In this document: positions 1 to 64,000 of the stretch, in pieces
How the letters are laid out: each line of letters begins with the position of its first letter
How positions within the stretch are numbered: the first letter of the stretch is position 1
Source: Thermodesulforhabdaceae bacterium
GTDB lineage: Bacteria; Desulfobacterota; Syntrophobacteria; Syntrophobacterales; Thermodesulforhabdaceae
Reading direction: 5' to 3'
Assembly: GCA_037482015.1 (NCBI GenBank)
Contig: JBBFKT010000011.1
Coordinates: 1-64,000, forward strand
Length of the DNA stretch: 64,000 nucleotides
The notes under the pieces: generated by a model
Seen by the model: the letters and a program-made list of their open reading frames with translations, nothing else
Databases searched by the model: none
What the model was told of the DNA's origin: nothing
Position numbers and translations under genes: made by a program

Positions 1-213
1 GGGAACTCCATACATAAACTCCAAGAAAAAAGTCCAGTATAGTATACTCTATTGCACCAGGTTTGTACATGAGCCAATTTCTTTACCCCCAGCCTACTGC
101 CCTTCCATTTGAATACTTAAAAAAAGATTATTTCAGGGATAATAAGCGAGAGACAAAAGGCTCATTACTTACAATAGTAAATACATCCATCCGGCTTCCG
201 CCTTTACATTCCA
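1..213. other. Window start, no gene seen
   Basis: A/T-rich sequence downstream of the carboxyltransferase gene. No open frame, RNA fold or clear terminator could be supported. A biotin carrier gene, if it belongs to this unit, would lie further left. Confidence 0.4.
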
Positions 214-1869
214 TTATTTAATCGGCACAGAAAAAGTCTTGAAATGATAGTCCACAATACAAGAAGTCTTACAAACACCACTCACTTCTTGTGTGGAAAC
301 GATATCGATATAGTGGCTCTTACCTTTATCATCTGCAAAGGTGATTCTGGTGCCGTCCGGGAATTTCCCTCGATGATACCACACATTTGGCGGAAGAAGC
401 CATGTTTTGCCAAACTGTTTTTCAAAACGGAAATATTTTAACGCATCTCTAGGAAAGATGAGATAAAGACAGAGATCTTCTTCGGCCACGTTCCCCCCAA
501 GTTCCCGCTCTAATTCTTGCCGGCGCGCATCAAAATCTTCTTCAGCTCGTTTAATTGTCTGTTCTTTTTGAGCACCAAAACCTTCTTCAGCAAGAATTCT
601 ATGCCACTTTTTACCATCCGTTCGTCCCTTCTCTAACACCTTTTCGTAAATCCACTCCGGAGGATCATAAAAAGGGAATGGACCATAATGGCCGAGGAGC
701 AATCGTTTAAGGTCATCGGAAGGCTGTTCATAACGTCCATAAAGCACGTTACTAAGAGCGGTTGACCAAAGAATCTGGCTTCCTGGTGTAACGGGCCAAA
801 TATTTCCAAGTTCTCTTATGACCTGGGCCAATTCCTGAAAAACATCGTGTATTCTTGGCAACAATCCCATTTGTTCTGCCTGTTCATAGGCCATACTAAC
901 GGCTCCACCAGTCAGTTTGTGACGTCTAACAAGGGGATCGACGCCCTTGAAGGGGCTTTCAAAACGTTCATAGTAGCGCCGTTCCTGGCGCAAAATGTCT
1001 GAAGTCTGGATCATGGCATCGAGGTTAAGATGTTTTGGCTGATAACCATAATCTTCCATAAGCTGCACAAAAGAAAGAGCTGGAGCCTGACTATACCATG
1101 CCCCAAATCCATGATCAGAAACCTCAACAATCTTTACCCCGGTTCTCACCGCTGCCATCATGCGAGCCAGGTCATTCCCATCGGTGTTATGTCCATGGTA
1201 GGCGATCACAAGGTCAGGGAAATCGCCTCTTATGGCTTGAACCAGGCTCGTAATTTGTTCTGGGGTGCCCAAGGCCGAATGGTTTTTAATGCCTAGAATG
1301 ATTTGTTCTGTCCCAAAAAGGGAGACTATTTCCTGAACCTTGGAAAGATAAAATTCGTTTGTATGTTCAGGTCCTGTCCCAAAACACAGAGATGGAATGA
1401 AAACTTTCCCGGCTTTAATTACTTCCTCTCCCACCACCTTGAGGTTAGGTATATGGTTTAAAAAATCATAACAACGCCACACATCTACATACTGTGCAAA
1501 AAGTCGAACAGCAAACCTGATAACATTTTCAGGATAGGGCCTGTAACCGAACAAGTTATGCCCCCGGCAAACCGCTTGAATAAGCGTTTTAGGCATGGCG
1601 TTTCTAACCAGCCTGAGTTTTTCAAAGGGATTTATTTGTTTTTTCATCAAATCTACATGAACTGAAGCTCCCCCGGAAATTTCAAAGGCGAAATATCCTA
1701 CTTCATCCCGAAGGGGAGCCACTCTAAGAGTGGTCCAGGGCATAATACGCCCTTTGAAATCCGACTGAGAGACATCTCGTTCATTGTTAGTCAATAAATA
1801 TCCTTCGTAATTTCTTACAAAGGAAACGATATCTTTAGCGGTTAGTTCTCTCAAAAGTGTCCCGTTCAT
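214..1869 (-). CDS. Carboxyltransferase subunit of a biotin-dependent carboxylase (PycB/OadA-like), divergent
   Basis: A 551-residue protein with the layout of pyruvate carboxylase subunit B or oxaloacetate decarboxylase alpha: an HMGL-like barrel (about residues 25-300) followed by the conserved carboxylase domain. It should transfer CO2 between carboxybiotin and a 2-oxo acid in the cytoplasm. Visible landmarks are RDVSQS (usual RDAHQS, His replaced by Ser), GGAS, RGHNLFGYRPYPENV, GIKNHS (usual CIKDMAG, the carboxylated Lys kept) and YHGHNTDG (usual HTHDTSG, metal His-x-His kept). The protein stops at the point where fused relatives continue into a biotinyl domain, so a separate biotin carrier is needed. 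It follows the biotin carboxylase gene by 53 bases and is probably co-transcribed. The real substrate is uncertain. Confidence 0.75.
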   Translation of the reverse strand: MNGTLLRELTAKDIVSFVRNYEGYLLTNNERDVSQSDFKGRIMPWTTLRVAPLRDEVGYFAFEISGGASVHVDLMKKQINPFEKLRLVRNAMPKTLIQAVCRGHNLFGYRPYPENVIRFAVRLFAQYVDVWRCYDFLNHIPNLKVVGEEVIKAGKVFIPSLCFGTGPEHTNEFYLSKVQEIVSLFGTEQIILGIKNHSALGTPEQITSLVQAIRGDFPDLVIAYHGHNTDGNDLARMMAAVRTGVKIVEVSDHGFGAWYSQAPALSFVQLMEDYGYQPKHLNLDAMIQTSDILRQERRYYERFESPFKGVDPLVRRHKLTGGAVSMAYEQAEQMGLLPRIHDVFQELAQVIRELGNIWPVTPGSQILWSTALSNVLYGRYEQPSDDLKRLLLGHYGPFPFYDPPEWIYEKVLEKGRTDGKKWHRILAEEGFGAQKEQTIKRAEEDFDARRQELERELGGNVAEEDLCLYLIFPRDALKYFRFEKQFGKTWLLPPNVWYHRGKFPDGTRITFADDKGKSHYIDIVSTQEVSGVCKTSCIVDYHFKTFSVPIK

Positions 1870-1922
1870 GAAACACTACTCCTTTCTAGAACTAAGCCTT
1901 CTCTAAACTATTCAAAAAGCCA

Positions 1923-3365
1923 TTAAGGAGAATCTGCGTAAGGATTGTAACCGTGAGCATTAATTTCAGCAATAAGTCGCGCTAGCTTATCTATAGGATC
2001 ATCTTCTACTTTATATTTAAGGAGTTCCGGATGAGAATCTATGTAAGAAGTATCGAATCTTCTGGCTTTAAAATCCGGCTCATCAACTATTGCTCTATAA
2101 AAGGGAATTGTTGTTTTCACACCCACGATGTTAAAACCATCTAGGGCTCTTCTGAGACGGTCAACCGCTTCTTCCCAGGTAAAGCCATAGACTGTGAGCT
2201 TAACAATTAGAGAATCGTAAAACCGTGGAATCTCATATCCCTGATAGGCTGCCCCATCCAGACGTATACCATGTCCACCGGGAGACTGATAAACTTCAAT
2301 AACGCCGGGCTGAGGAATAAACCCTGCTTGTGGATCCTCAGCGTTAATTCTAAGTTCAATAGCACACCCACGAATTACCACATCTTCCTGCCTTATTGAA
2401 AGACGTTCCCCAGCAGCGATACGAATCTGCTCTCGAACTATATCAAAACCGGTAACCATCTCAGTAACAGTATGTTCCACTTGAATACGAGTGTTAACTT
2501 CAAGAAAATAGTACTGATCTTCCTCATCAACTAAAAATTCCACTGTGCCAGCATTAACGTAGTTTGCCGCTTTGGCAGCCCTTACCGCTGCATCGCAAAC
2601 TCGTTCTTCCACAAGTGGTGGGAGCATAGCTGGAGCAATTTCGATAAGCTTTTGATGTCTTCTCTGAATAGAACAATTACGTGTTCCTAGATGGATGATG
2701 GAACCATAAGCATCGGCAAGGATTTGAACTTCCACGTGGCGGGGTTTTTTTAGTCCCTTTTCCAGATAAATATCTGGATTTCCAAAGGCAAGCTTCGCTT
2801 CAGATCGAGCAACCTTAAGTGCTCTCAGTAGTTCATCTTCGGAATAAACCGCTCTGATACCTCGTCCTCCTCCTCCAGAAACAGCCTTCACCATAATAGG
2901 AAAACCATGTTGTCTGGCAAAATTGAGCGCCTTTTCATTACCTTCTTCACCATCTGGCAAAATTCCACTCCCAGGAATTAAGGGAATCCCAACCGATTCC
3001 ATAATTTTTCTAGCAATTACCTTACTACTCATGTTCCAAATCACATCGGAGGGAGGTCCAACAAATATAAGTCCTGCTTCGCGGCATCTTTTGGGAAATT
3101 CCGGATTTTCTGAAAGGAATCCATAACCGGGATGAATTGCTTCTGCTCCAACTTTCTTGGCAACCTGAATGATTTTGTCGATGTCGAGATAATCCTTTCT
3201 GGGTCCTGGACCAATACATACTGCCTCGTCGGCTCTCATAATATGCATGGCAAAACGATCTGTTTCTTCGTAAATAGCTACAGTCTTTATGCCCAGCTCT
3301 TCAGCCGCCCGCATAATTCGGATAGCAATTTCTCCTCTATTGGCAACCAGAAGCTTCTTAAACAT
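1923..3365 (-). CDS. Biotin carboxylase (ATP-grasp) subunit of acyl-CoA/pyruvate carboxylase
   Basis: A 480-residue, full-length biotin carboxylase (AccC/PycA family). It carboxylates biotin on a carrier protein using ATP and bicarbonate. Domain order is classical: N-terminal Rossmann-like domain starting MFKKLLVANRGEIAIRI, ATP-grasp with the glycine-rich loop GGGGRG (about 165-170), EVNTRIQVEHTVTE catalytic segment (about 288-301), and the C-terminal domain with RINAEDP. A good ribosome site (AAGGAG) lies upstream of the ATG. Pairing with the carboxyltransferase gene downstream suggests a two- or three-component pyruvate carboxylase or transcarboxylase, rather than the acetyl-CoA carboxylase AccC, but sequence alone cannot settle which. 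No biotin carrier is encoded in the window. Confidence 0.88.
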   Translation of the reverse strand: MFKKLLVANRGEIAIRIMRAAEELGIKTVAIYEETDRFAMHIMRADEAVCIGPGPRKDYLDIDKIIQVAKKVGAEAIHPGYGFLSENPEFPKRCREAGLIFVGPPSDVIWNMSSKVIARKIMESVGIPLIPGSGILPDGEEGNEKALNFARQHGFPIMVKAVSGGGGRGIRAVYSEDELLRALKVARSEAKLAFGNPDIYLEKGLKKPRHVEVQILADAYGSIIHLGTRNCSIQRRHQKLIEIAPAMLPPLVEERVCDAAVRAAKAANYVNAGTVEFLVDEEDQYYFLEVNTRIQVEHTVTEMVTGFDIVREQIRIAAGERLSIRQEDVVIRGCAIELRINAEDPQAGFIPQPGVIEVYQSPGGHGIRLDGAAYQGYEIPRFYDSLIVKLTVYGFTWEEAVDRLRRALDGFNIVGVKTTIPFYRAIVDEPDFKARRFDTSYIDSHPELLKYKVEDDPIDKLARLIAEINAHGYNPYADSP

Positions 3366-3737
3366 TCGTTTCTTTCTCCTTGCCTAAATACTTATTCATC
3401 CCTCTGGGGCATTAAGTTCATTTACCCCACCATCTCATAAAAACAAAAAGCAGAATTTAATTAGTGGGAACATTCAGGCAGTATAAGGTTTCTCACCTTA
3501 TTGATCCACATACTCAAAGCTAAATTTAGCATAAAACCTGCCATTTCATCAAACAAAATAGAGGAGCCTTTCATAGCTCTTTATTTAGTTATCAGTTATG
3601 GAAATGTTACAATTTGGGTGAGACGCTTCCTAAAAAGCAATGGTTCAAAACCATCTATTAAGGCCTTCAAAAAAAGCGGTTTTGTTGTTATGATTACTTT
3701 TGAAAGAATCCGAAAAAACTAAAGAGGTAAAGTTCAT
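3366..3737. other. Intergenic gap between divergent genes
   Basis: This 372-base, A/T-rich gap separates the leftward biotin carboxylase from the rightward coiled-coil gene, so promoters for both must lie here. I see a small perfect hairpin at 3640-3654 (ATGGTT, loop CAA, AACCAT) and an AGAGG ribosome site just before 3738. An open frame at 3501-3722 has no ribosome site and no recognisable content, so I do not call it a gene. Confidence 0.5.
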
Positions 3738-4502
3738 ATGATTCTAAACATTGAACTTATTGAAACTTTGGAAGAACTTGATCCGTCTATTAGGCAAGCT
3801 TTCATTAAGGTCTTGAAGGTCTTAGAGAAAAGGCTGGGAGAAGTTGTAAGGAGAGAGGACTTTCTTGATCTTAAGCAGGTAGTTGCGGAACTTGCGGATG
3901 CTCAAAAGCGAACAGAGCAGCGGGTCGAAGAACTCGCAGAAGCTCAAAAGCGAACAGAACAGAGGGTCGAAGAACTCGCAGAGGCTCAGAAAAAATCGGA
4001 AGAACGACTAACTAGGCTGGAAGTAGTTGTTGCTGAACTCGCAGAAGCCCAAAAGCGAACAGAAGAACGAATAACCAGGTTGGAAGAGAACATGAACATG
4101 AGGTTCAAGGAAGTTAAAGATCAGATTGCAGCTCTTGGCAGCAGATGGGGCATTCAGAGCGAAACGGTTTTTCGAAACACAGTAAAAACACTCCTTGAGA
4201 CAACTGGCTATACTGTAACCCGGGGTTATTATGGGGAACGTGAAGTTGATATTGTTATTAGAGACGGTGAACATATTCTGTTGGAAATTACTTCTAGCAT
4301 GAAAAAATCGGATGTTGCGAACTACAGCAGATCTGCCACAGACTATAAGGAGAAGACAGGAATACTACCTCGGATAATGGTTGCAGCGATTTACATATCC
4401 CCCTCTGTCATGAAAGAAATTATGGCTTCTCCAATACCTATGGAGATATTCTCAATAGAAGAAGTTACCGAACAACAAATGAATAATAATCAAAAAGATT
4501 AA
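3738..4502 (+). CDS. Coiled-coil protein with degenerate PD-(D/E)XK-like C-terminal domain
   Basis: A 254-residue protein with three parts: a short helical N-terminus (1-45, containing LDPSIRQAF), a coiled coil built from 14- and 21-residue repeats of the type LAEAQKRTE (about 51-118), and a globular C-terminus (125-250) resembling the restriction-endonuclease-like fold of the DUF3782 type. In the C-terminus Asp171 (EREVDIVI) and Glu183 (LLEITSS) fit the D and E of the PD-(D/E)XK pattern, but the Lys is Thr185, so catalysis is doubtful. A paralogue with the same head and repeats lies at 46291-47184. Function unknown; such proteins are multi-copy in thermophiles and cyanobacteria. Family assignment is from memory of the repeat and fold pattern. 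Confidence 0.7.
3896..4076 (+). repeat. In-gene tandem repeat encoding LAEAQKRTE coiled-coil units
   Basis: Four copies of a degenerate unit, each encoding a variant of [14 protein letters not shown], are spaced 42 or 63 bases apart, that is two or three heptads. The nucleotide copies are close enough (for example gaactcgcagaagc recurring) to allow slippage or recombination, and similar units occur in the opposite orientation in the gene at 46291-47184. Confidence 0.75.
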
Positions 4503-4704
4503 GCTCTGGCAGTGAAATTAACTCTGGGCTATTCTATAAAAGATTCGCCATGGAAACCTATAACACGTATAGAACTCCAATAGCTTCCATTATAAGTGCA
4601 CTATTACGAACTAAATCAAAGGATCGTTCTTAAGTTATTAAAGCAATTGCTAAGGGAGTGTGTTCCCCAAATAAGTAGTAAGGAAAATTTATGGTAACTT
4701 GCTT

Positions 4705-5136
4705 CTATCGTGGGACGATAGGAATTTCAATCGAGTGAACAAAATAGATAACAAAGAAAAGTCCCACTGTAACGATACAGAGAACAAGGAGAAGGTCTAA
4801 TATAAGAGAAGGATGATATGAGTCTTCTTCTATTTGCTTTTCAACCTTCTTATATCTGATAAAGGCAAGAATTCCCATGAGAGCACCAAAACCAATGAGA
4901 AATATACCCAGTATGGAAGATATATACGAATGCTGCTGAGAAGAAAGGATTGGTTCACTTTTTCCCAAAAAAAGGCAAGTAAATTGAGAAAGAAACAACG
5001 AAAATCGCTCTATAACAAAACCAAATGCCATTATAGAAATGCTTGTTCGAACCCAAGAAAGAAAAGTGCGTTCATTGGCAAGATGGGCTTGTCTATTTTT
5101 TACTCTCGATTTTGGTAAAATTTCTCCATCGCTCAT
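4705..5136 (-). CDS. DUF202 (YidH-family) inner membrane protein
   Basis: A 143-residue membrane protein with the DUF202 signature LANERTFLSWVRTSI (about residues 18-32) directly before the first membrane helix. Three hydrophobic helices can be seen (about 28-50, 72-92 and 112-133). The family occurs in bacteria and in yeast vacuolar transporter chaperones; its molecular role is not established. It lies alone, in the same direction as the queuosine gene upstream of it, with about 116 bases between them. Confidence 0.8.
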   Translation of the reverse strand: MSDGEILPKSRVKNRQAHLANERTFLSWVRTSISIMAFGFVIERFSLFLSQFTCLFLGKSEPILSSQQHSYISSILGIFLIGFGALMGILAFIRYKKVEKQIEEDSYHPSLILDLLLVLCIVTVGLFFVIYFVHSIEIPIVPR

Positions 5137-5252
5137 TTGCTACTAATCACTATGGCTTTTGGAATCCTTATTCATCTCCAAAACTTGCAACGGTTCAAGA
5201 TTATCTTTGGGCAAATGCCTTCTTTTAACAACTTACTAATATAACAAATAAC

Positions 5253-6302
5253 TCAATAAAAAATCGTTCTACAAAGATGATAGGGCTTTTTCCGAAATGT
5301 ATCCTCTTGTCCCAAATACCAGAGAAATTGATCCATATGAATCGATAAAATTTCATTTCCGGTTACTGTCTCCATCCCCGTTCTTAAAAGCTCAACAGCC
5401 TGAACGGTGGCCGCCCGAATTTCGACTTCTTTTGGTTCTCCAGGTTGAAGAGGAAGTCGATTATCAACTTGCTCTGCAAGTTCCTTTGAATAATTCAGAA
5501 TACTCAAGGCTCTCAGCACCTGAGGAAGTTTATAATCGGCAAAAGCGGTAAGCACATCGATATCACGGAAACTCCCCAACCCCTGTCCTCCAAAAGACGT
5601 GTAAAGATCAGCAACATAAATCTGTGCTCGCTTCCAGAAAAACACTTTTATCTTATCGACTCCATAAACTGCTTCGTCGCGAAAAGATGGGAAATACTTT
5701 ACTACTAACTCTACAAGCTTTTTGGCACTTTGATCTCCAGCATAAATCATATTAACCACATCGCCATCCCAATGTTTAATCAACATTCGACCGGCTTCTC
5801 TAAGGTGAGCAAGTCTCGATTCAAAAAGCGGTATCATACCTTCGCCTCGAAATATATGTCGTAGATCCCTATCTGAAATCTCTGCTATGAAATATGCGTC
5901 TGTTAAGGGGATACTCTCATCATAAGCCCGCTTCAAGCTTGCCGCCAGCGCCCAATATCCCGACCATTTTCTTTCCCCATATTCAACCGTCCATAGAGAC
6001 TCTCCAGGATCAGGCCAAAAAGAATAATTCAGCGTATCAAGCACAAAAAGCCATCTCGCCAGCTCTTCATTAGAAGTCCCAATGTTGTGGAGAAATGCCA
6101 CTGGATCTTCGTCATTTTTCACGCCATCAAACCGCCGGCAAAACTGCTTCCATTTATCAGACAATTCCTCTGCCCGCCTGTGAATAAGCTCAGAACTGGC
6201 AATAGTTACATCTTTTGCTCGACGCATCACCATTTGAGTTGTAGCAAACGGCGGGAAAATCTCTCTTCTTATATTCTCTCTACCCATCTTTCCCCATCCC
6301 AA
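5253..6302 (-). CDS. Queuosine salvage N-glycosylase (Qng1/DUF2419 family)
   Basis: A 349-residue member of the queuosine-salvage family (DUF2419, human C9orf64), which hydrolyses queuosine 5-prime-monophosphate to free queuine. Recognisable blocks are LDTLNYSFWPDP (about 87-98), the substrate loop with GYWALAASLKRA, and FRDIDVLTAFADYKLPQ (about 245-261), whose acidic residues line the active site in characterised members. The start overlaps the end of the moeA fusion gene by 34 bases; an in-frame ATG at 6287, preceded by GGGGAAAG, is an alternative start. The family is common in eukaryotes and patchy in bacteria, so this organism may scavenge queuosine rather than, or as well as, make it. 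Confidence 0.85.
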   Translation of the reverse strand: MGWGKMGRENIRREIFPPFATTQMVMRRAKDVTIASSELIHRRAEELSDKWKQFCRRFDGVKNDEDPVAFLHNIGTSNEELARWLFVLDTLNYSFWPDPGESLWTVEYGERKWSGYWALAASLKRAYDESIPLTDAYFIAEISDRDLRHIFRGEGMIPLFESRLAHLREAGRMLIKHWDGDVVNMIYAGDQSAKKLVELVVKYFPSFRDEAVYGVDKIKVFFWKRAQIYVADLYTSFGGQGLGSFRDIDVLTAFADYKLPQVLRALSILNYSKELAEQVDNRLPLQPGEPKEVEIRAATVQAVELLRTGMETVTGNEILSIHMDQFLWYLGQEDTFRKKPYHLCRTIFY

Positions 6303-8221
6303 ATGCCTATTACAGAACCAGAATTTGAGGGATCATATCCTCCAAAGCTCTGAACCAGATTCCTGAAACGTTCACTTCTTATGACATCCATGAGTAAGCT
6401 AATTTTCTCTTCCCCAAAAGCATCTTCTCTTATCACCAGATCGTAACGCTCCTGAGCAATTGGTATAAACTCAAGCCCCAGAGCCTTTGCCGCCGCATAA
6501 ATTCCCATTCCTGCATCTGCTCGCCCGCTAAGGATCGACACCGCTACAGCCATGTGAGTATATTCTTCCTGGTCATATCCTGCGATCTCCTCCGGGGAGA
6601 TTCCCGCTCTCTGGAGTTCATAATCAAAAAGAATTCTCGTGCCGGCTCCCGCTTGACGGTTGATAAATCGAACATCAGGGCGCTTAAGATCTTCAATAGA
6701 CTGAATATTCTTGGGATTTCCGGGAGCAAGCATAAACCCTTGCTGTCTTTTAACAAGCTCGACAAGACGCACGGGAACACCGCGAAGGTATTTTTCAATG
6801 AAAGAAAAATTGTAACTTCCGTCCGATGTATCCAACAGATGAGAACCAGCAACGTGAGCATGTCCTTTGCGTAGAGCAATAAGACCCGCAAGGCTTCCCA
6901 CATTGCTAGATGAAAGATGAAGTCGGCTATCGCGAGTTTTGAGTTCGCTGGTTATTACATCTATTGTGTTGTCATGGCTCCCAATCATGATGATATTGTG
7001 AGAAATTACATATTCGGGCTTAAGCAGTTCTACATCCACTTTTTTCCCAGCGTCAAGCCCTTCTTCATCGTGAGGAATCCTTACAATACCGTCAGCTCGA
7101 GTAAGAGACGTTATCAAACCAGCCCCACGCTGAATAGGCACGGCAACGAGTTCTTCTCCAACTCTTCCGAGTACCACTCTTACAAACTCTTCAAGCCCCA
7201 GCTTTGAAGCTACCTTTCTAGCAAGAGTTGCTGAAACAATTGGGGGTTGAGGCGCCACAAGCCCTTGAAGGCTCCACAAAAGCGGACTCACAAATTGTTC
7301 AAAGGCAAGAATTGCCGAAACTGGATAGCCCGGCACGCCAATTACAGGTTTTTCTTCAACTTTACCGAGTATTACCGGCTTCCCGGGCATCATGGTCACG
7401 CCGTGGACTAATACAGTGCCGAGTTCTTCGATTATGTGAACGGTGTAGTCTTCTGAACCCGCTGAAGATCCTGCGTTAATAAGCACAACATCGACTCCAC
7501 TTCTACAGGCTTCCAGGATGCTTTCTCTGATAGCCTCAGGTTGATCCGGAACAATATCTCTAAGAATCGGTTCCCCGTAACAGTTTTTGACAAGAGAAGC
7601 CATAATCGTGCCGTTGAATTCTACAATCTGCCCTGGCTCAAGAGTCTTCAAAGCCGATGGTGAAACCAGTTCACTACCCGTCGGCTGAATCCAGACTCGA
7701 GGCTTACGATAAACCTTAACGGATGTAACTGACGCAGCAAGAAGCGCTCCCAGATCTGCAGGTCTTAGCATATGATTAACGGGCAAAACTAACTCCCCAG
7801 CAACAATGTCTTCACCAACCTTTCTTACGTGTTGCCACGGATAAGCAGGCTGTCTTATCTCGACCAGATTTTCTTCACCTTCAACCGGAAGGACATGCTC
7901 GATCATGATCACGGCGTTTGTTCCATCTGGAAGCGGATCACCGGTATCTACTGGAAATGCATCTATACCTATTTTAAGCCTTACAGGGGATGTTTCGGTT
8001 GCTCCAAAAGTTTTTTTCGCATCTACTGCTATGCCGTCCATAGCTGCCCCATGGTAGTGGGGAACGGATCGACAGGCAAAGACTGGTTCTGCCGTAACTC
8101 GACCAAGAGCCTCTGTAGTTTGAACTTCCTCAACCTCGGTTCTGAGCCTCCCGAAGGTATCCCGCCATACTTTCTGAGCATCGCTAAGGGTGTGCATTTT
8201 CAGGTAAATTTTTCGTTTCAT
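6269..8221 (-). CDS. moeA: MoeA molybdopterin molybdenumtransferase fused to a periplasmic-binding-like (LysR substrate) domain
   Basis: About 650 residues. The first ~410 residues are MoeA (domains MoeA_N, molybdopterin-binding and MoeA_C), with HYHGAAMDGIA, TGDPLPDGTNAVIM and the molybdopterin-binding stretch NAGSSAGSEDYT; this part inserts molybdenum into adenylylated molybdopterin. The last ~235 residues, from about SHNIIMIGSHDNTIDV, are a type-2 periplasmic-binding fold (PBP-like, LysR substrate domain) with RFINRQAGAGTRILFDYEL, expected to bind molybdate or tungstate. There is no signal peptide, so the sensor domain is cytoplasmic. The fusion is known in anaerobes and archaea. An ATG at 8221 follows AGGTGG and is preferred to an upstream GTG at 8230. 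It fits the demand from the two molybdoenzymes at 48-54 kb. Confidence 0.9.
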   Translation of the reverse strand: MKRKIYLKMHTLSDAQKVWRDTFGRLRTEVEEVQTTEALGRVTAEPVFACRSVPHYHGAAMDGIAVDAKKTFGATETSPVRLKIGIDAFPVDTGDPLPDGTNAVIMIEHVLPVEGEENLVEIRQPAYPWQHVRKVGEDIVAGELVLPVNHMLRPADLGALLAASVTSVKVYRKPRVWIQPTGSELVSPSALKTLEPGQIVEFNGTIMASLVKNCYGEPILRDIVPDQPEAIRESILEACRSGVDVVLINAGSSAGSEDYTVHIIEELGTVLVHGVTMMPGKPVILGKVEEKPVIGVPGYPVSAILAFEQFVSPLLWSLQGLVAPQPPIVSATLARKVASKLGLEEFVRVVLGRVGEELVAVPIQRGAGLITSLTRADGIVRIPHDEEGLDAGKKVDVELLKPEYVISHNIIMIGSHDNTIDVITSELKTRDSRLHLSSSNVGSLAGLIALRKGHAHVAGSHLLDTSDGSYNFSFIEKYLRGVPVRLVELVKRQQGFMLAPGNPKNIQSIEDLKRPDVRFINRQAGAGTRILFDYELQRAGISPEEIAGYDQEEYTHMAVAVSILSGRADAGMGIYAAAKALGLEFIPIAQERYDLVIREDAFGEEKISLLMDVIRSERFRNLVQSFGGYDPSNSGSVIGIWDGERWVERI

Positions 8222-8242
8222 GGTCACCACCTGTTATAAATC

Positions 8243-9055
8243 CTACGGCTTCGGTAATCCGAAGCGTTCTCTAAAGGCTGATCGATACTCCCTGCATGTT
8301 TTCAAATCTACATCAACTATTTCTACACATTCAAAATCTTCCAGTTCACGCTGAATCCAGCTATCAAGCGTATCAAGACTACGAAGCCATCGCCGGAAGT
8401 GATCCTTATCTAAAAGCTTCGGGGGCTGGATCACAAAGCTGGAACCACCAAAATGATGGATCTTTCGCCCTCTGAACATAGCGTTAAAACTTACCGTATT
8501 TACTCCAACTACAGGCACCAAATGGTCGAACGCCCTAACCAGAGCCCCATACTTCCAGTGACCCCGAAGAATGGGGAAAATACTAGGGTTGAATACTACG
8601 TCCACATCCTGGCGGGCTAGCTGGATGCCAGCTTCAGGGTTACCCCAAAAATCTATACATACAGGAATACCAATTTTGCCGAAGTCAGTTGTAAATGCCG
8701 TGTAGATACCATCGGAAGGAGTAATGTCAAACAAAGTTCTTTCAAGACTTCCGACGCAACGCTTACGTTGTCTTCCTAGCACTCGCCCAGAACGATCAAA
8801 TAGCGTGGCTGTGTTGTAAAATCTGCCATCTACTTCTTCAACAAGTCCGGCAATAATGTAACTACCAAGTTTTTTTGCCGCACGAGAAAGTTCTTCCTCG
8901 CCCTGAAACGGGAAATATTCCGGAAAACAGATTACATCGATTTGTTTGCCTCGACATTGGTCAAGCAAAAAAAGAGCATGAACAATATTATGGGGATCAT
9001 CGTAGGATGGGTAAGGCTTGGGCTGAACGATGGCTACTCGAATTGTGGATTTCAT
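8243..9055 (-). CDS. Nitrilase-superfamily carbon-nitrogen hydrolase
   Basis: A 270-residue nitrilase-superfamily enzyme that should cleave a C-N bond in an amide or nitrile in the cytoplasm. The catalytic triad is visible: Glu in CFPEYFP, Lys in LGRQRKRC and Cys in IPVCIDFWG. The start at 9055 is chosen because AGGAGG lies ten bases upstream; the frame is open further upstream to a start at 9097 but without a ribosome site. It ends 21 bases before the moeA start, so the two are likely co-transcribed. Substrate unknown; the family includes omega-amidase, N-carbamoyl and formamide-type hydrolases. Confidence 0.85.
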   Translation of the reverse strand: MKSTIRVAIVQPKPYPSYDDPHNIVHALFLLDQCRGKQIDVICFPEYFPFQGEEELSRAAKKLGSYIIAGLVEEVDGRFYNTATLFDRSGRVLGRQRKRCVGSLERTLFDITPSDGIYTAFTTDFGKIGIPVCIDFWGNPEAGIQLARQDVDVVFNPSIFPILRGHWKYGALVRAFDHLVPVVGVNTVSFNAMFRGRKIHHFGGSSFVIQPPKLLDKDHFRRWLRSLDTLDSWIQRELEDFECVEIVDVDLKTCREYRSAFRERFGLPKP

Positions 9056-9238
9056 ACCGAGCTGTCCTCCTAAAAATTGGAATCGATGAAGGCGCATCTA
9101 CAAAATAAGTCGTTACAGTAAAACCTGGTTAAGACAACAGGAAGTTAAACTGCCGCCCTACACGCTATTGGTACGGGTTGCACTGTGATACGCCCTTAAT
9201 GTTCTGCATTTTGGCGTTACGAGGAAACGTGTTTGTTT

Positions 9239-10021
9239 TTACTTCCCAAAAGCAAGATCCACATAGTAAGGAAAATGATCCGATGGATATCTTCCATCCC
9301 GAGAATCTCGCACAATGTTGCCGTTTAAGACTTGAAAATGGTGGCTTACAAAAATCCAGTCAATACGTCCAACATCGGCTTGACCTTCAAAATTGTGATG
9401 GGTGTAAGATTCCTCGTCATCTTCAAAGCCTAGAAGACGCCAGGTATCTCTGAAGCCCGATTCCCAAATAAGCTTATATACAGGCCCATCGGGCGGTTCG
9501 TTAAAATCTCCAAGCAGTATAAATGGTTTTCCTTCATAGCTTTGTTTATACCATCTAATAATGGCATCTATTTGGCGTATTCGAGCGTTATTCGAACGAT
9601 GATCAAGATGAGTGACAGCGACAACCACCGGGCACTTTCCCTCGCCTATGCACAACAAACCGTAACTTACAAGCCGGGGATACATACTTCCCCAGTCACA
9701 GCTACGGTGAACCCCCGGGGTGGAAGAAAGCCAGAAATCTTCGTTTTTTTCACAAGAAATCCCATCTTTGCGAAATACAAGAGTCGGATACTGACAGGTA
9801 TCATCCCAGACTCGCCCTTTGAGGCAAAAATCGTATTCGGGCAGAGCTGATCTTAGGTCCATGATCTGACGCCAGGTTGGTTCCTGAATGCCAAGGATTT
9901 GTGGATGATATCGGCGAATAATCTCACACACAAGATCCTTTCGATGTTCCCATCTCTTGTTCTCATCTTTCGGATTGTCAAATCTGATATTAAAAGTCAT
10001 TACACGGAAAAGGTTATCCAT
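9239..10021 (-). CDS. Endonuclease/exonuclease/phosphatase (EEP) family hydrolase
   Basis: A 260-residue single-domain EEP-fold enzyme, metal dependent. Motifs in order are FRVMTFNIRFDNP, ILGIQEPT (catalytic Glu), VAVTHLDHRS, LLGDFNEPP and DWIFVSHHF, ending with YPSDHFPYYVDL (general base Asp-His). Closest in outline to the stand-alone family members that act on phosphodiesters or sugar phosphates; no signal peptide is seen. An ATG at 10021 sits eight bases after AGGAG and is preferred to a GTG at 10030. Substrate cannot be told from sequence. Confidence 0.85.
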   Translation of the reverse strand: MDNLFRVMTFNIRFDNPKDENKRWEHRKDLVCEIIRRYHPQILGIQEPTWRQIMDLRSALPEYDFCLKGRVWDDTCQYPTLVFRKDGISCEKNEDFWLSSTPGVHRSCDWGSMYPRLVSYGLLCIGEGKCPVVVAVTHLDHRSNNARIRQIDAIIRWYKQSYEGKPFILLGDFNEPPDGPVYKLIWESGFRDTWRLLGFEDDEESYTHHNFEGQADVGRIDWIFVSHHFQVLNGNIVRDSRDGRYPSDHFPYYVDLAFGK

Positions 10022-10154
10022 AAACTTCACTCCTATCCAGGGAGCAATTTTTACTCAAGAACGACCTACAATAGTTACAGATGACGGATAATAGTTGAGA
10101 CTTCTAACATCCATCAACTATCAACTGTTCTCAAATCTCCTAGATTATGAGTCG

Positions 10155-11894
10155 CTACTGCCTTTGAAGCTCTTTCACAATTTTATCAATATGCTCAACA
10201 AGGTCATTAGCTGGACATGTAAGTATTTCGGATGTCTTCCTTATTTTAATCTCCACAAGTCCCTGCTCAATCAGCTTCTGGCTGATCACGACTCTAATGG
10301 GAATTCCCAGAAGATCAGCGTCCTTGAACTTCACACCAGGAGACTCGTTACGATCATCAAGAAGAACTTCATATCGAGAAGAAAGCTCACGCTCACATCT
10401 TCCGGTCAGTTCAATCACAGCCGGCTTTTGTCCCACAGGACATATAATAATTTGATAAGGCGCCACTGAAATAGGCCAGATTATGCCTGCATCGTCATGC
10501 CATCTTTCCACAACCGCCGCCATAAGGCGTTCAACACCGATACCATAACATCCCATAACTACCCGCTGACTCTTGCCTTGATGATCCAGATAGGTCACAT
10601 TCATCGATTTTTCATCAGTGTATTTAGTGCCAAGCTTGAAGGTATGTCCCAACTCAATGCCACGCTCCATTACAAGCCTTCCTTTATCGCACTGGAGACA
10701 TCGATCCCCTTCTCTAACTTCGGCAATGTCAGCAACCTCCCGCGCTTGAAAATCCCGTCCAAGAAACACATTTTTACAATGAACATCGGGCTTGTTACCA
10801 CCTGCTACGTAGGAAAGATCACCTACCACCGAATCATCCACAACCACTCTTATTCTGGGATCAATACCAACAGGAGACAGAAAACCGGCGTAAAGACCAT
10901 GGCGTAAAAGTGTTTCTTCTGATGCCAGATAGAGTTTCACTGCTTTGAGATAGTTTGCAAGTTTGGTTTCGGAAATATCCAGATCACCTCGGATCACAGC
11001 GAGCACAAGGTTACCATCGGCTTCGTAAGCAACAGTTTTAAGGAAGCGATAAGGTTCTATTCCGAAGAAAGCCATAAGATCAGCAATAGTCTTTACATCG
11101 GGAGTGCTTACTTCTTCTATATTTTGTGAAAACGAAGTTCCCGACTCAATAGCGGGCTTTCCAGTCCTAATATCCTTTGATCCCACAGCTTTTTCTGTGT
11201 TGGCTCGGTATCCACAATGGTCACACATAACAAACCGATCTTCACCATAAGGAGAAGGCAACATAAATTCATGGGAACCGGTTCCGCCCATAATTCCCGT
11301 GTCTGCCTCAATAGGAATAGCATCAATGTGACATCTAGAGAAAATCCTCAGGTATGCGTTATAGACGTCGGGATAGTATGCATCAAGATCTTCAAAATTC
11401 GGATGGAAGCTATACGCATCCTTCATTGAAAACTCTCGAACCCGCAGGAGTCCTCCCCTGGGTCTTACCTCATCACGAACTTTGGTCTGAATTTGATAAA
11501 GCATTACAGGCAGATCGCGATAAGACTTTATGAACTGTTTAGCTATATCGGTAACCACTTCTTCGTGGGTCATAGCGAGAACCATTTCTCGATTCTTTCT
11601 GTCAACGAAGCGAAATAGTTCAGGGCCTATGTCGTAGTATCTGCCGGTTTTCTTCCAAAGATCAGCAGGATTTAAAACCGGCATTGTGACTTCCTGACCT
11701 CCTATAGCATTCATTTCTTCACGTATGATCTGCTTTATCTTTTCAGCTACTCGGTGGCCAAGCGGGAGAAGAGAATAAATGCCTGCAGAAACCGGATATA
11801 TATAAGACCCACGAAGTAAAAGTATGTGTGATGGGGTCTCAGCCTCTTTAGGAACTTCATAGTAAGTATGAATGAACGCCTTGCTGTAGCGCAT
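10155..11894 (-). CDS. proS: Prolyl-tRNA synthetase, bacterial type
   Basis: A 579-residue class II aminoacyl-tRNA synthetase charging tRNA-Pro. Its length and the insertion between motifs 2 and 3 (about 230-390, the Ala-tRNA-Pro editing domain) mark the bacterial-type enzyme. Motif 1 lies near [12 protein letters not shown], motif 2 near [20 protein letters not shown], motif 3 is [15 protein letters not shown], and the C-terminal anticodon-binding domain starts near [12 protein letters not shown]. The only tRNA-Pro in the window (UGG) is at 26166-26243. Confidence 0.96.
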
Positions 11895-12013
11895 CTATCT
11901 GTCCCTCCACCTTTATTGAAACATTAGCCAACCGTTCTCACAAACGCACCCATACGTGCGCTCCTCTGTGTATGTTCCCAAGCCATTACCGCAGGAAACA
12001 AACAGGACTAAAC

Positions 12014-12208
12014 TTACTTTTTGGTGGACGACTCTCCGCTTAGCTCTTCGAGTTCGTGAGATCTGGCGCTAATAACCGTTCTTTTTACAGCCCAAAAAAC
12101 ATCATTAAAGTGTTGTTCGAAGTTTGACGGAGAAATTCGTCCAAGTTCGATAAATTTTACGACAACCTCCTTGGCTATCTTTAAAATCTTTTCATCGTCG
12201 GGATGCAT
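12014..12208 (-). CDS. Small conserved-looking hypothetical protein, 64 residues
   Basis: A 64-residue, charged and mainly helical protein with no membrane segment, signal or Cys. It is supported by a GGGAG ribosome site eight bases before the ATG at 12208 and by its position upstream of proS in the same direction. The central part reads KFIELGRISPSNFEQHF, resembling short proteins seen beside housekeeping genes in related bacteria, but I do not recognise a named family. Confidence 0.6.
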   Translation of the reverse strand: MHPDDEKILKIAKEVVVKFIELGRISPSNFEQHFNDVFWAVKRTVISARSHELEELSGESSTKK

Positions 12209-12280
12209 AATTAAAGCTCCCTTTGCTAGCCCAACCGTTAGCGGACATTATCCCTTCGCAAAAAAGTCTTTCACCTCCAC

Positions 12281-12472
12281 CTTGAAGGAAAAGTATTGCT
12301 TCTATTCCCCTCACCAGTGGAGACTCAAAAGCCAGCCCGTGTCGTGTTGCAGGAGAGACTCGGGGGAAATCCGGGCAGAAGAACGAGCACCACGCTCGCT
12401 CTAATAAGGAAGGCCGGTTCTTTCTTATTTTCGCCCAGATTCCACCCCGGTGCATGGAATACTCTCTTCAAG
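12281..12472. ncRNA. Rod-shaped structured RNA, candidate 6S RNA
   Basis: A 192-base stretch between divergent genes folds as one long interrupted helix. Pairings seen: 12281-12287 with 12466-12472 (CTTGAAG/CTTCAAG), 12292-12297 with 12458-12463 (AGTATT/AATACT), a large internal bubble, then 12312-12315 with 12449-12452, 12317-12321 with 12441-12445, 12330-12333 with 12416-12419, 12335-12337 with 12412-12414, and an apical hairpin CGAGC/GCTCG near 12383-12397. Closing stem, central bubble and long apical arm at 180-200 bases are the architecture of 6S RNA, which mimics an open promoter to bind RNA polymerase. Strand is undecided: the minus strand has an extended -10 (TGATAATAC, near 12489-12497) eight bases before the closing stem and a T6 tract after it; the plus strand has TTGCTA-17-CATTAT at 12223-12251. 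Confidence 0.45.
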
Positions 12473-12546
12473 CATCCCAGCAAGTGTAGTATTATCACAA
12501 CTTGCAAGAACAATCATAGAAAGAATTTGGCTCGAGGTTTTTAAAA

Positions 12547-13785
12547 ATGACCACGTCTCATCAAATAATCATTTTAATTTTGTTCTGTCTTCTTTTCGGG
12601 CTATCAGCCTTCTTTTCTGCTTCAGAAACAGCCTTCATGGCGGCAAATCAGCTAAAACTTACTTTGCGAGCAGAACGAGATCGGCGAGCCAAAATGGTGA
12701 AAGAAGTGCTTAACAACACCGAAGATCTGCTGGGAACCATACTAATCTGCAATAACTTTGTAAACATAAGCCTATCTTCCCTTGCTACTTCTATCGCCAT
12801 CGGACTTGTAGGCGACGTGGGGGTCATTTACGCCACAGTCATTGTGACTATAACTCTTCTTATCGTTGGAGAGATACTCCCAAAAACTTTGGCCAGCTAT
12901 CATGCCGATACCATGGCTCTAAGAGTTGTTCCTATAATTCGAATCTTGATAACTATCTTTACCCCTGTTCTTCACATCCTTCGATGGATGATAAACCTGA
13001 TAGAAAAACAGCTCGGTTTGAGCAGAAAAGATGAACCCGTCATAACGGAAGATGACCTGGAACAGCTTATAGGCATAGAAAGCGACGTAGCTTTTATCCC
13101 TAAAGAAAAACAGGATATGCTTCTGGGGATATTTCTTCTTGATAAGACAATCCTTAGAGACATCATGGTTCCATGGCGAGATGTAGTAAGTCTTCCCGTA
13201 GATGCTTCCCGAGATTCCACAGTAGAAATCATTGCAAAAACCAACTTTTCCAGATATCCCGTTTATGAAGGAGACCGGTCAAACGTAATAGGATTTATTC
13301 ACGTAAGGGACGTTTTTCTGACAAACCACAATGGTTCGTTTTCCCTAAGAAAAATCCTTCGTCCACCACCCTTTGCTCCGGACCTTCGCACAGTCCGCTT
13401 CCAACTCGAGGTTTTCAAAAAGGAGCGAACTCACATCGCTTTTGTGATAGATGAATACGGTAACGTTGTCGGACTTGTCACCCTTGAGGACATCCTGGAA
13501 GAAATAGTGGGCGACATAGAGGATGAATACGATCTTAAGCAGGATCGAATCCTATCGCTTAAAGACGGATCATGGATTATTGATGGCAAAGCGCTTATAC
13601 GGGATATTAACAGAGTCCTTGACCTCAACCTACCGGAAACTGACGTAAGAACCATAGGAGGTTTAATACTCTGGCGGCTACAGCGTATTCCAGAACTTGG
13701 GGAAATAGTAACAATCGGAAAAGTCCGCCTCCAGGTTATCAGCTTAAGGGGGAGAAGAATTGAAAAAGTGAGAGTATCAACATGA
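12547..13785 (+). CDS. CNNM/CBS-domain (HlyC/CorC family) membrane protein
   Basis: A 412-residue integral membrane protein of the CorB/YfjD type. It has a DUF21 (CNNM) membrane domain (about 1-190) with FSASETAFMAA, a pair of CBS domains (about 200-325; MVPWRDVVSLP and FVIDEYGNVVGLVTLEDILEEIVGDIEDEYD), and a C-terminal CorC/HlyC ligand-binding domain (about 335-410). Members take part in magnesium or cobalt homeostasis and efflux. Its stop overlaps the start of rsmH by four bases (ATGA), so it is translationally coupled to the division cluster and occupies the place mraZ holds elsewhere. Confidence 0.88.
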   Translation: MTTSHQIIILILFCLLFGLSAFFSASETAFMAANQLKLTLRAERDRRAKMVKEVLNNTEDLLGTILICNNFVNISLSSLATSIAIGLVGDVGVIYATVIVTITLLIVGEILPKTLASYHADTMALRVVPIIRILITIFTPVLHILRWMINLIEKQLGLSRKDEPVITEDDLEQLIGIESDVAFIPKEKQDMLLGIFLLDKTILRDIMVPWRDVVSLPVDASRDSTVEIIAKTNFSRYPVYEGDRSNVIGFIHVRDVFLTNHNGSFSLRKILRPPPFAPDLRTVRFQLEVFKKERTHIAFVIDEYGNVVGLVTLEDILEEIVGDIEDEYDLKQDRILSLKDGSWIIDGKALIRDINRVLDLNLPETDVRTIGGLILWRLQRIPELGEIVTIGKVRLQVISLRGRRIEKVRVST

Positions 13786-14786
13786 CCGGCTGGGACGTAT
13801 CGCAAGAAAACATAGTTCATAAGCCAGTTCTTATGAATGAAGCCATAGATTTGCTTTTGTCTCGAGGAGGAACCATATTCCTTGACGGAACGGTAGGCTC
13901 CGGGGGGTATGCTGAAGAAATCCTGAAGCGGCTCCATCCCGATGTATTAGTTATAGGAATAGACAGAGATGATGCCGCCATTGAAAGATCTCGCTCTAGA
14001 CTTCAGCAATTCATAGAATCAGGCAATCTAAAGCTCTACCAGGAAAGCTTCGAACGATTTCCCCTTGTTTTGAAACAGGAAGGCATAAGGCAGATCGATG
14101 GAGCAGTTCTGGATCTTGGCGTGTCCACCGAGCAACTCATGGAAGCTGAACGTGGATTCAGTTTCATACGAAACGGACCTCTAGATATGAGAATGGACAG
14201 GCGGACAAAGAAAACCGCTGCAGACCTTGTGAATGAACTTTCCGAAAAGGAACTAGCCGATATTTTCTTTCGTTACGGAGAAGAGCGCTTTGCAAGGCGT
14301 ATTGCCGATGCTATCGTCAAAGCTAGAAAGACTCGCCCCATAACAACAACCGGTGATCTGGTTAACATCATTCTTTCGGTGCTCCCAGAAAAAGAAAAAC
14401 GATCAAGAATTCATCCTGCAACCAGGGTATTCCAGGCGTTAAGAATTAAGCTCAATCGAGAACTGGAAGCCCTAAACAGTTTTCTTGACATCATTCTTGA
14501 CTATCTGCGTCCCGGTGGGGTTGTCTGCATCGTGTCATTTCATTCCCTGGAAGACAGAATAGTGAAAGAACGATTCAAAGCCTGGACTAAAACTTGTTCG
14601 TGTCCTCCTAATCTCCCTGTGTGTCAGTGTGGAAGGAAAGAGCCCAGGGCTGTGTTGTTAACTCGTAAAGCCATTAAACCGTCTCAGGAGGAGATCGATC
14701 AAAATCCCAGAGCAAGGAGTGCAAAGCTTCGAGCTGCGGCAAAGTGGGCGGGAGAAATGTCTTCTCCGGAGGCTGAACAATGTTAA
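13782..14786 (+). CDS. rsmH: 16S rRNA m4C1402 methyltransferase
   Basis: A 334-residue SAM-dependent methyltransferase (MraW/RsmH) that N4-methylates C1402 in the 30S decoding centre. Typical blocks are HKPVLMNEAIDLL at the N-terminus, FLDGTVGSGGYAEEIL (SAM site), VLDLGVSTEQL, RGFSFIRNGPLDMRMD and HPATRVFQALRIKLNRE. First gene of the recognisable dcw cluster; it overlaps the CNNM gene by four bases and ftsL by seven. Confidence 0.96.
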   Translation: MTGWDVSQENIVHKPVLMNEAIDLLLSRGGTIFLDGTVGSGGYAEEILKRLHPDVLVIGIDRDDAAIERSRSRLQQFIESGNLKLYQESFERFPLVLKQEGIRQIDGAVLDLGVSTEQLMEAERGFSFIRNGPLDMRMDRRTKKTAADLVNELSEKELADIFFRYGEERFARRIADAIVKARKTRPITTTGDLVNIILSVLPEKEKRSRIHPATRVFQALRIKLNRELEALNSFLDIILDYLRPGGVVCIVSFHSLEDRIVKERFKAWTKTCSCPPNLPVCQCGRKEPRAVLLTRKAIKPSQEEIDQNPRARSAKLRAAAKWAGEMSSPEAEQC

Positions 14787-15073
14787 AAATACTCTACTTC
14801 GCCGTATCAGTCCTGATAGCAATTATGGCTCTTTTTTACACATGGCTCAGAATTGAACAGGTGCGATACGGCTACATAATTTCCCAGCGATACGAATACC
14901 TGCTCGAACTGAAGCGAACTAATGAAAAGCTAAAACTAGAGTGGAATTTTCTCACGAGTCCACCTCACCTTCAGGAAATTGCTCAGAAGGAGTTTTCTAT
15001 GCGCCCTCCAAAGTCTAATGAAACCATCTTCATTCAGGTTCCTTCATCGCTCATGCAGAATACACCACAATAA
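14780..15073 (+). CDS. ftsL: Cell division protein FtsL-like
   Basis: A 97-residue bitopic protein: a short cytoplasmic N-terminus, one membrane helix (about 4-23) and a periplasmic coiled-coil region (about 30-65) with heptads around YLLELKRTNEKLKLEW. FtsL proteins are poorly conserved; the call rests on size, topology, coiled coil, the terminal LQEIAQKEFSMRPP segment and position between rsmH and ftsI. FtsL activates septal peptidoglycan synthesis with FtsB and FtsQ, neither of which is in the window. Confidence 0.8.
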   Translation: MLKILYFAVSVLIAIMALFYTWLRIEQVRYGYIISQRYEYLLELKRTNEKLKLEWNFLTSPPHLQEIAQKEFSMRPPKSNETIFIQVPSSLMQNTPQ

Positions 15074-15108
15074 AAGCAAAAACTCTGCATCAGAGGTAAA
15101 AACATCCC

Positions 15109-16965
15109 ATGGAGAAGAAATGGGAAAAACAAGCAGGAATGTTCATAAAACGCCTTAGATCCGATAAAGATCGCAACCGTTTTGACTTTGTAGTCTTTCT
15201 TCTCTCCCTTTTCGTAATCGGTGGAATGATTGCAGTGCTTTTAAGGGCTTTTCAGTTCCAGGTTATAGAACGGGAGAGCTGGCGATCGCGGTATGAGGCT
15301 CAAATTTACACTGATCTAGAAACAACTCTTTCCCGCCGTCCTATCCTTGATCGAAACGGACAACCTCTCGCTATGTCGGTAGAAGAATCCTCGCTCTTTG
15401 TTAATCCGAAACTTATTACAAATCCAGAAACTGTGGCAACGGCTCTGGCTCCAATTATCGGTTCCAAGCCTTCAGAAATTTTGAATCGAATGAGGAAACC
15501 GGGTAAGTTCGTGCTGATAAAACGCTTTCTTTCAGATCAGCAAGCGGAAAAGATCCGTCAACTGGGAGTGGACGGGCTTTACCTTGTGCGAGAGACAAAG
15601 CGTTTCTACCCAGAAAGATGGCTAGCCGGACAGGTGCTAGGGTTTGTTGGAGTTGATGGAACTGGACTTGAGGGAGTGGAAAAGTATTACGATGCCTTTT
15701 TACGAATGCAGTCGGAAAAATATAGATTTCTCCGAGATGGACTTGTACGAACTTTATGGCTAGGAAGCGATCTACCATCCGCCAGTAACCATGAAAGCGC
15801 TCTCGTGCTTACTCTGGATGCTTATATTCAAAATATCACAGAAAAAGAGTTGGCTGCAGCTGCGGAGAAATATCAGGCTGAATCTGCCCAGGCTATAGTC
15901 ATGGACGTAAAAACTTTTGAAATTCTTGCCATGGCTAACTGGCCCCCCTTCGATCCAAATCTTTATCAATTGAGCAATCCAGGTGAATGGAGAAACCGCG
16001 CTGTTGCGGATACCTTCGAACCCGGCTCGACCTTCAAAGCCATCCTTGCGGCGGCTCTTCTGGAGGAAAAATTCGTAAAGCCCACAGATCGAATTTTCTG
16101 CGAAAATGGTTCTTTTAAGGTTCCGGGACATCTTATCCGGGACGTGCATCCTCACGGATGGATCGACTTTTCTCAGGTCATACAGTATTCCAGCAATATT
16201 GGAGCGGCAAAGCTTGCCTTGAACTTTGGAGCAAAGCGGTATGCGTTGTACATCGACAAATTCGGATTCGGACACGAAACAGGTATAGATCTACCCGGAG
16301 AAGTTTCCGGAATAGTGCGTCCGTGGGAAAAATGGCGTCCTCTCGATTTGGCAACATCTGCATTTGGTCAGGGCATAGGGTCAACTCTCATTCAACTCAC
16401 AAGAGCTTTCGGAGCTATAGCTAACGACGGTCTGATGGGTGTTCCCAAAATTGCAAAAAAGCTCGATACGGGAACAACCATTTATGCCGCTTACGTTAAA
16501 AACGGCGATCCAAAAGATTCAACAGAAAAGAGAAATACAGTAGAAGCAAGTAGCTTGAAGAATGTTAAAAACGACCCGTCTCAGCAAACCTTCCAGAGAG
16601 TTCTATCCGTTTCTACGGCAAAGACCCTTAAAGGCATACTCAAAAAGGTAACAGAAGAAGGAGGCACCGGTGTTTCAGCTCAGGTGCCAGGCTACGAAGT
16701 TGGAGGTAAAACGGGCACGGCTCAAAAGCTCGATCCCGAAACGGGAAAATATTCCAGAAAGGATTATGCTTCAATCTTTGTGGGCTTCGCTCCTCTGGAA
16801 GATTCCCGCATAGTGATAGCTGTGGTTGTGCATAATCCAAGAGGAGCTACCTATGGTGGCGTTGTAGCTGGACCGGTCTTTAGAGAAATCGCGCTAAGAA
16901 CTCTTCCCTATTTGGGCGTCTCACCAAATCAGGGGAAGTTCTCCCAAGAAGGACGATCTTTGTAA
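15109..16965 (+). CDS. ftsI: Septal peptidoglycan transpeptidase (penicillin-binding protein 3)
   Basis: A 618-residue class B penicillin-binding protein with a short cytoplasmic tail, one membrane anchor (about 27-50), a pedestal domain (about 70-235) and a C-terminal transpeptidase domain. The catalytic motifs are S307-TFK310 (FEPGSTFKAI), S361-SN and K534-TGT. It forms peptide cross-links at the septum together with FtsW. There is no PASTA domain, unlike SpoVD-type proteins. It carries a Ser/Thr/Lys-rich insertion between the SxN and KTG motifs (about 465-500). Confidence 0.95.
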   Translation: MEKKWEKQAGMFIKRLRSDKDRNRFDFVVFLLSLFVIGGMIAVLLRAFQFQVIERESWRSRYEAQIYTDLETTLSRRPILDRNGQPLAMSVEESSLFVNPKLITNPETVATALAPIIGSKPSEILNRMRKPGKFVLIKRFLSDQQAEKIRQLGVDGLYLVRETKRFYPERWLAGQVLGFVGVDGTGLEGVEKYYDAFLRMQSEKYRFLRDGLVRTLWLGSDLPSASNHESALVLTLDAYIQNITEKELAAAAEKYQAESAQAIVMDVKTFEILAMANWPPFDPNLYQLSNPGEWRNRAVADTFEPGSTFKAILAAALLEEKFVKPTDRIFCENGSFKVPGHLIRDVHPHGWIDFSQVIQYSSNIGAAKLALNFGAKRYALYIDKFGFGHETGIDLPGEVSGIVRPWEKWRPLDLATSAFGQGIGSTLIQLTRAFGAIANDGLMGVPKIAKKLDTGTTIYAAYVKNGDPKDSTEKRNTVEASSLKNVKNDPSQQTFQRVLSVSTAKTLKGILKKVTEEGGTGVSAQVPGYEVGGKTGTAQKLDPETGKYSRKDYASIFVGFAPLEDSRIVIAVVVHNPRGATYGGVVAGPVFREIALRTLPYLGVSPNQGKFSQEGRSL

Positions 16966-17000
16966 ATAAAATGGAGGATAAAAACGGAAAGGAAACTCAA

Positions 17001-18614
17001 ATGATGACTCTATCAGATTTGCTTGCGCACCTTAATGCCCTTGGGATCGGGACGAAACTTGTTAAGGGATCCCAAGAAGAAGTTATTACCGGTATAACAA
17101 CCGACAGCCGCACAGTTAAAAAAGGGGAACTGTTTGTTGCCATCAAAGGAACCCATACTGACGGACATCTTTTTGTCCCCGATGCGACGAGAAACGGAGC
17201 CACGGCGGTAATGGTTGAAAGATCGTGGTTGGAAGCAGAAATAAGAAATCCTTCTTTTCTAAGTTCAGGCCCAAATCCCGCCGTCATCACCGTTGAAGAT
17301 ACTCACAAAGCAGTTGCTTTTGCAGCTTCGGCTTTTTACGGTTTTCCCACGGAAAAACTACATCTAACCGGTGTTACCGGCACTAACGGAAAAACTACAA
17401 CCACAATACTCATTGAAGCCATATATCGTCAGGCTGGTTTTGAAGTGGGACGCATAGGCACCATAGGCTACTGCTGGAAGAAACATCTCATTCAGGCACC
17501 ACTCACTACGCCAGATCCAATTATGCTTCAGCGGCTCTTTGCTGAAATGGTAACGGACGGTGTGGATCACGTCGTAATGGAAGTTTCATCACACGCCCTT
17601 TCGCAAAAAAGAATCTTCGGCTGTTTTTACGACGTTGCTGTCTTTACAAACCTTTCTCACGACCATCTGGATTTTCACAAGACTATGGAGTCTTACTTCG
17701 AAGCAAAAAGCCTTTTGTTTTTGGAACATCTGGGAAGGCGCTCCAAATCCAGCAATATTGTTACAACTTCACCTAGCGGTTGCGCTGTGATCAACATTGA
17801 TGATCCTTATGGAGCTCAACTTTCCAAAATGCTGGAAGGAAGAGATATAAAAATTTTGACCTACGGCATATCTAATCCGGCAAAAATCGCTCCACTGAAA
17901 TATAAATGTTGTCCTGACGGCTCGTTTGTAAGCATAAAGACCCCTGTTGGCGAAGTTTCCATAGACTCCAGGCTTCTTGGACGGCTTAATGTCTATAACA
18001 TTCTTGCCGCAGTAGGAGCCGGTATAGCTCACGGTATAGATCTGGACGTCATAGCGGCTGGTATTTCTTCGGTGAGCGGAGTTGACGGAAGGCTTCAGAA
18101 AGTTCCAATAGACGCCCCATTCCACGTCATTGTTGATTACGCCCATACTCCCGACGCCATGGAAAAAGCTCTTTCCTGCATACGAGAATGGGCTCCGGGA
18201 AGAATCATTACCGTATTCGGCTGTGGAGGCGATCGAGATCCCACAAAACGCCCTCTTATGGCTAAAGTGGCTACGGATTACAGCGACGTGGTCATTGTAA
18301 CCAGCGACAATCCCAGAACGGAAGATCCCCAGAAAATAATTGAAGACATCCTCGCCGGAATACCACCAGACTGGGTCAGGAATTCCCTTATCGACGAAGA
18401 TTTGAAGTTGCCGAAAAAAATTTTCTCTGTAGTTATAGACAGGCGAACAGCCATCAAAAAAGCTATTCAGATTGCTAGAGACGGCGACGTAGTGTTTATT
18501 GGTGGTAAAGGCCATGAAACCTACCAGATTATCGGGCGGGAAAGGATCCCCTTCGATGATCGGTGTGTTGCAAAGGAATGTTACAGCGAATTAAAGAAGG
18601 CGTGCGAAAGATAA
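17001..18614 (+). CDS. murE: UDP-MurNAc-tripeptide synthetase (meso-diaminopimelate-adding)
   Basis: A Mur ligase of about 537 residues that adds the third amino acid to UDP-MurNAc-L-Ala-D-Glu. It shows the N-terminal ITTDSRTVKKGELFVAIKG segment, the ATP loop GVTGTNGKTTTT, a central EVSSHALSQKRIFG and the C-terminal VTSDNPRTEDP; the DNPR motif indicates meso-diaminopimelate as substrate, as expected for a Gram-negative wall. The start at 17001 follows AAAGGAAA; an in-frame ATG at 16971 lies only five bases after ftsI and is less likely to be used. Confidence 0.95.
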   Translation: MMTLSDLLAHLNALGIGTKLVKGSQEEVITGITTDSRTVKKGELFVAIKGTHTDGHLFVPDATRNGATAVMVERSWLEAEIRNPSFLSSGPNPAVITVEDTHKAVAFAASAFYGFPTEKLHLTGVTGTNGKTTTTILIEAIYRQAGFEVGRIGTIGYCWKKHLIQAPLTTPDPIMLQRLFAEMVTDGVDHVVMEVSSHALSQKRIFGCFYDVAVFTNLSHDHLDFHKTMESYFEAKSLLFLEHLGRRSKSSNIVTTSPSGCAVINIDDPYGAQLSKMLEGRDIKILTYGISNPAKIAPLKYKCCPDGSFVSIKTPVGEVSIDSRLLGRLNVYNILAAVGAGIAHGIDLDVIAAGISSVSGVDGRLQKVPIDAPFHVIVDYAHTPDAMEKALSCIREWAPGRIITVFGCGGDRDPTKRPLMAKVATDYSDVVIVTSDNPRTEDPQKIIEDILAGIPPDWVRNSLIDEDLKLPKKIFSVVIDRRTAIKKAIQIARDGDVVFIGGKGHETYQIIGRERIPFDDRCVAKECYSELKKACER

Positions 18615-18644
18615 GACCCACAACCACAGCGTGAAAAGGTGCGA

Positions 18645-20090
18645 ATGATGGGAGAAAAAATCTGGTCTCTGGATGACCTTTTAAAAGCTACGGGTGGAGA
18701 GCTTATTTCGGGAAGCAGGCAGAGGGTTAATTTTTGCGGTATCAGCACAGATTCCAGAACCATTGAGCGGGGAAATGTCTTTGTGGCTCTCATCGGAGAG
18801 CGCTTCGACGGACACGATTTTTTAATGGAGGCTCTGGAAAAAGGCGCAGAATGTCTAATAGTCGAAAAACTACCCGACAGTTTCGACATTATGGCGTCAG
18901 GAACACGTCATGATGCCCCCATACACATCCCCACCATCATAAAAGTTCCCAGCACTCTTAAAGCGCTCGGCGACCTTGCCCACTATCATCGCTCTTCTTT
19001 CACAGGACCTGTTGTAGGTATTACGGGATCAAACGGGAAAACATCCACTAAGGAGATGATAGCCAGTGTTCTTGAAGGTTCCTTCCAGGTGCTGAAAAAC
19101 CCTATGAACTGGAACAACAACATCGGAGTCCCTCTCTCCCTCCTTCGCCTTGAAGATCACCACACAGCTATTGTGATAGAAATGGGCATAAACCATCTTA
19201 ACGAGATGGATGAACTCGTAGCCACGGCTGAACCTACAATTGGCGTGATAACAAACATACAGAAGGCTCACCTGGAAGGACTTGAATCGGAAGAACAGAT
19301 TTTTCGAGAAAAGACCAAGCTCTGGCGCGCACTCCCGAAAGAAAAAGGATGCGCTATTGTGAACCTTGATGATCCATGGCTTTTTAGAGCATCAGAAGAT
19401 CTCAAGAATGTTGCCATTTTGTACTTCAGTCTTAAAGGAAACGCCGATCTAACCGTAGACGGCGATGTCCAATGCTCCCGCAAAGGCACGTCTTTTATAG
19501 CAAGAAGCGGGAAGGATATGGCGGAGGTTAACCTGCCCGTTCTGGGAGAACACTTCGCTCTAAACGCTCTTGCGGCGCTAGCTGTTGGTATTCATCTGGG
19601 AATTTCTCTAGAAACCGGCGCAAAAAGGCTTTCTAACTGGAAGCCTGTATCTCATCGGATGGAGTGTCTGGTTCTCCATGACGGATCCGTCATCATTGAC
19701 GACACTTACAACGCAAACCCAGGATCAATGATTCGCGCAATAGAAACGGTTGCGAAGATGGCTTACAGTGAAAACAAACCCTTCATAGCCGTGATTGGCG
19801 ACATGAAGGAACTTGGGCACGCATCGGAAGAACTCCACAGGTTAGTTGGACAAAGTCTTGCAGAAAAAAAGCCTGCTGGCATATTTACTCTTGGAAGTCT
19901 TGCAAGCTTTATAGCTGAAGAAGGACGTAAGGCGGGAGTGCCTGTTGTAATAGAAGCTATGAATCATTCTACCCTTTTGGAAGCATTAACCGAACACTGG
20001 ATCCCCGGAGCATGGCTACTCGTAAAGGGATCCCGTTCAATGAGAATGGAACAAATTGTGGAAGGATTGGTTGCCGATGCAGAAACGTAA
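18645..20090 (+). CDS. murF: UDP-MurNAc-tripeptide D-alanyl-D-alanine ligase
   Basis: A Mur ligase of about 481 residues adding D-Ala-D-Ala to the UDP-MurNAc-tripeptide. It has GISTDSRTIERGNVFVALIG near the N-terminus, the ATP loop GITGSNGKTSTKEMI, NWNNNIGVPLSLL and IIDDTYNANPGSM, the family hallmark of MurF. The start at 18645 is preceded by AAAAGG; a GTG at 18639 is in frame. The gene runs directly into murD, with no room for the mraY gene normally found here. Confidence 0.95.
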   Translation: MMGEKIWSLDDLLKATGGELISGSRQRVNFCGISTDSRTIERGNVFVALIGERFDGHDFLMEALEKGAECLIVEKLPDSFDIMASGTRHDAPIHIPTIIKVPSTLKALGDLAHYHRSSFTGPVVGITGSNGKTSTKEMIASVLEGSFQVLKNPMNWNNNIGVPLSLLRLEDHHTAIVIEMGINHLNEMDELVATAEPTIGVITNIQKAHLEGLESEEQIFREKTKLWRALPKEKGCAIVNLDDPWLFRASEDLKNVAILYFSLKGNADLTVDGDVQCSRKGTSFIARSGKDMAEVNLPVLGEHFALNALAALAVGIHLGISLETGAKRLSNWKPVSHRMECLVLHDGSVIIDDTYNANPGSMIRAIETVAKMAYSENKPFIAVIGDMKELGHASEELHRLVGQSLAEKKPAGIFTLGSLASFIAEEGRKAGVPVVIEAMNHSTLLEALTEHWIPGAWLLVKGSRSMRMEQIVEGLVADAET

Positions 20091-21531
20091 AGTGCTTGTT
20101 GTAGGACTCGGAATTTCAGGAATATCCATCTGCGATGCTCTGGTGGGAGCACACCATAATGTGACAGCCTCACAGGAGAAACACGATGATGCATATCCAT
20201 TGATTGAGGTCACAGCTACGGATTCCAAGCCGCTTCAGGATTTAGGAATTTCAAAGGAAGTGCTGGATCGACTTTCAAGAGCCGGTTGCCGATTTGTGCT
20301 GGGATCAAACGATGTTGGAGACGTAAGACAGTTTCAGGAAATAATTGTAAGCCCGGGTGTGCCGTTAGACATACCTCTTCTTCAGGAAGCCCGAAAACAG
20401 GGCATTCCCATCGTGGGCGAACTTGAATGGGCGTGGCGACGGATTAACATGCCGGTTATAGCCGTCACAGGAACAAACGGAAAAACGACCACGACGGAAC
20501 TGATCGGGGTTGTTATGCACCGTTGGGGAAAGAGAACCTTTGTCGGTGGAAACATTGGTGTGCCTCTTACTCAAGCCGTCATGACCCCCAACCTTTGGGA
20601 TGTGGCGGTTCTGGAAGTTAGTAGTTTCCAGCTCGACACAGCCGACACCTTTGCTCCCGACATATTTGTTGTGCTGAACATTACCGAAGATCACCTGGAT
20701 CGCTACCCTTCCTTTGATGCCTATGCTCGCTCCAAGATATCCCCAATTCTGAGACAACAAAAGGGGCAATGGGCTATAGTCAATGGAGATGACGAAACAA
20801 TCACCAGGCTTGTTCGTGAAAATATCGATTGTGGAAAAATAAAGGAAGATCGGTTGATTTTCTGGAGCCGACGCAATTCCCTGGCTCACGGCTTCATCAC
20901 CGGAGATATCCTCAATGTAAAACTTCCCGAAAAATATGATTCCCCAATTAGAATATCCCTAGCTAACGAACGCCTTAAAGGCAATCACAACAAAGAAAAC
21001 ATGGCAGCGGCGGCTCTTGCCTGTATGCTCTTTGGCGTGCCACCTGAAATCATTGAAGAAGCCTTTGCGAACTTTTCACCCGGACACCACCGCATAGAAT
21101 GGGTTGACAGGATAAACGGAGTGGATTTTTACGACGATTCCAAAGCAACCAATGTTGATGCTGTAGTTAGAGCTCTTGAATGTTTCGAAGGAAGACGAGT
21201 ATGGCTCTTTCTGGGAGGGCGAGACAAAGGAGGGAGCTACGAAAAACTTCTCAAAAAGGCTTCCACGATATGCCGCGGTATATGTCTTTTTGGAGAAGCT
21301 CGCCCCCGAATCCTGGAAGCAATAAAGAGCCTTAAACTCGATTCTTCACTGGAGATTCTGGAAGGAGAAGATCTGGAAGAAGCCTTTTCGGCAGTTATTA
21401 AGCGAGTGCGTCCAGGGGAAGTAGTTCTGCTCTCACCAGCCTGTTCGTCCTTTGATCAATATCGAAGCTATGCAGAGCGAGGCGATCATTTTAAGCAACT
21501 GGTGAAAAGATGGAAAGTCCTAAACAACTGA
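20077..21531 (+). CDS. murD: UDP-MurNAc-L-alanine:D-glutamate ligase
   Basis: A Mur ligase of about 484 residues adding D-glutamate to UDP-MurNAc-L-Ala. It begins MQKRKVLVVGLGISG (a Rossmann-type UDP-binding loop), has the ATP loop VTGTNGKTTTTELIG, LEVSSFQLDT, NITEDHLDRY, GHHRIEWV and LGGRDKGG, all typical of MurD. Taking the ATG at 20077 the gene overlaps murF by 14 bases. It overlaps ftsW by 22 bases, a sign of tight translational coupling. Confidence 0.95.
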   Translation: MQKRKVLVVGLGISGISICDALVGAHHNVTASQEKHDDAYPLIEVTATDSKPLQDLGISKEVLDRLSRAGCRFVLGSNDVGDVRQFQEIIVSPGVPLDIPLLQEARKQGIPIVGELEWAWRRINMPVIAVTGTNGKTTTTELIGVVMHRWGKRTFVGGNIGVPLTQAVMTPNLWDVAVLEVSSFQLDTADTFAPDIFVVLNITEDHLDRYPSFDAYARSKISPILRQQKGQWAIVNGDDETITRLVRENIDCGKIKEDRLIFWSRRNSLAHGFITGDILNVKLPEKYDSPIRISLANERLKGNHNKENMAAAALACMLFGVPPEIIEEAFANFSPGHHRIEWVDRINGVDFYDDSKATNVDAVVRALECFEGRRVWLFLGGRDKGGSYEKLLKKASTICRGICLFGEARPRILEAIKSLKLDSSLEILEGEDLEEAFSAVIKRVRPGEVVLLSPACSSFDQYRSYAERGDHFKQLVKRWKVLNN

Positions 21532-22673
21532 ATGGCGTCGCTATTCGCCAGAGCGATCGAAGCAAAACCTGTGACATTTTATCAGTTGAACTCTGGATTA
21601 TTGTTGTTTCGCTTCTCGTCTTCGGAATAGTCTTTGTCTATAGCGCCAGCGCTCCCTACGCTATTCGCAAGGGATACAGTAGCTTTGCCTATGCTTTGCG
21701 TCAGGGAATTTACATAACAGGATGCCTTGTTATAATGTGGGGCATGCAAAAGATTCCGATAGATAGGCTCTTTCGATATTCCAAGCTACTGCTTTTCATA
21801 GCTGTTGTTCTTCTCGCCGGTCTTTTAATTCCGGGCGTTGGAGTAAGCTACAACCAGGCTTGCAGATGGTATCAGCTTCCCGGCGGCATTCATATTCAAC
21901 CGGCTGAATACGCTAAGGTGATCTGGATCATCTACTTAAGCGACGCCATTACAAGGCGAAGGGAAAAACTCGGAAATTTCTTCGAAGGACTTCTTTTATA
22001 CACAATACTTACTGGCTTCGTTGCAGGGCTAATCCTGAAAGAACCAGACTTCGGCAATGCCTTTCTTATCGGGTTGATAAGCTTAGTGCTTCTTGCAGCG
22101 GCTGGAGTGCCGTGGAGGCATTTTGGAATCTATGTTCCTATAGCCGTTTTTGTGTTCTATTTCTTTTTGTATCGAGTTCCTTACCGTTGGATACGGATTA
22201 AAGCAACCTACGATCCCTGGACAAATCCGCTAAAAGAAGGATACCACCTTTTACAGGCATGGACGGGGTTAGGATCAGGTGGACTCACAGGTCAGGGATT
22301 AGGAATGGGCATTCAAAAGCTTTCATACATCCCGGAGCCTTTCACAGACTTCATTTTTGCTGTAATCGGTCATGAACTGGGCTTTGTCGGAATTAGCTTG
22401 TTGGTTCTAATATTTTTCTTTCTTTTCATGGTGTTAAGGCGGACAATAGATCTTGTCAAAGACTTTCGCAAAAAATTACTGGCTCTTGGCATAACTACTC
22501 TTATCATGAGCCAAGCTGTGGGGAATATGGCGGTCGTCGTGGGAATACTTCCAACCAAAGGACTTCCTCTTCCCTTTATTTCCTACGGTGGAAGCAGTCT
22601 AATGGCGACCGGCATAGCAATGGGGATCATGTTGAGACTAATCAAAGAGGAAAGGGAAAACACCATTTTTTAA
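21510..22673 (+). CDS. ftsW: Septal peptidoglycan polymerase (SEDS protein)
   Basis: A 387-residue SEDS-family protein with about ten membrane helices. It polymerises lipid II into glycan strands at the septum with FtsI. Visible signatures include FVYSASAPYA near the first helix, WIIYLSDAITRR, LKEPDFGNAFLI (catalytic Asp region), the extracellular loop ending GLGMGIQKLSYIPEPFTDFIFAVIGHELGF, and FISYGGSSLMATGIAMGIML. Position between murD and murC, with ftsI in the same cluster, favours FtsW over RodA. Confidence 0.94.
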   Translation: MESPKQLNGVAIRQSDRSKTCDILSVELWIIVVSLLVFGIVFVYSASAPYAIRKGYSSFAYALRQGIYITGCLVIMWGMQKIPIDRLFRYSKLLLFIAVVLLAGLLIPGVGVSYNQACRWYQLPGGIHIQPAEYAKVIWIIYLSDAITRRREKLGNFFEGLLLYTILTGFVAGLILKEPDFGNAFLIGLISLVLLAAAGVPWRHFGIYVPIAVFVFYFFLYRVPYRWIRIKATYDPWTNPLKEGYHLLQAWTGLGSGGLTGQGLGMGIQKLSYIPEPFTDFIFAVIGHELGFVGISLLVLIFFFLFMVLRRTIDLVKDFRKKLLALGITTLIMSQAVGNMAVVVGILPTKGLPLPFISYGGSSLMATGIAMGIMLRLIKEERENTIF

Positions 22674-22758
22674 TCATCCTGGCAAAGCTGATCTGGCATA
22701 AGACGCTTTGGTAGTTTTTACTAACAGGTCATTTAGAATTAAAGGAGGAAAAGGGATC

Positions 22759-24222
22759 TTGAAGAAATATCCACCGTATCAACACGTTCATTTCGTTGGA
22801 ATTGGCGGTTCCGGAATGAGCGGAATCGCTGAAGTGCTTTTAAACTTAGGTTACCAGGTGTCGGGATCGGATTTGAAGGAAAGCGATACAACAAGGCGAC
22901 TTGCATCGCTTGGTGCAAAAATCTATATCGGTCACAGAAAAGAAAACATACATGGGGCTGATGTGGTTGTTTACTCTTCGGCGGTAAAGCCGGACAACCC
23001 CGAACTGGAGGAAGCAAGACGACTGAAACATGTGCCCATCATTCCCAGAGCAGAAATGCTTGCAGAGATAATGCGCATGAAACATTCTATCCTTGTGGCG
23101 GGGGCTCACGGTAAAACCACCACTACATCCATGATTGGCACTCTTCTTGTTGCGAGCGGATTCGACCCAACGGTTGTTATTGGTGGGAGGTTACGAGCCT
23201 GGGGATCTAACGCAAAAATGGGAATGGGAGATTTTTTTGTAGCCGAAGCTGATGAAAGCGACGGTTCTTTTCTTATGCTTTCTCCCACTATTGCAGTGGT
23301 CACTAACATAGACCTGGAACACCTGGATTACTACCGCGATATTAACCACATAGCCGAAACTTTCGTAAGTTTTCTAAACAAGATACCCTTCTACGGAAGC
23401 GCTATCGTTTGTCTGGACAATCTGATTACGCCAGCCACAATGAAAGCTGGCGGAGAGTTTTGTCCATCTTCTCATTATAACGAGCCGCAAAACTTTATGC
23501 GGACTCTAGTATTGCCATTTCTCAAGCGAAAAGTCATCACCTATGGCTTTTCCGCTGACGCCGACATACGAGCCGAAAATATCATACAAAATGGCTTCAA
23601 AAGCAGTTACCGGCTTATCATTCAGGGCAATCCTGCGGGAGAGATCCACCTGAATGTTCCAGGCATTCACAACGTGCTGAATTCTCTCGCAGCGGTGGGT
23701 GTGGGGCTCGAACTGGGACTGGAACCGGATAAGATAGCCGAGGGGCTCTCGCAATTTACAGGAGTTGACAGGAGATTTCACTTGAAAGGAGAAGCTCGAG
23801 GTATAACTGTTCTGGACGATTACGGGCACCATCCCCGTGAAATACAGGCTGTGCTGCATACTATGCACAATTGCTTTCCAGATAGGCGCAAAATTGTTGT
23901 TTTTCAGCCCCACAGATATACAAGGACGAAAGCCCTCATGAACGACTTTGCCCTATGCTTTGACTCCTGTAACGTTTTGATTATGACCGACATTTACTCC
24001 GCTGGAGAATCTCCTATTCCTGGCGTTACGGGAGAACTTCTAGCAAAAAAAGTTGCCGAATCGAAAACAGAGGTTGTGTATGTGCCCGGTCTGGAAGATG
24101 CTATTTACAAGCTTAAACAGATTGTCCAGAGTGGCGATGTGGTGCTGACTCTTGGAGCAGGCAATGTATGGACAGTGGGCGAAAGATTACTGGAACATCT
24201 TCAGGACAGTGTTAACTCATGA
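22759..24222 (+). CDS. murC: UDP-MurNAc:L-alanine ligase
   Basis: A Mur ligase of about 487 residues that adds L-alanine to UDP-MurNAc, the first amino-acid step. It has HFVGIGGSGMSGIAEVL, VSGSDLKES, the ATP loop VAGAHGKTTTTSMIG, EADESDGSFL, and DDYGHHPREI. The best start is a TTG at 22759, ten bases after AAAGGAGG and aligned with the usual N-terminus; an earlier in-frame TTG at 22708 has no ribosome site. murG, normally between ftsW and murC, is absent. Confidence 0.94.
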   Translation: MKKYPPYQHVHFVGIGGSGMSGIAEVLLNLGYQVSGSDLKESDTTRRLASLGAKIYIGHRKENIHGADVVVYSSAVKPDNPELEEARRLKHVPIIPRAEMLAEIMRMKHSILVAGAHGKTTTTSMIGTLLVASGFDPTVVIGGRLRAWGSNAKMGMGDFFVAEADESDGSFLMLSPTIAVVTNIDLEHLDYYRDINHIAETFVSFLNKIPFYGSAIVCLDNLITPATMKAGGEFCPSSHYNEPQNFMRTLVLPFLKRKVITYGFSADADIRAENIIQNGFKSSYRLIIQGNPAGEIHLNVPGIHNVLNSLAAVGVGLELGLEPDKIAEGLSQFTGVDRRFHLKGEARGITVLDDYGHHPREIQAVLHTMHNCFPDRRKIVVFQPHRYTRTKALMNDFALCFDSCNVLIMTDIYSAGESPIPGVTGELLAKKVAESKTEVVYVPGLEDAIYKLKQIVQSGDVVLTLGAGNVWTVGERLLEHLQDSVNS

Positions 24223-25169
24223 AAAGCCGGCTAGACCAAATTTTGCGATCAGCCTCTACAACGAAATCGGTGCTGATCAGGGAGAATGAAGATCTCTCAA
24301 AGCGAACAACTTTCCGTATCGGCGGAAAAGCGAAATTATTTATTGAGCCTTTTGATGAGATCGCTCTGGGAACTCTGGTTAAATTTTTTCATGATCATCA
24401 TATTCCCTGGAAGATCATCGGAGCGGGCAGCAACGTGCTTGTAAACGACGAAGGAGTAGAGGAACCCATCGTAAGTCTTCGATCCTTCAAGCATGACATA
24501 AACGTGGAGTCAGAAACGGTTACAGTTGCAGGAAAACATTCAAGCCGAAAGATTGTTGTCTCAGTTGACGCCGGTATGAGTCTAAAACAGGTTCTTAGAT
24601 TATGTGCGCGTTTTGGCTGGGGCGGTTGCGAATTTCTCACTGGCATTCCTGCAACTATAGGTGGAGCTGTTTTCATGAACGCTGGAACATCCGACGGCGT
24701 GATGGCGGATATCATTTCTCAAATTGAACTTATGACGCCGTCGGGAGAAATTTTTTCAACCAATGTAAGTGCCTTTTCGCCCGGATACAGATCGTTAGGC
24801 ATCCCGGAAGGACATATTGTTCTTAAAGCCAGACTGGAGCTTGTTGAAGAAACTCCGGAAAGAGTTTTCCAGCGCATGCGGGCAATCTTTCTAAAGCGCA
24901 AGTCAACTCAACCCATTACCCATCCCTCAGCCGGATGTATTTTCAAAAACCCTCCTGCGCCTCATCCTCCTGCCGGATGGCTTATTGATCAATGCGGACT
25001 CAAGGGATGCAGAATTGGTGACGCTCAGATTAGCCCAATTCACGCCAACTGGATAGTGAATCTTGGGAATGCCAAATCCCGTGAAGTGAGAGAACTCATA
25101 AATTATGCCAGAGAAAAAGTGCTGCAAAAATTTGGAATACGCTTAGAAGAAGAAATCAAACTGTGGTAG
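24219..25169 (+). CDS. murB: UDP-N-acetylenolpyruvoylglucosamine reductase
   Basis: A 316-residue FAD-dependent reductase producing UDP-MurNAc. FAD-binding blocks are GAGSNVLVNDEG and GIPATIGGAVFMNAG. The proton-donor position, Ser in E. coli MurB (GSFFKNP), is Cys here in AGCIFKNP, a substitution seen in part of the family. The start overlaps the murC stop by four bases (ATGA). It is the last gene of the cluster; ftsQ, ftsA and ftsZ do not follow. Confidence 0.94.
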   Translation: MKSRLDQILRSASTTKSVLIRENEDLSKRTTFRIGGKAKLFIEPFDEIALGTLVKFFHDHHIPWKIIGAGSNVLVNDEGVEEPIVSLRSFKHDINVESETVTVAGKHSSRKIVVSVDAGMSLKQVLRLCARFGWGGCEFLTGIPATIGGAVFMNAGTSDGVMADIISQIELMTPSGEIFSTNVSAFSPGYRSLGIPEGHIVLKARLELVEETPERVFQRMRAIFLKRKSTQPITHPSAGCIFKNPPAPHPPAGWLIDQCGLKGCRIGDAQISPIHANWIVNLGNAKSREVRELINYAREKVLQKFGIRLEEEIKLW

Positions 25170-25178
25170 GCAGACCGT

Positions 25179-25194
25179 GGGACGATATCGTCCC
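25179..25194. terminator. 16-base perfect palindrome between convergent genes
   Basis: GGGACGATATCGTCCC lies ten bases after the murB stop and just before the end of the oppositely oriented gene. As RNA it could end either transcript, but there is no clear run of T on either side, so a bidirectional termination role is only a guess; a protein-binding site is also possible. Confidence 0.35.
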
Positions 25195-25216
25195 TGAGAT
25201 TACTCCTGAAAGCTTT

Positions 25217-26077
25217 TTACTTCTTTGCTGCAGCCATAACGTGACGATAAACGACATAGGAAAGAGCAAAAATCTGATCGAGAACGGGAAAATGCCTTGT
25301 TATGGTTTCGTCGAAACGGAAGACGACTCTTGGTTCAAATTCTTCATCTCCCTTCCAGAAAATCAATAAAACCGGAACCCTGGGAAAAACCTGGAAAACA
25401 TAAGCTCTATCGCCCTTGTTCTCTCTAACAGCACCCAAAAGTTGTGCCGCTCTATCAAAGTAAGAAACATCTATCTGAAAAAGCTCTTCAAGTGGTCTTG
25501 TGGGAAGCTGATGAGGACCGTAAAAGAACACGTTTCCACCAGGAATATCCTTCTCACCCACCCATTTCCCAACTGGATCGACCGGTTCCGAATGAATGAG
25601 ATAATGAAGCACTACAAGAGCAAGTTCAAAATCAACCCGGTCATAGGGAAGAGGTTCTACGAATTCTATAACTTTTTCTTTTACCACACAGCGCACGGAA
25701 CTGGAGAGAAAAGGCACTACGTAAGCTCCCGATGTCTTATCAAAGGAAACTTTTGCTCTTTGGCAAACTTCATCTGGATCTCTGGAAGCAATCTCATCCC
25801 ACAAGGTGGGATCAACCTGGTCGGGTTCTTCATAAATCCCTTTTTGAGAGCTGTTTTTGAGAACTGAATATATCAATCGTATAGCCTGATGGAATTCAGA
25901 ACGGGGCACAAGCACCTGTCCCCAGCCTTTTTGTATAACAAACAAACCATCATAGGCTGTTTCTTCAAATGATCTAATCCAGAAGGGAAGCCCCTCCCTT
26001 TCCAGAGCATCGGCAACAATGTCGGCTTCAAATCGGTTAGCAAGAGTGTAAACGGGAACGTATGTTTCTTTTTCCAT
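25217..26077 (-). CDS. DUF2007-like plus DUF3786-like protein, function unknown
   Basis: A 286-residue soluble protein with two parts. Residues 1-75 (VPVYTLANRFEADIVADALEREGLPFWIRS) look like DUF2007, a putative signal-transducing domain. Residues about 110-285 resemble DUF3786, a domain found mainly in anaerobes, ending in PVLLIFWKGDEEFEPRVVFRFDETITRHFPV. A segment at about 90-105 rich in acidic residues (DPTLWDEIASRDPDEVC) links the two. Ribosome site AGGA lies eight bases before the ATG. It converges on murB and is followed upstream by tRNA-Pro. Domain names rest on recalled patterns. Confidence 0.65.
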   Translation of the reverse strand: MEKETYVPVYTLANRFEADIVADALEREGLPFWIRSFEETAYDGLFVIQKGWGQVLVPRSEFHQAIRLIYSVLKNSSQKGIYEEPDQVDPTLWDEIASRDPDEVCQRAKVSFDKTSGAYVVPFLSSSVRCVVKEKVIEFVEPLPYDRVDFELALVVLHYLIHSEPVDPVGKWVGEKDIPGGNVFFYGPHQLPTRPLEELFQIDVSYFDRAAQLLGAVRENKGDRAYVFQVFPRVPVLLIFWKGDEEFEPRVVFRFDETITRHFPVLDQIFALSYVVYRHVMAAAKK

Positions 26078-26165
26078 AGGAATGTCCTAAATTGTGTAAA
26101 GGGCACACTTTTTAGCGCGCCGCAATGTTTGAGGTTTAATTCGAAAAACTGCAGGAGCTTTTCAG

Positions 26166-26243
26166 TGGTCGGGGCGAGCGGATTTGAACCACCGACCCCC
26201 TGCTCCCAAGGCAGGTGCGCTAACCAGGCTGCGCTACGCCCCG
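26166..26243 (-). tRNA. tRNA-Pro (UGG)
   Basis: On the minus strand the sequence folds as a full cloverleaf: acceptor stem CGGGGCG/CGCCCCG, anticodon stem CCTGC/GCAGG enclosing loop CTTGGGA (anticodon TGG), T-arm with GGTTCAAATCC, and an encoded 3-prime CCA (26166-26168). It reads proline codon CCA and, by wobble, others. It stands alone between a hypothetical gene and a glycosyltransferase gene. Confidence 0.97.
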
Positions 26244-26375
26244 ACTGAGCGTGATTCTGCCTACCATATTGTTTGGACAAATGCAAGCTGTTTGTAAGGA
26301 AAGCCCTTATCTCCTGTTAAAATCTTTCTTAAGCAGTTTCAAAACATTCGTATGTGCCGTGCCTTTCAAAATTTA

Positions 26376-27566
26376 TCACAGTTGCAATCCGCCAAGAACT
26401 TTTTCGGCGCGGCACCTCCAGGAATAGCTATTAACGAGAACCTCTCTGGCTTTGCGTCCCAGTTGAACTCTCAGTTCAGGATGATCCCGCAAAAGAGAAA
26501 GAGCATTGCACCAGGCAGCAGGATCATTGGGCGGGACAAGAAGTCCTGTTACGCCTGGTTCTATGACCTCTCGCAAGCTCTCCAGATCTGAAGCAATAAC
26601 TGGTACCCCTGCTGCCATATACTCAAATAGCTTAAGTGGCGATACATGCCATGCTTCGTCAATGTTTTTGGAAACATTCGATATAAAAGGTTGAGCTGGT
26701 AATAGAGCTACATCCATAAACGAGCAGATATAACCAATAAGTGCGTGAGGAATAAAGCCGTAAAACATTACGTTAGGTGGTATAAATCCGTTTTTGATAC
26801 ATCTTCTGTTCCACAAAGCCACTTCATTCTTGTTACCGCCCACAATATGGAAGTTCGCCCAGGGACACAGGTGGACAATCTCTGATATAATCTCCATGCC
26901 TTTGCCAGGATAAAGACTGCCCACATACCCTACCTGGAGCCTATCTGGGGGCATATTTGAAAACACACTGCGAAAATGATTTGCTTCATCTTCAAAACCA
27001 ACGGGAACCGAAGCGTTAAAGTCTTCCGGGTCTGCTCCATCATGAGCCACACACAGCTTATATGACAAATCGGACACGTAAGATGTCTTGTTCCCTTTAA
27101 GGAATCCTTCCCTGCTCAAATAGCAAGCCAGCCCTTGAGTAATAGCCACAATTCGTTTGAGAGAGGGCATAGCTATAAGGCGTTTAAGTAAAACTCGTTT
27201 CAAAAGAGTTCTCGGTTTTGCGTGAATTTCATAAACAGATGGGATGCCAAGCGTTGCTACTCCGAAACATGCTTCAAGAGAACGGCTATAAACAAGATCA
27301 GGAAAATATTTCTTAGCTTCCCAGATGCTACGAATAACATACAAAGGATCAGTTGCAGAGCCATCCCAGGAGGGGATTGGTTTGAGCCCGAATTTATGTT
27401 TCACTCTATAATAATCAAAGACAACAGGAAGATCATCTGTTTCGAACTTACCAACCAAAAGCACATCGTGTCCCAGCAATGAGAAGGCTTCACACATTTT
27501 CATCACATTTACACTGTTTGCTGCAGTTGAAGGGAACCTGGATCTGGAAAGATAGATAATTTTCAC
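26376..27566 (-). CDS. Glycosyltransferase, GT4 family
   Basis: A 396-residue GT-B-fold glycosyltransferase, probably retaining and nucleotide-sugar dependent, building a surface polysaccharide or glycolipid at the cytoplasmic face. Visible features are MKIIYLSRSRFPSTAANSVNVMKM at the N-terminus, QVGYVGSLYPGKGMEII at the start of the donor domain, and the E-x7-E segment FEYMAAGVPVIASDLESLREVIE followed by GLLVPPNDP. It starts 11 bases after the flippase gene and is surely co-transcribed with it. Confidence 0.85.
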   Translation of the reverse strand: MKIIYLSRSRFPSTAANSVNVMKMCEAFSLLGHDVLLVGKFETDDLPVVFDYYRVKHKFGLKPIPSWDGSATDPLYVIRSIWEAKKYFPDLVYSRSLEACFGVATLGIPSVYEIHAKPRTLLKRVLLKRLIAMPSLKRIVAITQGLACYLSREGFLKGNKTSYVSDLSYKLCVAHDGADPEDFNASVPVGFEDEANHFRSVFSNMPPDRLQVGYVGSLYPGKGMEIISEIVHLCPWANFHIVGGNKNEVALWNRRCIKNGFIPPNVMFYGFIPHALIGYICSFMDVALLPAQPFISNVSKNIDEAWHVSPLKLFEYMAAGVPVIASDLESLREVIEPGVTGLLVPPNDPAAWCNALSLLRDHPELRVQLGRKAREVLVNSYSWRCRAEKVLGGLQL

Positions 27567-27577
27567 TACTACACTCC

Positions 27578-28990
27578 CTACTCTTCTTTACCTGAATGTC
27601 CTACTAAACTTCTCCAGCCATAATGCTTTCCAATAAGCACAATCTTAGCAAAATATGACACAACAATGTGAACTCCGTAAGCTATAAAAACTCCTCTTAA
27701 ATCCCACACCCCAGCGGCTAGCCAGGCAAGAATTAAAAACAAGGAATTAGATACCGCCTGGATAAAGAAATTTTCTCTAACAAAACCTAAAGCCACAAAA
27801 AGAGGGTTTATATTGTTAAGCACCACAGCTAAACCGGTTATTATCATGTAAACAGCAAATTCTGGAATTACTTCGGCAAATTTTTTGCCAAATATTGCGG
27901 GAAGCCACCATGGTGATAAGCCAACAGAAACGGCAAGAATTACTCCAATGACTGGTATGGTAAAAATAAGGCTTCTCAAAGCATTTACTATTGCTACCTG
28001 ATGAAGTCCTCTGGCTACGTCATTGCTAAAGTAGGGGTATATAACCTGATAGAGAGGTTCCATTGGTTTTTTCAACACGTGACCAATCTGCTGAAAGACT
28101 TTGTAAACTCCAGCAGCTTCAACTGAAACAAGAGAAGAAACGATGAACATATCTAGGAATTTTGTCGGAATGTCGAGCGTAGATGAAAGATTCGTCCAGA
28201 CTACAAAGACAATAAAAGGCTTGAGAGGGGCTTCAAACCTGCTAACGTCTGATGAGTCTTCTATTCTTAGCCATTTTTTACGAAAAACTATCGCAAGAGA
28301 ACTCAATACAATAAACATATAGCCAAGAATCTCAGACACCAACCATACAAAGAGGAAATGATGAAAATCACCGTTAAATAACCAGACTAAAGTTACTGCT
28401 CCAAGTTTTAAGCAGGCGTAAAAAATACGCTGCCAGGCAAGAAGTGAAAATCGTTCTGTAAGTCGCAAAATTCCCGTGGCGGTTCCAGTAAAATTGAAAA
28501 GCGCTAAGAAACTGTAAAATTTTATGGCATTCAGGATAGCCTCATCCCATTTGAAAAATCCAGCAACGAAGGGCGCGAGAAAAAAAGCAACAATGAAACC
28601 GACAAAAGACGAAAGCAGATCCAGACTAAATCCCACCAGGATATAGCGTCGTAGAGCTTTCTTGTTTTTATTGTGAAGAGCCTCAGCACCAAATCTGATA
28701 ATGCCTGTCCATGCCTGAAAATTAAAAATTCTATCCACCAGCTTTGCGTAGGTTTCGGCGATAGCGAGAACACCAAAAAGTTCTGGACCGATAGCCCGTA
28801 TAGTCAGAGTTAAAGATACAAGAGAAATAACCCTTGCGCCAGCATCTCCCGAAAGAAGCACACTTGTATGCTTTAGAAGCCTGTAGCGCAGTATTTCCTT
28901 TGGATTTTTAAGGATCTCTCCAAGTTCCCCAATTCGTTCCTTCAAAAAACCGGCATTGGAAATAGGCTTCATCGCTTTCCTGACCCTCAA
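27578..28990 (-). CDS. Polysaccharide flippase (Wzx/MATE-like)
   Basis: A 470-residue membrane protein with about 12-14 hydrophobic helices and an early LLSGDAGARVISLVSLTLTIRAIGPELFGVLAIAE, the hallmark of oligosaccharide flippases. It would flip lipid-linked sugar units across the inner membrane, with the sugar assembled by the adjacent glycosyltransferase. A two-gene unit is small for a full polysaccharide locus, so other enzymes must be elsewhere. Confidence 0.85.
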   Translation of the reverse strand: MRVRKAMKPISNAGFLKERIGELGEILKNPKEILRYRLLKHTSVLLSGDAGARVISLVSLTLTIRAIGPELFGVLAIAETYAKLVDRIFNFQAWTGIIRFGAEALHNKNKKALRRYILVGFSLDLLSSFVGFIVAFFLAPFVAGFFKWDEAILNAIKFYSFLALFNFTGTATGILRLTERFSLLAWQRIFYACLKLGAVTLVWLFNGDFHHFLFVWLVSEILGYMFIVLSSLAIVFRKKWLRIEDSSDVSRFEAPLKPFIVFVVWTNLSSTLDIPTKFLDMFIVSSLVSVEAAGVYKVFQQIGHVLKKPMEPLYQVIYPYFSNDVARGLHQVAIVNALRSLIFTIPVIGVILAVSVGLSPWWLPAIFGKKFAEVIPEFAVYMIITGLAVVLNNINPLFVALGFVRENFFIQAVSNSLFLILAWLAAGVWDLRGVFIAYGVHIVVSYFAKIVLIGKHYGWRSLVGHSGKEE

Positions 28991-29005
28991 TCCAGGCTTT
29001 TTTCT

Positions 29006-29035
29006 TTGACATACCTAGTGTAACGATGCTATGCC
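29006..29035 (+). promoter_or_regulatory. Candidate sigma-70 promoter for the 29095 gene
   Basis: TTGACA (29006-29011) and TATGCC (29030-29035) are separated by 18 bases, about 55 bases upstream of the membrane-protein start. The -35 is perfect, the -10 weak. The divergent flippase gene begins only 16 bases to the left. Confidence 0.4.
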
Positions 29036-29094
29036 TTATCGGGAGATGCGATATAAATCAAATAGATTTTTGCCGCTACCTGGAAAAAACGGTT

Positions 29095-29907
29095 ATGAGC
29101 GAAATTGAAAAAGAACACTCACAGGGACTTAACAGGAAGATAATACTTGCGGCAATAATATTTTTGGTCGTTGTGGAACTTTTAATTTACACCGTTGCAG
29201 CGAGTATGTCAGGAATAGAATATCGAGTAGTCATCGAAGATAGAGAAGGTCATGTTCTTTACGAAACTCCAGGCAAACACCTTACTCGATATGAAGAACT
29301 AAGCTTTCAAAACAGATATGGTCCTGTGGAAAATTATATTGTGCGAGTAGTTACAAAGGAAAGAGCATTTCCTTTCAGGGCATGGCTTGCAGCATCCATA
29401 GGAATTCCCATAGGAGCAATTCTCATCCTTGCTTTCATTATAAGAGGCTACATGACGATATTTGACAACAACAGAAGAAATGAACATCCCAGTTTCAATG
29501 ATCAGACCATTTTTAAAACATCAAAACTTTCATTTATCGGCTGGATTCAATCACTTTCACTTTTTCATCTTGGGGTTGTTGTCCTGGTGCTTCTTATTGC
29601 CTTATGGATCATTCCCAATGCAGTTTCTGAAATTGCTGCAAAAATAGTTTCTTTCATGGAACGGCATCCTGTAATATGCGCCGGGTTTCTCCTTTTTGCC
29701 GCGGTTATAGTAGTGTGGGTTATATACTTGAGATATAAATTGTCTCGGGAGGTTATAAGGTATCAATTTGAACTCGCTAAGATGAGGCTCGAGCGAAAAG
29801 CTCTGCCTGAATATCAGGAACTTGATCAAAAGCTTCTCGGGAATCCGTCTTCTATTGAACCCAAAGAGATTTCCGACGAAAGGAGAGACCATCATGGGAT
29901 GGTTTAG
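29095..29907 (+). CDS. Membrane protein of unknown function (270 residues)
   Basis: From the ATG at 29095 this is a 270-residue protein with an N-terminal membrane helix (about 17-38), a periplasmic segment (about 40-90, ending NYIVRVVTKERAFPF), a second helix (about 95-118), two further helices (about 160-182 and 195-215), and a charged, coiled-coil-prone tail (LSREVIRYQFELAKMRLERKALPEY). I do not recognise a family. The 3-prime end overlaps the next gene by 14 bases, so the two probably act together. An upstream in-frame ATG at 29026 is less likely, lying within the promoter. Confidence 0.7.
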   Translation: MSEIEKEHSQGLNRKIILAAIIFLVVVELLIYTVAASMSGIEYRVVIEDREGHVLYETPGKHLTRYEELSFQNRYGPVENYIVRVVTKERAFPFRAWLAASIGIPIGAILILAFIIRGYMTIFDNNRRNEHPSFNDQTIFKTSKLSFIGWIQSLSLFHLGVVVLVLLIALWIIPNAVSEIAAKIVSFMERHPVICAGFLLFAAVIVVWVIYLRYKLSREVIRYQFELAKMRLERKALPEYQELDQKLLGNPSSIEPKEISDERRDHHGMV

Positions 29908-30373
29908 AGAGATGTTTTCGTTTGCAAAAAAGAAAGAAGAAAAAGAAGAAGCAAAGCCTCAGAGAGATTACGATGACATCAACAGGAATGTTGGCTACAT
30001 GTATCTTATCCTGGGCTCCCAAATTGCTCTGGTGCTTCTCATTATGGGCTTTATGATGTTTGTTGGAGCTGTTATTTCCACCCCCTGGTGGATCTTTGCA
30101 GCAATTTTTGTCGCAGGATCATCTATATGCTATTATTTTTATAGAAAAGCCAAAAAGAAATGGAATGAGCTTAAAAACGCTCTGAAACAGCTTAATCTCG
30201 GAGATAAAAACTACGAAATAAGCATCATGGGCGGTATGCTCACAATGAGAATCGAACAAACTCCCAGACATGTTCTGGAAGCCAAAACAGCGGAACCTCC
30301 CAAAGCTTTGCCTGCACCTGACCCCGACATCACTTCCACGGAAGAAATTAAGGGGAGTTCCGTTACTCCATAA
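29894..30373 (+). CDS. Small two-helix membrane protein (159 residues)
   Basis: From the ATG at 29894, preceded by AAAGGAG, this encodes 159 residues: a very charged cytoplasmic N-terminus (FAKKKEEKEEAKPQ), two membrane helices (about 34-58 and 62-82), a basic stretch, a short domain around NYEISIMGGMLTMRIEQ, and a Pro-rich tail. No family is recognised. It is translationally coupled to the upstream membrane protein and converges on the M24 peptidase gene. Confidence 0.7.
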   Translation: MGWFREMFSFAKKKEEKEEAKPQRDYDDINRNVGYMYLILGSQIALVLLIMGFMMFVGAVISTPWWIFAAIFVAGSSICYYFYRKAKKKWNELKNALKQLNLGDKNYEISIMGGMLTMRIEQTPRHVLEAKTAEPPKALPAPDPDITSTEEIKGSSVTP

Positions 30374-30378
30374 GACAC

Positions 30379-31572
30379 TTAAGAAATAACAACCAGTTCT
30401 TCTGGGGAAATGTTTAAAGGTTCGGCACCGTCATCGGTAATAAGATAAGTATTTTCGATGCCAGTTATACCCTTACCTGGGATGATAAACTTAGGTTCAA
30501 GTGCTACAACCATCCCTTTTTCCAGGACCATCTTCTGCCGATGAGCAATAAAAGGAAACTCATCCACTTCGACGCCCAGACCATGACCAATAAAAGACAC
30601 ACGATTTTCATCGATTCCCATGAAATATGGAGCAAACTGGCTGTTTTCGACCACTTTCATCATAGCTTCGTAGATTTCTCCACACATAGCACCAGGGCGA
30701 GCTTCCTTCCTGAAAAATCTATGTAGTTGAAGAGAAAACTCGTGGGCTTTGAGAAGTTCCTGTGGAGGCAAACCCAGGGAAAAATTTCTAGTCTGATCAT
30801 TCAAGTAACCATGATGACAAATCATGGTGTCCACACTAACCATATCACCATGCCCTATAGTTCTTCTAGTTGAACCTTGAGCAAAGGCAACACTTATTCC
30901 CTTACCTCCAGTGGGGGAATCACCATAGGAAGGTAAAGCTGCTTCAGGACCGCTTAGAATATGACCAAAATACATTTCCAGTCTGGGATTACGCAGACGG
31001 ATAAAGCCCAAATGCCCATTCTTACGGGCAACAGTTTCGAGATTTACACATAAATCCCATTCATCAATGCCATCTTTAAGAAAAGACGGAACAGATTCAT
31101 AAACAGCGTGAGAAATTTTTGCAGCATCGCGCATTACTTTGATTTCTTCATCGGACTTAACCGCCCTTTGAAGTCTTATAGTCATAGAAACATCTACAAG
31201 TTGCGAATCGGGAAAAATGCGATCTTTTAAAAACAGGTAGGTTGAGGCAGGTAAAACATCCATGGATAGACCTACGGAGTTTGGTGTGTTCCCATGAATC
31301 TCCTGAACTATATTAGCAAGATCTTTTATACTGCTTACGAGAATCACAGACTTGATGGGAGTTTGTTCAACAGTTCGGGAAAGATTACGACGAACAGCTA
31401 TTAAAGCAACTCCTTTCGATGAAACAATAAGATATCCATCCTGCACTGTGCCGGTGAAATAAAAGAGATCGGCGTTATGATGAATAATCGCAACGTCTAC
31501 ATTGGCTCTGCTTAAATTTTCCGCAAAGCCATCTATTCGACGAAAAATCTCTCGGTCAGAAAAAATCCTCAT
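30379..31572 (-). CDS. M24-family metallopeptidase (Xaa-Pro aminopeptidase-like)
   Basis: A 397-residue pita-bread metalloprotein with an N-terminal creatinase-type domain (about 1-135) and a C-terminal M24 domain. Metal-ligand motifs are VSVDTMICHHGYLNDQTRNFSL (Asp pair), FIGHGLGVEVDEFP (His), VALEPKF and GIENTYLI (Glu pair). It should cleave or process short N-terminal-proline peptides in the cytoplasm, though M24 relatives also include creatinase-like hydrolases. The ATG overlaps the stop of the HAD phosphatase gene by four bases, so both are in one unit. Confidence 0.85.
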   Translation of the reverse strand: MRIFSDREIFRRIDGFAENLSRANVDVAIIHHNADLFYFTGTVQDGYLIVSSKGVALIAVRRNLSRTVEQTPIKSVILVSSIKDLANIVQEIHGNTPNSVGLSMDVLPASTYLFLKDRIFPDSQLVDVSMTIRLQRAVKSDEEIKVMRDAAKISHAVYESVPSFLKDGIDEWDLCVNLETVARKNGHLGFIRLRNPRLEMYFGHILSGPEAALPSYGDSPTGGKGISVAFAQGSTRRTIGHGDMVSVDTMICHHGYLNDQTRNFSLGLPPQELLKAHEFSLQLHRFFRKEARPGAMCGEIYEAMMKVVENSQFAPYFMGIDENRVSFIGHGLGVEVDEFPFIAHRQKMVLEKGMVVALEPKFIIPGKGITGIENTYLITDDGAEPLNISPEELVVIS

Positions 31573-32264
31573 TTCGGTAACCTCTTTATAAGGTTACAAA
31601 ACTCCGAGAAGTTCAAATCCTTAAACGACGGTATAACCAGATCCGCCTTCACAAGTTCTTGCGCTTTAAAAGAATGTTCTACTGCAACCACAAACATGCC
31701 CGCACCTTTAGCCGATTCCACACCTGCCGGAGTATCTTCAAAGACAACACACCGGGAGGGGCTAATTTCTTTACCAAGATATTGAACCGTCTGGGTAAGT
31801 GCTTTTTGGTAACTTTCAGGGTCTGGTTTGCTCCTTTTTACGTCATCAGCTGTTACAAAGATGCAAAAAAAATCCAGAATACCAAGACACTTTAGAAATG
31901 TTTCTACTTCTTTCCTGAGCGATCCTGAAACAACCCCTGCAGGAACGCCGGCTTCATAAACTGAACGAACGAAAGAAACGACCCCATCAAAACTTTCAAC
32001 CCCTTTTGATGCTTCTTCGAGAAGATAGTCATTTTTCTTCTGAACTAAGGCAGGAATATCCGCTTCGGAAAACGATAAATTGTAATTATGTGCTATGGCT
32101 CTGAAAGCGTCTCTGTCATCGAAACCAATGTATTGGTCCACATAGGTCTTGTAATCAAAATAAACCCCATAGATGCTAAGAACCTTCAGGAATGCTCGAT
32201 AATGCAGAGGTTCTGTATTGACCAAAACACCATCACAATCGAAAAATACGGCATTAATTTTCAT
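31569..32264 (-). CDS. HAD-superfamily phosphatase (phosphoglucomutase/sugar-phosphatase like)
   Basis: A 231-residue HAD enzyme with a small helical cap. Motif I is FFDCDGVLVNTEPLH (nucleophile Asp), motif II GVVSGSLRKEVE, motif III KPDPESYQKAL and motif IV VVFEDTPAGVESAKGAG. It resembles beta-phosphoglucomutase and sugar phosphatases of subfamily IA; the substrate is open. It is the first gene of a two-gene unit with the M24 peptidase. Confidence 0.87.
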   Translation of the reverse strand: MKINAVFFDCDGVLVNTEPLHYRAFLKVLSIYGVYFDYKTYVDQYIGFDDRDAFRAIAHNYNLSFSEADIPALVQKKNDYLLEEASKGVESFDGVVSFVRSVYEAGVPAGVVSGSLRKEVETFLKCLGILDFFCIFVTADDVKRSKPDPESYQKALTQTVQYLGKEISPSRCVVFEDTPAGVESAKGAGMFVVAVEHSFKAQELVKADLVIPSFKDLNFSEFCNLIKRLPK

Positions 32265-32293
32265 AAAACCCCACCAAGAAATTGAACTATGTG

Positions 32294-32370
32294 TGGTGCC
32301 CCCGGCAGGACTCGAACCTGCGGCACCGAGATTAGGAATCTCGTGCTCTGTCCACCTGAGCTACGGGGGC
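32294..32370 (-). tRNA. tRNA-Arg (CCU)
   Basis: Minus-strand cloverleaf of 77 bases with encoded CCA: acceptor GCCCCCG/CGGGGGC, D-arm GCTCAGGTGGACAGAGC, anticodon stem CGAGA/TCTCG with loop TTCCTAA (anticodon CCT), and T-arm GCAGGTTCGAGTCCTGC. It reads the rare arginine codon AGG. It lies 24 bases upstream of the HAD phosphatase gene. Confidence 0.97.
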
Positions 32371-32581
32371 TCGCATAAAAACAAAATTTCTGCCTCCGGA
32401 TACCATAAACAAAGGGAAAATGGCAAACGGATTTTTTAAGTAGTTTGAAAAGGCAAGAACATGACTTAATGTCTCAACAGCCTTTAATAAATTATGAAGG
32501 ATTCGTTAAGATTCTTGATCCTTCCACCAGTCCATCTGTATATTGAAAAGGTGATAGATCCATGGGAGACTAGATTACAAA

Positions 32582-35500
32582 ATGAAAAAACATTTAGAAC
32601 CTTCAAAAGAAAAAAAGCTCGGTAGGGCAAATCAATCCTTGGAAGATCATTTCCTTCTTTCTTCTCGAGATGTTTTCAGCTACTTTCAATACATTCCACC
32701 AGAGGAATACACCGCCTTCGGAATAGAAGAAGACGACGTTCCCTTCGGCACATTCGCCGCTTTAAAGCATCCGACCCTGTTGCAAAGCCACTTGGGAGGA
32801 AATGCCTACGGAGCCGGACTTTTCGAGCATCGGGTTCTAAACGACGAAGAATTACGGTTTCTGGAATCCATTGATTTAAGCGATCCTGAGTCCCTAAAAA
32901 AACACTCTCCGGCTATTAACGAACTATACCGTAAAATGGGCCTTCTTGTTCGTTTATCCCGAAAAGGCATCTTTTACTACCTTATACCCTTTAGTTTCAT
33001 TGCCCATTACATATTGGATATTCGAATCCGAGTAAAGCTCATACAATCCATTATCCCCGAGATAATAGAAAAAAAAGATCTCAAGATTGGCGTTATGACA
33101 TCAAGCGATGACATCTTAACCCATGAACTCATAGCTCGCTTTCCCCAACACAGATTTTTAATTCTATCGTCTCTGGACGATTTTTCGACAAGACGAAAGC
33201 CTTTCGACGTCTTCATATGTCCTCACCACCCTGCAGAATATTTGATAAATCTTTCCAGTTCGGGATGGATTCCCATAATTGCATCTAAAAAGAAGATGAT
33301 CCAGTATATAGGACACTTATTTTTGCGTCTCAGGAGAAATTTAAATCCCACTGGAACTTTTGCTCTGGTGTGTCCTATGGTGATTTCAAAAAGAGCTTGC
33401 TCACAGAGTAAGATGAGAATCATCTTAGAGAAGTTCTTTGATGCCGAAACTTGGAATGAAATTTTGCCGGATGAATATCAAGGAAATTCAGACTTTCAAA
33501 TCACTCTATTTCCATTTCTCTGCGTTAGGGCACATCCTAAAAGATCAAAGATTCTAAGGCAAGATATAGAAGAATTTTTACAAAAGTCGCATCTTGTCGG
33601 CTGCCCAATCACCCTTGTGGCAGACTATAAAAACACTCTAGACTATGTCACCAACGTGCTCAGTTGTCTGGCAAGGCTTTCCCAAAGCACAGGAATAAAA
33701 ACAGTGGAAAAAATGCCCCAAATCAGGCATCTCACATCACGGTATAAAAAACTAACAAAAGTTCAAGCTATTATTGATCCATCGCAAACAAAGAGAAAAT
33801 CGGTAAAGTTTTTTGATTACATTCCCGAGCTTTCTTTGTTCGGGTTTTCCCGCTCCGAACTTCAAGAAATGGGTCTAATCGTAACCGGGCACTCTAGCCT
33901 TGGACGAGTCGCTATGGGTAAATATCCTGTTTACACCTTGGAACCACTTAGGAAGCTAGTTAAACAGCAACCATCATACATACATTACCTATATACAATG
34001 ACCTTAGCAGAATTGGTGACATCCTTGAAACGAGATCTGGTAGAAGCGGAAAAAAAGCGATTAGATCAAATAACAAAAGCTCTGTTGGACGATGATAAAT
34101 TCAGAGAACTACTCATACCTTTACAAGCCAGTAACTCTGTGGAGAAACTAATTAAAGTAAGCTATGAGCGCATACACAAACTCACAATGACCGAGATAGC
34201 AGAAAATGGTGATAAATCAATCATAACACCGGAATTGGAAAAACATCTTATAAAAACCTTCTGTGTAGATCAGAATTTTTTGGAAACGTTCCTGAGAGCA
34301 AAACTTCATGGCACGGGACATATCCTTCCTCTTCTTGGCTTCTATCCATCTCTTGTTCTCCTGTGGGCTTGTGTGTTCTTCGGAAAACATATTGTCCAAA
34401 AATTCAAATCAGAACCCGATAAGAAGCCGGACTTGGTTATCAATCTTAACCCTATTTTTAGAAATACTCCGCCAGAACACAAAAGAGATCTTGCTGAAAA
34501 GCTCAAAAAACATCTATGCCTGGCTGTTACTGAACTTTCTACCCCTCCTTTCCATGAGCTTCTTTACTCAGAAAAAGCCTGGTTTTGGCTGGAATCTAAA
34601 CTCCATTTTGTCATAGATTCAGACCTGAAAATCGTTAGTGTTAGTTATTTTGATCTCGAAGAATCCGAAAAGATCCTAGAAAGTTTTTCAAAACATCTTG
34701 AAGCCAAAAAGGCGAGAACCATTCCGTCAACCATTATTGAAGAAGCTAATCACCACGCACAGAGGATTATGCAATATATCAAAACCACAGCTTACAGGCA
34801 TGAATGTAAGGTTGATAACACATCAATCATGCCCAATCTAGTGCTACTTGGTTTGTGGAAAAGCCTTTTTGAAAAGCTCCTCTCCCCCGAAGAAGCATAT
34901 GAAACCCTAGTAATAATCGGCAAAAAAGCTCCTTCTTTGCTTTCTATGTTGATACTTTCTGCTAATGAAGAAAACTTTGATGCCATTGCTAAGGCTTTCA
35001 TAAGACTTCGTTCCATCACAGAACGGCACAGACTTAGCTTCCAGGAAACAAGCTTGTTCTATGCAATGGCAAAAAGAGAATTTGGTCCTTATGCTGAAGA
35101 AAAAATTGGCATTTCTCAAAGTCAATTTCAGAAGATGGAAGAAATGCTTTCTTCTGCTCATGCCGACTTTTTCATATATCAGGCTACAATCATAGCGATG
35201 TTAGTCCATCATCTGCCTCATCAAAACATTTCTGAACAGGTCGATTATCTTTTGGGCAATATTTCGAAAGCCAAAATGATATTGGACCATCAAGAAAAAA
35301 CGGTGAAAAATTATACTTTCACTCTTCTAAAAGCTAGGGAAATTATAAAAGACATTCAAAACGGCAGAGCAGCCCTTATCTGCTTGGATGAACTAACTTC
35401 ATTTCACAACAGCAGATCCTTCCTGGACGCAATTTTCTTGCTATCCATTGTTCTCGAAAAGGGAATAATGACGGGCGATTTACTAGCTCAGACCCTCAGG

Positions 35501-36001
35501 TTAAGACAGGAAGTATTAAAAGCATTAGAAAGTAGAAAACCCTGGCGGAATCATTTGGAAGATATAATAATATCCCATGGAGCATCGTTTAGAGCTTTTC
35601 CCCCAATATTTGGGTTTTCCCTTGAAGATGACGTGCTTGCCTACGGGTGTTTTCTTAAATCTAACAAGGAACAACATGAACTATCTCTAGATCTTATCCG
35701 GGGGCGCTATGTAGCCGCTATTGATCGTATCCTAAGATTTTGTGACTTGTCACCTGTTCAATTCAATGATGTAGTTGAAATAAGTAAAAGCACGCCTATA
35801 ATTGAACTATATCACAGAAAAGCCCTATCATCTATGGGTCTTGGAACATTCCAAGAACTGGTGACAAGAGCTCAAAAAATCTGCGAAAAGATATTTTCTC
35901 TTACCCAAAAACACCGTTTCAATCTGCTATTAAGTTTCGATGAACTAATCAAAGAATCACTTCAAGAAGAAAACAACTCGCTTCAATTCTTACATTTTTA
36001 A
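32582..36001 (+). CDS. Large protein of unknown function, 1139 residues
   Basis: I do not recognise this protein. No signal peptide or clear membrane bundle is seen. Residues about 150-265 have alternating hydrophobic strands, with LKIGVMTSSDDILTHELIARFP and LNPTGTFALVCP, reminiscent of a degenerate SAM-methyltransferase fold without the glycine motif. The remainder is long and mostly helical, with charged segments and hydrophobic patches (for example HILPLLGFYPSLVLLWACVFFG, about 585-605). Base composition is A/T-rich compared with the dcw cluster. It lies alone between tRNA-Arg and a convergent endopeptidase gene, about 210 bases after the tRNA. A GGGAGA lies 13 bases before the ATG, rather distant. 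Confidence 0.7.
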   Translation: MKKHLEPSKEKKLGRANQSLEDHFLLSSRDVFSYFQYIPPEEYTAFGIEEDDVPFGTFAALKHPTLLQSHLGGNAYGAGLFEHRVLNDEELRFLESIDLSDPESLKKHSPAINELYRKMGLLVRLSRKGIFYYLIPFSFIAHYILDIRIRVKLIQSIIPEIIEKKDLKIGVMTSSDDILTHELIARFPQHRFLILSSLDDFSTRRKPFDVFICPHHPAEYLINLSSSGWIPIIASKKKMIQYIGHLFLRLRRNLNPTGTFALVCPMVISKRACSQSKMRIILEKFFDAETWNEILPDEYQGNSDFQITLFPFLCVRAHPKRSKILRQDIEEFLQKSHLVGCPITLVADYKNTLDYVTNVLSCLARLSQSTGIKTVEKMPQIRHLTSRYKKLTKVQAIIDPSQTKRKSVKFFDYIPELSLFGFSRSELQEMGLIVTGHSSLGRVAMGKYPVYTLEPLRKLVKQQPSYIHYLYTMTLAELVTSLKRDLVEAEKKRLDQITKALLDDDKFRELLIPLQASNSVEKLIKVSYERIHKLTMTEIAENGDKSIITPELEKHLIKTFCVDQNFLETFLRAKLHGTGHILPLLGFYPSLVLLWACVFFGKHIVQKFKSEPDKKPDLVINLNPIFRNTPPEHKRDLAEKLKKHLCLAVTELSTPPFHELLYSEKAWFWLESKLHFVIDSDLKIVSVSYFDLEESEKILESFSKHLEAKKARTIPSTIIEEANHHAQRIMQYIKTTAYRHECKVDNTSIMPNLVLLGLWKSLFEKLLSPEEAYETLVIIGKKAPSLLSMLILSANEENFDAIAKAFIRLRSITERHRLSFQETSLFYAMAKREFGPYAEEKIGISQSQFQKMEEMLSSAHADFFIYQATIIAMLVHHLPHQNISEQVDYLLGNISKAKMILDHQEKTVKNYTFTLLKAREIIKDIQNGRAALICLDELTSFHNSRSFLDAIFLLSIVLEKGIMTGDLLAQTLRLRQEVLKALESRKPWRNHLEDIIISHGASFRAFPPIFGFSLEDDVLAYGCFLKSNKEQHELSLDLIRGRYVAAIDRILRFCDLSPVQFNDVVEISKSTPIIELYHRKALSSMGLGTFQELVTRAQKICEKIFSLTQKHRFNLLLSFDELIKESLQEENNSLQFLHF

Positions 36002-36185
36002 CATCCACGATATATCTATAAATCTCAAGTGATAATATAACTATAACGCCAACAAATCCATTTCATTTAAATGAACCAAAGCCTATAAGAGATCTTCCTT
36101 TAGAACGTCATCTCAATATGACGATCAAAACTAAATCCAACCGAAAACGAACAATCCTGATTTAACACTCTATTTCAGGACAAAA

Positions 36186-37868
36186 TTACTTCTTCCTAGG
36201 AGCATTTTTAGCATTTGCCTGCTTAGTTTTTGAAGTGTCAGAAGCTAGGGTTACCTTTTTAGCGCCATCTCCTTTCACACCGACACCTACCGATTTTTGT
36301 TCCTGCGGTTTTTGAGTCTTTGAATTAGCAGAATCGATTTTCTTGGCGGATGAGGAAGAAGACGTTTTCATATTTGAATTTCCATTAGCTACTGTGGATT
36401 TGGTGTTGCTGCTGCTCTTTTGATGCGACGCCTTAGAGTTAACTTTCTCAAACGAGCTAGTGGATGTATTTTTCTTATCGCCTTGGGGCTGTTTATTATT
36501 CAAACCTTTGGGAACCATCGCTAGGCGGACAGTAGCTCCTGTTTTGGCAGACGCAGAGGATAAAGAATTCTTCTTAGAAATTGAATAAACAACAAGCCTC
36601 TGGCCAGGCTTTAAGGTAGACTTTGTCGTAAGTTTATTCAAAGCCAAAAGTTCTTTAAGATCTAGATTATACTTTTTAGCTATAACAGCAGGAGTCTCAC
36701 CGCTCTTTACAACATGAAATTTTGTGGATTGACTAATTGACATCACTGATTTTCTAGTTTGATCGTTTTCTCTGGTTATTGCCAATGATAAGGCTTGCGG
36801 TTTAGGTTGATCCTGCCGGGATTTTTCTTCGAGTCTAGCAATGAGGCGTTGTCCCATGGGAGGTATGTTAAGAACAACATCGTTATGTAACATAGCAAGG
36901 TCATCCTGAATACGAGACCTCATGAGCATTGCGTCAAGGCTCATGGCAAGCTGAACGCTTTCAATATCAAACCCCCTCTTGTAGAACACTATGGGCATTC
37001 CCGGTCTGATCACGTCAAGACGTTGTAATTTATTCCATCTTAAAAGATCTTCTACAGGAATCCCGAGTTTGGAGCTTAAGACTTCCAGGGATGCTTCGTC
37101 TTTTGCGTAGTAGAGAACTTTTTTGGGAAGAAAACTATTCTGAGCAAGTTCAATCACTCGACGCTGCTCAGATGTAGGATAATCTATCCTGCCTGCAAGT
37201 TCTGACCATGGAGCGACAAACCGCACATGCATATGATCTCTATGGTTAGGTTCATGCCGCACGAAGGTATATTCGTATCCACCAGATCCAACTTGGAAAA
37301 CTTTATCAAGGAAATTTTTGTCGTATCCCTGGGACAGAGCATAATTATAAAGAAGGCGCTGAATGGAAGCATCCACAAATATTCTTTCAACAAGGTGAGA
37401 ATTTAGAAGATGCAAGACGAGAGACCAGTTCTTTGGCAGATCCAAATTTTCCTCATTCATGGGGACAAAACCGTTTAAGGGGATATTACCTTTAGCATAC
37501 ATTCCGATATCCACATCTCGCCCGTTTTGATGAGATTTATGAACAGGATACCAAGGCCCTCCTCCGGACTTTGAAAAATCTCCCAGATAAAGATCGCAAG
37601 TATCCGGAAAATCACGCCTGACCCCATCAATAGCGTCAAGCAGAGCCCCTATTAACTCAGGGGTGGTGTAGGTATGATCAATTGTTCTTAACTGATAACC
37701 TCGAAACTCTCGTGGGAAAGGGATTCCATTTTCTAGTCTGCCTTCGAAGGGGTAACCTATGGATCTAGTCATGGCGTGGGATAACGGGCAAAAAACCCAT
37801 AAAAAACATAGCGAAAAAAATAACATCCTCCACAGCTTCTTAATTCTAAAGCCAGTCTGTCTATGCAT
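36186..37868 (-). CDS. Penicillin-insensitive murein endopeptidase (MepA/M74) with LysM repeats
   Basis: A 560-residue secreted enzyme. Residues 1-32 form a signal peptide or anchor (KLWRMLFFSLCFLWVFCPLSHA). The M74 endopeptidase domain follows (about 35-235), with zinc-site segments HKSHQNGRDVDIGMY and HRDHMHVRFVAP. A LysM-like repeat (about 260-300) and a clearer LysM (about 390-440, HVVKSGETPAVIAKKYNLD) should bind peptidoglycan. The tail (about 440-560) is a Ser/Thr/Lys/Gln-rich low-complexity region, unusual for E. coli MepA, which has neither repeats nor tail. It would cut cross-links in the periplasm during wall growth. Confidence 0.87.
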   Translation of the reverse strand: MHRQTGFRIKKLWRMLFFSLCFLWVFCPLSHAMTRSIGYPFEGRLENGIPFPREFRGYQLRTIDHTYTTPELIGALLDAIDGVRRDFPDTCDLYLGDFSKSGGGPWYPVHKSHQNGRDVDIGMYAKGNIPLNGFVPMNEENLDLPKNWSLVLHLLNSHLVERIFVDASIQRLLYNYALSQGYDKNFLDKVFQVGSGGYEYTFVRHEPNHRDHMHVRFVAPWSELAGRIDYPTSEQRRVIELAQNSFLPKKVLYYAKDEASLEVLSSKLGIPVEDLLRWNKLQRLDVIRPGMPIVFYKRGFDIESVQLAMSLDAMLMRSRIQDDLAMLHNDVVLNIPPMGQRLIARLEEKSRQDQPKPQALSLAITRENDQTRKSVMSISQSTKFHVVKSGETPAVIAKKYNLDLKELLALNKLTTKSTLKPGQRLVVYSISKKNSLSSASAKTGATVRLAMVPKGLNNKQPQGDKKNTSTSSFEKVNSKASHQKSSSNTKSTVANGNSNMKTSSSSSAKKIDSANSKTQKPQEQKSVGVGVKGDGAKKVTLASDTSKTKQANAKNAPRKK

Positions 37869-37989
37869 GGAGCAAACTCCTTTTTTTCTGGTTCACACCC
37901 AGTCCTGAAGAAGGACGACCAAGCACGGCAAGACCTTTTCTGACTAGCGAAAACAATCACCAGTTGTCAACCCTAAAATGACCATTAAA

Positions 37990-38011
37990 TTTTTCTGTTT
38001 TTTCAGAAAAA
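37990..38011. terminator. Hairpin with A/T-rich arms, possible terminator
   Basis: An eight-base perfect inverted repeat (TTTTTCTG/CAGAAAAA) around a six-T loop, with further A on the right arm. Read leftward it gives a stem with T-rich downstream flank. It lies about 120 bases upstream of the endopeptidase start and could end transcription from the jag side, although the stem is weak. Confidence 0.35.
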
Positions 38012-38323
38012 AAATATTTCAATATTATCAGCGACTTGCATTACCAGACCGAACCCAAATTTTACATCCTGGCTTTCATGGAAAAATATACATCTTTATC
38101 AAAGATCAGGGACCCGTCAGAGCCGTAACCTCAAAAATTATGAAAGAAACCCCTTGATCAGCAGTCTGCAGACCACAAAATATCCAGTTGCTTGTCCTCA
38201 AAGGATTTATCTATCTTTATTGCCCTGACCGTCCGAGTCTAAAAGAATCCCCTTATTTAGTGAAAGATGAGATTCCCCAAAATTATCTGTCCTTCAATAA
38301 ATCCTATAAACAAACATTCAAGG

Positions 38324-38347
38324 AGGGATGCGCAGCCGCGCACCCCT
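38324..38347. repeat. G/C-rich hairpin between jag and endopeptidase genes (REP-like)
   Basis: AGGGATGCGC, loop AGCC, GCGCACCCCT: a ten-base stem with one A-C mismatch, standing in an A/T-rich gap. It sits about 50 bases after the jag stop. Because the T run precedes rather than follows the stem in the jag direction, an ordinary terminator is doubtful; its AGGG...CCCT ends resemble the palindrome at 57972-57999. Confidence 0.4.
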
Positions 38348-38399
38348 AAAAAAACCTTCTCAAACAGCATCAACGAAAAACTAAGACTTCTTGCGAACT

Positions 38400-39095
38400 C
38401 TAATCCCTATTTATCCTTTCATGATTTGACTTGCGCCCATTTTTTTTGTTTTCCGATTTACCATGCCTAACAGGATACACAACAAGTCGCTTCAAAAGTC
38501 CATCACCTTTACTTTTTGTTCTTACGTCGGGATCGTCTTTAAGTTCTACATGAATAATTTTCCGCTCACTAGCACTCATCAAACCGGTGGTGATGGGCTT
38601 GCAAGTCTTTCTGACTTTCTCCTTAAGTTCACGAGCGAGTTCTTTAAGGCTTTCCTCACGGCGAGTTCGATAATTTTCCGTATCTACAACGACCGATACG
38701 GTCTGACCTGTTTGTCGGTTCAATATTCTAGCAACCAGATACTGGAGAGCATCAAGAACCTGCCCTTTTTTACCAATGAGAAGACCTGAGCCATTGCTAA
38801 TTATATTGAGATAAACATAGTTTTCTCTAGGTTCACCATCAACTACGGTAGGAAGATTAACATATTTAAGAATCTCTTCCAAAATAGCTTTAGCCCTTTC
38901 AGTTAATACATCCAGGGACAATCCCTTTGGACGGACCCGAATCTTTGCTTTCTTTGCACCCACAATCCCGAAAATACCTGATGAACCTCTAGAAATAATC
39001 TCAATGTCAAGCATTTCTCGAGGAAGCCTTAATGTTTCACAGGCCACTTTAATGGCATCTTCTATAGACTTTTCTTCAATTTCAAGACTGGACAT
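38400..39095 (-). CDS. jag: Jag/KhpB RNA-binding protein
   Basis: A 231-residue protein with the three Jag domains: Jag_N (1-55, SIEDAIKVACETLRLP), KH (about 80-150, NGSGLLIGKKGQVLDALQYLVARI) and R3H (about 155-215, RREESLKELARE and the SASERKIIHVELKDDP segment). It binds RNA and in Gram-positive bacteria helps control cell-wall and division genes. It follows yidC, as in the conserved rpmH-rnpA-yidD-yidC-jag order. The tail is basic. Confidence 0.93.
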   Translation of the reverse strand: MSSLEIEEKSIEDAIKVACETLRLPREMLDIEIISRGSSGIFGIVGAKKAKIRVRPKGLSLDVLTERAKAILEEILKYVNLPTVVDGEPRENYVYLNIISNGSGLLIGKKGQVLDALQYLVARILNRQTGQTVSVVVDTENYRTRREESLKELARELKEKVRKTCKPITTGLMSASERKIIHVELKDDPDVRTKSKGDGLLKRLVVYPVRHGKSENKKNGRKSNHERINRD

Positions 39096-39179
39096 TGTTC
39101 ACTCCTCCTTTGACCTCCACCGGATCCGACAGAAAAGAGGATAAAACCAATCCGTAGAACAATATGGAATCTCATAAAC

Positions 39180-40838
39180 TTACGCTTTCGATGCACGCTC
39201 AATCCAATATTGCTGAGCAATAGACAAGATATTGTTTACAAACCAATAAAGCACAAGACCGGAAGGGAAATTGACGAAAAGCACAGTAAATACAACTGGC
39301 ATAAGTAGCATTATCTTTTCCTGGCGTGGATCTCCAGGCGATGGGGTCATTTTTTGCTGGATAAACATAGTTGCTCCCATGAGAAGCGTCAGCACCGGCA
39401 GTCCACCAAGATAAGGAATAGAAAATCCTATGTTTAATCTATCCGGTGCTGTAAGGTCTGTAATCCACAAACAAAAAGGCTGATGTCTCAACTCCACTGC
39501 ACTATAAAGCATACGGTAAAGCGCAAAAAATACCGGAATCTGAAGCAAAATAGGAAGGCATCCCCCCATAGGGTTTACCTTATAGGTCCGATAGAGCGAC
39601 ATTAGCTCTTGGTTGAGTTTTTCTCTATCATCTTTGTATTTTTCCCTGATCTGAGCAATAAGTGGTTGAATCTGTTTCATTTTCTTCATTGATTGATAAC
39701 TCTTGTGGGTAAGGGGCCAACAAACCAGTTTGACGATGATCGTAAGGATAATTATTGCTACACCATAATTGTGAGTAAAAGAGTAAAGCCATTTGAGAAG
39801 ATAAAGGAGTGGCTTAGCCAAGAATCCTACCCACCCGTAATCAATCGATGCAACAAGTTTATGTCCCGCCTTTTTTAATTCGCTCATCTCTTTGGGTCCA
39901 GAATAAAGACCAAACTTCCATACTTTCTCCTCCTGAGGTTTCAAGGTAAAAGGTTCTGAAAGATAAACAAGCTGAACAACTGAATCTTTGTCATCAACAA
40001 TTCTCCCGACTAATTGGTATCTTTCCTCCCCTAGAGGAATAAGCGCCTGGATAAAATAGTTGTTCTGGTAACCAATCCAATCTACAGGCGCCGACACCGT
40101 TCTGACATCTTTCTTAAGGTCTTTCATGCTGAAGGCATTAAAAGACTTGTTCCCATAAAAAGCAAGTTGTGAAACATTGTAAGAAGGCTCGTCGTGCTGG
40201 TAGGGCATAAAATAAAAGCTAAGTCCCATCCGATCGTCTATCGATTCTTCTGAAATATTACGAAGTCGGATTTCCAAATCCGCCATGTAAGAGTTAGCCC
40301 GCCATAAGTAGGTCTTTTCTACCGCTATCTTACCATCAACTACATACGAAAAACCAATTCGTCTTTCTTCCCCGTCCTTTAACTCCACCTTCTTATCATC
40401 GGGACCCTTGTAAGGAGCCGTAGCAAGATGAAAATCCTGATGCTTAAGAAGATCTATTGAAGCAGGGAAATAGCCTAGCGGCTGAACCGTAATGAGCTCC
40501 ATCGGGGGAGAATTCTTATCCAAGGAAGTTTTATATCGTAGCAACTTTATAGAGGAAATCCTGGCTCCACTATTCGTAACTTCAGCATTGTAAAGAGAAG
40601 TATCAATAACCCATTTTTCCATCCGGGAAGGAACCTCATGAAAAGACTTTATTGAAGCGATTTTTTCAGGAGAGACTTCCTCCAAAGATGGCTTTTTAGA
40701 ACTTTCACTTCCATTTGTAACTGTTGTTTCGGATTTGCCAGCTTCTTGAGTCTGCTTAGGCTGGGGAGTGAAGTAATATTCCCAAAACAAAAGAACTAAC
40801 ACCGAAAGAATCAACGCAAACAATGCTCTCTGTTCCAT
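39180..40838 (-). CDS. yidC: Membrane protein insertase YidC
   Basis: A 552-residue Gram-negative-type insertase: N-terminal membrane anchor (about 5-22), large periplasmic beta-sandwich (about 55-330), then five helices. The conserved Arg-bearing groove is formed near [29 protein letters not shown], with [23 protein letters not shown] and [25 protein letters not shown]. It inserts proteins into the inner membrane with or without SecYEG. The gene overlaps yidD by 28 bases. Confidence 0.96.
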
Positions 40839-41143
40839 TTCTCTTCTCCAATTTCAACAATAATGGCGCGTTGTAAAGTATTACTAAAACAACGTGTCTC
40901 AGGCACGGGATCGTAGCCACCAGGATGCCAGGGATGACACTTACTCAATCTAAGTATTGAAAGCATTATCCCTCTCAGGAAACCGTGACGATCTAAGGCT
41001 TGTAAAGCATACTCTGAACAACTCGGATAGAATCTACATCTCCCCCCCAGAAACGGCGATAAAAATATGCGATAACCCCATATTAAAGCTTTCCCAATAG
41101 GTATCATCACCTTATCTACAGTTGTTACGATATTCGTCCACAC
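40811..41143 (-). CDS. yidD: Membrane protein insertion efficiency factor YidD
   Basis: A 110-residue member of the YidD family with [17 protein letters not shown] (conserved Cys pair) and [14 protein letters not shown]. It helps YidC-dependent insertion at the membrane. The frame opens with a GTG at 41143, overlapping rnpA by 19 bases; an ATG at 41107 would still give a full family core. It overlaps yidC by 28 bases. Confidence 0.93.
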
Positions 41144-41505
41144 AGTCTATCCAACTCCATAAAAGCTTCCCTACACCTACTCGCATCAATTCCAGGCAAC
41201 ACCACTACTACGATATCCTTGGGAGGTGATGCAAGAAGATATTTGTGAAGGCGGAACCATTCCCTCACACAGCGCTTTAATCGGTTCCGCTTCACTGCCT
41301 TTCTGTAATACTTTTTCGGCACGACAAGACCAAGCCTCGAAAAAGGAAGATTGTTAGGCATGTAATTAATGATGAAAAAACGTCCTTTAACTTTCTTGCC
41401 CTTTTCCTTCACAAGGTCAAAAGCCAATCGACCTCTTAGCCTTTCATGACTCCTGAAAGAATACTTCCTTCGACTTTCATCCGGTTGGGGATCCAATACC
41501 GCCAT
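41125..41505 (-). CDS. rnpA: Ribonuclease P protein component
   Basis: About 126 residues. The protein cofactor of RNase P, which helps the RNA subunit mature tRNA 5-prime ends. Signatures are the N-terminal [13 protein letters not shown] and the RNR motif in [16 protein letters not shown]. The ATG at 41505 is chosen because it sits one base after the rpmH stop and aligns with the usual start; the frame is open to a GTG at 41565 inside rpmH, which is less likely. Confidence 0.93.
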
Positions 41506-41506
41506 G

Positions 41507-41641
41507 CTATACCGTAAGTCGCTTACGTCCTTTGGCTCTACGTCTTTTGAGAACTTTACGCCCACCCTTGGTGGACATTCTTACGAGGAAACCATGGGTT
41601 CTTTTCCGTTTGATGTTGCTTGGTTGAAAAGTTCTTTTCAT
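41507..41641 (-). CDS. rpmH: Ribosomal protein bL34
   Basis: A 44-residue, strongly basic protein: it starts [18 protein letters not shown], continues [20 protein letters not shown] and ends RKRLTV, the full bL34 sequence pattern. It is a large-subunit ribosomal protein at the base of the cluster rpmH-rnpA-yidD-yidC-jag, and one base separates its stop from the rnpA start. A consensus promoter lies about 60 bases upstream. Confidence 0.97.
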
Positions 41642-41701
41642 AAGCTTAACCCCTTTCTCTCATCCAAGAATATCCCATCCTCACTTGGTAAGCCAGCTGC
41701 T

Positions 41702-41729
41702 TGTATAGAAAACTCATCCGTAATGTCAA
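41702..41729 (-). promoter_or_regulatory. Sigma-70 promoter for rpmH-rnpA-yidDC-jag
   Basis: On the minus strand TTGACA (41729-41724) is followed after 16 bases by TATACA (41707-41702), a near-consensus pair. Transcription should start near 41695, leaving a leader of about 54 bases. It lies in the 118-base gap after cimA, so the ribosomal unit has its own strong promoter even though lysC-cimA points the same way. Confidence 0.7.
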
Positions 41730-41759
41730 GAATCAATATTTCCAGGACACCACCTTACA

Positions 41760-43370
41760 TTAACCAGATGTCGTTGATGAATTTCCCGAACCTTGTTTCT
41801 TTTCGTCTTTATACATTTTGTAAGTTATACTGTCCACAAGAGCTTGCCAGCTTGCTTCCAGAATATCGTGCGACACTCCAACTGTTCCCCACTGGTCAAC
41901 TCCATCCGTTGATTCAATAAGGACTCTCACTTTCGAAGCCGTGCCCGCTCTTCCCGGAAGAACTCGCACTTTGTAGTCCAAAAGCGACATGGTTTTTAGT
42001 TGAGGATAGAATTTTTCTAAAGCTTTCCGAAGAGCGTTATCCAAAGCATTAACAGGTCCATTCCCTATAGCCGCCGTGTGTTCAACCTTGCCGCCAACTT
42101 TAACCTGAATGGTTGCTTCTGCAACAGGACTTCCATCTTCGCGGATTTTCTGGTCAAGAACTCTGAAGCCTATAAGATCAAAGTACTTCTTTGATTTACC
42201 CATTGCGCGATTGATCAAAAGCTCAAGGCTCGCCTCAGCTGCTTCAAACTGATACCCTTCCATTTCAAGTTGCTTTATGGTTTCTAGCACTTCCATTGCT
42301 ACAGGATCGTCTCTTGAAATCTTTATTCCAAATTCATCAGCTTTCCATTTAATTGTTGCTCGCCCTGAAGCATCTGACACCAGAATTCTTCTCTTGTTGC
42401 CCACTAATTCAGGCTCAATGTGTTCGTAGGTTCTTGGGTTACGTTCCACAGCGCTGATATGAACTCCACCCTTATGAGCAAAGGCACTTCTACCGACATA
42501 CGGCTGATGTTTATTGGATGGCAGATTGGCAAGTTCAAGAATGTAACGGCTCACATGGCGAAGTTTTCTAAGGTTTTCCCTAGGAATACATTCAATGTTC
42601 ATCTTCAGGCATAAATTCGGTATGATGGACACAAGATTTGCATTACCACAGCGCTCCCCTACTCCATTCATTGTGCCTTGCACATGACGGATACCTCGGC
42701 GCACAGCTTCTAGAGAATTTGCAACAGCAGTGTCAGAATCATTGTGAGCATGAATGCCAAGCATAATATCGGGAAAGCGCTGCTTAACAACTTCAACGAT
42801 TTCTCCAATCTCATTAGGAAGGCATCCCCCGTTAGTATCACAAAGCACCAGAACATCAGCTCCGCCATCCTTTGCGGCTCTCAGGGTAGCGAGAGCATAC
42901 TCAGGATCAGCCTTAAACCCATCAAAAAAGTGTTCTGCATCGTAAATCACCTCAGGAACGTGTTGCTTGAGATAGGCAACACTATCGTGAATGAGACCGA
43001 TGTTTCTTTCAAGAGTAGTATTCAATGCTTCCTTAACATGTAATACCCAACTTTTACCAAAAATTGTCACAGCTTTTGTCTTGGCTCTAACAAGAGCCTG
43101 GAGATTCTTATCGTTTTCTGCCGCAACGTCTTTGTGATGGGTAGACCCAAAAGCCGCAACGATTGAATTCTTAAGATCGTAATTTCTGATTTCTTCAAAA
43201 AACTGGGTATCTTTAGGGTTAGCTTCCGGCCACCCCCCTTCTATATAGTGAATTCCAAGCTCGTCAAGCTTTAGGGTGACCCTGATTTTATCTTCAAGAG
43301 TCAGAGAAAAATCCTCTCCCTGAGTCCCGTCTCTCAATGTTGTGTCATAGAGCACTACTTGTGTTTTCAT
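41760..43370 (-). CDS. cimA: (R)-citramalate synthase
   Basis: A 536-residue DRE-TIM metallolyase with a C-terminal LeuA-type regulatory domain. It condenses pyruvate and acetyl-CoA to citramalate, the entry to threonine-independent isoleucine synthesis. It starts [17 protein letters not shown] (metal-binding, catalytic Arg-Asp), has [17 protein letters not shown] (metal His pair), [15 protein letters not shown], and the long family-typical insert before the regulatory domain (about 390-520). The family is the long CimA type of Geobacter and relatives, rather than 2-isopropylmalate synthase. It overlaps lysC by four bases. Confidence 0.92.
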
Positions 43371-44641
43371 CGTGTTACCTCTTTAGGTAAAATTTCTTCT
43401 TTTACCTGAAAAACCCCATTCGGGTCTTTGTCTAACTCGAAGGCATCATGAAGGACTCTTACGGCAAGTTCTGTGTATTTTGCATCAATTACACAGGAAA
43501 TTTTTATCTCTGAAGTGCTAATCATCTGAATATTTATGTTTTCTGCTGCAAGAGATGAAAACATCTTTTCCGCCACTCCACAGTGACTTCTCATTCCAAG
43601 TCCCACAATTGATACCTTGGAAATCTGATTGTCTCCGTGCACCCTACCGGCTCCAATCTTCTCAGACACAACTTTTACAATTTCTAGCGTTTCCTGATAT
43701 TTATCCTCAGGCACAGTAAAAGATATACTGGCTCTTTCTGGTATACCACTACTTCCCTGAATGATCATATCAACGTTTATACCCGCATCAGCTAGAGGCT
43801 TGAAAATTGCTGCCGCCATACCTGGAATATCAGGCACATCGTTTATAGTAACTCGAGCCACATTCTTAGTATATGTAACGCCTGAAACAACAACTTTCTC
43901 CATATCTTCATCCTCCTTAGTAACGAGCGTGCCGGGGAGATCATCAAAGGACGAAGCCACGTAAATTGGCACTCCATACTTCATTCCAAATTCTACAGAT
44001 CGAAAATGAAGCACCTTCGCCCCGAGGCTTGCCATCTCTAACATTTCCTCATAACTTATCTTATTTAGTTTTCTCGCTTTTTTGCAAACCGATGGATCAG
44101 TAGTATAAACGCCGTCAACGTCTGTGTAAATTTCGCAACGATCAGCTTTGAGAGCAGCGGCGATAGCAACCGCTGTAGTATCAGAACCACCTCGACCTAG
44201 AGTTGTAATGTTCCCCTCAGCATCTACTCCCTGAAACCCTGCAACAGCAACTATTCTGCCAACTCGAAGATGGTTTAGAATAGCTTCCGTATTAATGGAA
44301 CTAATGCGAGCATTTCCATAACGATCGTCGGTAAGAATACCAGCCTGATAACCGGTCATAGAGATGGCGTCGTAACCACGATCTTTGAGCGCCATGCAAA
44401 AAAGGGCGATGGTTATCTGCTCTCCGGTTGATACAAGCATATCGAGTTCTCGAGGATCAGGTCGAGGGCTCATCTCTTTCGCCAGTTGAATGAGACGATC
44501 GGTATCGCCAGCTCTTGCAGAAAGAACCACCACAAGGTCGTGACCTTTTTGTTTGGCCTTGATAACTCGCTCTGCGACCGCTCTAATTCTAGAAACATCT
44601 GCAACCGACGTTCCGCCGTATTTTTGAACAATAAGCGCCAT
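43367..44641 (-). CDS. lysC: Aspartate kinase
   Basis: About 424 residues. It phosphorylates aspartate, the first step toward lysine, diaminopimelate, threonine and methionine. N-terminal [15 protein letters not shown], the [16 protein letters not shown] catalytic segment and a C-terminal tandem ACT pair (about 260-410; [19 protein letters not shown] and [19 protein letters not shown]), so feedback inhibition is expected. The ATG at 44641, preceded by GGGGGGAAAG, fits the family start. Coupling to cimA puts both isoleucine entry and aspartate-family entry under shared transcription; it also feeds diaminopimelate to MurE. Confidence 0.93.
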
Positions 44642-44841
44642 ATCTTCTTTCCCCCCTGATTTGGTGTAGGGATACATCTCAACAAATCCCTACCGTTCCC
44701 AAGCATTCCTGCAAATCATACAATAATGCTTGAGGTAAACTGCATGACTAGCATATATTTTGAAGCAATGGTAGAGTTTTTTGCTAAAGCAGACCTGTTG
44801 ATAAATAGTAGGGACATAAATAAAAATTTTTCGCTACCACT

Positions 44842-46200
44842 ATGAAGAGAAAGGTTTTAAGAAGTCAAATGCCTGTGCAAACCGAAGTGATTTTGGAAAG
44901 TATCTCAGATGGAGTTTTTACGGTTGATCCATCTTGGCGCATAACATACTTCAACCGTGCAGCGGAGGAAATAACAGGCGTTCCACGGAAAGAAGCTCTT
45001 GGGCGTTTCTGCTGGGATGTATTTAGGTCCAACATGTGTGAGGAAGGATGCGCCCTTCGTGAAACTCTAAAAACAGGGAAGCCCATAATAGGCAAAACCG
45101 GTTACATCATAAACGCCGCGGGAGAACGCATCCCGGTAAGCATTTCAACAGCGGTTCTTAACGATGAACATGGTGAAATTGTAGGCGGAGCAGAAACATT
45201 CAGAGATCTTAGCGAAATTGAATCTTTAAGAACCCAGCTAACCGGTAAGCTTTCCATTGGAAACATTGTGAGTCGAAGTCCTCTGATGCAAAAAGTATTT
45301 GAAGTTCTACCGCCCATAGCTCAAAGCCAAAGCACAGTGTTGATACTTGGCGAAACCGGTACAGGTAAGAGCCTCATCGCCCGGACAATACATGAACTGA
45401 GTCCCAGAAAGGATAAACCTTTCGTGATCGTAAACTGCGGGGCTTTGCCCGAAACTCTTCTTGAGTCAGAACTTTTCGGTTACCGAGCTGGCGCTTTCAC
45501 CGGGGCAACGAAAAACAAACCAGGGAGGTTTGCTCTAGCTGACGGTGGAACAATATTCCTAGATGAAATTGCGGAAATGAGCCCTGCGATGCAGGCAAAA
45601 CTTCTAAGAGTTCTCCAGGATCGAACTTATGAACCCTTAGGAGCGACAAAGCCCGAAAAAGTTGATGTTCGCATAATCACCGCCACCAATAAGGATTTAG
45701 CCGACCTGGTTAGAAATGGGTTATTCCGAGAAGATCTTTATTACAGAATCAATGTGGTTCGCATAGAACTTCCACCGCTTAGACGCAGGAAAGAAGATAT
45801 ACCCCTTCTGGTAGATGAATTCATTAAAAAGTTCAACCGTATCGAAAAAAAATCCATAAAATCCATCACATCTGAAGCTTTGTCCATGCTCATGGGCTAC
45901 GATTGGCCTGGCAATATAAGAGAACTTGAAAATGTTATCGAGAGAGCTTGTGTGCTGTGCAACGGAGACATGATAGATACATCCCAACTGCCCCCTGAAA
46001 TCACTACCAAATCTCAAATAGGAAGAAAGAGCACAAAGCTAAAACTTGCATCTCGCACAATAGAAGCCACCATGATTGAGGAGGCTCTTCAACGTCACAA
46101 CTATAACCGCCAGGCTGCGGCTAAGGCTCTCGGAATTCACAGATCAACTCTTTTTAGAAAAATAAAGAATTTTGGCATTCAAATCCGACCGTCTAAATAA
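44842..46200 (+). CDS. PAS-domain sigma-54-dependent regulator
   Basis: A 452-residue enhancer-binding protein: PAS sensor (about 12-125), AAA+ domain (about 140-385) with Walker A GETGTGKS (170-177) and an intact GAFTGA (217-222), and a Fis-type helix-turn-helix (about 415-450, [21 protein letters not shown]). It should activate sigma-54 promoters, sensing a signal through the PAS domain. The PAS domain carries Cys57, Cys66 and Cys70 ([15 protein letters not shown]), which could sense redox state or bind iron. No clear sigma-54 promoter was recognised nearby; the redox island is a possible target. Confidence 0.9.
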
Positions 46201-46290
46201 ACCAAGCTACCGAATCATTTAATTATTTTGGCAAAAAATATCAGAAAACTCATTTGAATAAGCCAGAAAAAAATCCCTTGATGCTTTTTA

Positions 46291-47184
46291 TTACCACTCA
46301 AAACTCTGAACCACAATGATACCTGCCTGTCTTGCCCTCTCCATAACATTTGGTTTCGCAAAGTGCGTTATTATTATAGGGACGACTTCTCCGCCAAACT
46401 CCTGCTTCACTGATTCAACTTGATCCCACACCTGAGAAATTTTAGATATATCGTCAAGTTTCAACACAGCATCCCCGACGAGATAGACTTCTTTACCTTC
46501 GCGAATAGCCTTACCAAAAACGTTTATTTCCGAATCGCCAATATGAGTGCGAATAAGACGGTCTGTTACTTCTATTCCGTAATTTACTTTCAGAAACTCC
46601 GGTAGCTTACGGTATGCCTCATTTTCTAAAGCAAATGCCATACTTCTTGAAAGACCTCCGACTTGATGTCGAAGAACGTCAACGGACGAAGCAAGCTTTG
46701 CAACTTCAATTTCCGTTTTTCTTTGAGCTTCTGCAAGCTCATTCAATCTTTGCTCAGTCCGTTTCTGAGCCTCTGCCAGCTCATCCACCCTTTTCGCCAG
46801 AGATTCAAGTCGCTCCTCAGTCCTTTTTTGAGCCTCCGCCAGTTCATCTACTCTTTTCGCTAGAGATTCAAGCCGTTCCTCAGTCCGTTTCTGGGCTTCC
46901 GCTAGCTCCTCTACCCTTGTCGCTAAAGATTCAAGCCGCTGCTCAGTCCGTTTCTGAGCCTCCGCCAGCTCATTTACTCTTTCTTCGGTGCGCTTTTGTG
47001 CAACTGCAAGATCTTGAACTGTCTTGCCAAGTTCACGCACAATTTCCTTAAGATCGATAAATTCTTTTTTTGTGACAGACTCCTCCCTCTGCCTTTCAAG
47101 TTCCTCCAGCATTGTAATAAGAACTCTACGTAGTTTAGGATCTACCGTATCCAGTTCTTTAATGAAACTAACACTTACTGGCAT
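46291..47184 (-). CDS. Coiled-coil protein with nuclease-like C-terminus, paralogue of the 3738 gene
   Basis: A 297-residue protein sharing its N-terminus (LDTVDPKLRRVLI; compare [13 protein letters not shown]) and LAEAQKRTE repeats with the gene at 3738-4502. Repeats run from about 59 to 165, spaced 14 or 21 residues. The C-terminus (about 180-297) again looks like a PD-(D/E)XK fold but a different subtype: SEINVFG, GKEVYLVGDAVLKL and VVPIIITHFAKPNVMERARQAGIIVVQS. The catalytic E-x-K site (usually GEAK or similar) reads GDAV, so activity is doubtful. It converges on the sigma-54 regulator. Function unknown. Confidence 0.72.
   Translation of the reverse strand: MPVSVSFIKELDTVDPKLRRVLITMLEELERQREESVTKKEFIDLKEIVRELGKTVQDLAVAQKRTEERVNELAEAQKRTEQRLESLATRVEELAEAQKRTEERLESLAKRVDELAEAQKRTEERLESLAKRVDELAEAQKRTEQRLNELAEAQRKTEIEVAKLASSVDVLRHQVGGLSRSMAFALENEAYRKLPEFLKVNYGIEVTDRLIRTHIGDSEINVFGKAIREGKEVYLVGDAVLKLDDISKISQVWDQVESVKQEFGGEVVPIIITHFAKPNVMERARQAGIIVVQSFEW
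46720..47005 (-). repeat. In-gene tandem repeat encoding LAEAQKRTE coiled-coil units
   Basis: Six copies of a unit coding for variants of LAEAQKRTE(E/Q)RLE, spaced 42 or 63 bases. The 63-base units in the middle, coding for [21 protein letters not shown], are almost identical at the nucleotide level, which suggests recent duplication. Confidence 0.75.
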
Positions 47185-47326
47185 GTGATCATTTCCTCCT
47201 GTTTCAAAATGAGTTTTACTTTGAAATTATACTCTAAAGCATAAAAGTTCAAGTCCAATAAAGAGCACTCTAAAAATCTCGTGAGTATCAACTTTATCAT
47301 AGAGCACGTTTGAAACTGCCCCTGAG

Positions 47327-47478
47327 GGTGTTCTAAAAACTCCGTAATAGAATTCTATGTGGTGAATCATATATTGAGGTCGTTTTTAGCTACCTGAGTC
47401 TGGAAAGGTCTTCCAAGCTGAGTTTCGTCCCTGCCTTTTCTATGTTTCGCCACCCCATAATGGAAGTTTTAGAACACC
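47327..47478. mobile_element. MITE-like element with 17-base terminal inverted repeats
   Basis: GGTGTTCTAAAAACTCC (47327-47343) and GGAAGTTTTAGAACACC (47462-47478) are inverted copies matching at 15 of 17 positions, with 12 identical at the outer end. They bound a 152-base non-coding stretch that fills the gap upstream of the redox island. The size and structure suit a non-autonomous transposable element or the remnant of an insertion sequence. I could not make out a clear target-site duplication. Confidence 0.5.
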
Positions 47479-47538
47479 ATCACCTGTCCCTTGACTTAAA
47501 ATAGGGAAAAGCTGAAAACACTCTCTCCCAACAAGTCT

Positions 47539-47561
47539 TACAATGTCAGAAAGACATTGTA
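47539..47561. promoter_or_regulatory. Perfect inverted repeat upstream of the redox island
   Basis: TACAATGTC, five-base spacer AGAAA, GACATTGTA. The nine-base arms are perfect. It lies about 67 bases upstream of the -35 of the candidate promoter and 150 bases upstream of the first ferredoxin gene, a location and size suited to a dimeric regulator, although a small RNA hairpin cannot be excluded. Confidence 0.45.
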
Positions 47562-47627
47562 TGGACAGCCCTACGACCACCCCAATACTCCTACATAAGG
47601 GAATTTTGCAGCGTTCTCTGTTATACC

Positions 47628-47657
47628 TTGACCGCCTTAAAGCTTTCAGAGTATAAG
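47628..47657 (+). promoter_or_regulatory. Candidate sigma-70 promoter of the redox island
   Basis: TTGACC (47628-47633) and TATAAG (47652-47657) are 18 bases apart. Transcription would start near 47664, about 48 bases before the ATG at 47712. This is the best promoter match in the 230 bases between the MITE-like element and the first gene. Confidence 0.55.
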
Positions 47658-47711
47658 AAAACAAAGTCTTCGCAAACGATAACCCGTAAAAGTTTAGCGA
47701 AGGAGAGAAAA

Positions 47712-48200
47712 ATGAAAGAGATTTTTGTTCGTATAGATCGTTGTGTAGGATGTCGTTCCTGTGAGTTAGCCTGCGCTGTAGAGCATTCCCGATCTAAAAA
47801 TCTGTTAGAAGCAATTTCTGAAATTCCTCGACCAAGAAGAAGACTATATGTTGAACAGATCAAAGATCGGAAAGTGCCTTTTCTGTGCCGCCACTGTGAA
47901 GATGCTCCATGTGTGCGAGCTTGCAGGACTAGTGCTTTAAGCCAGGATCCTATAACTAACATAGTAACTCACAATCCAGACCGCTGCATCGGATGCTGGC
48001 TCTGTGCTATGGTATGCCCTTACGGGGTTATAAATCGAGAAGAAGAACGACGAATTGCAATAAAATGTGACAGATGTCCGGAAAGGGCCGAACCAGCCTG
48101 TGTCCAAGCCTGCCCGACAAAGGCTCTGGTTTTTGCTGAAGAACAGGAATTTGCGAAACTTGTTCGGCGTGAAGCTATTTCTCAGATACTTCACGGATAA
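47712..48200 (+). CDS. CooF-like 4Fe-4S dicluster electron-transfer protein
   Basis: From the ATG at 47712, preceded by AAGGAGAG, 162 residues. Cys motifs are CVGCRSCELAC, CRHCEDAPCVRAC, CIGCWLCAMVC and CDRCPERAEPACVQACP, giving up to four clusters in the HycB/CooF pattern. Such proteins pass electrons between a catalytic subunit and a partner. No signal peptide, so cytoplasmic. It ends five bases before the formate-dehydrogenase-like gene and probably serves as its electron acceptor. Confidence 0.9.
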   Translation: MKEIFVRIDRCVGCRSCELACAVEHSRSKNLLEAISEIPRPRRRLYVEQIKDRKVPFLCRHCEDAPCVRACRTSALSQDPITNIVTHNPDRCIGCWLCAMVCPYGVINREEERRIAIKCDRCPERAEPACVQACPTKALVFAEEQEFAKLVRREAISQILHG

Positions 48201-48205
48201 GCTTT

Positions 48206-50251
48206 ATGACAGGAAGCTCGCGTAAGGTCTCTGTTATATGCCCTTACTGCGGCGCTGGATGCAGATTGAACCTCATTGTAGAAAATGGAAAAACGACAAG
48301 CATAGAGTATGATCCTGACCATCCAGTGTCACTAGGGGCTCTTTGCCCCAAAGGGATTTCAGCCGTCGAACTTATTAACCATCCCGAACGGCTCACCTTT
48401 CCTGTTATTCGAAAACCCAACGGAACAATACGTCGCATTAGCTGGGATGAAGCTCTAAAATTTATTGCCGAAAAGCTCCGTCAAATACGATCAGACTTTG
48501 GCGCAGATGCTGTTGGTTTTTTAGCATCAGCCAAGGCTTCTAACGAAGAAAACTACTTATTTCAAAAACTAGCCCGCCTTTTCGGTTCTCCCCACGTAGA
48601 TCACTGCGCTAGACTCTGCCACGCTCCATCTATTGTAGCACTTAGTCGAGCTTTCGGATCAGGCGCTATGACCAACCCAATAGCAGATCTGGAAAACTCT
48701 CGATGTATCCTGATAATCGGCTCCAACTTTTCCGAAAACCACCCGGTGGTATCGCGTTGGGTATGGAATGCAAAAGATCGTGGAGCCTTCATAATAGCAG
48801 TCGATCCTCGGAAAACTCCAACAACCGAGATAGCTCATCTTCATCTTATGATCAAACCGGGAACAGATGGAATACTCCTAAATGCTATCATGGCACAAAT
48901 TCTTCGCGAAGGGCTAGCAAACTACGATTTTATTGCATCTCGAACCGAAGGTTTTGAAAATCTTAAGGCAAAGCTTCAAAAAATCGATGTTACTAAGGCA
49001 GCCGAACAGGTGGGAGTGCCAGCAGGTGATATTGTGATAGCTGCTCGTAAATATGCTGCATCTTCCGCATCCGCTATAATCTACTGCATGGGAATCACTC
49101 AACATCGCAACGGAACAGCCTATGCCGCATCCTGCGCAAACTTGGCTCTTTTATGCGGGCAGATTGGAAGACCCGGAACGGGTCTATTTCCACTACGAGG
49201 ACAGAATAATGTCCAGGGTGCATCGGATATGGGTGCTCTTGCGGAATTTCTTCCCGGTTATGTTCGAGCTGACGATTCGGAAAAAAGGCGCATCATAGCA
49301 AAGCAGTGGGGATGTGATGATCTTCCATCCGGTGGATTAAGTGTCACGGAAATCATTAATGCTATCCTAGACAACAAAATAAAAGCTCTGTTCGTGATGG
49401 GAGAAAATCCCATTGTGTCGGATCCTTCAGCATCAGAAACCGAAAAAGCTCTGTCAAAGCTAGACATTCTGGTTGTGCAGGATCCTTTCATGACCGAAAC
49501 AGCAGGCTTTGCTCACATCGTTCTTCCCGCAGCAATGTGGGCGGAAAAGTCAGGAAGTTACACCAACACAGAACGTAGAATTCAATGGTCGCCGAAGGCT
49601 CTGGATCCACCGGGTGAAGCAAAACCAGATTTGTGGATCATCGGAAACCTCGGCAAGTTACTTGGACTTTGGGAAACAATACCGCAACCTCAGGATGTGC
49701 TAAGAGAAATCAATCGAGTGGTTCCGTTTTATGGTGGTGTCACCCCTGAACGCATAGAAACGTCCAGGGAAGGACTTATCTGGCCATGTTTGAACGAACA
49801 TCATGAGGGAACACCCATTCTCTATTCTGAAAAGTTTCATCGAGAAAACGGACGTGCTCTATTCACTGTTCCGGACGGTGACTTTGAAGACTTAAAATCC
49901 CACGAACAATTCGCACTTATAACAGGACGAGTCGTTGTTCATTATAATTCTGGATCATTCACAAGAAGGCTTCCATCACTGATGCGCTACAGTTCAAAAC
50001 TTGAAGTAACATTACACCCTTATGATGCGAGTAAGCTCGATGTTAAGGACGGAAACATTGTATTGGTAAAAACTTCCAGCGGAACCGTTGAAGCTGTAGC
50101 GAAAATTAGTTCTTCAGTCAGACAGGGAAGCGTTTTTATGCCATTTCATTTTCCTGAAGCTAATAAACTGACCACAAGGGATCTGGATCCTATTGCCCGG
50201 ATTCCCTCTTTCAAAGATGCTCAATGCCAACTAATTAAGAAGGAGCAATAA
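48206..50251 (+). CDS. Cytoplasmic formate-dehydrogenase-like molybdopterin enzyme (Cys type)
   Basis: A 681-residue bis-molybdopterin oxidoreductase of the FdhF family. The 4Fe-4S site is CPYCGAGCRLNL followed by GALCPKG. The metal ligand is Cys in HCARLCHAPS; in FdhH the same place is selenocysteine (CCARVUH), but here the codon is TGC. Later blocks are GTDGILLNAIMAQIL, GTGLFPLRGQNNVQGASDMG and the C-terminal cofactor-binding domain from about 555. There is no Tat signal, so it works in the cytoplasm. It should interconvert formate and CO2 (or a related substrate) with the flanking ferredoxins. Confidence 0.88.
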   Translation: MTGSSRKVSVICPYCGAGCRLNLIVENGKTTSIEYDPDHPVSLGALCPKGISAVELINHPERLTFPVIRKPNGTIRRISWDEALKFIAEKLRQIRSDFGADAVGFLASAKASNEENYLFQKLARLFGSPHVDHCARLCHAPSIVALSRAFGSGAMTNPIADLENSRCILIIGSNFSENHPVVSRWVWNAKDRGAFIIAVDPRKTPTTEIAHLHLMIKPGTDGILLNAIMAQILREGLANYDFIASRTEGFENLKAKLQKIDVTKAAEQVGVPAGDIVIAARKYAASSASAIIYCMGITQHRNGTAYAASCANLALLCGQIGRPGTGLFPLRGQNNVQGASDMGALAEFLPGYVRADDSEKRRIIAKQWGCDDLPSGGLSVTEIINAILDNKIKALFVMGENPIVSDPSASETEKALSKLDILVVQDPFMTETAGFAHIVLPAAMWAEKSGSYTNTERRIQWSPKALDPPGEAKPDLWIIGNLGKLLGLWETIPQPQDVLREINRVVPFYGGVTPERIETSREGLIWPCLNEHHEGTPILYSEKFHRENGRALFTVPDGDFEDLKSHEQFALITGRVVVHYNSGSFTRRLPSLMRYSSKLEVTLHPYDASKLDVKDGNIVLVKTSSGTVEAVAKISSSVRQGSVFMPFHFPEANKLTTRDLDPIARIPSFKDAQCQLIKKEQ

Positions 50252-50257
50252 CACAAC

Positions 50258-50812
50258 ATGGCGGGTTGGAAAGTTATCATAAAGCCTGAGCGCTGTATTG
50301 GATGCCATGCTTGCGAGATAGCTTGCGAACAGACTCACGGGGGAATTGGAAACATACAGCTTCGTGGTGCTCCGGTTTTTTGTCGCCACTGTGAAGTCCC
50401 CCCCTGTATTATCTCCTGCTACAGAAATGCTCTCGAAATGCAGGATGGTAGAGTTCTCCTAAGAAGAGAACTTTGCACCAATTGTGGTATTTGCGTTCTT
50501 GCCTGCCCATTTGGAGCCATAATGACGACAATGATAATCCGTAAAATAGAATCCAGGGATGTAACTAATCATAAGGAGTCTTTGCTGGGTCGCTTTTTGA
50601 GTAAACAAGATCTCTCCAGGGAGTGCCAGAATCTTCTGGTTCATAAATGTGATGGATGCATTGAAAAAGCCGGGGCGGAAAAAGTTTGTCCTGCCTGTGC
50701 CGCCACATGTCCTTCTGGAGCGATCGAATACAGAAAAGATATCTCAGGAATTTTATACTCAAAACGAATAAAAGCTTACGAAACCTACCTGTTAATTGAT
50801 AAAACTGTTTAG
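50258..50812 (+). CDS. Second CooF-like 4Fe-4S electron-transfer protein
   Basis: A 184-residue protein with CIGCHACEIAC, CRHCEVPPCIISC, CTNCGICVLAC and a modified last site, CDGCIEK followed by CPACAATCP. An insert of about 35 residues before the last site is longer than in the ferredoxin at 47712. It starts six bases after the formate-dehydrogenase-like gene. It is the likely electron carrier between that enzyme and further partners, and has no signal peptide. Confidence 0.87.
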   Translation: MAGWKVIIKPERCIGCHACEIACEQTHGGIGNIQLRGAPVFCRHCEVPPCIISCYRNALEMQDGRVLLRRELCTNCGICVLACPFGAIMTTMIIRKIESRDVTNHKESLLGRFLSKQDLSRECQNLLVHKCDGCIEKAGAEKVCPACAATCPSGAIEYRKDISGILYSKRIKAYETYLLIDKTV

Positions 50813-50825
50813 AAGAGGCACTACC

Positions 50826-51197
50826 GTGAAGGGGATTTTTATCAGTCCAGATTTATGTATAGGATGTTACGCTTGTTCGAATGTCTGCGAGCGTGGAATT
50901 GCACGACTTGAAGAAACAAAAGAATTTAGAAAAATTATTGTATCTGGTTTTTGTCCAGAGGAATGCGAAAGTTGCAAAGATGTCTGCCCTACTGAAGCCA
51001 TAAAGGTTATAGAAAACCCCATACCTTCTCAAGAAATAGTCTTCAGGTTGACTCCATGCCGACGCTGTGGCATTCCAACTGCTCCAGAACGCATGCTAGA
51101 TTTCATCTCCCGAAGAATGAATCAGCCTCTTTTTGAACTTGATCTCTGTATCACCTGCCGACAACAACTTACGTGGGATGTAATTCGAAAAAGCTAA
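50826..51197 (+). CDS. Ferredoxin-like protein with extra CxxC pairs
   Basis: From the GTG at 50826 (AGAGG ribosome site) 123 residues. It has one normal cluster motif (CIGCYACSNVC), one rearranged motif (CPEECESCKDVCP) and two CxxC pairs (PCRRCG and LCITC) that might bind zinc or another metal. I do not recognise a named family. It sits in the same run with overlapping or very short gaps and may be an adaptor for one of the two molybdoenzymes. Confidence 0.75.
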   Translation: MKGIFISPDLCIGCYACSNVCERGIARLEETKEFRKIIVSGFCPEECESCKDVCPTEAIKVIENPIPSQEIVFRLTPCRRCGIPTAPERMLDFISRRMNQPLFELDLCITCRQQLTWDVIRKS

Positions 51198-51277
51198 CTA
51201 ACCTATACCACTATCACAACATCCATGTTCACGGAATAAGGTTGATCCTCATCTAATCTAGGAGGATAAAAAACATT

Positions 51278-52216
51278 ATGAAAGATTTTGTAATCGAATT
51301 TTTGATTTGTCCTTCCTGCCTTCCTGAAGAATACTCTCTCCATGAGAGAATAAAGCATCGAGATGGAAACGATATTATCTCTGGAGAGCTTTTATGTCCC
51401 AACTGTCGCAAAGTCTTTCCTATCTGTGATGGCGTCGCTTTACTAAATATAACCCCGGAACAGATACCTCTTCCGGGCAATAAATATGAAACTCCTCAAT
51501 CTCTCTCATCATACCTTTGGGGACATTACGGGAATCTTATGGGAGAAGAAGAGCACATAGATGCTTATCAGACATGGGTTGATGTTGTGGACGAATCCCG
51601 AGGACTAGCCCTTGATATTGGATGCGCGGTGGGACGATTTTCACTGGAAATGAGCACAAAAAGCGATATGGTGGTCGGAATTGATCTTTCACTTCTTTTT
51701 ATCAAAACAGCTCGTAAGATAGCAAAAGAAGGAAGCCTAAAGGCCAAGCTCTTTGAAGAAGGATTAATCGCCCGAGAACAAGAATTTTCTCTTCCATCAT
51801 CGTGGCATCCAGAAAAAGTTGAGTTTATCGTAGCCGATGCCCTTAACCTTCCATTTAAGTCTGGAGTTGCTTCTCAGGTTTCTTCTCTGAATGTTATTGA
51901 CAAAGTCCCAAGCCCATTAAGACACATAAAGGAAATGGACAGAGTTTCCCGAAAAAGCGGAGCCCAGTGCCTTATATCGGATCCTTTCTCATGGTCTCCA
52001 GAGGCCTCACCCGTTGACGAATGGCTGGGAGGCAAAGAAAACGGTGCCTTTTCAGGCTATGGAATTGAAAATATTATAAAAATTCTTAACTCAAGAGAAA
52101 CTTTTTTATTCCCACCATGGAGAATAATCTACAGAGGACATGTGTGGTGGAAGTTAAGAAATCACCGAAACCATTTCGAATTGATCCGTAGCCTTTTTAT
52201 AAAGGCAGCTAGATAA
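51278..52216 (+). CDS. Class I SAM methyltransferase with N-terminal Trm112-like zinc ribbon
   Basis: A 312-residue protein. Residues 1-60 form a Trm112-like ribbon (LICPSCLPEEYS, ELLCPNCRKVFPICDGVALLNI). A Rossmann methyltransferase domain follows, with LALDIGCAVGRFSLEMS (SAM site, about 108-124), VVGIDLS and VEFIVADALNLPFKSGVASQV. AGGAGGAT precedes the ATG. The target is unknown; a small molecule, quinone or polypeptide are all possible. Its place between an iron-sulfur protein and a molybdoenzyme suggests cofactor or substrate modification for that pathway. Confidence 0.82.
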   Translation: MKDFVIEFLICPSCLPEEYSLHERIKHRDGNDIISGELLCPNCRKVFPICDGVALLNITPEQIPLPGNKYETPQSLSSYLWGHYGNLMGEEEHIDAYQTWVDVVDESRGLALDIGCAVGRFSLEMSTKSDMVVGIDLSLLFIKTARKIAKEGSLKAKLFEEGLIAREQEFSLPSSWHPEKVEFIVADALNLPFKSGVASQVSSLNVIDKVPSPLRHIKEMDRVSRKSGAQCLISDPFSWSPEASPVDEWLGGKENGAFSGYGIENIIKILNSRETFLFPPWRIIYRGHVWWKLRNHRNHFELIRSLFIKAAR

Positions 52217-52238
52217 ATAAAAAGTCAGGAGAAAAAAC

Positions 52239-54314
52239 ATGGTAAAATATACAGTGTGTAGACTCTGCTCAGCTTGCTGTCCCATTGAAGTAAAAATAGA
52301 AGAAAACAGACTGGTGGGAGCGGAAAGGCTTTCTTTTATTCCTCCACATAAGCGTCTAGTATGCCCTAAACTGAAAGCTTCTACTGAAATTGTTTATTCA
52401 AAAAGTCGCCTACTAAAACCGCTAATCCGAAAAAATAGAAATGAAGAATTTCGGGAAGCTTCCTGGGAAGATGCTTTATCCTTTGCAGCCGAAAAACTTC
52501 AAAAAATCAAAGATTTTAATGGAGCAAAGGCTGTTGCGTGGCTTAGGGGCATGGCTGCCGATTGGGGTGCCCCATGGGACTACGCAAACCGACTCATGAG
52601 TGCCTTCGGTTCCCCAAACGCTATAGGAAACGGTTCAGTATGTCATGTTGCCAGAGAAATGGCTCACACATACACCTACGGAGCGATGACGGTTCCCATG
52701 GCAAAAGATTCAAAGTGTATTGTGGTCTGGGGAAAAAATGACAAAAACACTGCTCCAGCTATGGCTGAAGCCATTATTTTTGCAAAGGAGCGAGGAGCAA
52801 AGCTCATTGTGGTGGATCCAGTCAGGACTTTTTTTGCCAAACAAGCTGATATCTGGCTTCAGATAAGACCTGGCTACGATGGACTCCTTGCCATGTCCAT
52901 GCTACACGAAATCATCAAGCAGGGTCTTTACGACGAGGCTTTTATAGAATCTTACTGCATTGGCTTTGATGAACTTTGTGGCGTGGCACTGGACGATCGT
53001 TACAGCCCTGAAAAAGTCTCCAAAACTCTATGGATTGATGCCAAGCTAATACGTGAATCGGCTCGGATTTACGCATCAACAAAACCTGCATGTATCATTG
53101 ATGGAAACGGTCTTGATATGCAACTTGAGGTGTTTCAAGCTACAAGAGCAGTGGCAATTTTGCGAGCGGTTACAGGGAATATTGACATCCCAGGCGGTGA
53201 TTTCATGCCACAACCTGTGCCTTTGAAAAATATTCAACTAAAAGAACTTCTTCCTTCAGACGTTGAACCAATCACAGCTTCCTATCCTTTGTTTAGTAAA
53301 TTCCATCCAACCTGGGGACTTCACGCTCAATCCTGCCTTATTGATGCCATCCTTGATGAAAAACCTTACCCCATTAAAGCAGTTATTGTGCAGTCGGGAA
53401 ACCCGGCAATCACAATGACTGAGTCAAATAGAGTAGCTTCAGCTCTGGAGAGGCTGGAATTTCTGGTGGTAGTCGATCTTTTCCGAAACAGAACTTCGGA
53501 GTTTGCCCACGTGATACTTCCAGCCACAACATGCTTTGAAAAAACTCAATTGAACCGGGCTTCAATGAGAAACAGTCTGGTGGTATTGCAAAATCAGGTA
53601 ATTCCATGGGTTGGTGAAAGCCGCCCTGACTGGAAAATTGTCTTCGATTTGGCTCATTATCTTGGTCTGGGACAATATTTCCCATGGAAAGACGTAGAAG
53701 AAGCGATTGACGAACAGTTAGAACCTTCGGGGCTCTCGGTGGAAAAACTGAGAAAACACCCCCAGGGGCTCTATGCTTCGGCTCTAACCTATGAAAAACA
53801 TCGCACCGATGGCTTTCCAACCCCATCTGGAAAGGTAGAGCTTTTTTCAGAGAGACTGGAAGCCGCAGGTTATGATCCAGTGCCTTATAAAAGTGGTTTT
53901 CCCGAAGATCCTATAAGTTTTTCAGAACTGAAAGACCAATACCCAATAATAGGCATAAGTGGCGAAAGAAGAAATTGCTATACTCACACTCAATTCTTTC
54001 AGATCCCATCACTTAGAAAACTCGATCCTGAACCAGCTATAGAGATTCACCCTGCCGATGCGGATAAACTAGGTATAGAAACAGGAAAGGAAGTGCTCGT
54101 TTCCACTCCAAAAGGTGAAGTCAAAATGAAGACCCGAATTTCCGATGTTGTGCCTCAAGGAGTAATTCGCATCCCATGGGGCTGGGGGGAAGTAAATCCT
54201 ATGTGGAATGTCAACAATCTCACGGATGATGGAGTGCGAAATCCCATAACGAGCACACCATCAAACAGGAGCTTTTACTGTAAAATAGAAGCGTTACAGA
54301 AAGAGTTAAGTTAG
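52239..54314 (+). CDS. Second cytoplasmic molybdopterin oxidoreductase
   Basis: A 691-residue enzyme of the DMSO-reductase superfamily. The N-terminal cluster site is CRLCSACCPIEVKI with RLVCPKLKAS; the likely metal ligand is Cys in GSVCHVAREMAH (about 131-142). Cofactor-binding blocks are VVWGKNDKNTAPAMAEAI, RPGYDGLLAMSML and the C-terminal EIHPADADKLGIETG and RIPWGWGE. It is closest in outline to polysulfide, thiosulfate or arsenate reductase-like catalytic subunits, but has no Tat signal, so the substrate must be cytoplasmic. Function within the group is not assigned. Confidence 0.83.
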   Translation: MVKYTVCRLCSACCPIEVKIEENRLVGAERLSFIPPHKRLVCPKLKASTEIVYSKSRLLKPLIRKNRNEEFREASWEDALSFAAEKLQKIKDFNGAKAVAWLRGMAADWGAPWDYANRLMSAFGSPNAIGNGSVCHVAREMAHTYTYGAMTVPMAKDSKCIVVWGKNDKNTAPAMAEAIIFAKERGAKLIVVDPVRTFFAKQADIWLQIRPGYDGLLAMSMLHEIIKQGLYDEAFIESYCIGFDELCGVALDDRYSPEKVSKTLWIDAKLIRESARIYASTKPACIIDGNGLDMQLEVFQATRAVAILRAVTGNIDIPGGDFMPQPVPLKNIQLKELLPSDVEPITASYPLFSKFHPTWGLHAQSCLIDAILDEKPYPIKAVIVQSGNPAITMTESNRVASALERLEFLVVVDLFRNRTSEFAHVILPATTCFEKTQLNRASMRNSLVVLQNQVIPWVGESRPDWKIVFDLAHYLGLGQYFPWKDVEEAIDEQLEPSGLSVEKLRKHPQGLYASALTYEKHRTDGFPTPSGKVELFSERLEAAGYDPVPYKSGFPEDPISFSELKDQYPIIGISGERRNCYTHTQFFQIPSLRKLDPEPAIEIHPADADKLGIETGKEVLVSTPKGEVKMKTRISDVVPQGVIRIPWGWGEVNPMWNVNNLTDDGVRNPITSTPSNRSFYCKIEALQKELS

Positions 54315-54384
54315 CTTTGAAAAGTTGAGGTGTAAGCAACTCAGCAAACCGTTATCAACTCCAAACAACGCGGGAGGTAAAGGG

Positions 54385-54696
54385 ATGAAAATTCTCTTCA
54401 TTATTTCAACAGACGATGCAGAAACGATGTATAACGCCATGAGACTTGCAAATGTAAGTGTAAAAAAAGGCGATGAAGTAAGCGTTTTCATGCTCGGAAA
54501 AGCAGTGACTTTCGAAAAACTGCCTTTAGAGCCTTTCAACGTAATGGAACAAATAAACTCCTTTCAGGGAGATTTTTATGTCTGAGGCACATGCATGAAA
54601 GCCCACGGTCTTGTGGCTTCGTCCACCTGTCCTGTCGGATGGATGGACGATCTTTACGAACTTGTGAAAGAGGCTGAAAAGATATTAACATTTTAA
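54385..54696 (+). CDS. DsrE-family selenoprotein with in-frame UGA (Sec67)
   Basis: Read through the TGA at 54583-54585 this gives 103 residues; stopping there leaves only 66. The N-terminus MKILFIISTDDAETMYNAMRLANV and VFMLGKAVTFEKL are typical of the DsrE/DsrF sulfurtransferase-like fold. After GDFYV the TGA falls exactly where relatives have the first Cys of CGTC (here Sec-GTC), and the frame continues with MKAHGLVASSTCPVGWMDDL to a TAA at 54694. GGGAGG lies seven bases before the ATG. Right after the TGA is a SECIS-like hairpin. The protein should carry or reduce a sulfur or selenium species for the molybdoenzyme just upstream. Confidence 0.87.
54597..54620 (+). promoter_or_regulatory. 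SECIS element for selenocysteine insertion
   Basis: A hairpin starting 11 bases after the UGA: eight base pairs (GAA-GCC-AC with GT-GGC-TTC) interrupted by two single bulged bases (A54600 and C54604), closing a loop that reads GGTCTT (54607-54612). Bacterial SECIS elements place a GGUC(U) loop with a bulged base in the upper stem at this distance; in E. coli fdhF the loop begins 18 bases after the UGA, here 21. SelB would bind this loop. Confidence 0.82.
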
Positions 54697-54810
54697 GCTG
54701 TTAGATTTAACAAATCTCTTGCTCATTCAGCAGATCATGATAAGAATAAAAGCTGGATTAGGTAACAATCAGGAAAAGGAATATATAAACGGGGGTAAAA
54801 AAGAAAAGCT

Positions 54811-55800
54811 TTGAAACGTGGAAGCGAAGCACTTGCAAGAGAATCTTGCACATTTGACGACGTAGAAGTAGTTAGACAACTTGCTGGAGAACGTAACAGC
54901 AACCTAAAGATCATTGAAAAACAACTCGGAGTAAAACTTCACCTAAGGGGAAATCAATTTCTAGTCGAAGGTATTGCCCCACAAGTTGATATATCTCTCC
55001 GCCTTCTCGAAGAGCTTTCTGATTTAATTCAAAGGGGATATCCAGTTTACGCAACCGATATTCTATATGCGTCTCGCATTTTGAGCGAAAACAGAGAAGC
55101 TCGCTTAAGGGATATTTTTTTCGACAGGATTATTGTGGGTTCCAATCGCAAGTCTGTTACTCCAAAAAGCCCCAAACAAAAGGAATACATAGAGGCGATT
55201 AGAAATTACGATATAGTTTTCGGGATAGGCCCAGCCGGGACAGGAAAAACCTACTTAGCAATGGCTATGGCTGTTGCGGCTCTAAGCAAACAGGAGGTAA
55301 GACGCATTATTCTAGTGCGCCCTGCGGTGGAAGCTGGAGAAAAGCTAGGTTTTCTTCCCGGTGATCTTGTTGAAAAAGTCAATCCTTACCTCAGACCTCT
55401 TTACGACGCTCTACACGATATGATGGATTTTGATGACGCTGCCAGACTGATACAAAAAGGGATCATAGAAATCGCTCCTCTGGCGTTTATGCGAGGCCGA
55501 ACTCTTAACGAATCTTTTATTATTCTTGACGAAGCTCAGAATACAACAAAAGAACAAATGAAGATGTTTCTCACCCGCCTCGGCATTGGCTCTCGAGCTG
55601 TCATTACGGGCGATATCACCCAGATCGATCTTCCTGACGAGAAGCTTTCAGGGCTTATAGAGGCTATGGAAATTCTACAGGGGATTGAAGGAATAAGATT
55701 TATCTTCTTTTCTCATAGAGATGTGGTAAGACATAAACTTGTGCAGGATGTAATCATGGCTTATGAAAGAAGCTCTGCAACGGGTGAAAGAAAGTCATAA
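54811..55800 (+). CDS. PhoH-family ATPase
   Basis: A 329-residue PhoH-like protein (YbeZ type). An N-terminal KH-like region (about 15-95) precedes the ATPase domain, with Walker A GPAGTGKTYLAMAMA (about 145-159), PAVEAGEKLGFLPGDL, and Walker B ESFIILDEAQNTT. In E. coli the protein works with the endoribonuclease YbeY, encoded two genes on. The start is a TTG at 54811, weakly preceded by GGGGGT 14 bases away. First gene of the housekeeping run phoH-pgpH-ybeY. Confidence 0.92.
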   Translation: MKRGSEALARESCTFDDVEVVRQLAGERNSNLKIIEKQLGVKLHLRGNQFLVEGIAPQVDISLRLLEELSDLIQRGYPVYATDILYASRILSENREARLRDIFFDRIIVGSNRKSVTPKSPKQKEYIEAIRNYDIVFGIGPAGTGKTYLAMAMAVAALSKQEVRRIILVRPAVEAGEKLGFLPGDLVEKVNPYLRPLYDALHDMMDFDDAARLIQKGIIEIAPLAFMRGRTLNESFIILDEAQNTTKEQMKMFLTRLGIGSRAVITGDITQIDLPDEKLSGLIEAMEILQGIEGIRFIFFSHRDVVRHKLVQDVIMAYERSSATGERKS

Positions 55801-55854
55801 AGGGACAAAGCTAAATCCGCATCCACCGATCAGAATAAAGGTTTTCTTTGTGGT

Positions 55855-57522
55855 ATGAGCAATAAAATTGCGTCCGTTTATTCACACAAAATGCTTGATA
55901 TTACCCAAAAAAGAATTGTTCCCTACTGGAAACGATGGCTCATAGCTCTTCTACTTACTCTCTTTATAACGGCTCTCTTTACTGTTCTTTACTGGAAAAG
56001 AGCAGAAACGCTGGCAGAAACCAAAATACCTTTATTTGAATTCATCATACTGCTAACAATTCTCTGCGCTGTAACGCTTACTGTGCCTTTTAACATAGGC
56101 ATGCGACATTTCGGATCCCTTAAGCTAAGTGATAAGGATGTATTATTACTGGCAATTATTATTGCCATTTACGCAGTTATATCTTTTTGGTTATCACACT
56201 TCCAGTTGCAAATTTCTGGCGGGAAATTGGGCTCCCAGGTTTTTCCTTTCGGCAGTGATCTAGAACTCGTAATTTTAGCTATTCCAATTACGGCTGCGCC
56301 AATGATCGTCACCACTTTTTTCAATGTTGCCCTAGCCTATATTCTTTCGTTTACTCTCTGTTTCGTAGTGACTCTACTTAGCCGTGGTAGCTTATGGGTG
56401 TTTATGTATTTCTTTATGGGAGCTATTCTAAGCGCCCATCTATTACATCCATACCATGATCGTATAAAGCCGATACGCACAGGTCTATGGGTAGCACTTT
56501 TCCAAACCGTCCTGATTTTCATGTCTTTGCTCATTGTAAACACAAAAGACTGGAGCTTTTACCTTTCATACGCCGTTGTTACTTTTGTAAGCGGACTACT
56601 TTCTGGTGTTTTAGCTTCCGGCTTTATTCCTCTTGTAGAGTATCTCCTTGGCTACACAACAGATATGCGCCTTATGGAACTCGCTTCAATGGATCATCCC
56701 CTTCTTAGAGAACTCATGATTCAGGCGCCCGGCACCTATCATCACAGCATGATTGTAGGTACTATGGCGGAAGCCGCTGCAAGGTCCATAGGAGCTAAAG
56801 GGCTTCTGGCTAAAGTAGCGGCTTATTACCACGATATAGGGAAAATCAAAAAACCCCTTTATTTCATTGAAAATCAATTTGGTTGTGAAAACCGCCATGA
56901 AAAGCTTGCTCCGTCCATGAGTAGTCTTATTCTGATTTCACATGTGAAAGACGGTGTTGAACTGGCAAAGCAATATAAAATAGGTCGTCCTATCATTGAT
57001 ATAATCCAGCAACATCATGGCACCAGCCTTATCTCCTATTTTTACAATAAGGCTCTGGAACTTCGTAGTAAGATCAAGCAACATAAGAAAGGGGTTGAAC
57101 TCCCTCCGGTAAACATCGAGGACTATCGTTATCCAGGTCCCAAACCTCAAACAAAAGAAGCAGGACTGGTAATGCTTGCGGACATGGCCGAAGCCGCTTG
57201 CAGATCCCTTCCTAACCCCACACCAGCACGTATTCAGGGGATGGTTTCTAAAATCATCAACCAGGCTTTTACAGACGGGCAGCTTGACGACTGCGAACTG
57301 ACTCTTCGAGATCTCCATCAAATAGCAAAACATTTTTATCAGATTCTCGCAGCGATTCATCATAAGCGTATTGAATATCCTCAACAGCAGGCAACTGAAG
57401 CAAGAAAAGGAGCGAAGGATGAACAACGAAGTGATGATTCAAAACGACCAAACGGAGCGGGGGATCGATCTGGAGAGGCTGAAAAAGGTAGCCAACCATG
57501 TCTTAGACGCCTTGGGCTGTGA
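55855..57522 (+). CDS. HD-domain membrane phosphohydrolase (PgpH-like), short form
   Basis: A 555-residue membrane HD protein of the PgpH (c-di-AMP phosphodiesterase) family. It has one N-terminal helix (about 28-48), then six or seven helices (about 60-265), then a cytoplasmic HD domain with APGTYHHSM, AYYHDIGKIKKPLYF, QQHHGTSL and LADMAEAACRSL. The large extracellular domain that normally follows the first helix in about 700-residue PgpH proteins is missing, so any external sensing is lost. The last 34 residues, polar and low in complexity, are encoded by bases shared with ybeY. No c-di-AMP synthase is in the window. Confidence 0.85.
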   Translation: MSNKIASVYSHKMLDITQKRIVPYWKRWLIALLLTLFITALFTVLYWKRAETLAETKIPLFEFIILLTILCAVTLTVPFNIGMRHFGSLKLSDKDVLLLAIIIAIYAVISFWLSHFQLQISGGKLGSQVFPFGSDLELVILAIPITAAPMIVTTFFNVALAYILSFTLCFVVTLLSRGSLWVFMYFFMGAILSAHLLHPYHDRIKPIRTGLWVALFQTVLIFMSLLIVNTKDWSFYLSYAVVTFVSGLLSGVLASGFIPLVEYLLGYTTDMRLMELASMDHPLLRELMIQAPGTYHHSMIVGTMAEAAARSIGAKGLLAKVAAYYHDIGKIKKPLYFIENQFGCENRHEKLAPSMSSLILISHVKDGVELAKQYKIGRPIIDIIQQHHGTSLISYFYNKALELRSKIKQHKKGVELPPVNIEDYRYPGPKPQTKEAGLVMLADMAEAACRSLPNPTPARIQGMVSKIINQAFTDGQLDDCELTLRDLHQIAKHFYQILAAIHHKRIEYPQQQATEARKGAKDEQRSDDSKRPNGAGDRSGEAEKGSQPCLRRLGL

Positions 57523-57910
57523 CGGCGTAGAACTCAGCATCCTTCTTACTGATGACACGACAATAAGGAATCTTAAAGCTCAATATCTCGGAATAGACAG
57601 TGCAACTGACGTAATGGCATTTCCTATGGAAGATGCTTTATTTCCTGGGGAAGAACGCCTTAAAATGCTTGGAGACGTAGTAATTTCTGTTCCGACTGCC
57701 TTTTGCATGGCTGACGATCATAAGTGCTCTGTTGAGATGGTGCTGGATCTCCTGCTGGTTCATGGTATTCTTCACTTAATAGGATACGATCATCAAGCTC
57801 CGGAAGAAGCTTCCTTAATGGACGCAAAAACTATGGAATTGCTGACCGCTCTCGGTTATGATCCATCGTCTTGGAAATGGTATCTTACAAGGGAAGCGCT
57901 ACCACAGTAG
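57419..57910 (+). CDS. ybeY: Endoribonuclease YbeY
   Basis: From the ATG at 57419, preceded by AAAGGAGCGAAGG, about 163 residues. It has the zinc-binding HGILHLIGYDH (His-x3-His-x5-His), and ATDVMAFPMED with the family Arg/Ser region. YbeY is needed for 16S rRNA 3-prime maturation and 70S quality control. The start overlaps the HD gene by 104 bases, much more than the neighbours; an in-frame ATG at 57434 would still overlap it. Confidence 0.93.
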   Translation: MNNEVMIQNDQTERGIDLERLKKVANHVLDALGCDGVELSILLTDDTTIRNLKAQYLGIDSATDVMAFPMEDALFPGEERLKMLGDVVISVPTAFCMADDHKCSVEMVLDLLLVHGILHLIGYDHQAPEEASLMDAKTMELLTALGYDPSSWKWYLTREALPQ

Positions 57911-57971
57911 TGACGACATTGAATTTGCCACGATAAGTTCAAATTGTGGCTAACCATAGGTGGAGATGATT

Positions 57972-57999
57972 GTAGGGGCGAAAAATTTTTCGCCCCTAC
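57972..57999. repeat. 28-base perfect palindrome (REP-like) before pdxJ
   Basis: The left arm GTAGGGGCGAAAAA is followed at once by its exact reverse complement, with no spacer. This GTAGGGGCG...CGCCCCTAC type recurs in many bacterial genomes as an extragenic repeat, and here it stands between ybeY and pdxJ, 23 bases before the pdxJ start. The T5 in the right arm could make it act as a terminator of the phoH-ybeY unit. Confidence 0.7.
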
Positions 58000-58021
58000 C
58001 ACAAAAAAGGGGGAAGATAAG

Positions 58022-58741
58022 ATGGTTCGCCTGGCAGTTAATGTTGATCACGTTGCTACTCTAAGACAGGCAAGAAAAGCAAAAAATCCGGATCCCATCG
58101 CTGCAGCAATCCTTGCAGAACTTGGAGGTGCCCAGGGCATAGTGGTGCACCTGAGAGAAGACCGGCGACATATTCAAGACCGTGATCTAGAACTTCTCAG
58201 ACAAACTGTTAAGACCCATCTAAACCTTGAAATGGCGATCACGGAAGAAATGCTCGCCATAGCCACGAGAATAAAGCCCGACCGTGTTACGCTGGTCCCT
58301 GAGCGAAGGGAGGAACTCACTACAGAAGGTGGGCTCAATGTGGTCGATCAGGAAGTAAAAGTTCAAGATGCTATTTCAACACTTCATCGAGCAGGTATAG
58401 AAGTTAGTCTTTTCATAGATCCGGCAGTTCAACAAATTCAGGCAGCATCTAGAGTTAGAGCAGATGTGGTGGAACTCCACACCGGTATATTCGCTGAAGC
58501 AAAAACCGTTGAAGAAAGACGGCGGCAATTTGAAATTCTAAGAAATGCGGCAAAACTTGCTAAAGAGTTGGGACTCAATGTCCACGCAGGTCATGGAGTA
58601 GATTACGAAAATGTGCTGTGGCTGAGAGAAATATCCGAGATTGAGGAATTCAGCATAGGACACGCTATAGTGGCGCGAGCCGTTCTCGTGGGCATGGAAC
58701 AAGCCGTAAGAGACATGGTAAGGCTTCTAAACTATAAGTAA
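58022..58741 (+). CDS. pdxJ: Pyridoxine 5-prime-phosphate synthase
   Basis: A 239-residue TIM-barrel enzyme that makes pyridoxine phosphate from 1-deoxyxylulose phosphate and 3-amino-2-oxopropyl phosphate, the DXP-dependent B6 pathway. Motifs are [50 protein letters not shown] and [16 protein letters not shown]. The ATG at 58022 follows GGGGGAAG and aligns with the family start; the frame is open further upstream across the palindrome, which is not part of the protein. Confidence 0.95.
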
Positions 58742-58791
58742 AAAGATCATTTGGCTAATGGCTACTTGTCCATTGTCAGGATGGCGGTAAA

Positions 58792-59175
58792 ATGGCAATC
58801 AGAGGAGTAGGAGTTGATATTGTCCACATCCCCAGAATCGAAGCAGCCCTTAGAAGATGGGGAGATCGTTTTCGCCGTAAGGTCTTCACAGAAAATGAAA
58901 TCCTCGCTGCCAGGAACCGTCCACGAGAGGGGAAATTCCTTGCCATGCGTTTTGCTGCCAAAGAAGCTTTTGCGAAGGCAACCGGAATGGGCATGAGGTC
59001 ACCACTTAAATGGCATGCCATTGAAGTGAAATCGGATGATCTTGGTCGCCCGGAAATTACGGTCTCAGAAGATCTAAGAAAATGGTGTGAAACTAAAAAT
59101 ATCCGACACTGGCACCTGAGTCTCTCGGATGACAATGATCATGCCATAGCTGTTGTTATTTTAGAAGGAGACTAA
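58792..59175 (+). CDS. acpS: Holo-acyl-carrier-protein synthase
   Basis: A 127-residue phosphopantetheinyl transferase with GVGVDIVHIPRIE and MRFAAKEAFAKATG (metal-binding Glu), transferring 4-phosphopantetheine to ACP. It follows pdxJ as in many bacteria and ends three bases before the nnr start, so it is co-transcribed. Confidence 0.94.
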   Translation: MAIRGVGVDIVHIPRIEAALRRWGDRFRRKVFTENEILAARNRPREGKFLAMRFAAKEAFAKATGMGMRSPLKWHAIEVKSDDLGRPEITVSEDLRKWCETKNIRHWHLSLSDDNDHAIAVVILEGD

Positions 59176-59178
59176 AAT

Positions 59179-60732
59179 ATGTATTTGCTCACAGCCGAGG
59201 AAATGGCTCAAATAGACAAATTCGCTATCCAGACAATAGGCATTCCCGGCATAGTTCTCATGGAAAATGCCGCTAGAGGCGCCTGTCAGTTTTTTGAAGA
59301 AGTCCTGCCAGATCTCTTGAATCGGCGGATTGGAGTCGTTGCCGGTCCCGGAAACAATGGAGGAGATGGATTAGCCATCGCAAGGATCCTTTCTGGAAAA
59401 GGAGCAGATGTAAAGGTTTTCTGCGTAAAACCAGCTCAATACTTCTCCCAGGATGCGCTCACAAATTATGAAATTATTACAAAACTTGGAGTGCCAATCT
59501 ATTTTCTTGACGATACCAGTTCAGAAGAATGGAACATCCTGTCTAACAGCACAGCTATAATAGACGCTTTACTAGGAACAGGCATTGCTCGTGAAGTTAC
59601 GGGAATATTCAAAAAAGCTATAGACACAATAAATTCTCTGGGAGTTCCAATCCTTTCCGTAGATATCCCGTCAGGAATTGACGGATCTACAGGGCACATA
59701 ATGGGAACCGCTGTAAATGCCTATGCTACCGCTACATTTGGCTTTCCTAAGGTCGGGCATGTGTGCTGGCCTGGAGTGCGTCATACCGGCAAACTAAAAG
59801 TAATAGACATTGGTATTCCAGGCATAGCTCTGGAACACCACCGTGTAACGCGTTACCTCCTTACCAGAGAATTCATGGCAAATGTTATAGAACCAAGATC
59901 ACCTATAATTCATAAAGGACAAGCTGGTCATGTGGCTATTCTCGCAGGATCTCCTGGAAAGACAGGGGCTGCTTCCATGTCAGCTATGGCGGCAGTAAGA
60001 GGTGGTGCCGGGCTAGTAACCCTCATGATACCTCAAAGTCTGAACCCGATACTCGAAGTAAAGCTTACGGAACCTATGACCTACCCTCTTCCAGAAACAG
60101 ATGAACAAACGGTTTCCCTTGATGCCCTTGGCCAAATTTTAGAATTTATTTCAAACAAACAGTGTTTCGCTGTCGGGCCTGGAGTATCGCTCAATTACGA
60201 GACACAAGCACTTGTTCGGCAACTTATAGTTCAATCGCCCTGCACCGTTGTTGTCGATGCGGATGCTCTCACCGCTCTCACCAAAAATACCCCAATTCTT
60301 AAAAACGCCTTATCTCCCGTAATAATCACCCCTCACCCTGGGGAAATGGCAAGGCTCCTTGAAATATCCACAACTGAGGTGCAAATAAACCGACTGGGAA
60401 TAGCAGAAGCCTTTGCTAAAAACTTTGGAGTTGTTGTTGTGCTCAAAGGACATAGAACCATTATTGCCGATCCTTCTGGAAGAATCGCCATAAACACGAC
60501 GGGTAATCCGTCTATGGCATCTGGTGGCATGGGTGATATTCTGACCGGCCTTATTTCGGCTCTTGTGGCTCAGGGCCTTGACCCCTTCGAAGCAGCCTGT
60601 GTTGGTGTGTTTGTTCATGGAGCATCCGCAGATCTTGTTATAGAAAAGCGTGGTTGGGGAACTAGAGGTCTTGCCGCTATGGACTTGCTGGATACGATTC
60701 CGGAAATTCTAAGAGAACTGGAACAGCCTTAA
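59179..60732 (+). CDS. nnr: Bifunctional NAD(P)H-hydrate epimerase/ADP-dependent dehydratase
   Basis: A 517-residue fusion of both NADHX repair enzymes. The N-terminal YjeF_N epimerase (about 1-215) has GNNGGDGLAIARIL and IVDALLGTGIAREVTG; the C-terminal carbohydrate-kinase-like dehydratase (about 230-510) has HKGQAGHVAILAGSPGKTGAA and SMASGGMGDILTGLI (ADP site). It converts the hydrated, inactive forms of NADH and NADPH back. The gene lies between acpS and tsaE, a common order. Confidence 0.93.
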   Translation: MYLLTAEEMAQIDKFAIQTIGIPGIVLMENAARGACQFFEEVLPDLLNRRIGVVAGPGNNGGDGLAIARILSGKGADVKVFCVKPAQYFSQDALTNYEIITKLGVPIYFLDDTSSEEWNILSNSTAIIDALLGTGIAREVTGIFKKAIDTINSLGVPILSVDIPSGIDGSTGHIMGTAVNAYATATFGFPKVGHVCWPGVRHTGKLKVIDIGIPGIALEHHRVTRYLLTREFMANVIEPRSPIIHKGQAGHVAILAGSPGKTGAASMSAMAAVRGGAGLVTLMIPQSLNPILEVKLTEPMTYPLPETDEQTVSLDALGQILEFISNKQCFAVGPGVSLNYETQALVRQLIVQSPCTVVVDADALTALTKNTPILKNALSPVIITPHPGEMARLLEISTTEVQINRLGIAEAFAKNFGVVVVLKGHRTIIADPSGRIAINTTGNPSMASGGMGDILTGLISALVAQGLDPFEAACVGVFVHGASADLVIEKRGWGTRGLAAMDLLDTIPEILRELEQP

Positions 60733-60791
60733 AGAAACAGAAGCGAAACAAAGAAATCAGGTTAATGTTTGCTAAACGCCTGGAATAAGAA

Positions 60792-61250
60792 ATGACGGTA
60801 GGAAGATACATCACAAAGTCAGCAGAAGAAACAATCAATCTTGGCAGATTCTTTGGATCGTCACTCAAAGCGGGTGATGTGGTAGCCCTATGGGGAGATC
60901 TGGGATCGGGGAAAACGACCTTCACAAGAGGTATTGCTCAAGCTTTGGGAATTCCCCCTTCGGTTCCAATCACCAGCCCAACATTTACTATCATCAACGA
61001 ATACCATGGCATATTGAAGCTTTATCATATCGATCTTTACAGAATAAGCGGAGCAGCAGATCTGGAAACTCTCACACTGCGAGAAATTATCTACGGCAAT
61101 GGAGTCTCCATCATCGAATGGCCTGATAGGCTAGAAGAAGGAGATCTTCCAGAAAATCGATGGGATGTCCTGTTCGATGTTATTGATGAGACTGAACGTC
61201 TGATCATAATCGAACGAAAGTTGTGGGAAAATCATGGGTCTCGCCAATAA
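60792..61250 (+). CDS. tsaE: tRNA threonylcarbamoyladenosine biosynthesis ATPase
   Basis: A 152-residue P-loop ATPase with LWGDLGSGKTTFTRGIAQAL (about 36-55) and TSPTFTIINEYHG. With TsaB and TsaD it makes the t6A modification of ANN-decoding tRNAs. The nnr-tsaE pair is standard, with about 60 bases between them. Confidence 0.92.
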   Translation: MTVGRYITKSAEETINLGRFFGSSLKAGDVVALWGDLGSGKTTFTRGIAQALGIPPSVPITSPTFTIINEYHGILKLYHIDLYRISGAADLETLTLREIIYGNGVSIIEWPDRLEEGDLPENRWDVLFDVIDETERLIIIERKLWENHGSRQ

Positions 61251-61415
61251 TATATCGCTATGGTTACTTCACCAAATGACCACCACGAGAATTTTATCCA
61301 AGACAATTAAATTTCTCTTTCGGATAAATTGATTTTTTGCTACATAGCGACTTCCTGTTTTGGCAGGGCTAAACTTTTTATATTGCGATTTTATTTTTTA
61401 CGAGGTGTTAAAGAA

Positions 61416-63485
61416 ATGGCAACACAAATTGACCGTTTAAGAAACATAGGAATCAGTGCTCACATAGACTCAGGCAAAACGACCCTTACTGAGCGGATAC
61501 TCTACTACACGAGACGCATTCACACCGTGCATGATGTAAAAGATGGGCACGGTCCTACAATGGACTTTATGGATCTCGAACGCGAAAGGGGCATCACCAT
61601 TCAATCCGCAGCCACATACTGCCACTGGAAGGGCCACGAGATAAACATCATAGATACTCCAGGACATGTGGATTTTACAATAGAGGTGGAACGAGCTCTT
61701 AGAGTGCTTGATGGAGCAATTCTTGTGCTATGTGCTGTCGCCGGTGTTCAATCACAATCTATCACGGTGGACAGGCAAATGAGGCGTTATAATGTGCCCA
61801 GGATCGCTTTCATAAACAAATGCGATCGCTTAGGGGCAAATCCCCTTCGAGTAGTCGATCAAATGAGAGAACGCCTTAACCACAACGCAGTACTGGTGCA
61901 GTTACCGTGGGGCATTGAAGGAGACTTCAAAGGGGTAATTGATCTTATCACCATGAAAGCCTATTCTTTTGAAGGACCTCTTGGAGACGATGTGGTCGAG
62001 CACGATATACCGTCAGAATACATGGATCTTGCACTGAAAAAACGCGAACAATTACTTGACATCGCATCTCTATTCTCTGACGATTTAACCGAAGCTGTTC
62101 TGGAAGATAGCGTAACGGAGGATCTCATTCACGATGCAATTCGCCGTGGAACTCTTTCTCTGAGGTTAACTCCCGTGTTCGTGGGATCGGCTTATAAAAA
62201 CAAAGGTGTTCAGAAGCTTCTCGACGGTGTGGTTCATTATCTCCCAAGTCCGCTGGATGTTTCCGTTGAAGCTTATCAGATCAGCAACCAGCAAGAATCT
62301 GTATCTATCTCTCTTGCTACCGATCCAAAGGCGCCTCTTGTAATGCTTGCCTTCAAACTCGAAGTAAGCCGTTACGGACAGCTCACTTTCTTCAGAATCT
62401 ATCAGGGACGGTTGCAAAGAGGCGATACCATTGTTAACATGCGCACTGGGCAAAAAGTTAAGGTAGGTCGAATTGGGCGAATGCATGCCCGCGATATGGA
62501 AGAGATCGAAGAAGCTGTAGCCGGTGAAATCGTGGTGCTTTTCGGCATAGACTGCGTGTCGGGCGATACTTTTACCGATGGTTCCATCCAGTGCATGATG
62601 AGTTCCATGCATGTTCCATCTCCGGTTATTTCGCTAGCCGTAAAACCGAAAAACCGTGATTCTCAGGTCAAGATAAGTAAAGCTCTCAACAGATTTACGA
62701 AAGAAGATCCCACCTTCAGATCTTACGTGGACGAGGAAACAGGGGATACAATCATATCCGGTATGGGCGAATTACATCTTGAAATTTACATCGAGCGAAT
62801 GAGAAGGGAATATCAGGCTGAAGTTGAAGTAAGCCCTCCACAGGTAGCCTATCGGGAAACTATAACCCGTAGAGCACAATTTGATTACACACACAAAAAG
62901 CAAACAGGGGGAGCGGGACAATACGGGCGTGTTGCGGGCTACATTGAACCCCTTGAAGAAGGTGAATATGAATTTGTAAACGAGATTGTAGGTGGAGTCA
63001 TACCAAAAGAATTCATCCCCTCCTGCGATACTGGCTTTAGAGCCTGTCTCAATAAAGGTGGACTTGGGGGATTTCCGATTGTTGGTGTAAGAGTGGTTAT
63101 CAATGACGGAGCCTACCATCCCGTGGATTCATCAGACATTGCCTTCCAGCAGGCAGCCATCGGCGCTTTTAGGTCAGCTTACGAAAAAGCCCAGCCTATT
63201 CTTCTCGAACCAATAATGCGAGTAGTGGTCGAGACTCCAACAGAATTTCAAGGCGCAGTGCTTGGTAGTCTAAACCAGAGGCGAGGAATAATCGTAAGCA
63301 CATCGGAAGATGGTAGATTTTCTAATGTGGAAGCGGAAGTGCCTCTGGCAGAAATGTTCGGATATGCCACAACTCTTCGCTCCATAACTCAGGGCAAAGC
63401 AGAATTTACAATGGAATTTGCCAGATATAATCCTGTGCCAAAACAAATTGCTGATGATATTATAAAGTCGAGGAAATCAAAATAA
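61416..63485 (+). CDS. fusA: Elongation factor G, spd/mitochondrial-like subtype
   Basis: A 689-residue translocase GTPase from the ATG at 61416 (GAGGTG eight bases upstream). G1 is [12 protein letters not shown], switch I reads [29 protein letters not shown] and G3 [10 protein letters not shown]4 NKCDR. The switch I wording and the YC in place of the usual TT match the spd EF-G1/mitochondrial EF-G1 type found in spirochaetes, planctomycetes and some Desulfobacterota rather than canonical FusA. It sits with tsaE, not with rpsL-rpsG-tufA, so a second EF-G elsewhere is likely. Confidence 0.9.
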
Positions 63486-63528
63486 TGCCCGTAAGAAGAA
63501 CAACTCAGGGCAAAGGGAGGATTTGAGT

Positions 63529-64000
63529 GTGGAAACTTTTGATTTTCCGCCCATTTCGGCAGGACTGAACGACATTTCGCATCTTGCGCCTGGAGAGATC
63601 GGAGTGGTGATGGCGAAAGCCGGGGTTGGTAAAACGGCTTTTCTGTGTCTTCTGGCTCTGGAAAAAATCGGGCAGGGAGGCAAAGTGCTTCATGTATGTG
63701 TGGACGAAACCCCGGATAAAATCAAAACCTGGTATGAAGAAATTCTAAGATCCTACGGCAAAAATCTTCCGCGAGCAGTGATAAAAGAGATGGCTTCCAG
63801 AATTGAACCTCTAAGATTTATAGCATCCTTTCTGCACAATAGCTTTTCTCTTCACCGTCTCCAGGAACTGGTAACAAATCTAACAGTTCAGGCAAAATTT
63901 ACACCCTCTCTGATAATAATAGACGGACTGGACATGGAACGGTTCGATGATTCCTTTTTCATTTCTCTCAAATCTTTTCTCACTGAAACATCTTTACCTC
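63529..64000 (+). CDS. P-loop ATPase (RecA/KaiC-like), cut by window edge
   Basis: From the GTG at 63529 (AGGGAGG eight bases upstream) the frame is open to the end of the window, 157 residues so far. It has Walker A MAKAGVGKTAFLCLLAL and a Walker B-like LIIIDGLD, with an acidic HVCVDETPDKIK between. No more specific family can be given from this fragment. It follows fusA by 43 bases and is probably co-transcribed with it. Confidence 0.75.
   Translation, partial: METFDFPPISAGLNDISHLAPGEIGVVMAKAGVGKTAFLCLLALEKIGQGGKVLHVCVDETPDKIKTWYEEILRSYGKNLPRAVIKEMASRIEPLRFIASFLHNSFSLHRLQELVTNLTVQAKFTPSLIIIDGLDMERFDDSFFISLKSFLTETSLP

Follow-up and report, generated by a model that had tools for sequence, protein, structure and literature searches.

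DsrE-like selenoproteins carrying a UxxC motif have been described several times. The Sargasso Sea yielded one in 2005 (PMC1088965) and Desulfovibrio vulgaris another in 2006 (PMC1794560), two subfamilies, DsrE 1 and DsrE 2, were distinguished in the GOS data (PMC2398784), and current tables contain the entry 'DsrE-like protein, PF02635, UxxC' (PMC13188914; also PMC1794560). In the DsrE superfamily, Cys78 of DsrE and TusD is an essential sulfur-binding residue that passes sulfur, and this position has been proposed to serve as active site throughout the superfamily (PMC3397948). DsrEFH itself has been reported to be absent from sulfate reducers (PMC3397948). We have analysed a stretch of 64,000 nucleotides from a Thermodesulforhabdaceae bacterium (contig JBBFKT010000011.1), hereafter the window, in which the first-pass annotation had noticed a DsrE-like selenoprotein hidden behind an in-frame UGA. 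That annotation implied an undiscovered family; however, the window protein belongs to the selenoprotein family already known as DsrE-like since 2005. The new feature is the strict occurrence of Sec-type DsrE in genomes that carry dsrA. In the open-licence literature, we did not find descriptions of this association, of the strictly Sec clade to which the window protein belongs, or of a second Sec clade.

The gene lies on the forward strand at 54385-54696. It consists of 66 codons from the ATG at 54385, the in-frame TGA at 54583-54585, 36 further codons and a TAA at 54694-54696, exactly as first noted, and a ribosome-binding site, cgggaggt, is seen directly in the sequence at 54370-54377 (forward strand), 7 nt 5' of the ATG. 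When the TGA is read through, the product has 103 residues with a predicted selenocysteine at position 67 in the motif U67-G-T-C70. The Pfam profile of DsrE (PF02635) matches this product over its whole length, with residues 1-103 on profile positions 1-116 (E 9.4e-10; score 39.1 bits, cut-off 22.7), which bears out the assignment to the DsrE type. Cys70, the partner of Sec67 (54592-54594, forward strand), and Cys82 of a CP motif, a possible resolving cysteine (54628-54630, forward strand), are both invariant in 19 sequences of the clade. None of the NCBIfam models matched the proteins that were scanned; therefore, automatic annotation probably gives a truncated DsrE or nothing. A terminator-like site at 54558-54571 within the gene was dismissed as a chance occurrence.

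A structure model built from 47 diverse sequences reached a pLDDT of 95, and an earlier model from 19 close sequences (pLDDT 58) was discarded. The best PDB matches of the model were YchN (1jx7), DsrEFH (2hy5) and 3mc3, together with other DsrE/DsrF proteins, and the fold matches included 2hy5_A with a TM score of 0.83 and 2d1p_B with a Z score of 13.1. In the model, strand 4 ends at residue 67 and a helix begins there. The family profile also matched the YchN sequence over its whole length (E 8.7e-10), in an alignment that pairs Sec67 with Cys78, and Cys70 with the second cysteine of CKTC. By way of this alignment, Sec67 likely occupies the sulfur-accepting position of the DsrE superfamily and is the likely active site.

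Homologues were retrieved with one genome per species. The intact homologues from this set (68 loci, 53-78% identity) all have TGA at the same codon, and altogether about 85 distinct homologues retain the TGA at the codon of Sec67. Carriers that can be grown in culture include Desulfoferrobacter suflitae and strain NaphS2. A phylum-wide search gave a match in 53 of 297 genomes, the nearest matches having one TGA each, whereas a plasmid search returned only distant DsrE proteins with at most 38% identity. Among 119 distinct aligned sequences, the Sec67 column is TGA in 109, TGC in 6 and TGT in 2; the remaining two are a TGG copy with an additional in-frame stop and a broken copy. The first-pass annotation had stated that homologues have cysteine at this position. 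Cys forms (ACGTCL) do exist, but they are more distant, with about 40% identity to the window protein. Sequences outside the clade of the window protein have either Cys or, once more, TGA in this column; within the clade, the approximately 85 distinct sequences included no intact Cys form. Nor did we find a homologue that ends naturally at residue 66, as every intact close homologue has the TGA.

In the tree, the clade of the window protein contains Sec forms exclusively, another Sec clade, with the motif AUGK, stands apart, and the Cys forms are placed between the two; supported branches force at least two changes. This second, distant clade of DsrE-type TGA frames (L146-L163 and L167) mostly has AUGK(C/L) and occurs only in dsrA-bearing genomes, and several of its members have no second cysteine (UGKL). 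Other arrangements were seen at single loci. L143 (G262:C77) has tandem DsrE genes about 35 bases apart, with a Cys form (ACGTC) upstream and a Sec form (UGVC) downstream, which are a possible Cys/Sec subunit pair, and L158 (G146:C1) has two adjoining DsrE-like frames with an in-frame TGA in each, in the motifs AUGAC and SULTC. A second Sec-type DsrE copy was found by profile search at L064. In the genus of G084, decaying Sec-DsrE copies (L169 and L144, in G118 and G241) occur in sister species of one that retains the gene; at L169, both gene ends are left and the middle, including the Sec codon, is lost.

Downstream of the TGA, a SECIS hairpin is located at 54597-54620 (forward strand), with the apical loop GGUCUU at 54607-54612. 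The hairpin had originally been described as starting 11 bases after the TGA with a GGTCT loop and two bulges, and folding of nt 15-39 from the TGA confirmed this, giving nine pairs, two one-base bulges, a start 11 nt 3' of the TGA and the tip GGUCU(U). A published model of bacterial SECIS elements specifies a loop of 3-9 nt with G in the first two positions and a stem of 4-16 bp, at 16-37 nt from the UGA and with an energy of at most -7.5 kcal/mol (PMC13188914). With its loop about 21 nt 3' of the UGA and -7.5 kcal/mol for 30 nt, the window hairpin agrees with this model in every respect; the energy is borderline, whereas the covariation is strong. The hairpin energy of the single sequence is not significant as proof of a SECIS element (z +0.46 for 58 nt, with 21% of synonymous recodings folding equally well), and covariation and synonymous constraint were used instead. 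In 28 sequences, 91% of stem cells are paired and four of the seven pairs vary on both sides. Pairing around a GG loop is retained in, among others, the stems CCCAC/GTGGG, CCCGC/GCGGG, CCCGT/ACGGG and GCAC/GTGC. The covariation score of the stem is 0.397 against 0.209 in shuffles, none of 500 of which reach it, and slid registers do not reach it either. In the twelve codons that follow the TGA, synonymous divergence is reduced from 0.83 to 0.36 and single codons predominate (TCC 99%, CAC 95%, GGT 93%, GAG 100% and GGA 94%, compared with 36-62% elsewhere). Synonymous change is suppressed at codons +5 to +12. Rfam models matched the hairpin region only far under their gathering scores.

The genome of the window encodes SelA, SelB and SelD, each above its curated cut-off, and selD itself contains an in-frame TGA, making it a Sec-type SelD with the site GUAAKIG. 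Of the four genes for which a search had been proposed, only selC was not found in the assembly, and it is missing together with its genomic neighbourhood. The sole match above the cut-off, which was also the best Rfam match, is a tRNA-Ser: the candidate tRNA-Sec at C1:790885 was rejected since ARAGORN calls it tRNA-Ser with the anticodon TGA. selC was present in all 20 relatives searched, at 72-80 bits, and in a congener it is located between cobT and yjbQ. The assembly is 95% complete in 32 contigs. Considering that cobT, yjbQ and the next gene, which is hypothetical, are likewise missing from it, the absence of selC is likely an assembly gap, probably one lost segment that also held cobT and yjbQ. 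Directly upstream of selD in the same genome lies yedF (L018, complement of 2511-3263), which encodes a SirA domain and a DsrE domain; the CGTC of the latter corresponds to the UGTC motif in the window, with Cys for Sec.

In the window, the DsrE gene is placed between an upstream molybdoenzyme and a downstream PhoH-like protein. The first-pass annotation had connected the protein with the molybdoenzyme. This connection did not hold, as the adjacency was found in none of the 68 homologous loci nor in a relative of the same genus, and an operon with the molybdoenzyme was accordingly rejected. When the open reading frames within 6 kb of the 68 loci were clustered, nothing occurred at more than six loci; the most frequent cluster, an ArsR-type regulator, reached six loci at variable distance. 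We therefore consider the molybdoenzyme context incidental, and operon evidence for a Dsr role is likewise absent. No DsrE-type gene adjoins the window gene, in which respect the locus is not a three-gene dsrE-dsrF-dsrH (tusD-tusC-tusB) cluster. The region upstream, at 47628-54314, encodes ferredoxin-like subunits and the alpha subunit of a formate dehydrogenase (TIGR01591, above cut-off) with Cys at the usual Sec position (ARLCHAPS). It also encodes a methyltransferase, part of which resembles Trm112, and a second molybdoenzyme that is divergent.

dsrA is present in every one of the 43 genomes that have a Sec-type DsrE of any kind, compared with 144 of the 297 genomes overall. The same is true of all 25 genomes with an intact member of the clade of the window protein, which represent 13 families, and three of the eight genomes with Cys forms have no dsrA. 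The Fisher value of 4e-9 for this association overstates it because the genomes are related, and the 13 separate families are the fairer count. On the one hand, selA is present in 269 of the 297 genomes and Sec-DsrE in only 43 of them; accordingly, Sec-type DsrE goes with dissimilatory sulfite reduction and not with selenium use as such. On the other hand, the clade of the window protein occurs in just 25 of the 144 dsrA genomes, and the protein is therefore not a core part of the sulfite-reduction pathway.

Several explanations for the gene can be weighed against these results. If the TGA were a true stop, the locus would encode a 66-residue DsrE fragment, and the frame could equally be a pseudogene or the product of a sequencing error. 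Although selC is missing from the assembly and the energy of the hairpin is ordinary, we regard this explanation as extremely improbable. Codons 1-66 have a pN/pS value of 0.177 and codons 80-103 one of 0.145, indicating equal purifying selection on both sides of the TGA, and this selection together with the conservation of the TGA cannot be explained by truncation, decay or error. A sequencing error that turned a Cys codon into TGA is excluded in particular because some 85 distinct sequences share it, and genuine decay looks different, as in the fragments at L138, L169 and L144. The covarying SECIS element and the presence of selA, selB and Sec-type selD are also against a true stop. We conclude that the window protein is very likely a UGTC selenoprotein of the DsrE type with Sec inserted at the active-site column, and in this respect the original reading was well founded.

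With regard to the role of this selenoprotein, the first-pass annotation had considered both selenium and sulfur transfer. A selenium carrier toward SelD or formate dehydrogenase has been proposed for YedF, whose DsrE domain likewise has a CGTC motif, whose gene adjoins selD in this genome and which has been linked to selenium use (PMC5322559). For the window protein, however, this role is improbable, since YedF is already encoded in the genome, the Sec-DsrE has no SirA domain and is not matched by TIGR03527 at a threshold as loose as E 10, most selA genomes are without it while it tracks dsrA, and Cys takes the place of Sec in the formate dehydrogenase of the window. A general reductase for thiol-disulfide or peroxide substrates, using UxxC as its redox pair and unrelated to sulfur metabolism, is somewhat easier to accept but still unlikely. 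UxxC is a common redox motif of selenoproteins (PMC13188914), and the third conserved cysteine could resolve a selenenylsulfide; against this, the fold is that of DsrE/YchN and not thioredoxin, Sec67 aligns with the residue that accepts sulfur in the superfamily (PMC3397948), and the co-occurrence with dsrA is strict. The dsrA pattern thus speaks more for a protein that handles sulfane sulfur in parallel with sulfite reduction than for one that delivers selenium, and of the functions originally suggested, selenium-assisted sulfur transfer stays our best guess, judged from sequence and distribution.

Taken as a whole, the locus is probably best explained by a SelB-decoded Sec protein of the DsrE/YchN fold that handles sulfane sulfur. 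SelB, guided by the downstream hairpin, would insert Sec at the UGA at 54583 of a small one-domain protein, in which Sec67 would replace the sulfur-accepting cysteine (Cys78 in DsrE, TusD and YchN). Sec67 could then attack sulfane sulfur in a persulfide, polysulfide or trisulfide from dissimilatory sulfite reduction and carry it as Se-S. Cys70 would resolve the Se-S bond, with Cys82 in reserve, so that sulfide is released or the sulfur moves on to a partner, for example DsrC. A cellular thiol reductant would then regenerate the Sec67 protein. We propose this sulfane sulfur role of Sec67 with Cys70 tentatively, with a little less than even confidence, the substrate, partner and direction being deduced. 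A further-reaching reading, which we consider improbable, is that a lone Sec-dependent DsrE substitutes in some sulfate reducers for the DsrEFH that they lack; it would then move or remove the sulfur of the DsrC trisulfide or of polysulfide in the reductive Dsr pathway, and selenium chemistry would accelerate the exchange on sulfane sulfur. The restriction of the clade to dsrA genomes connects selenium with sulfite reduction in a way that can be tested, in organisms that reportedly have no DsrEFH.

In comparison with known systems, the window protein resembles most closely the published DsrE-like selenoproteins (AACY01486889 from the Sargasso Sea and WP_014524487.1 from Desulfovibrio vulgaris), with which it shares the Pfam family, the UxxC motif, a bacterial SECIS element and an origin in a Deltaproteobacterium; these may belong to the clade of the window protein, which is marked by UG-x-C and the distal CP, or to the second clade with AUGK. 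YchN of E. coli (1jx7) has the same fold with CKTC in register with UGTC, but it has Cys for Sec and no distal CP motif, and its function is not established. The fold and, by way of YchN, the Cys78 position are also shared with DsrE of DsrEFH and TusD of TusBCD; however, these are subunits of heterohexamers whose DsrF/H or TusB/C partners are encoded by adjacent genes, whereas the window has a lone Sec gene. The C-terminal DsrE domain of YedF (TIGR03527) has in common with the window protein the CGTC-type motif and a connection to selenium, but the latter is a DsrE-only protein of 103 residues, does not match TIGR03527 and is not encoded beside selD. Counterparts with Cys exist for almost every selenoprotein family (PMC13188914); in contrast, the clade of the window protein consists of Sec forms only.
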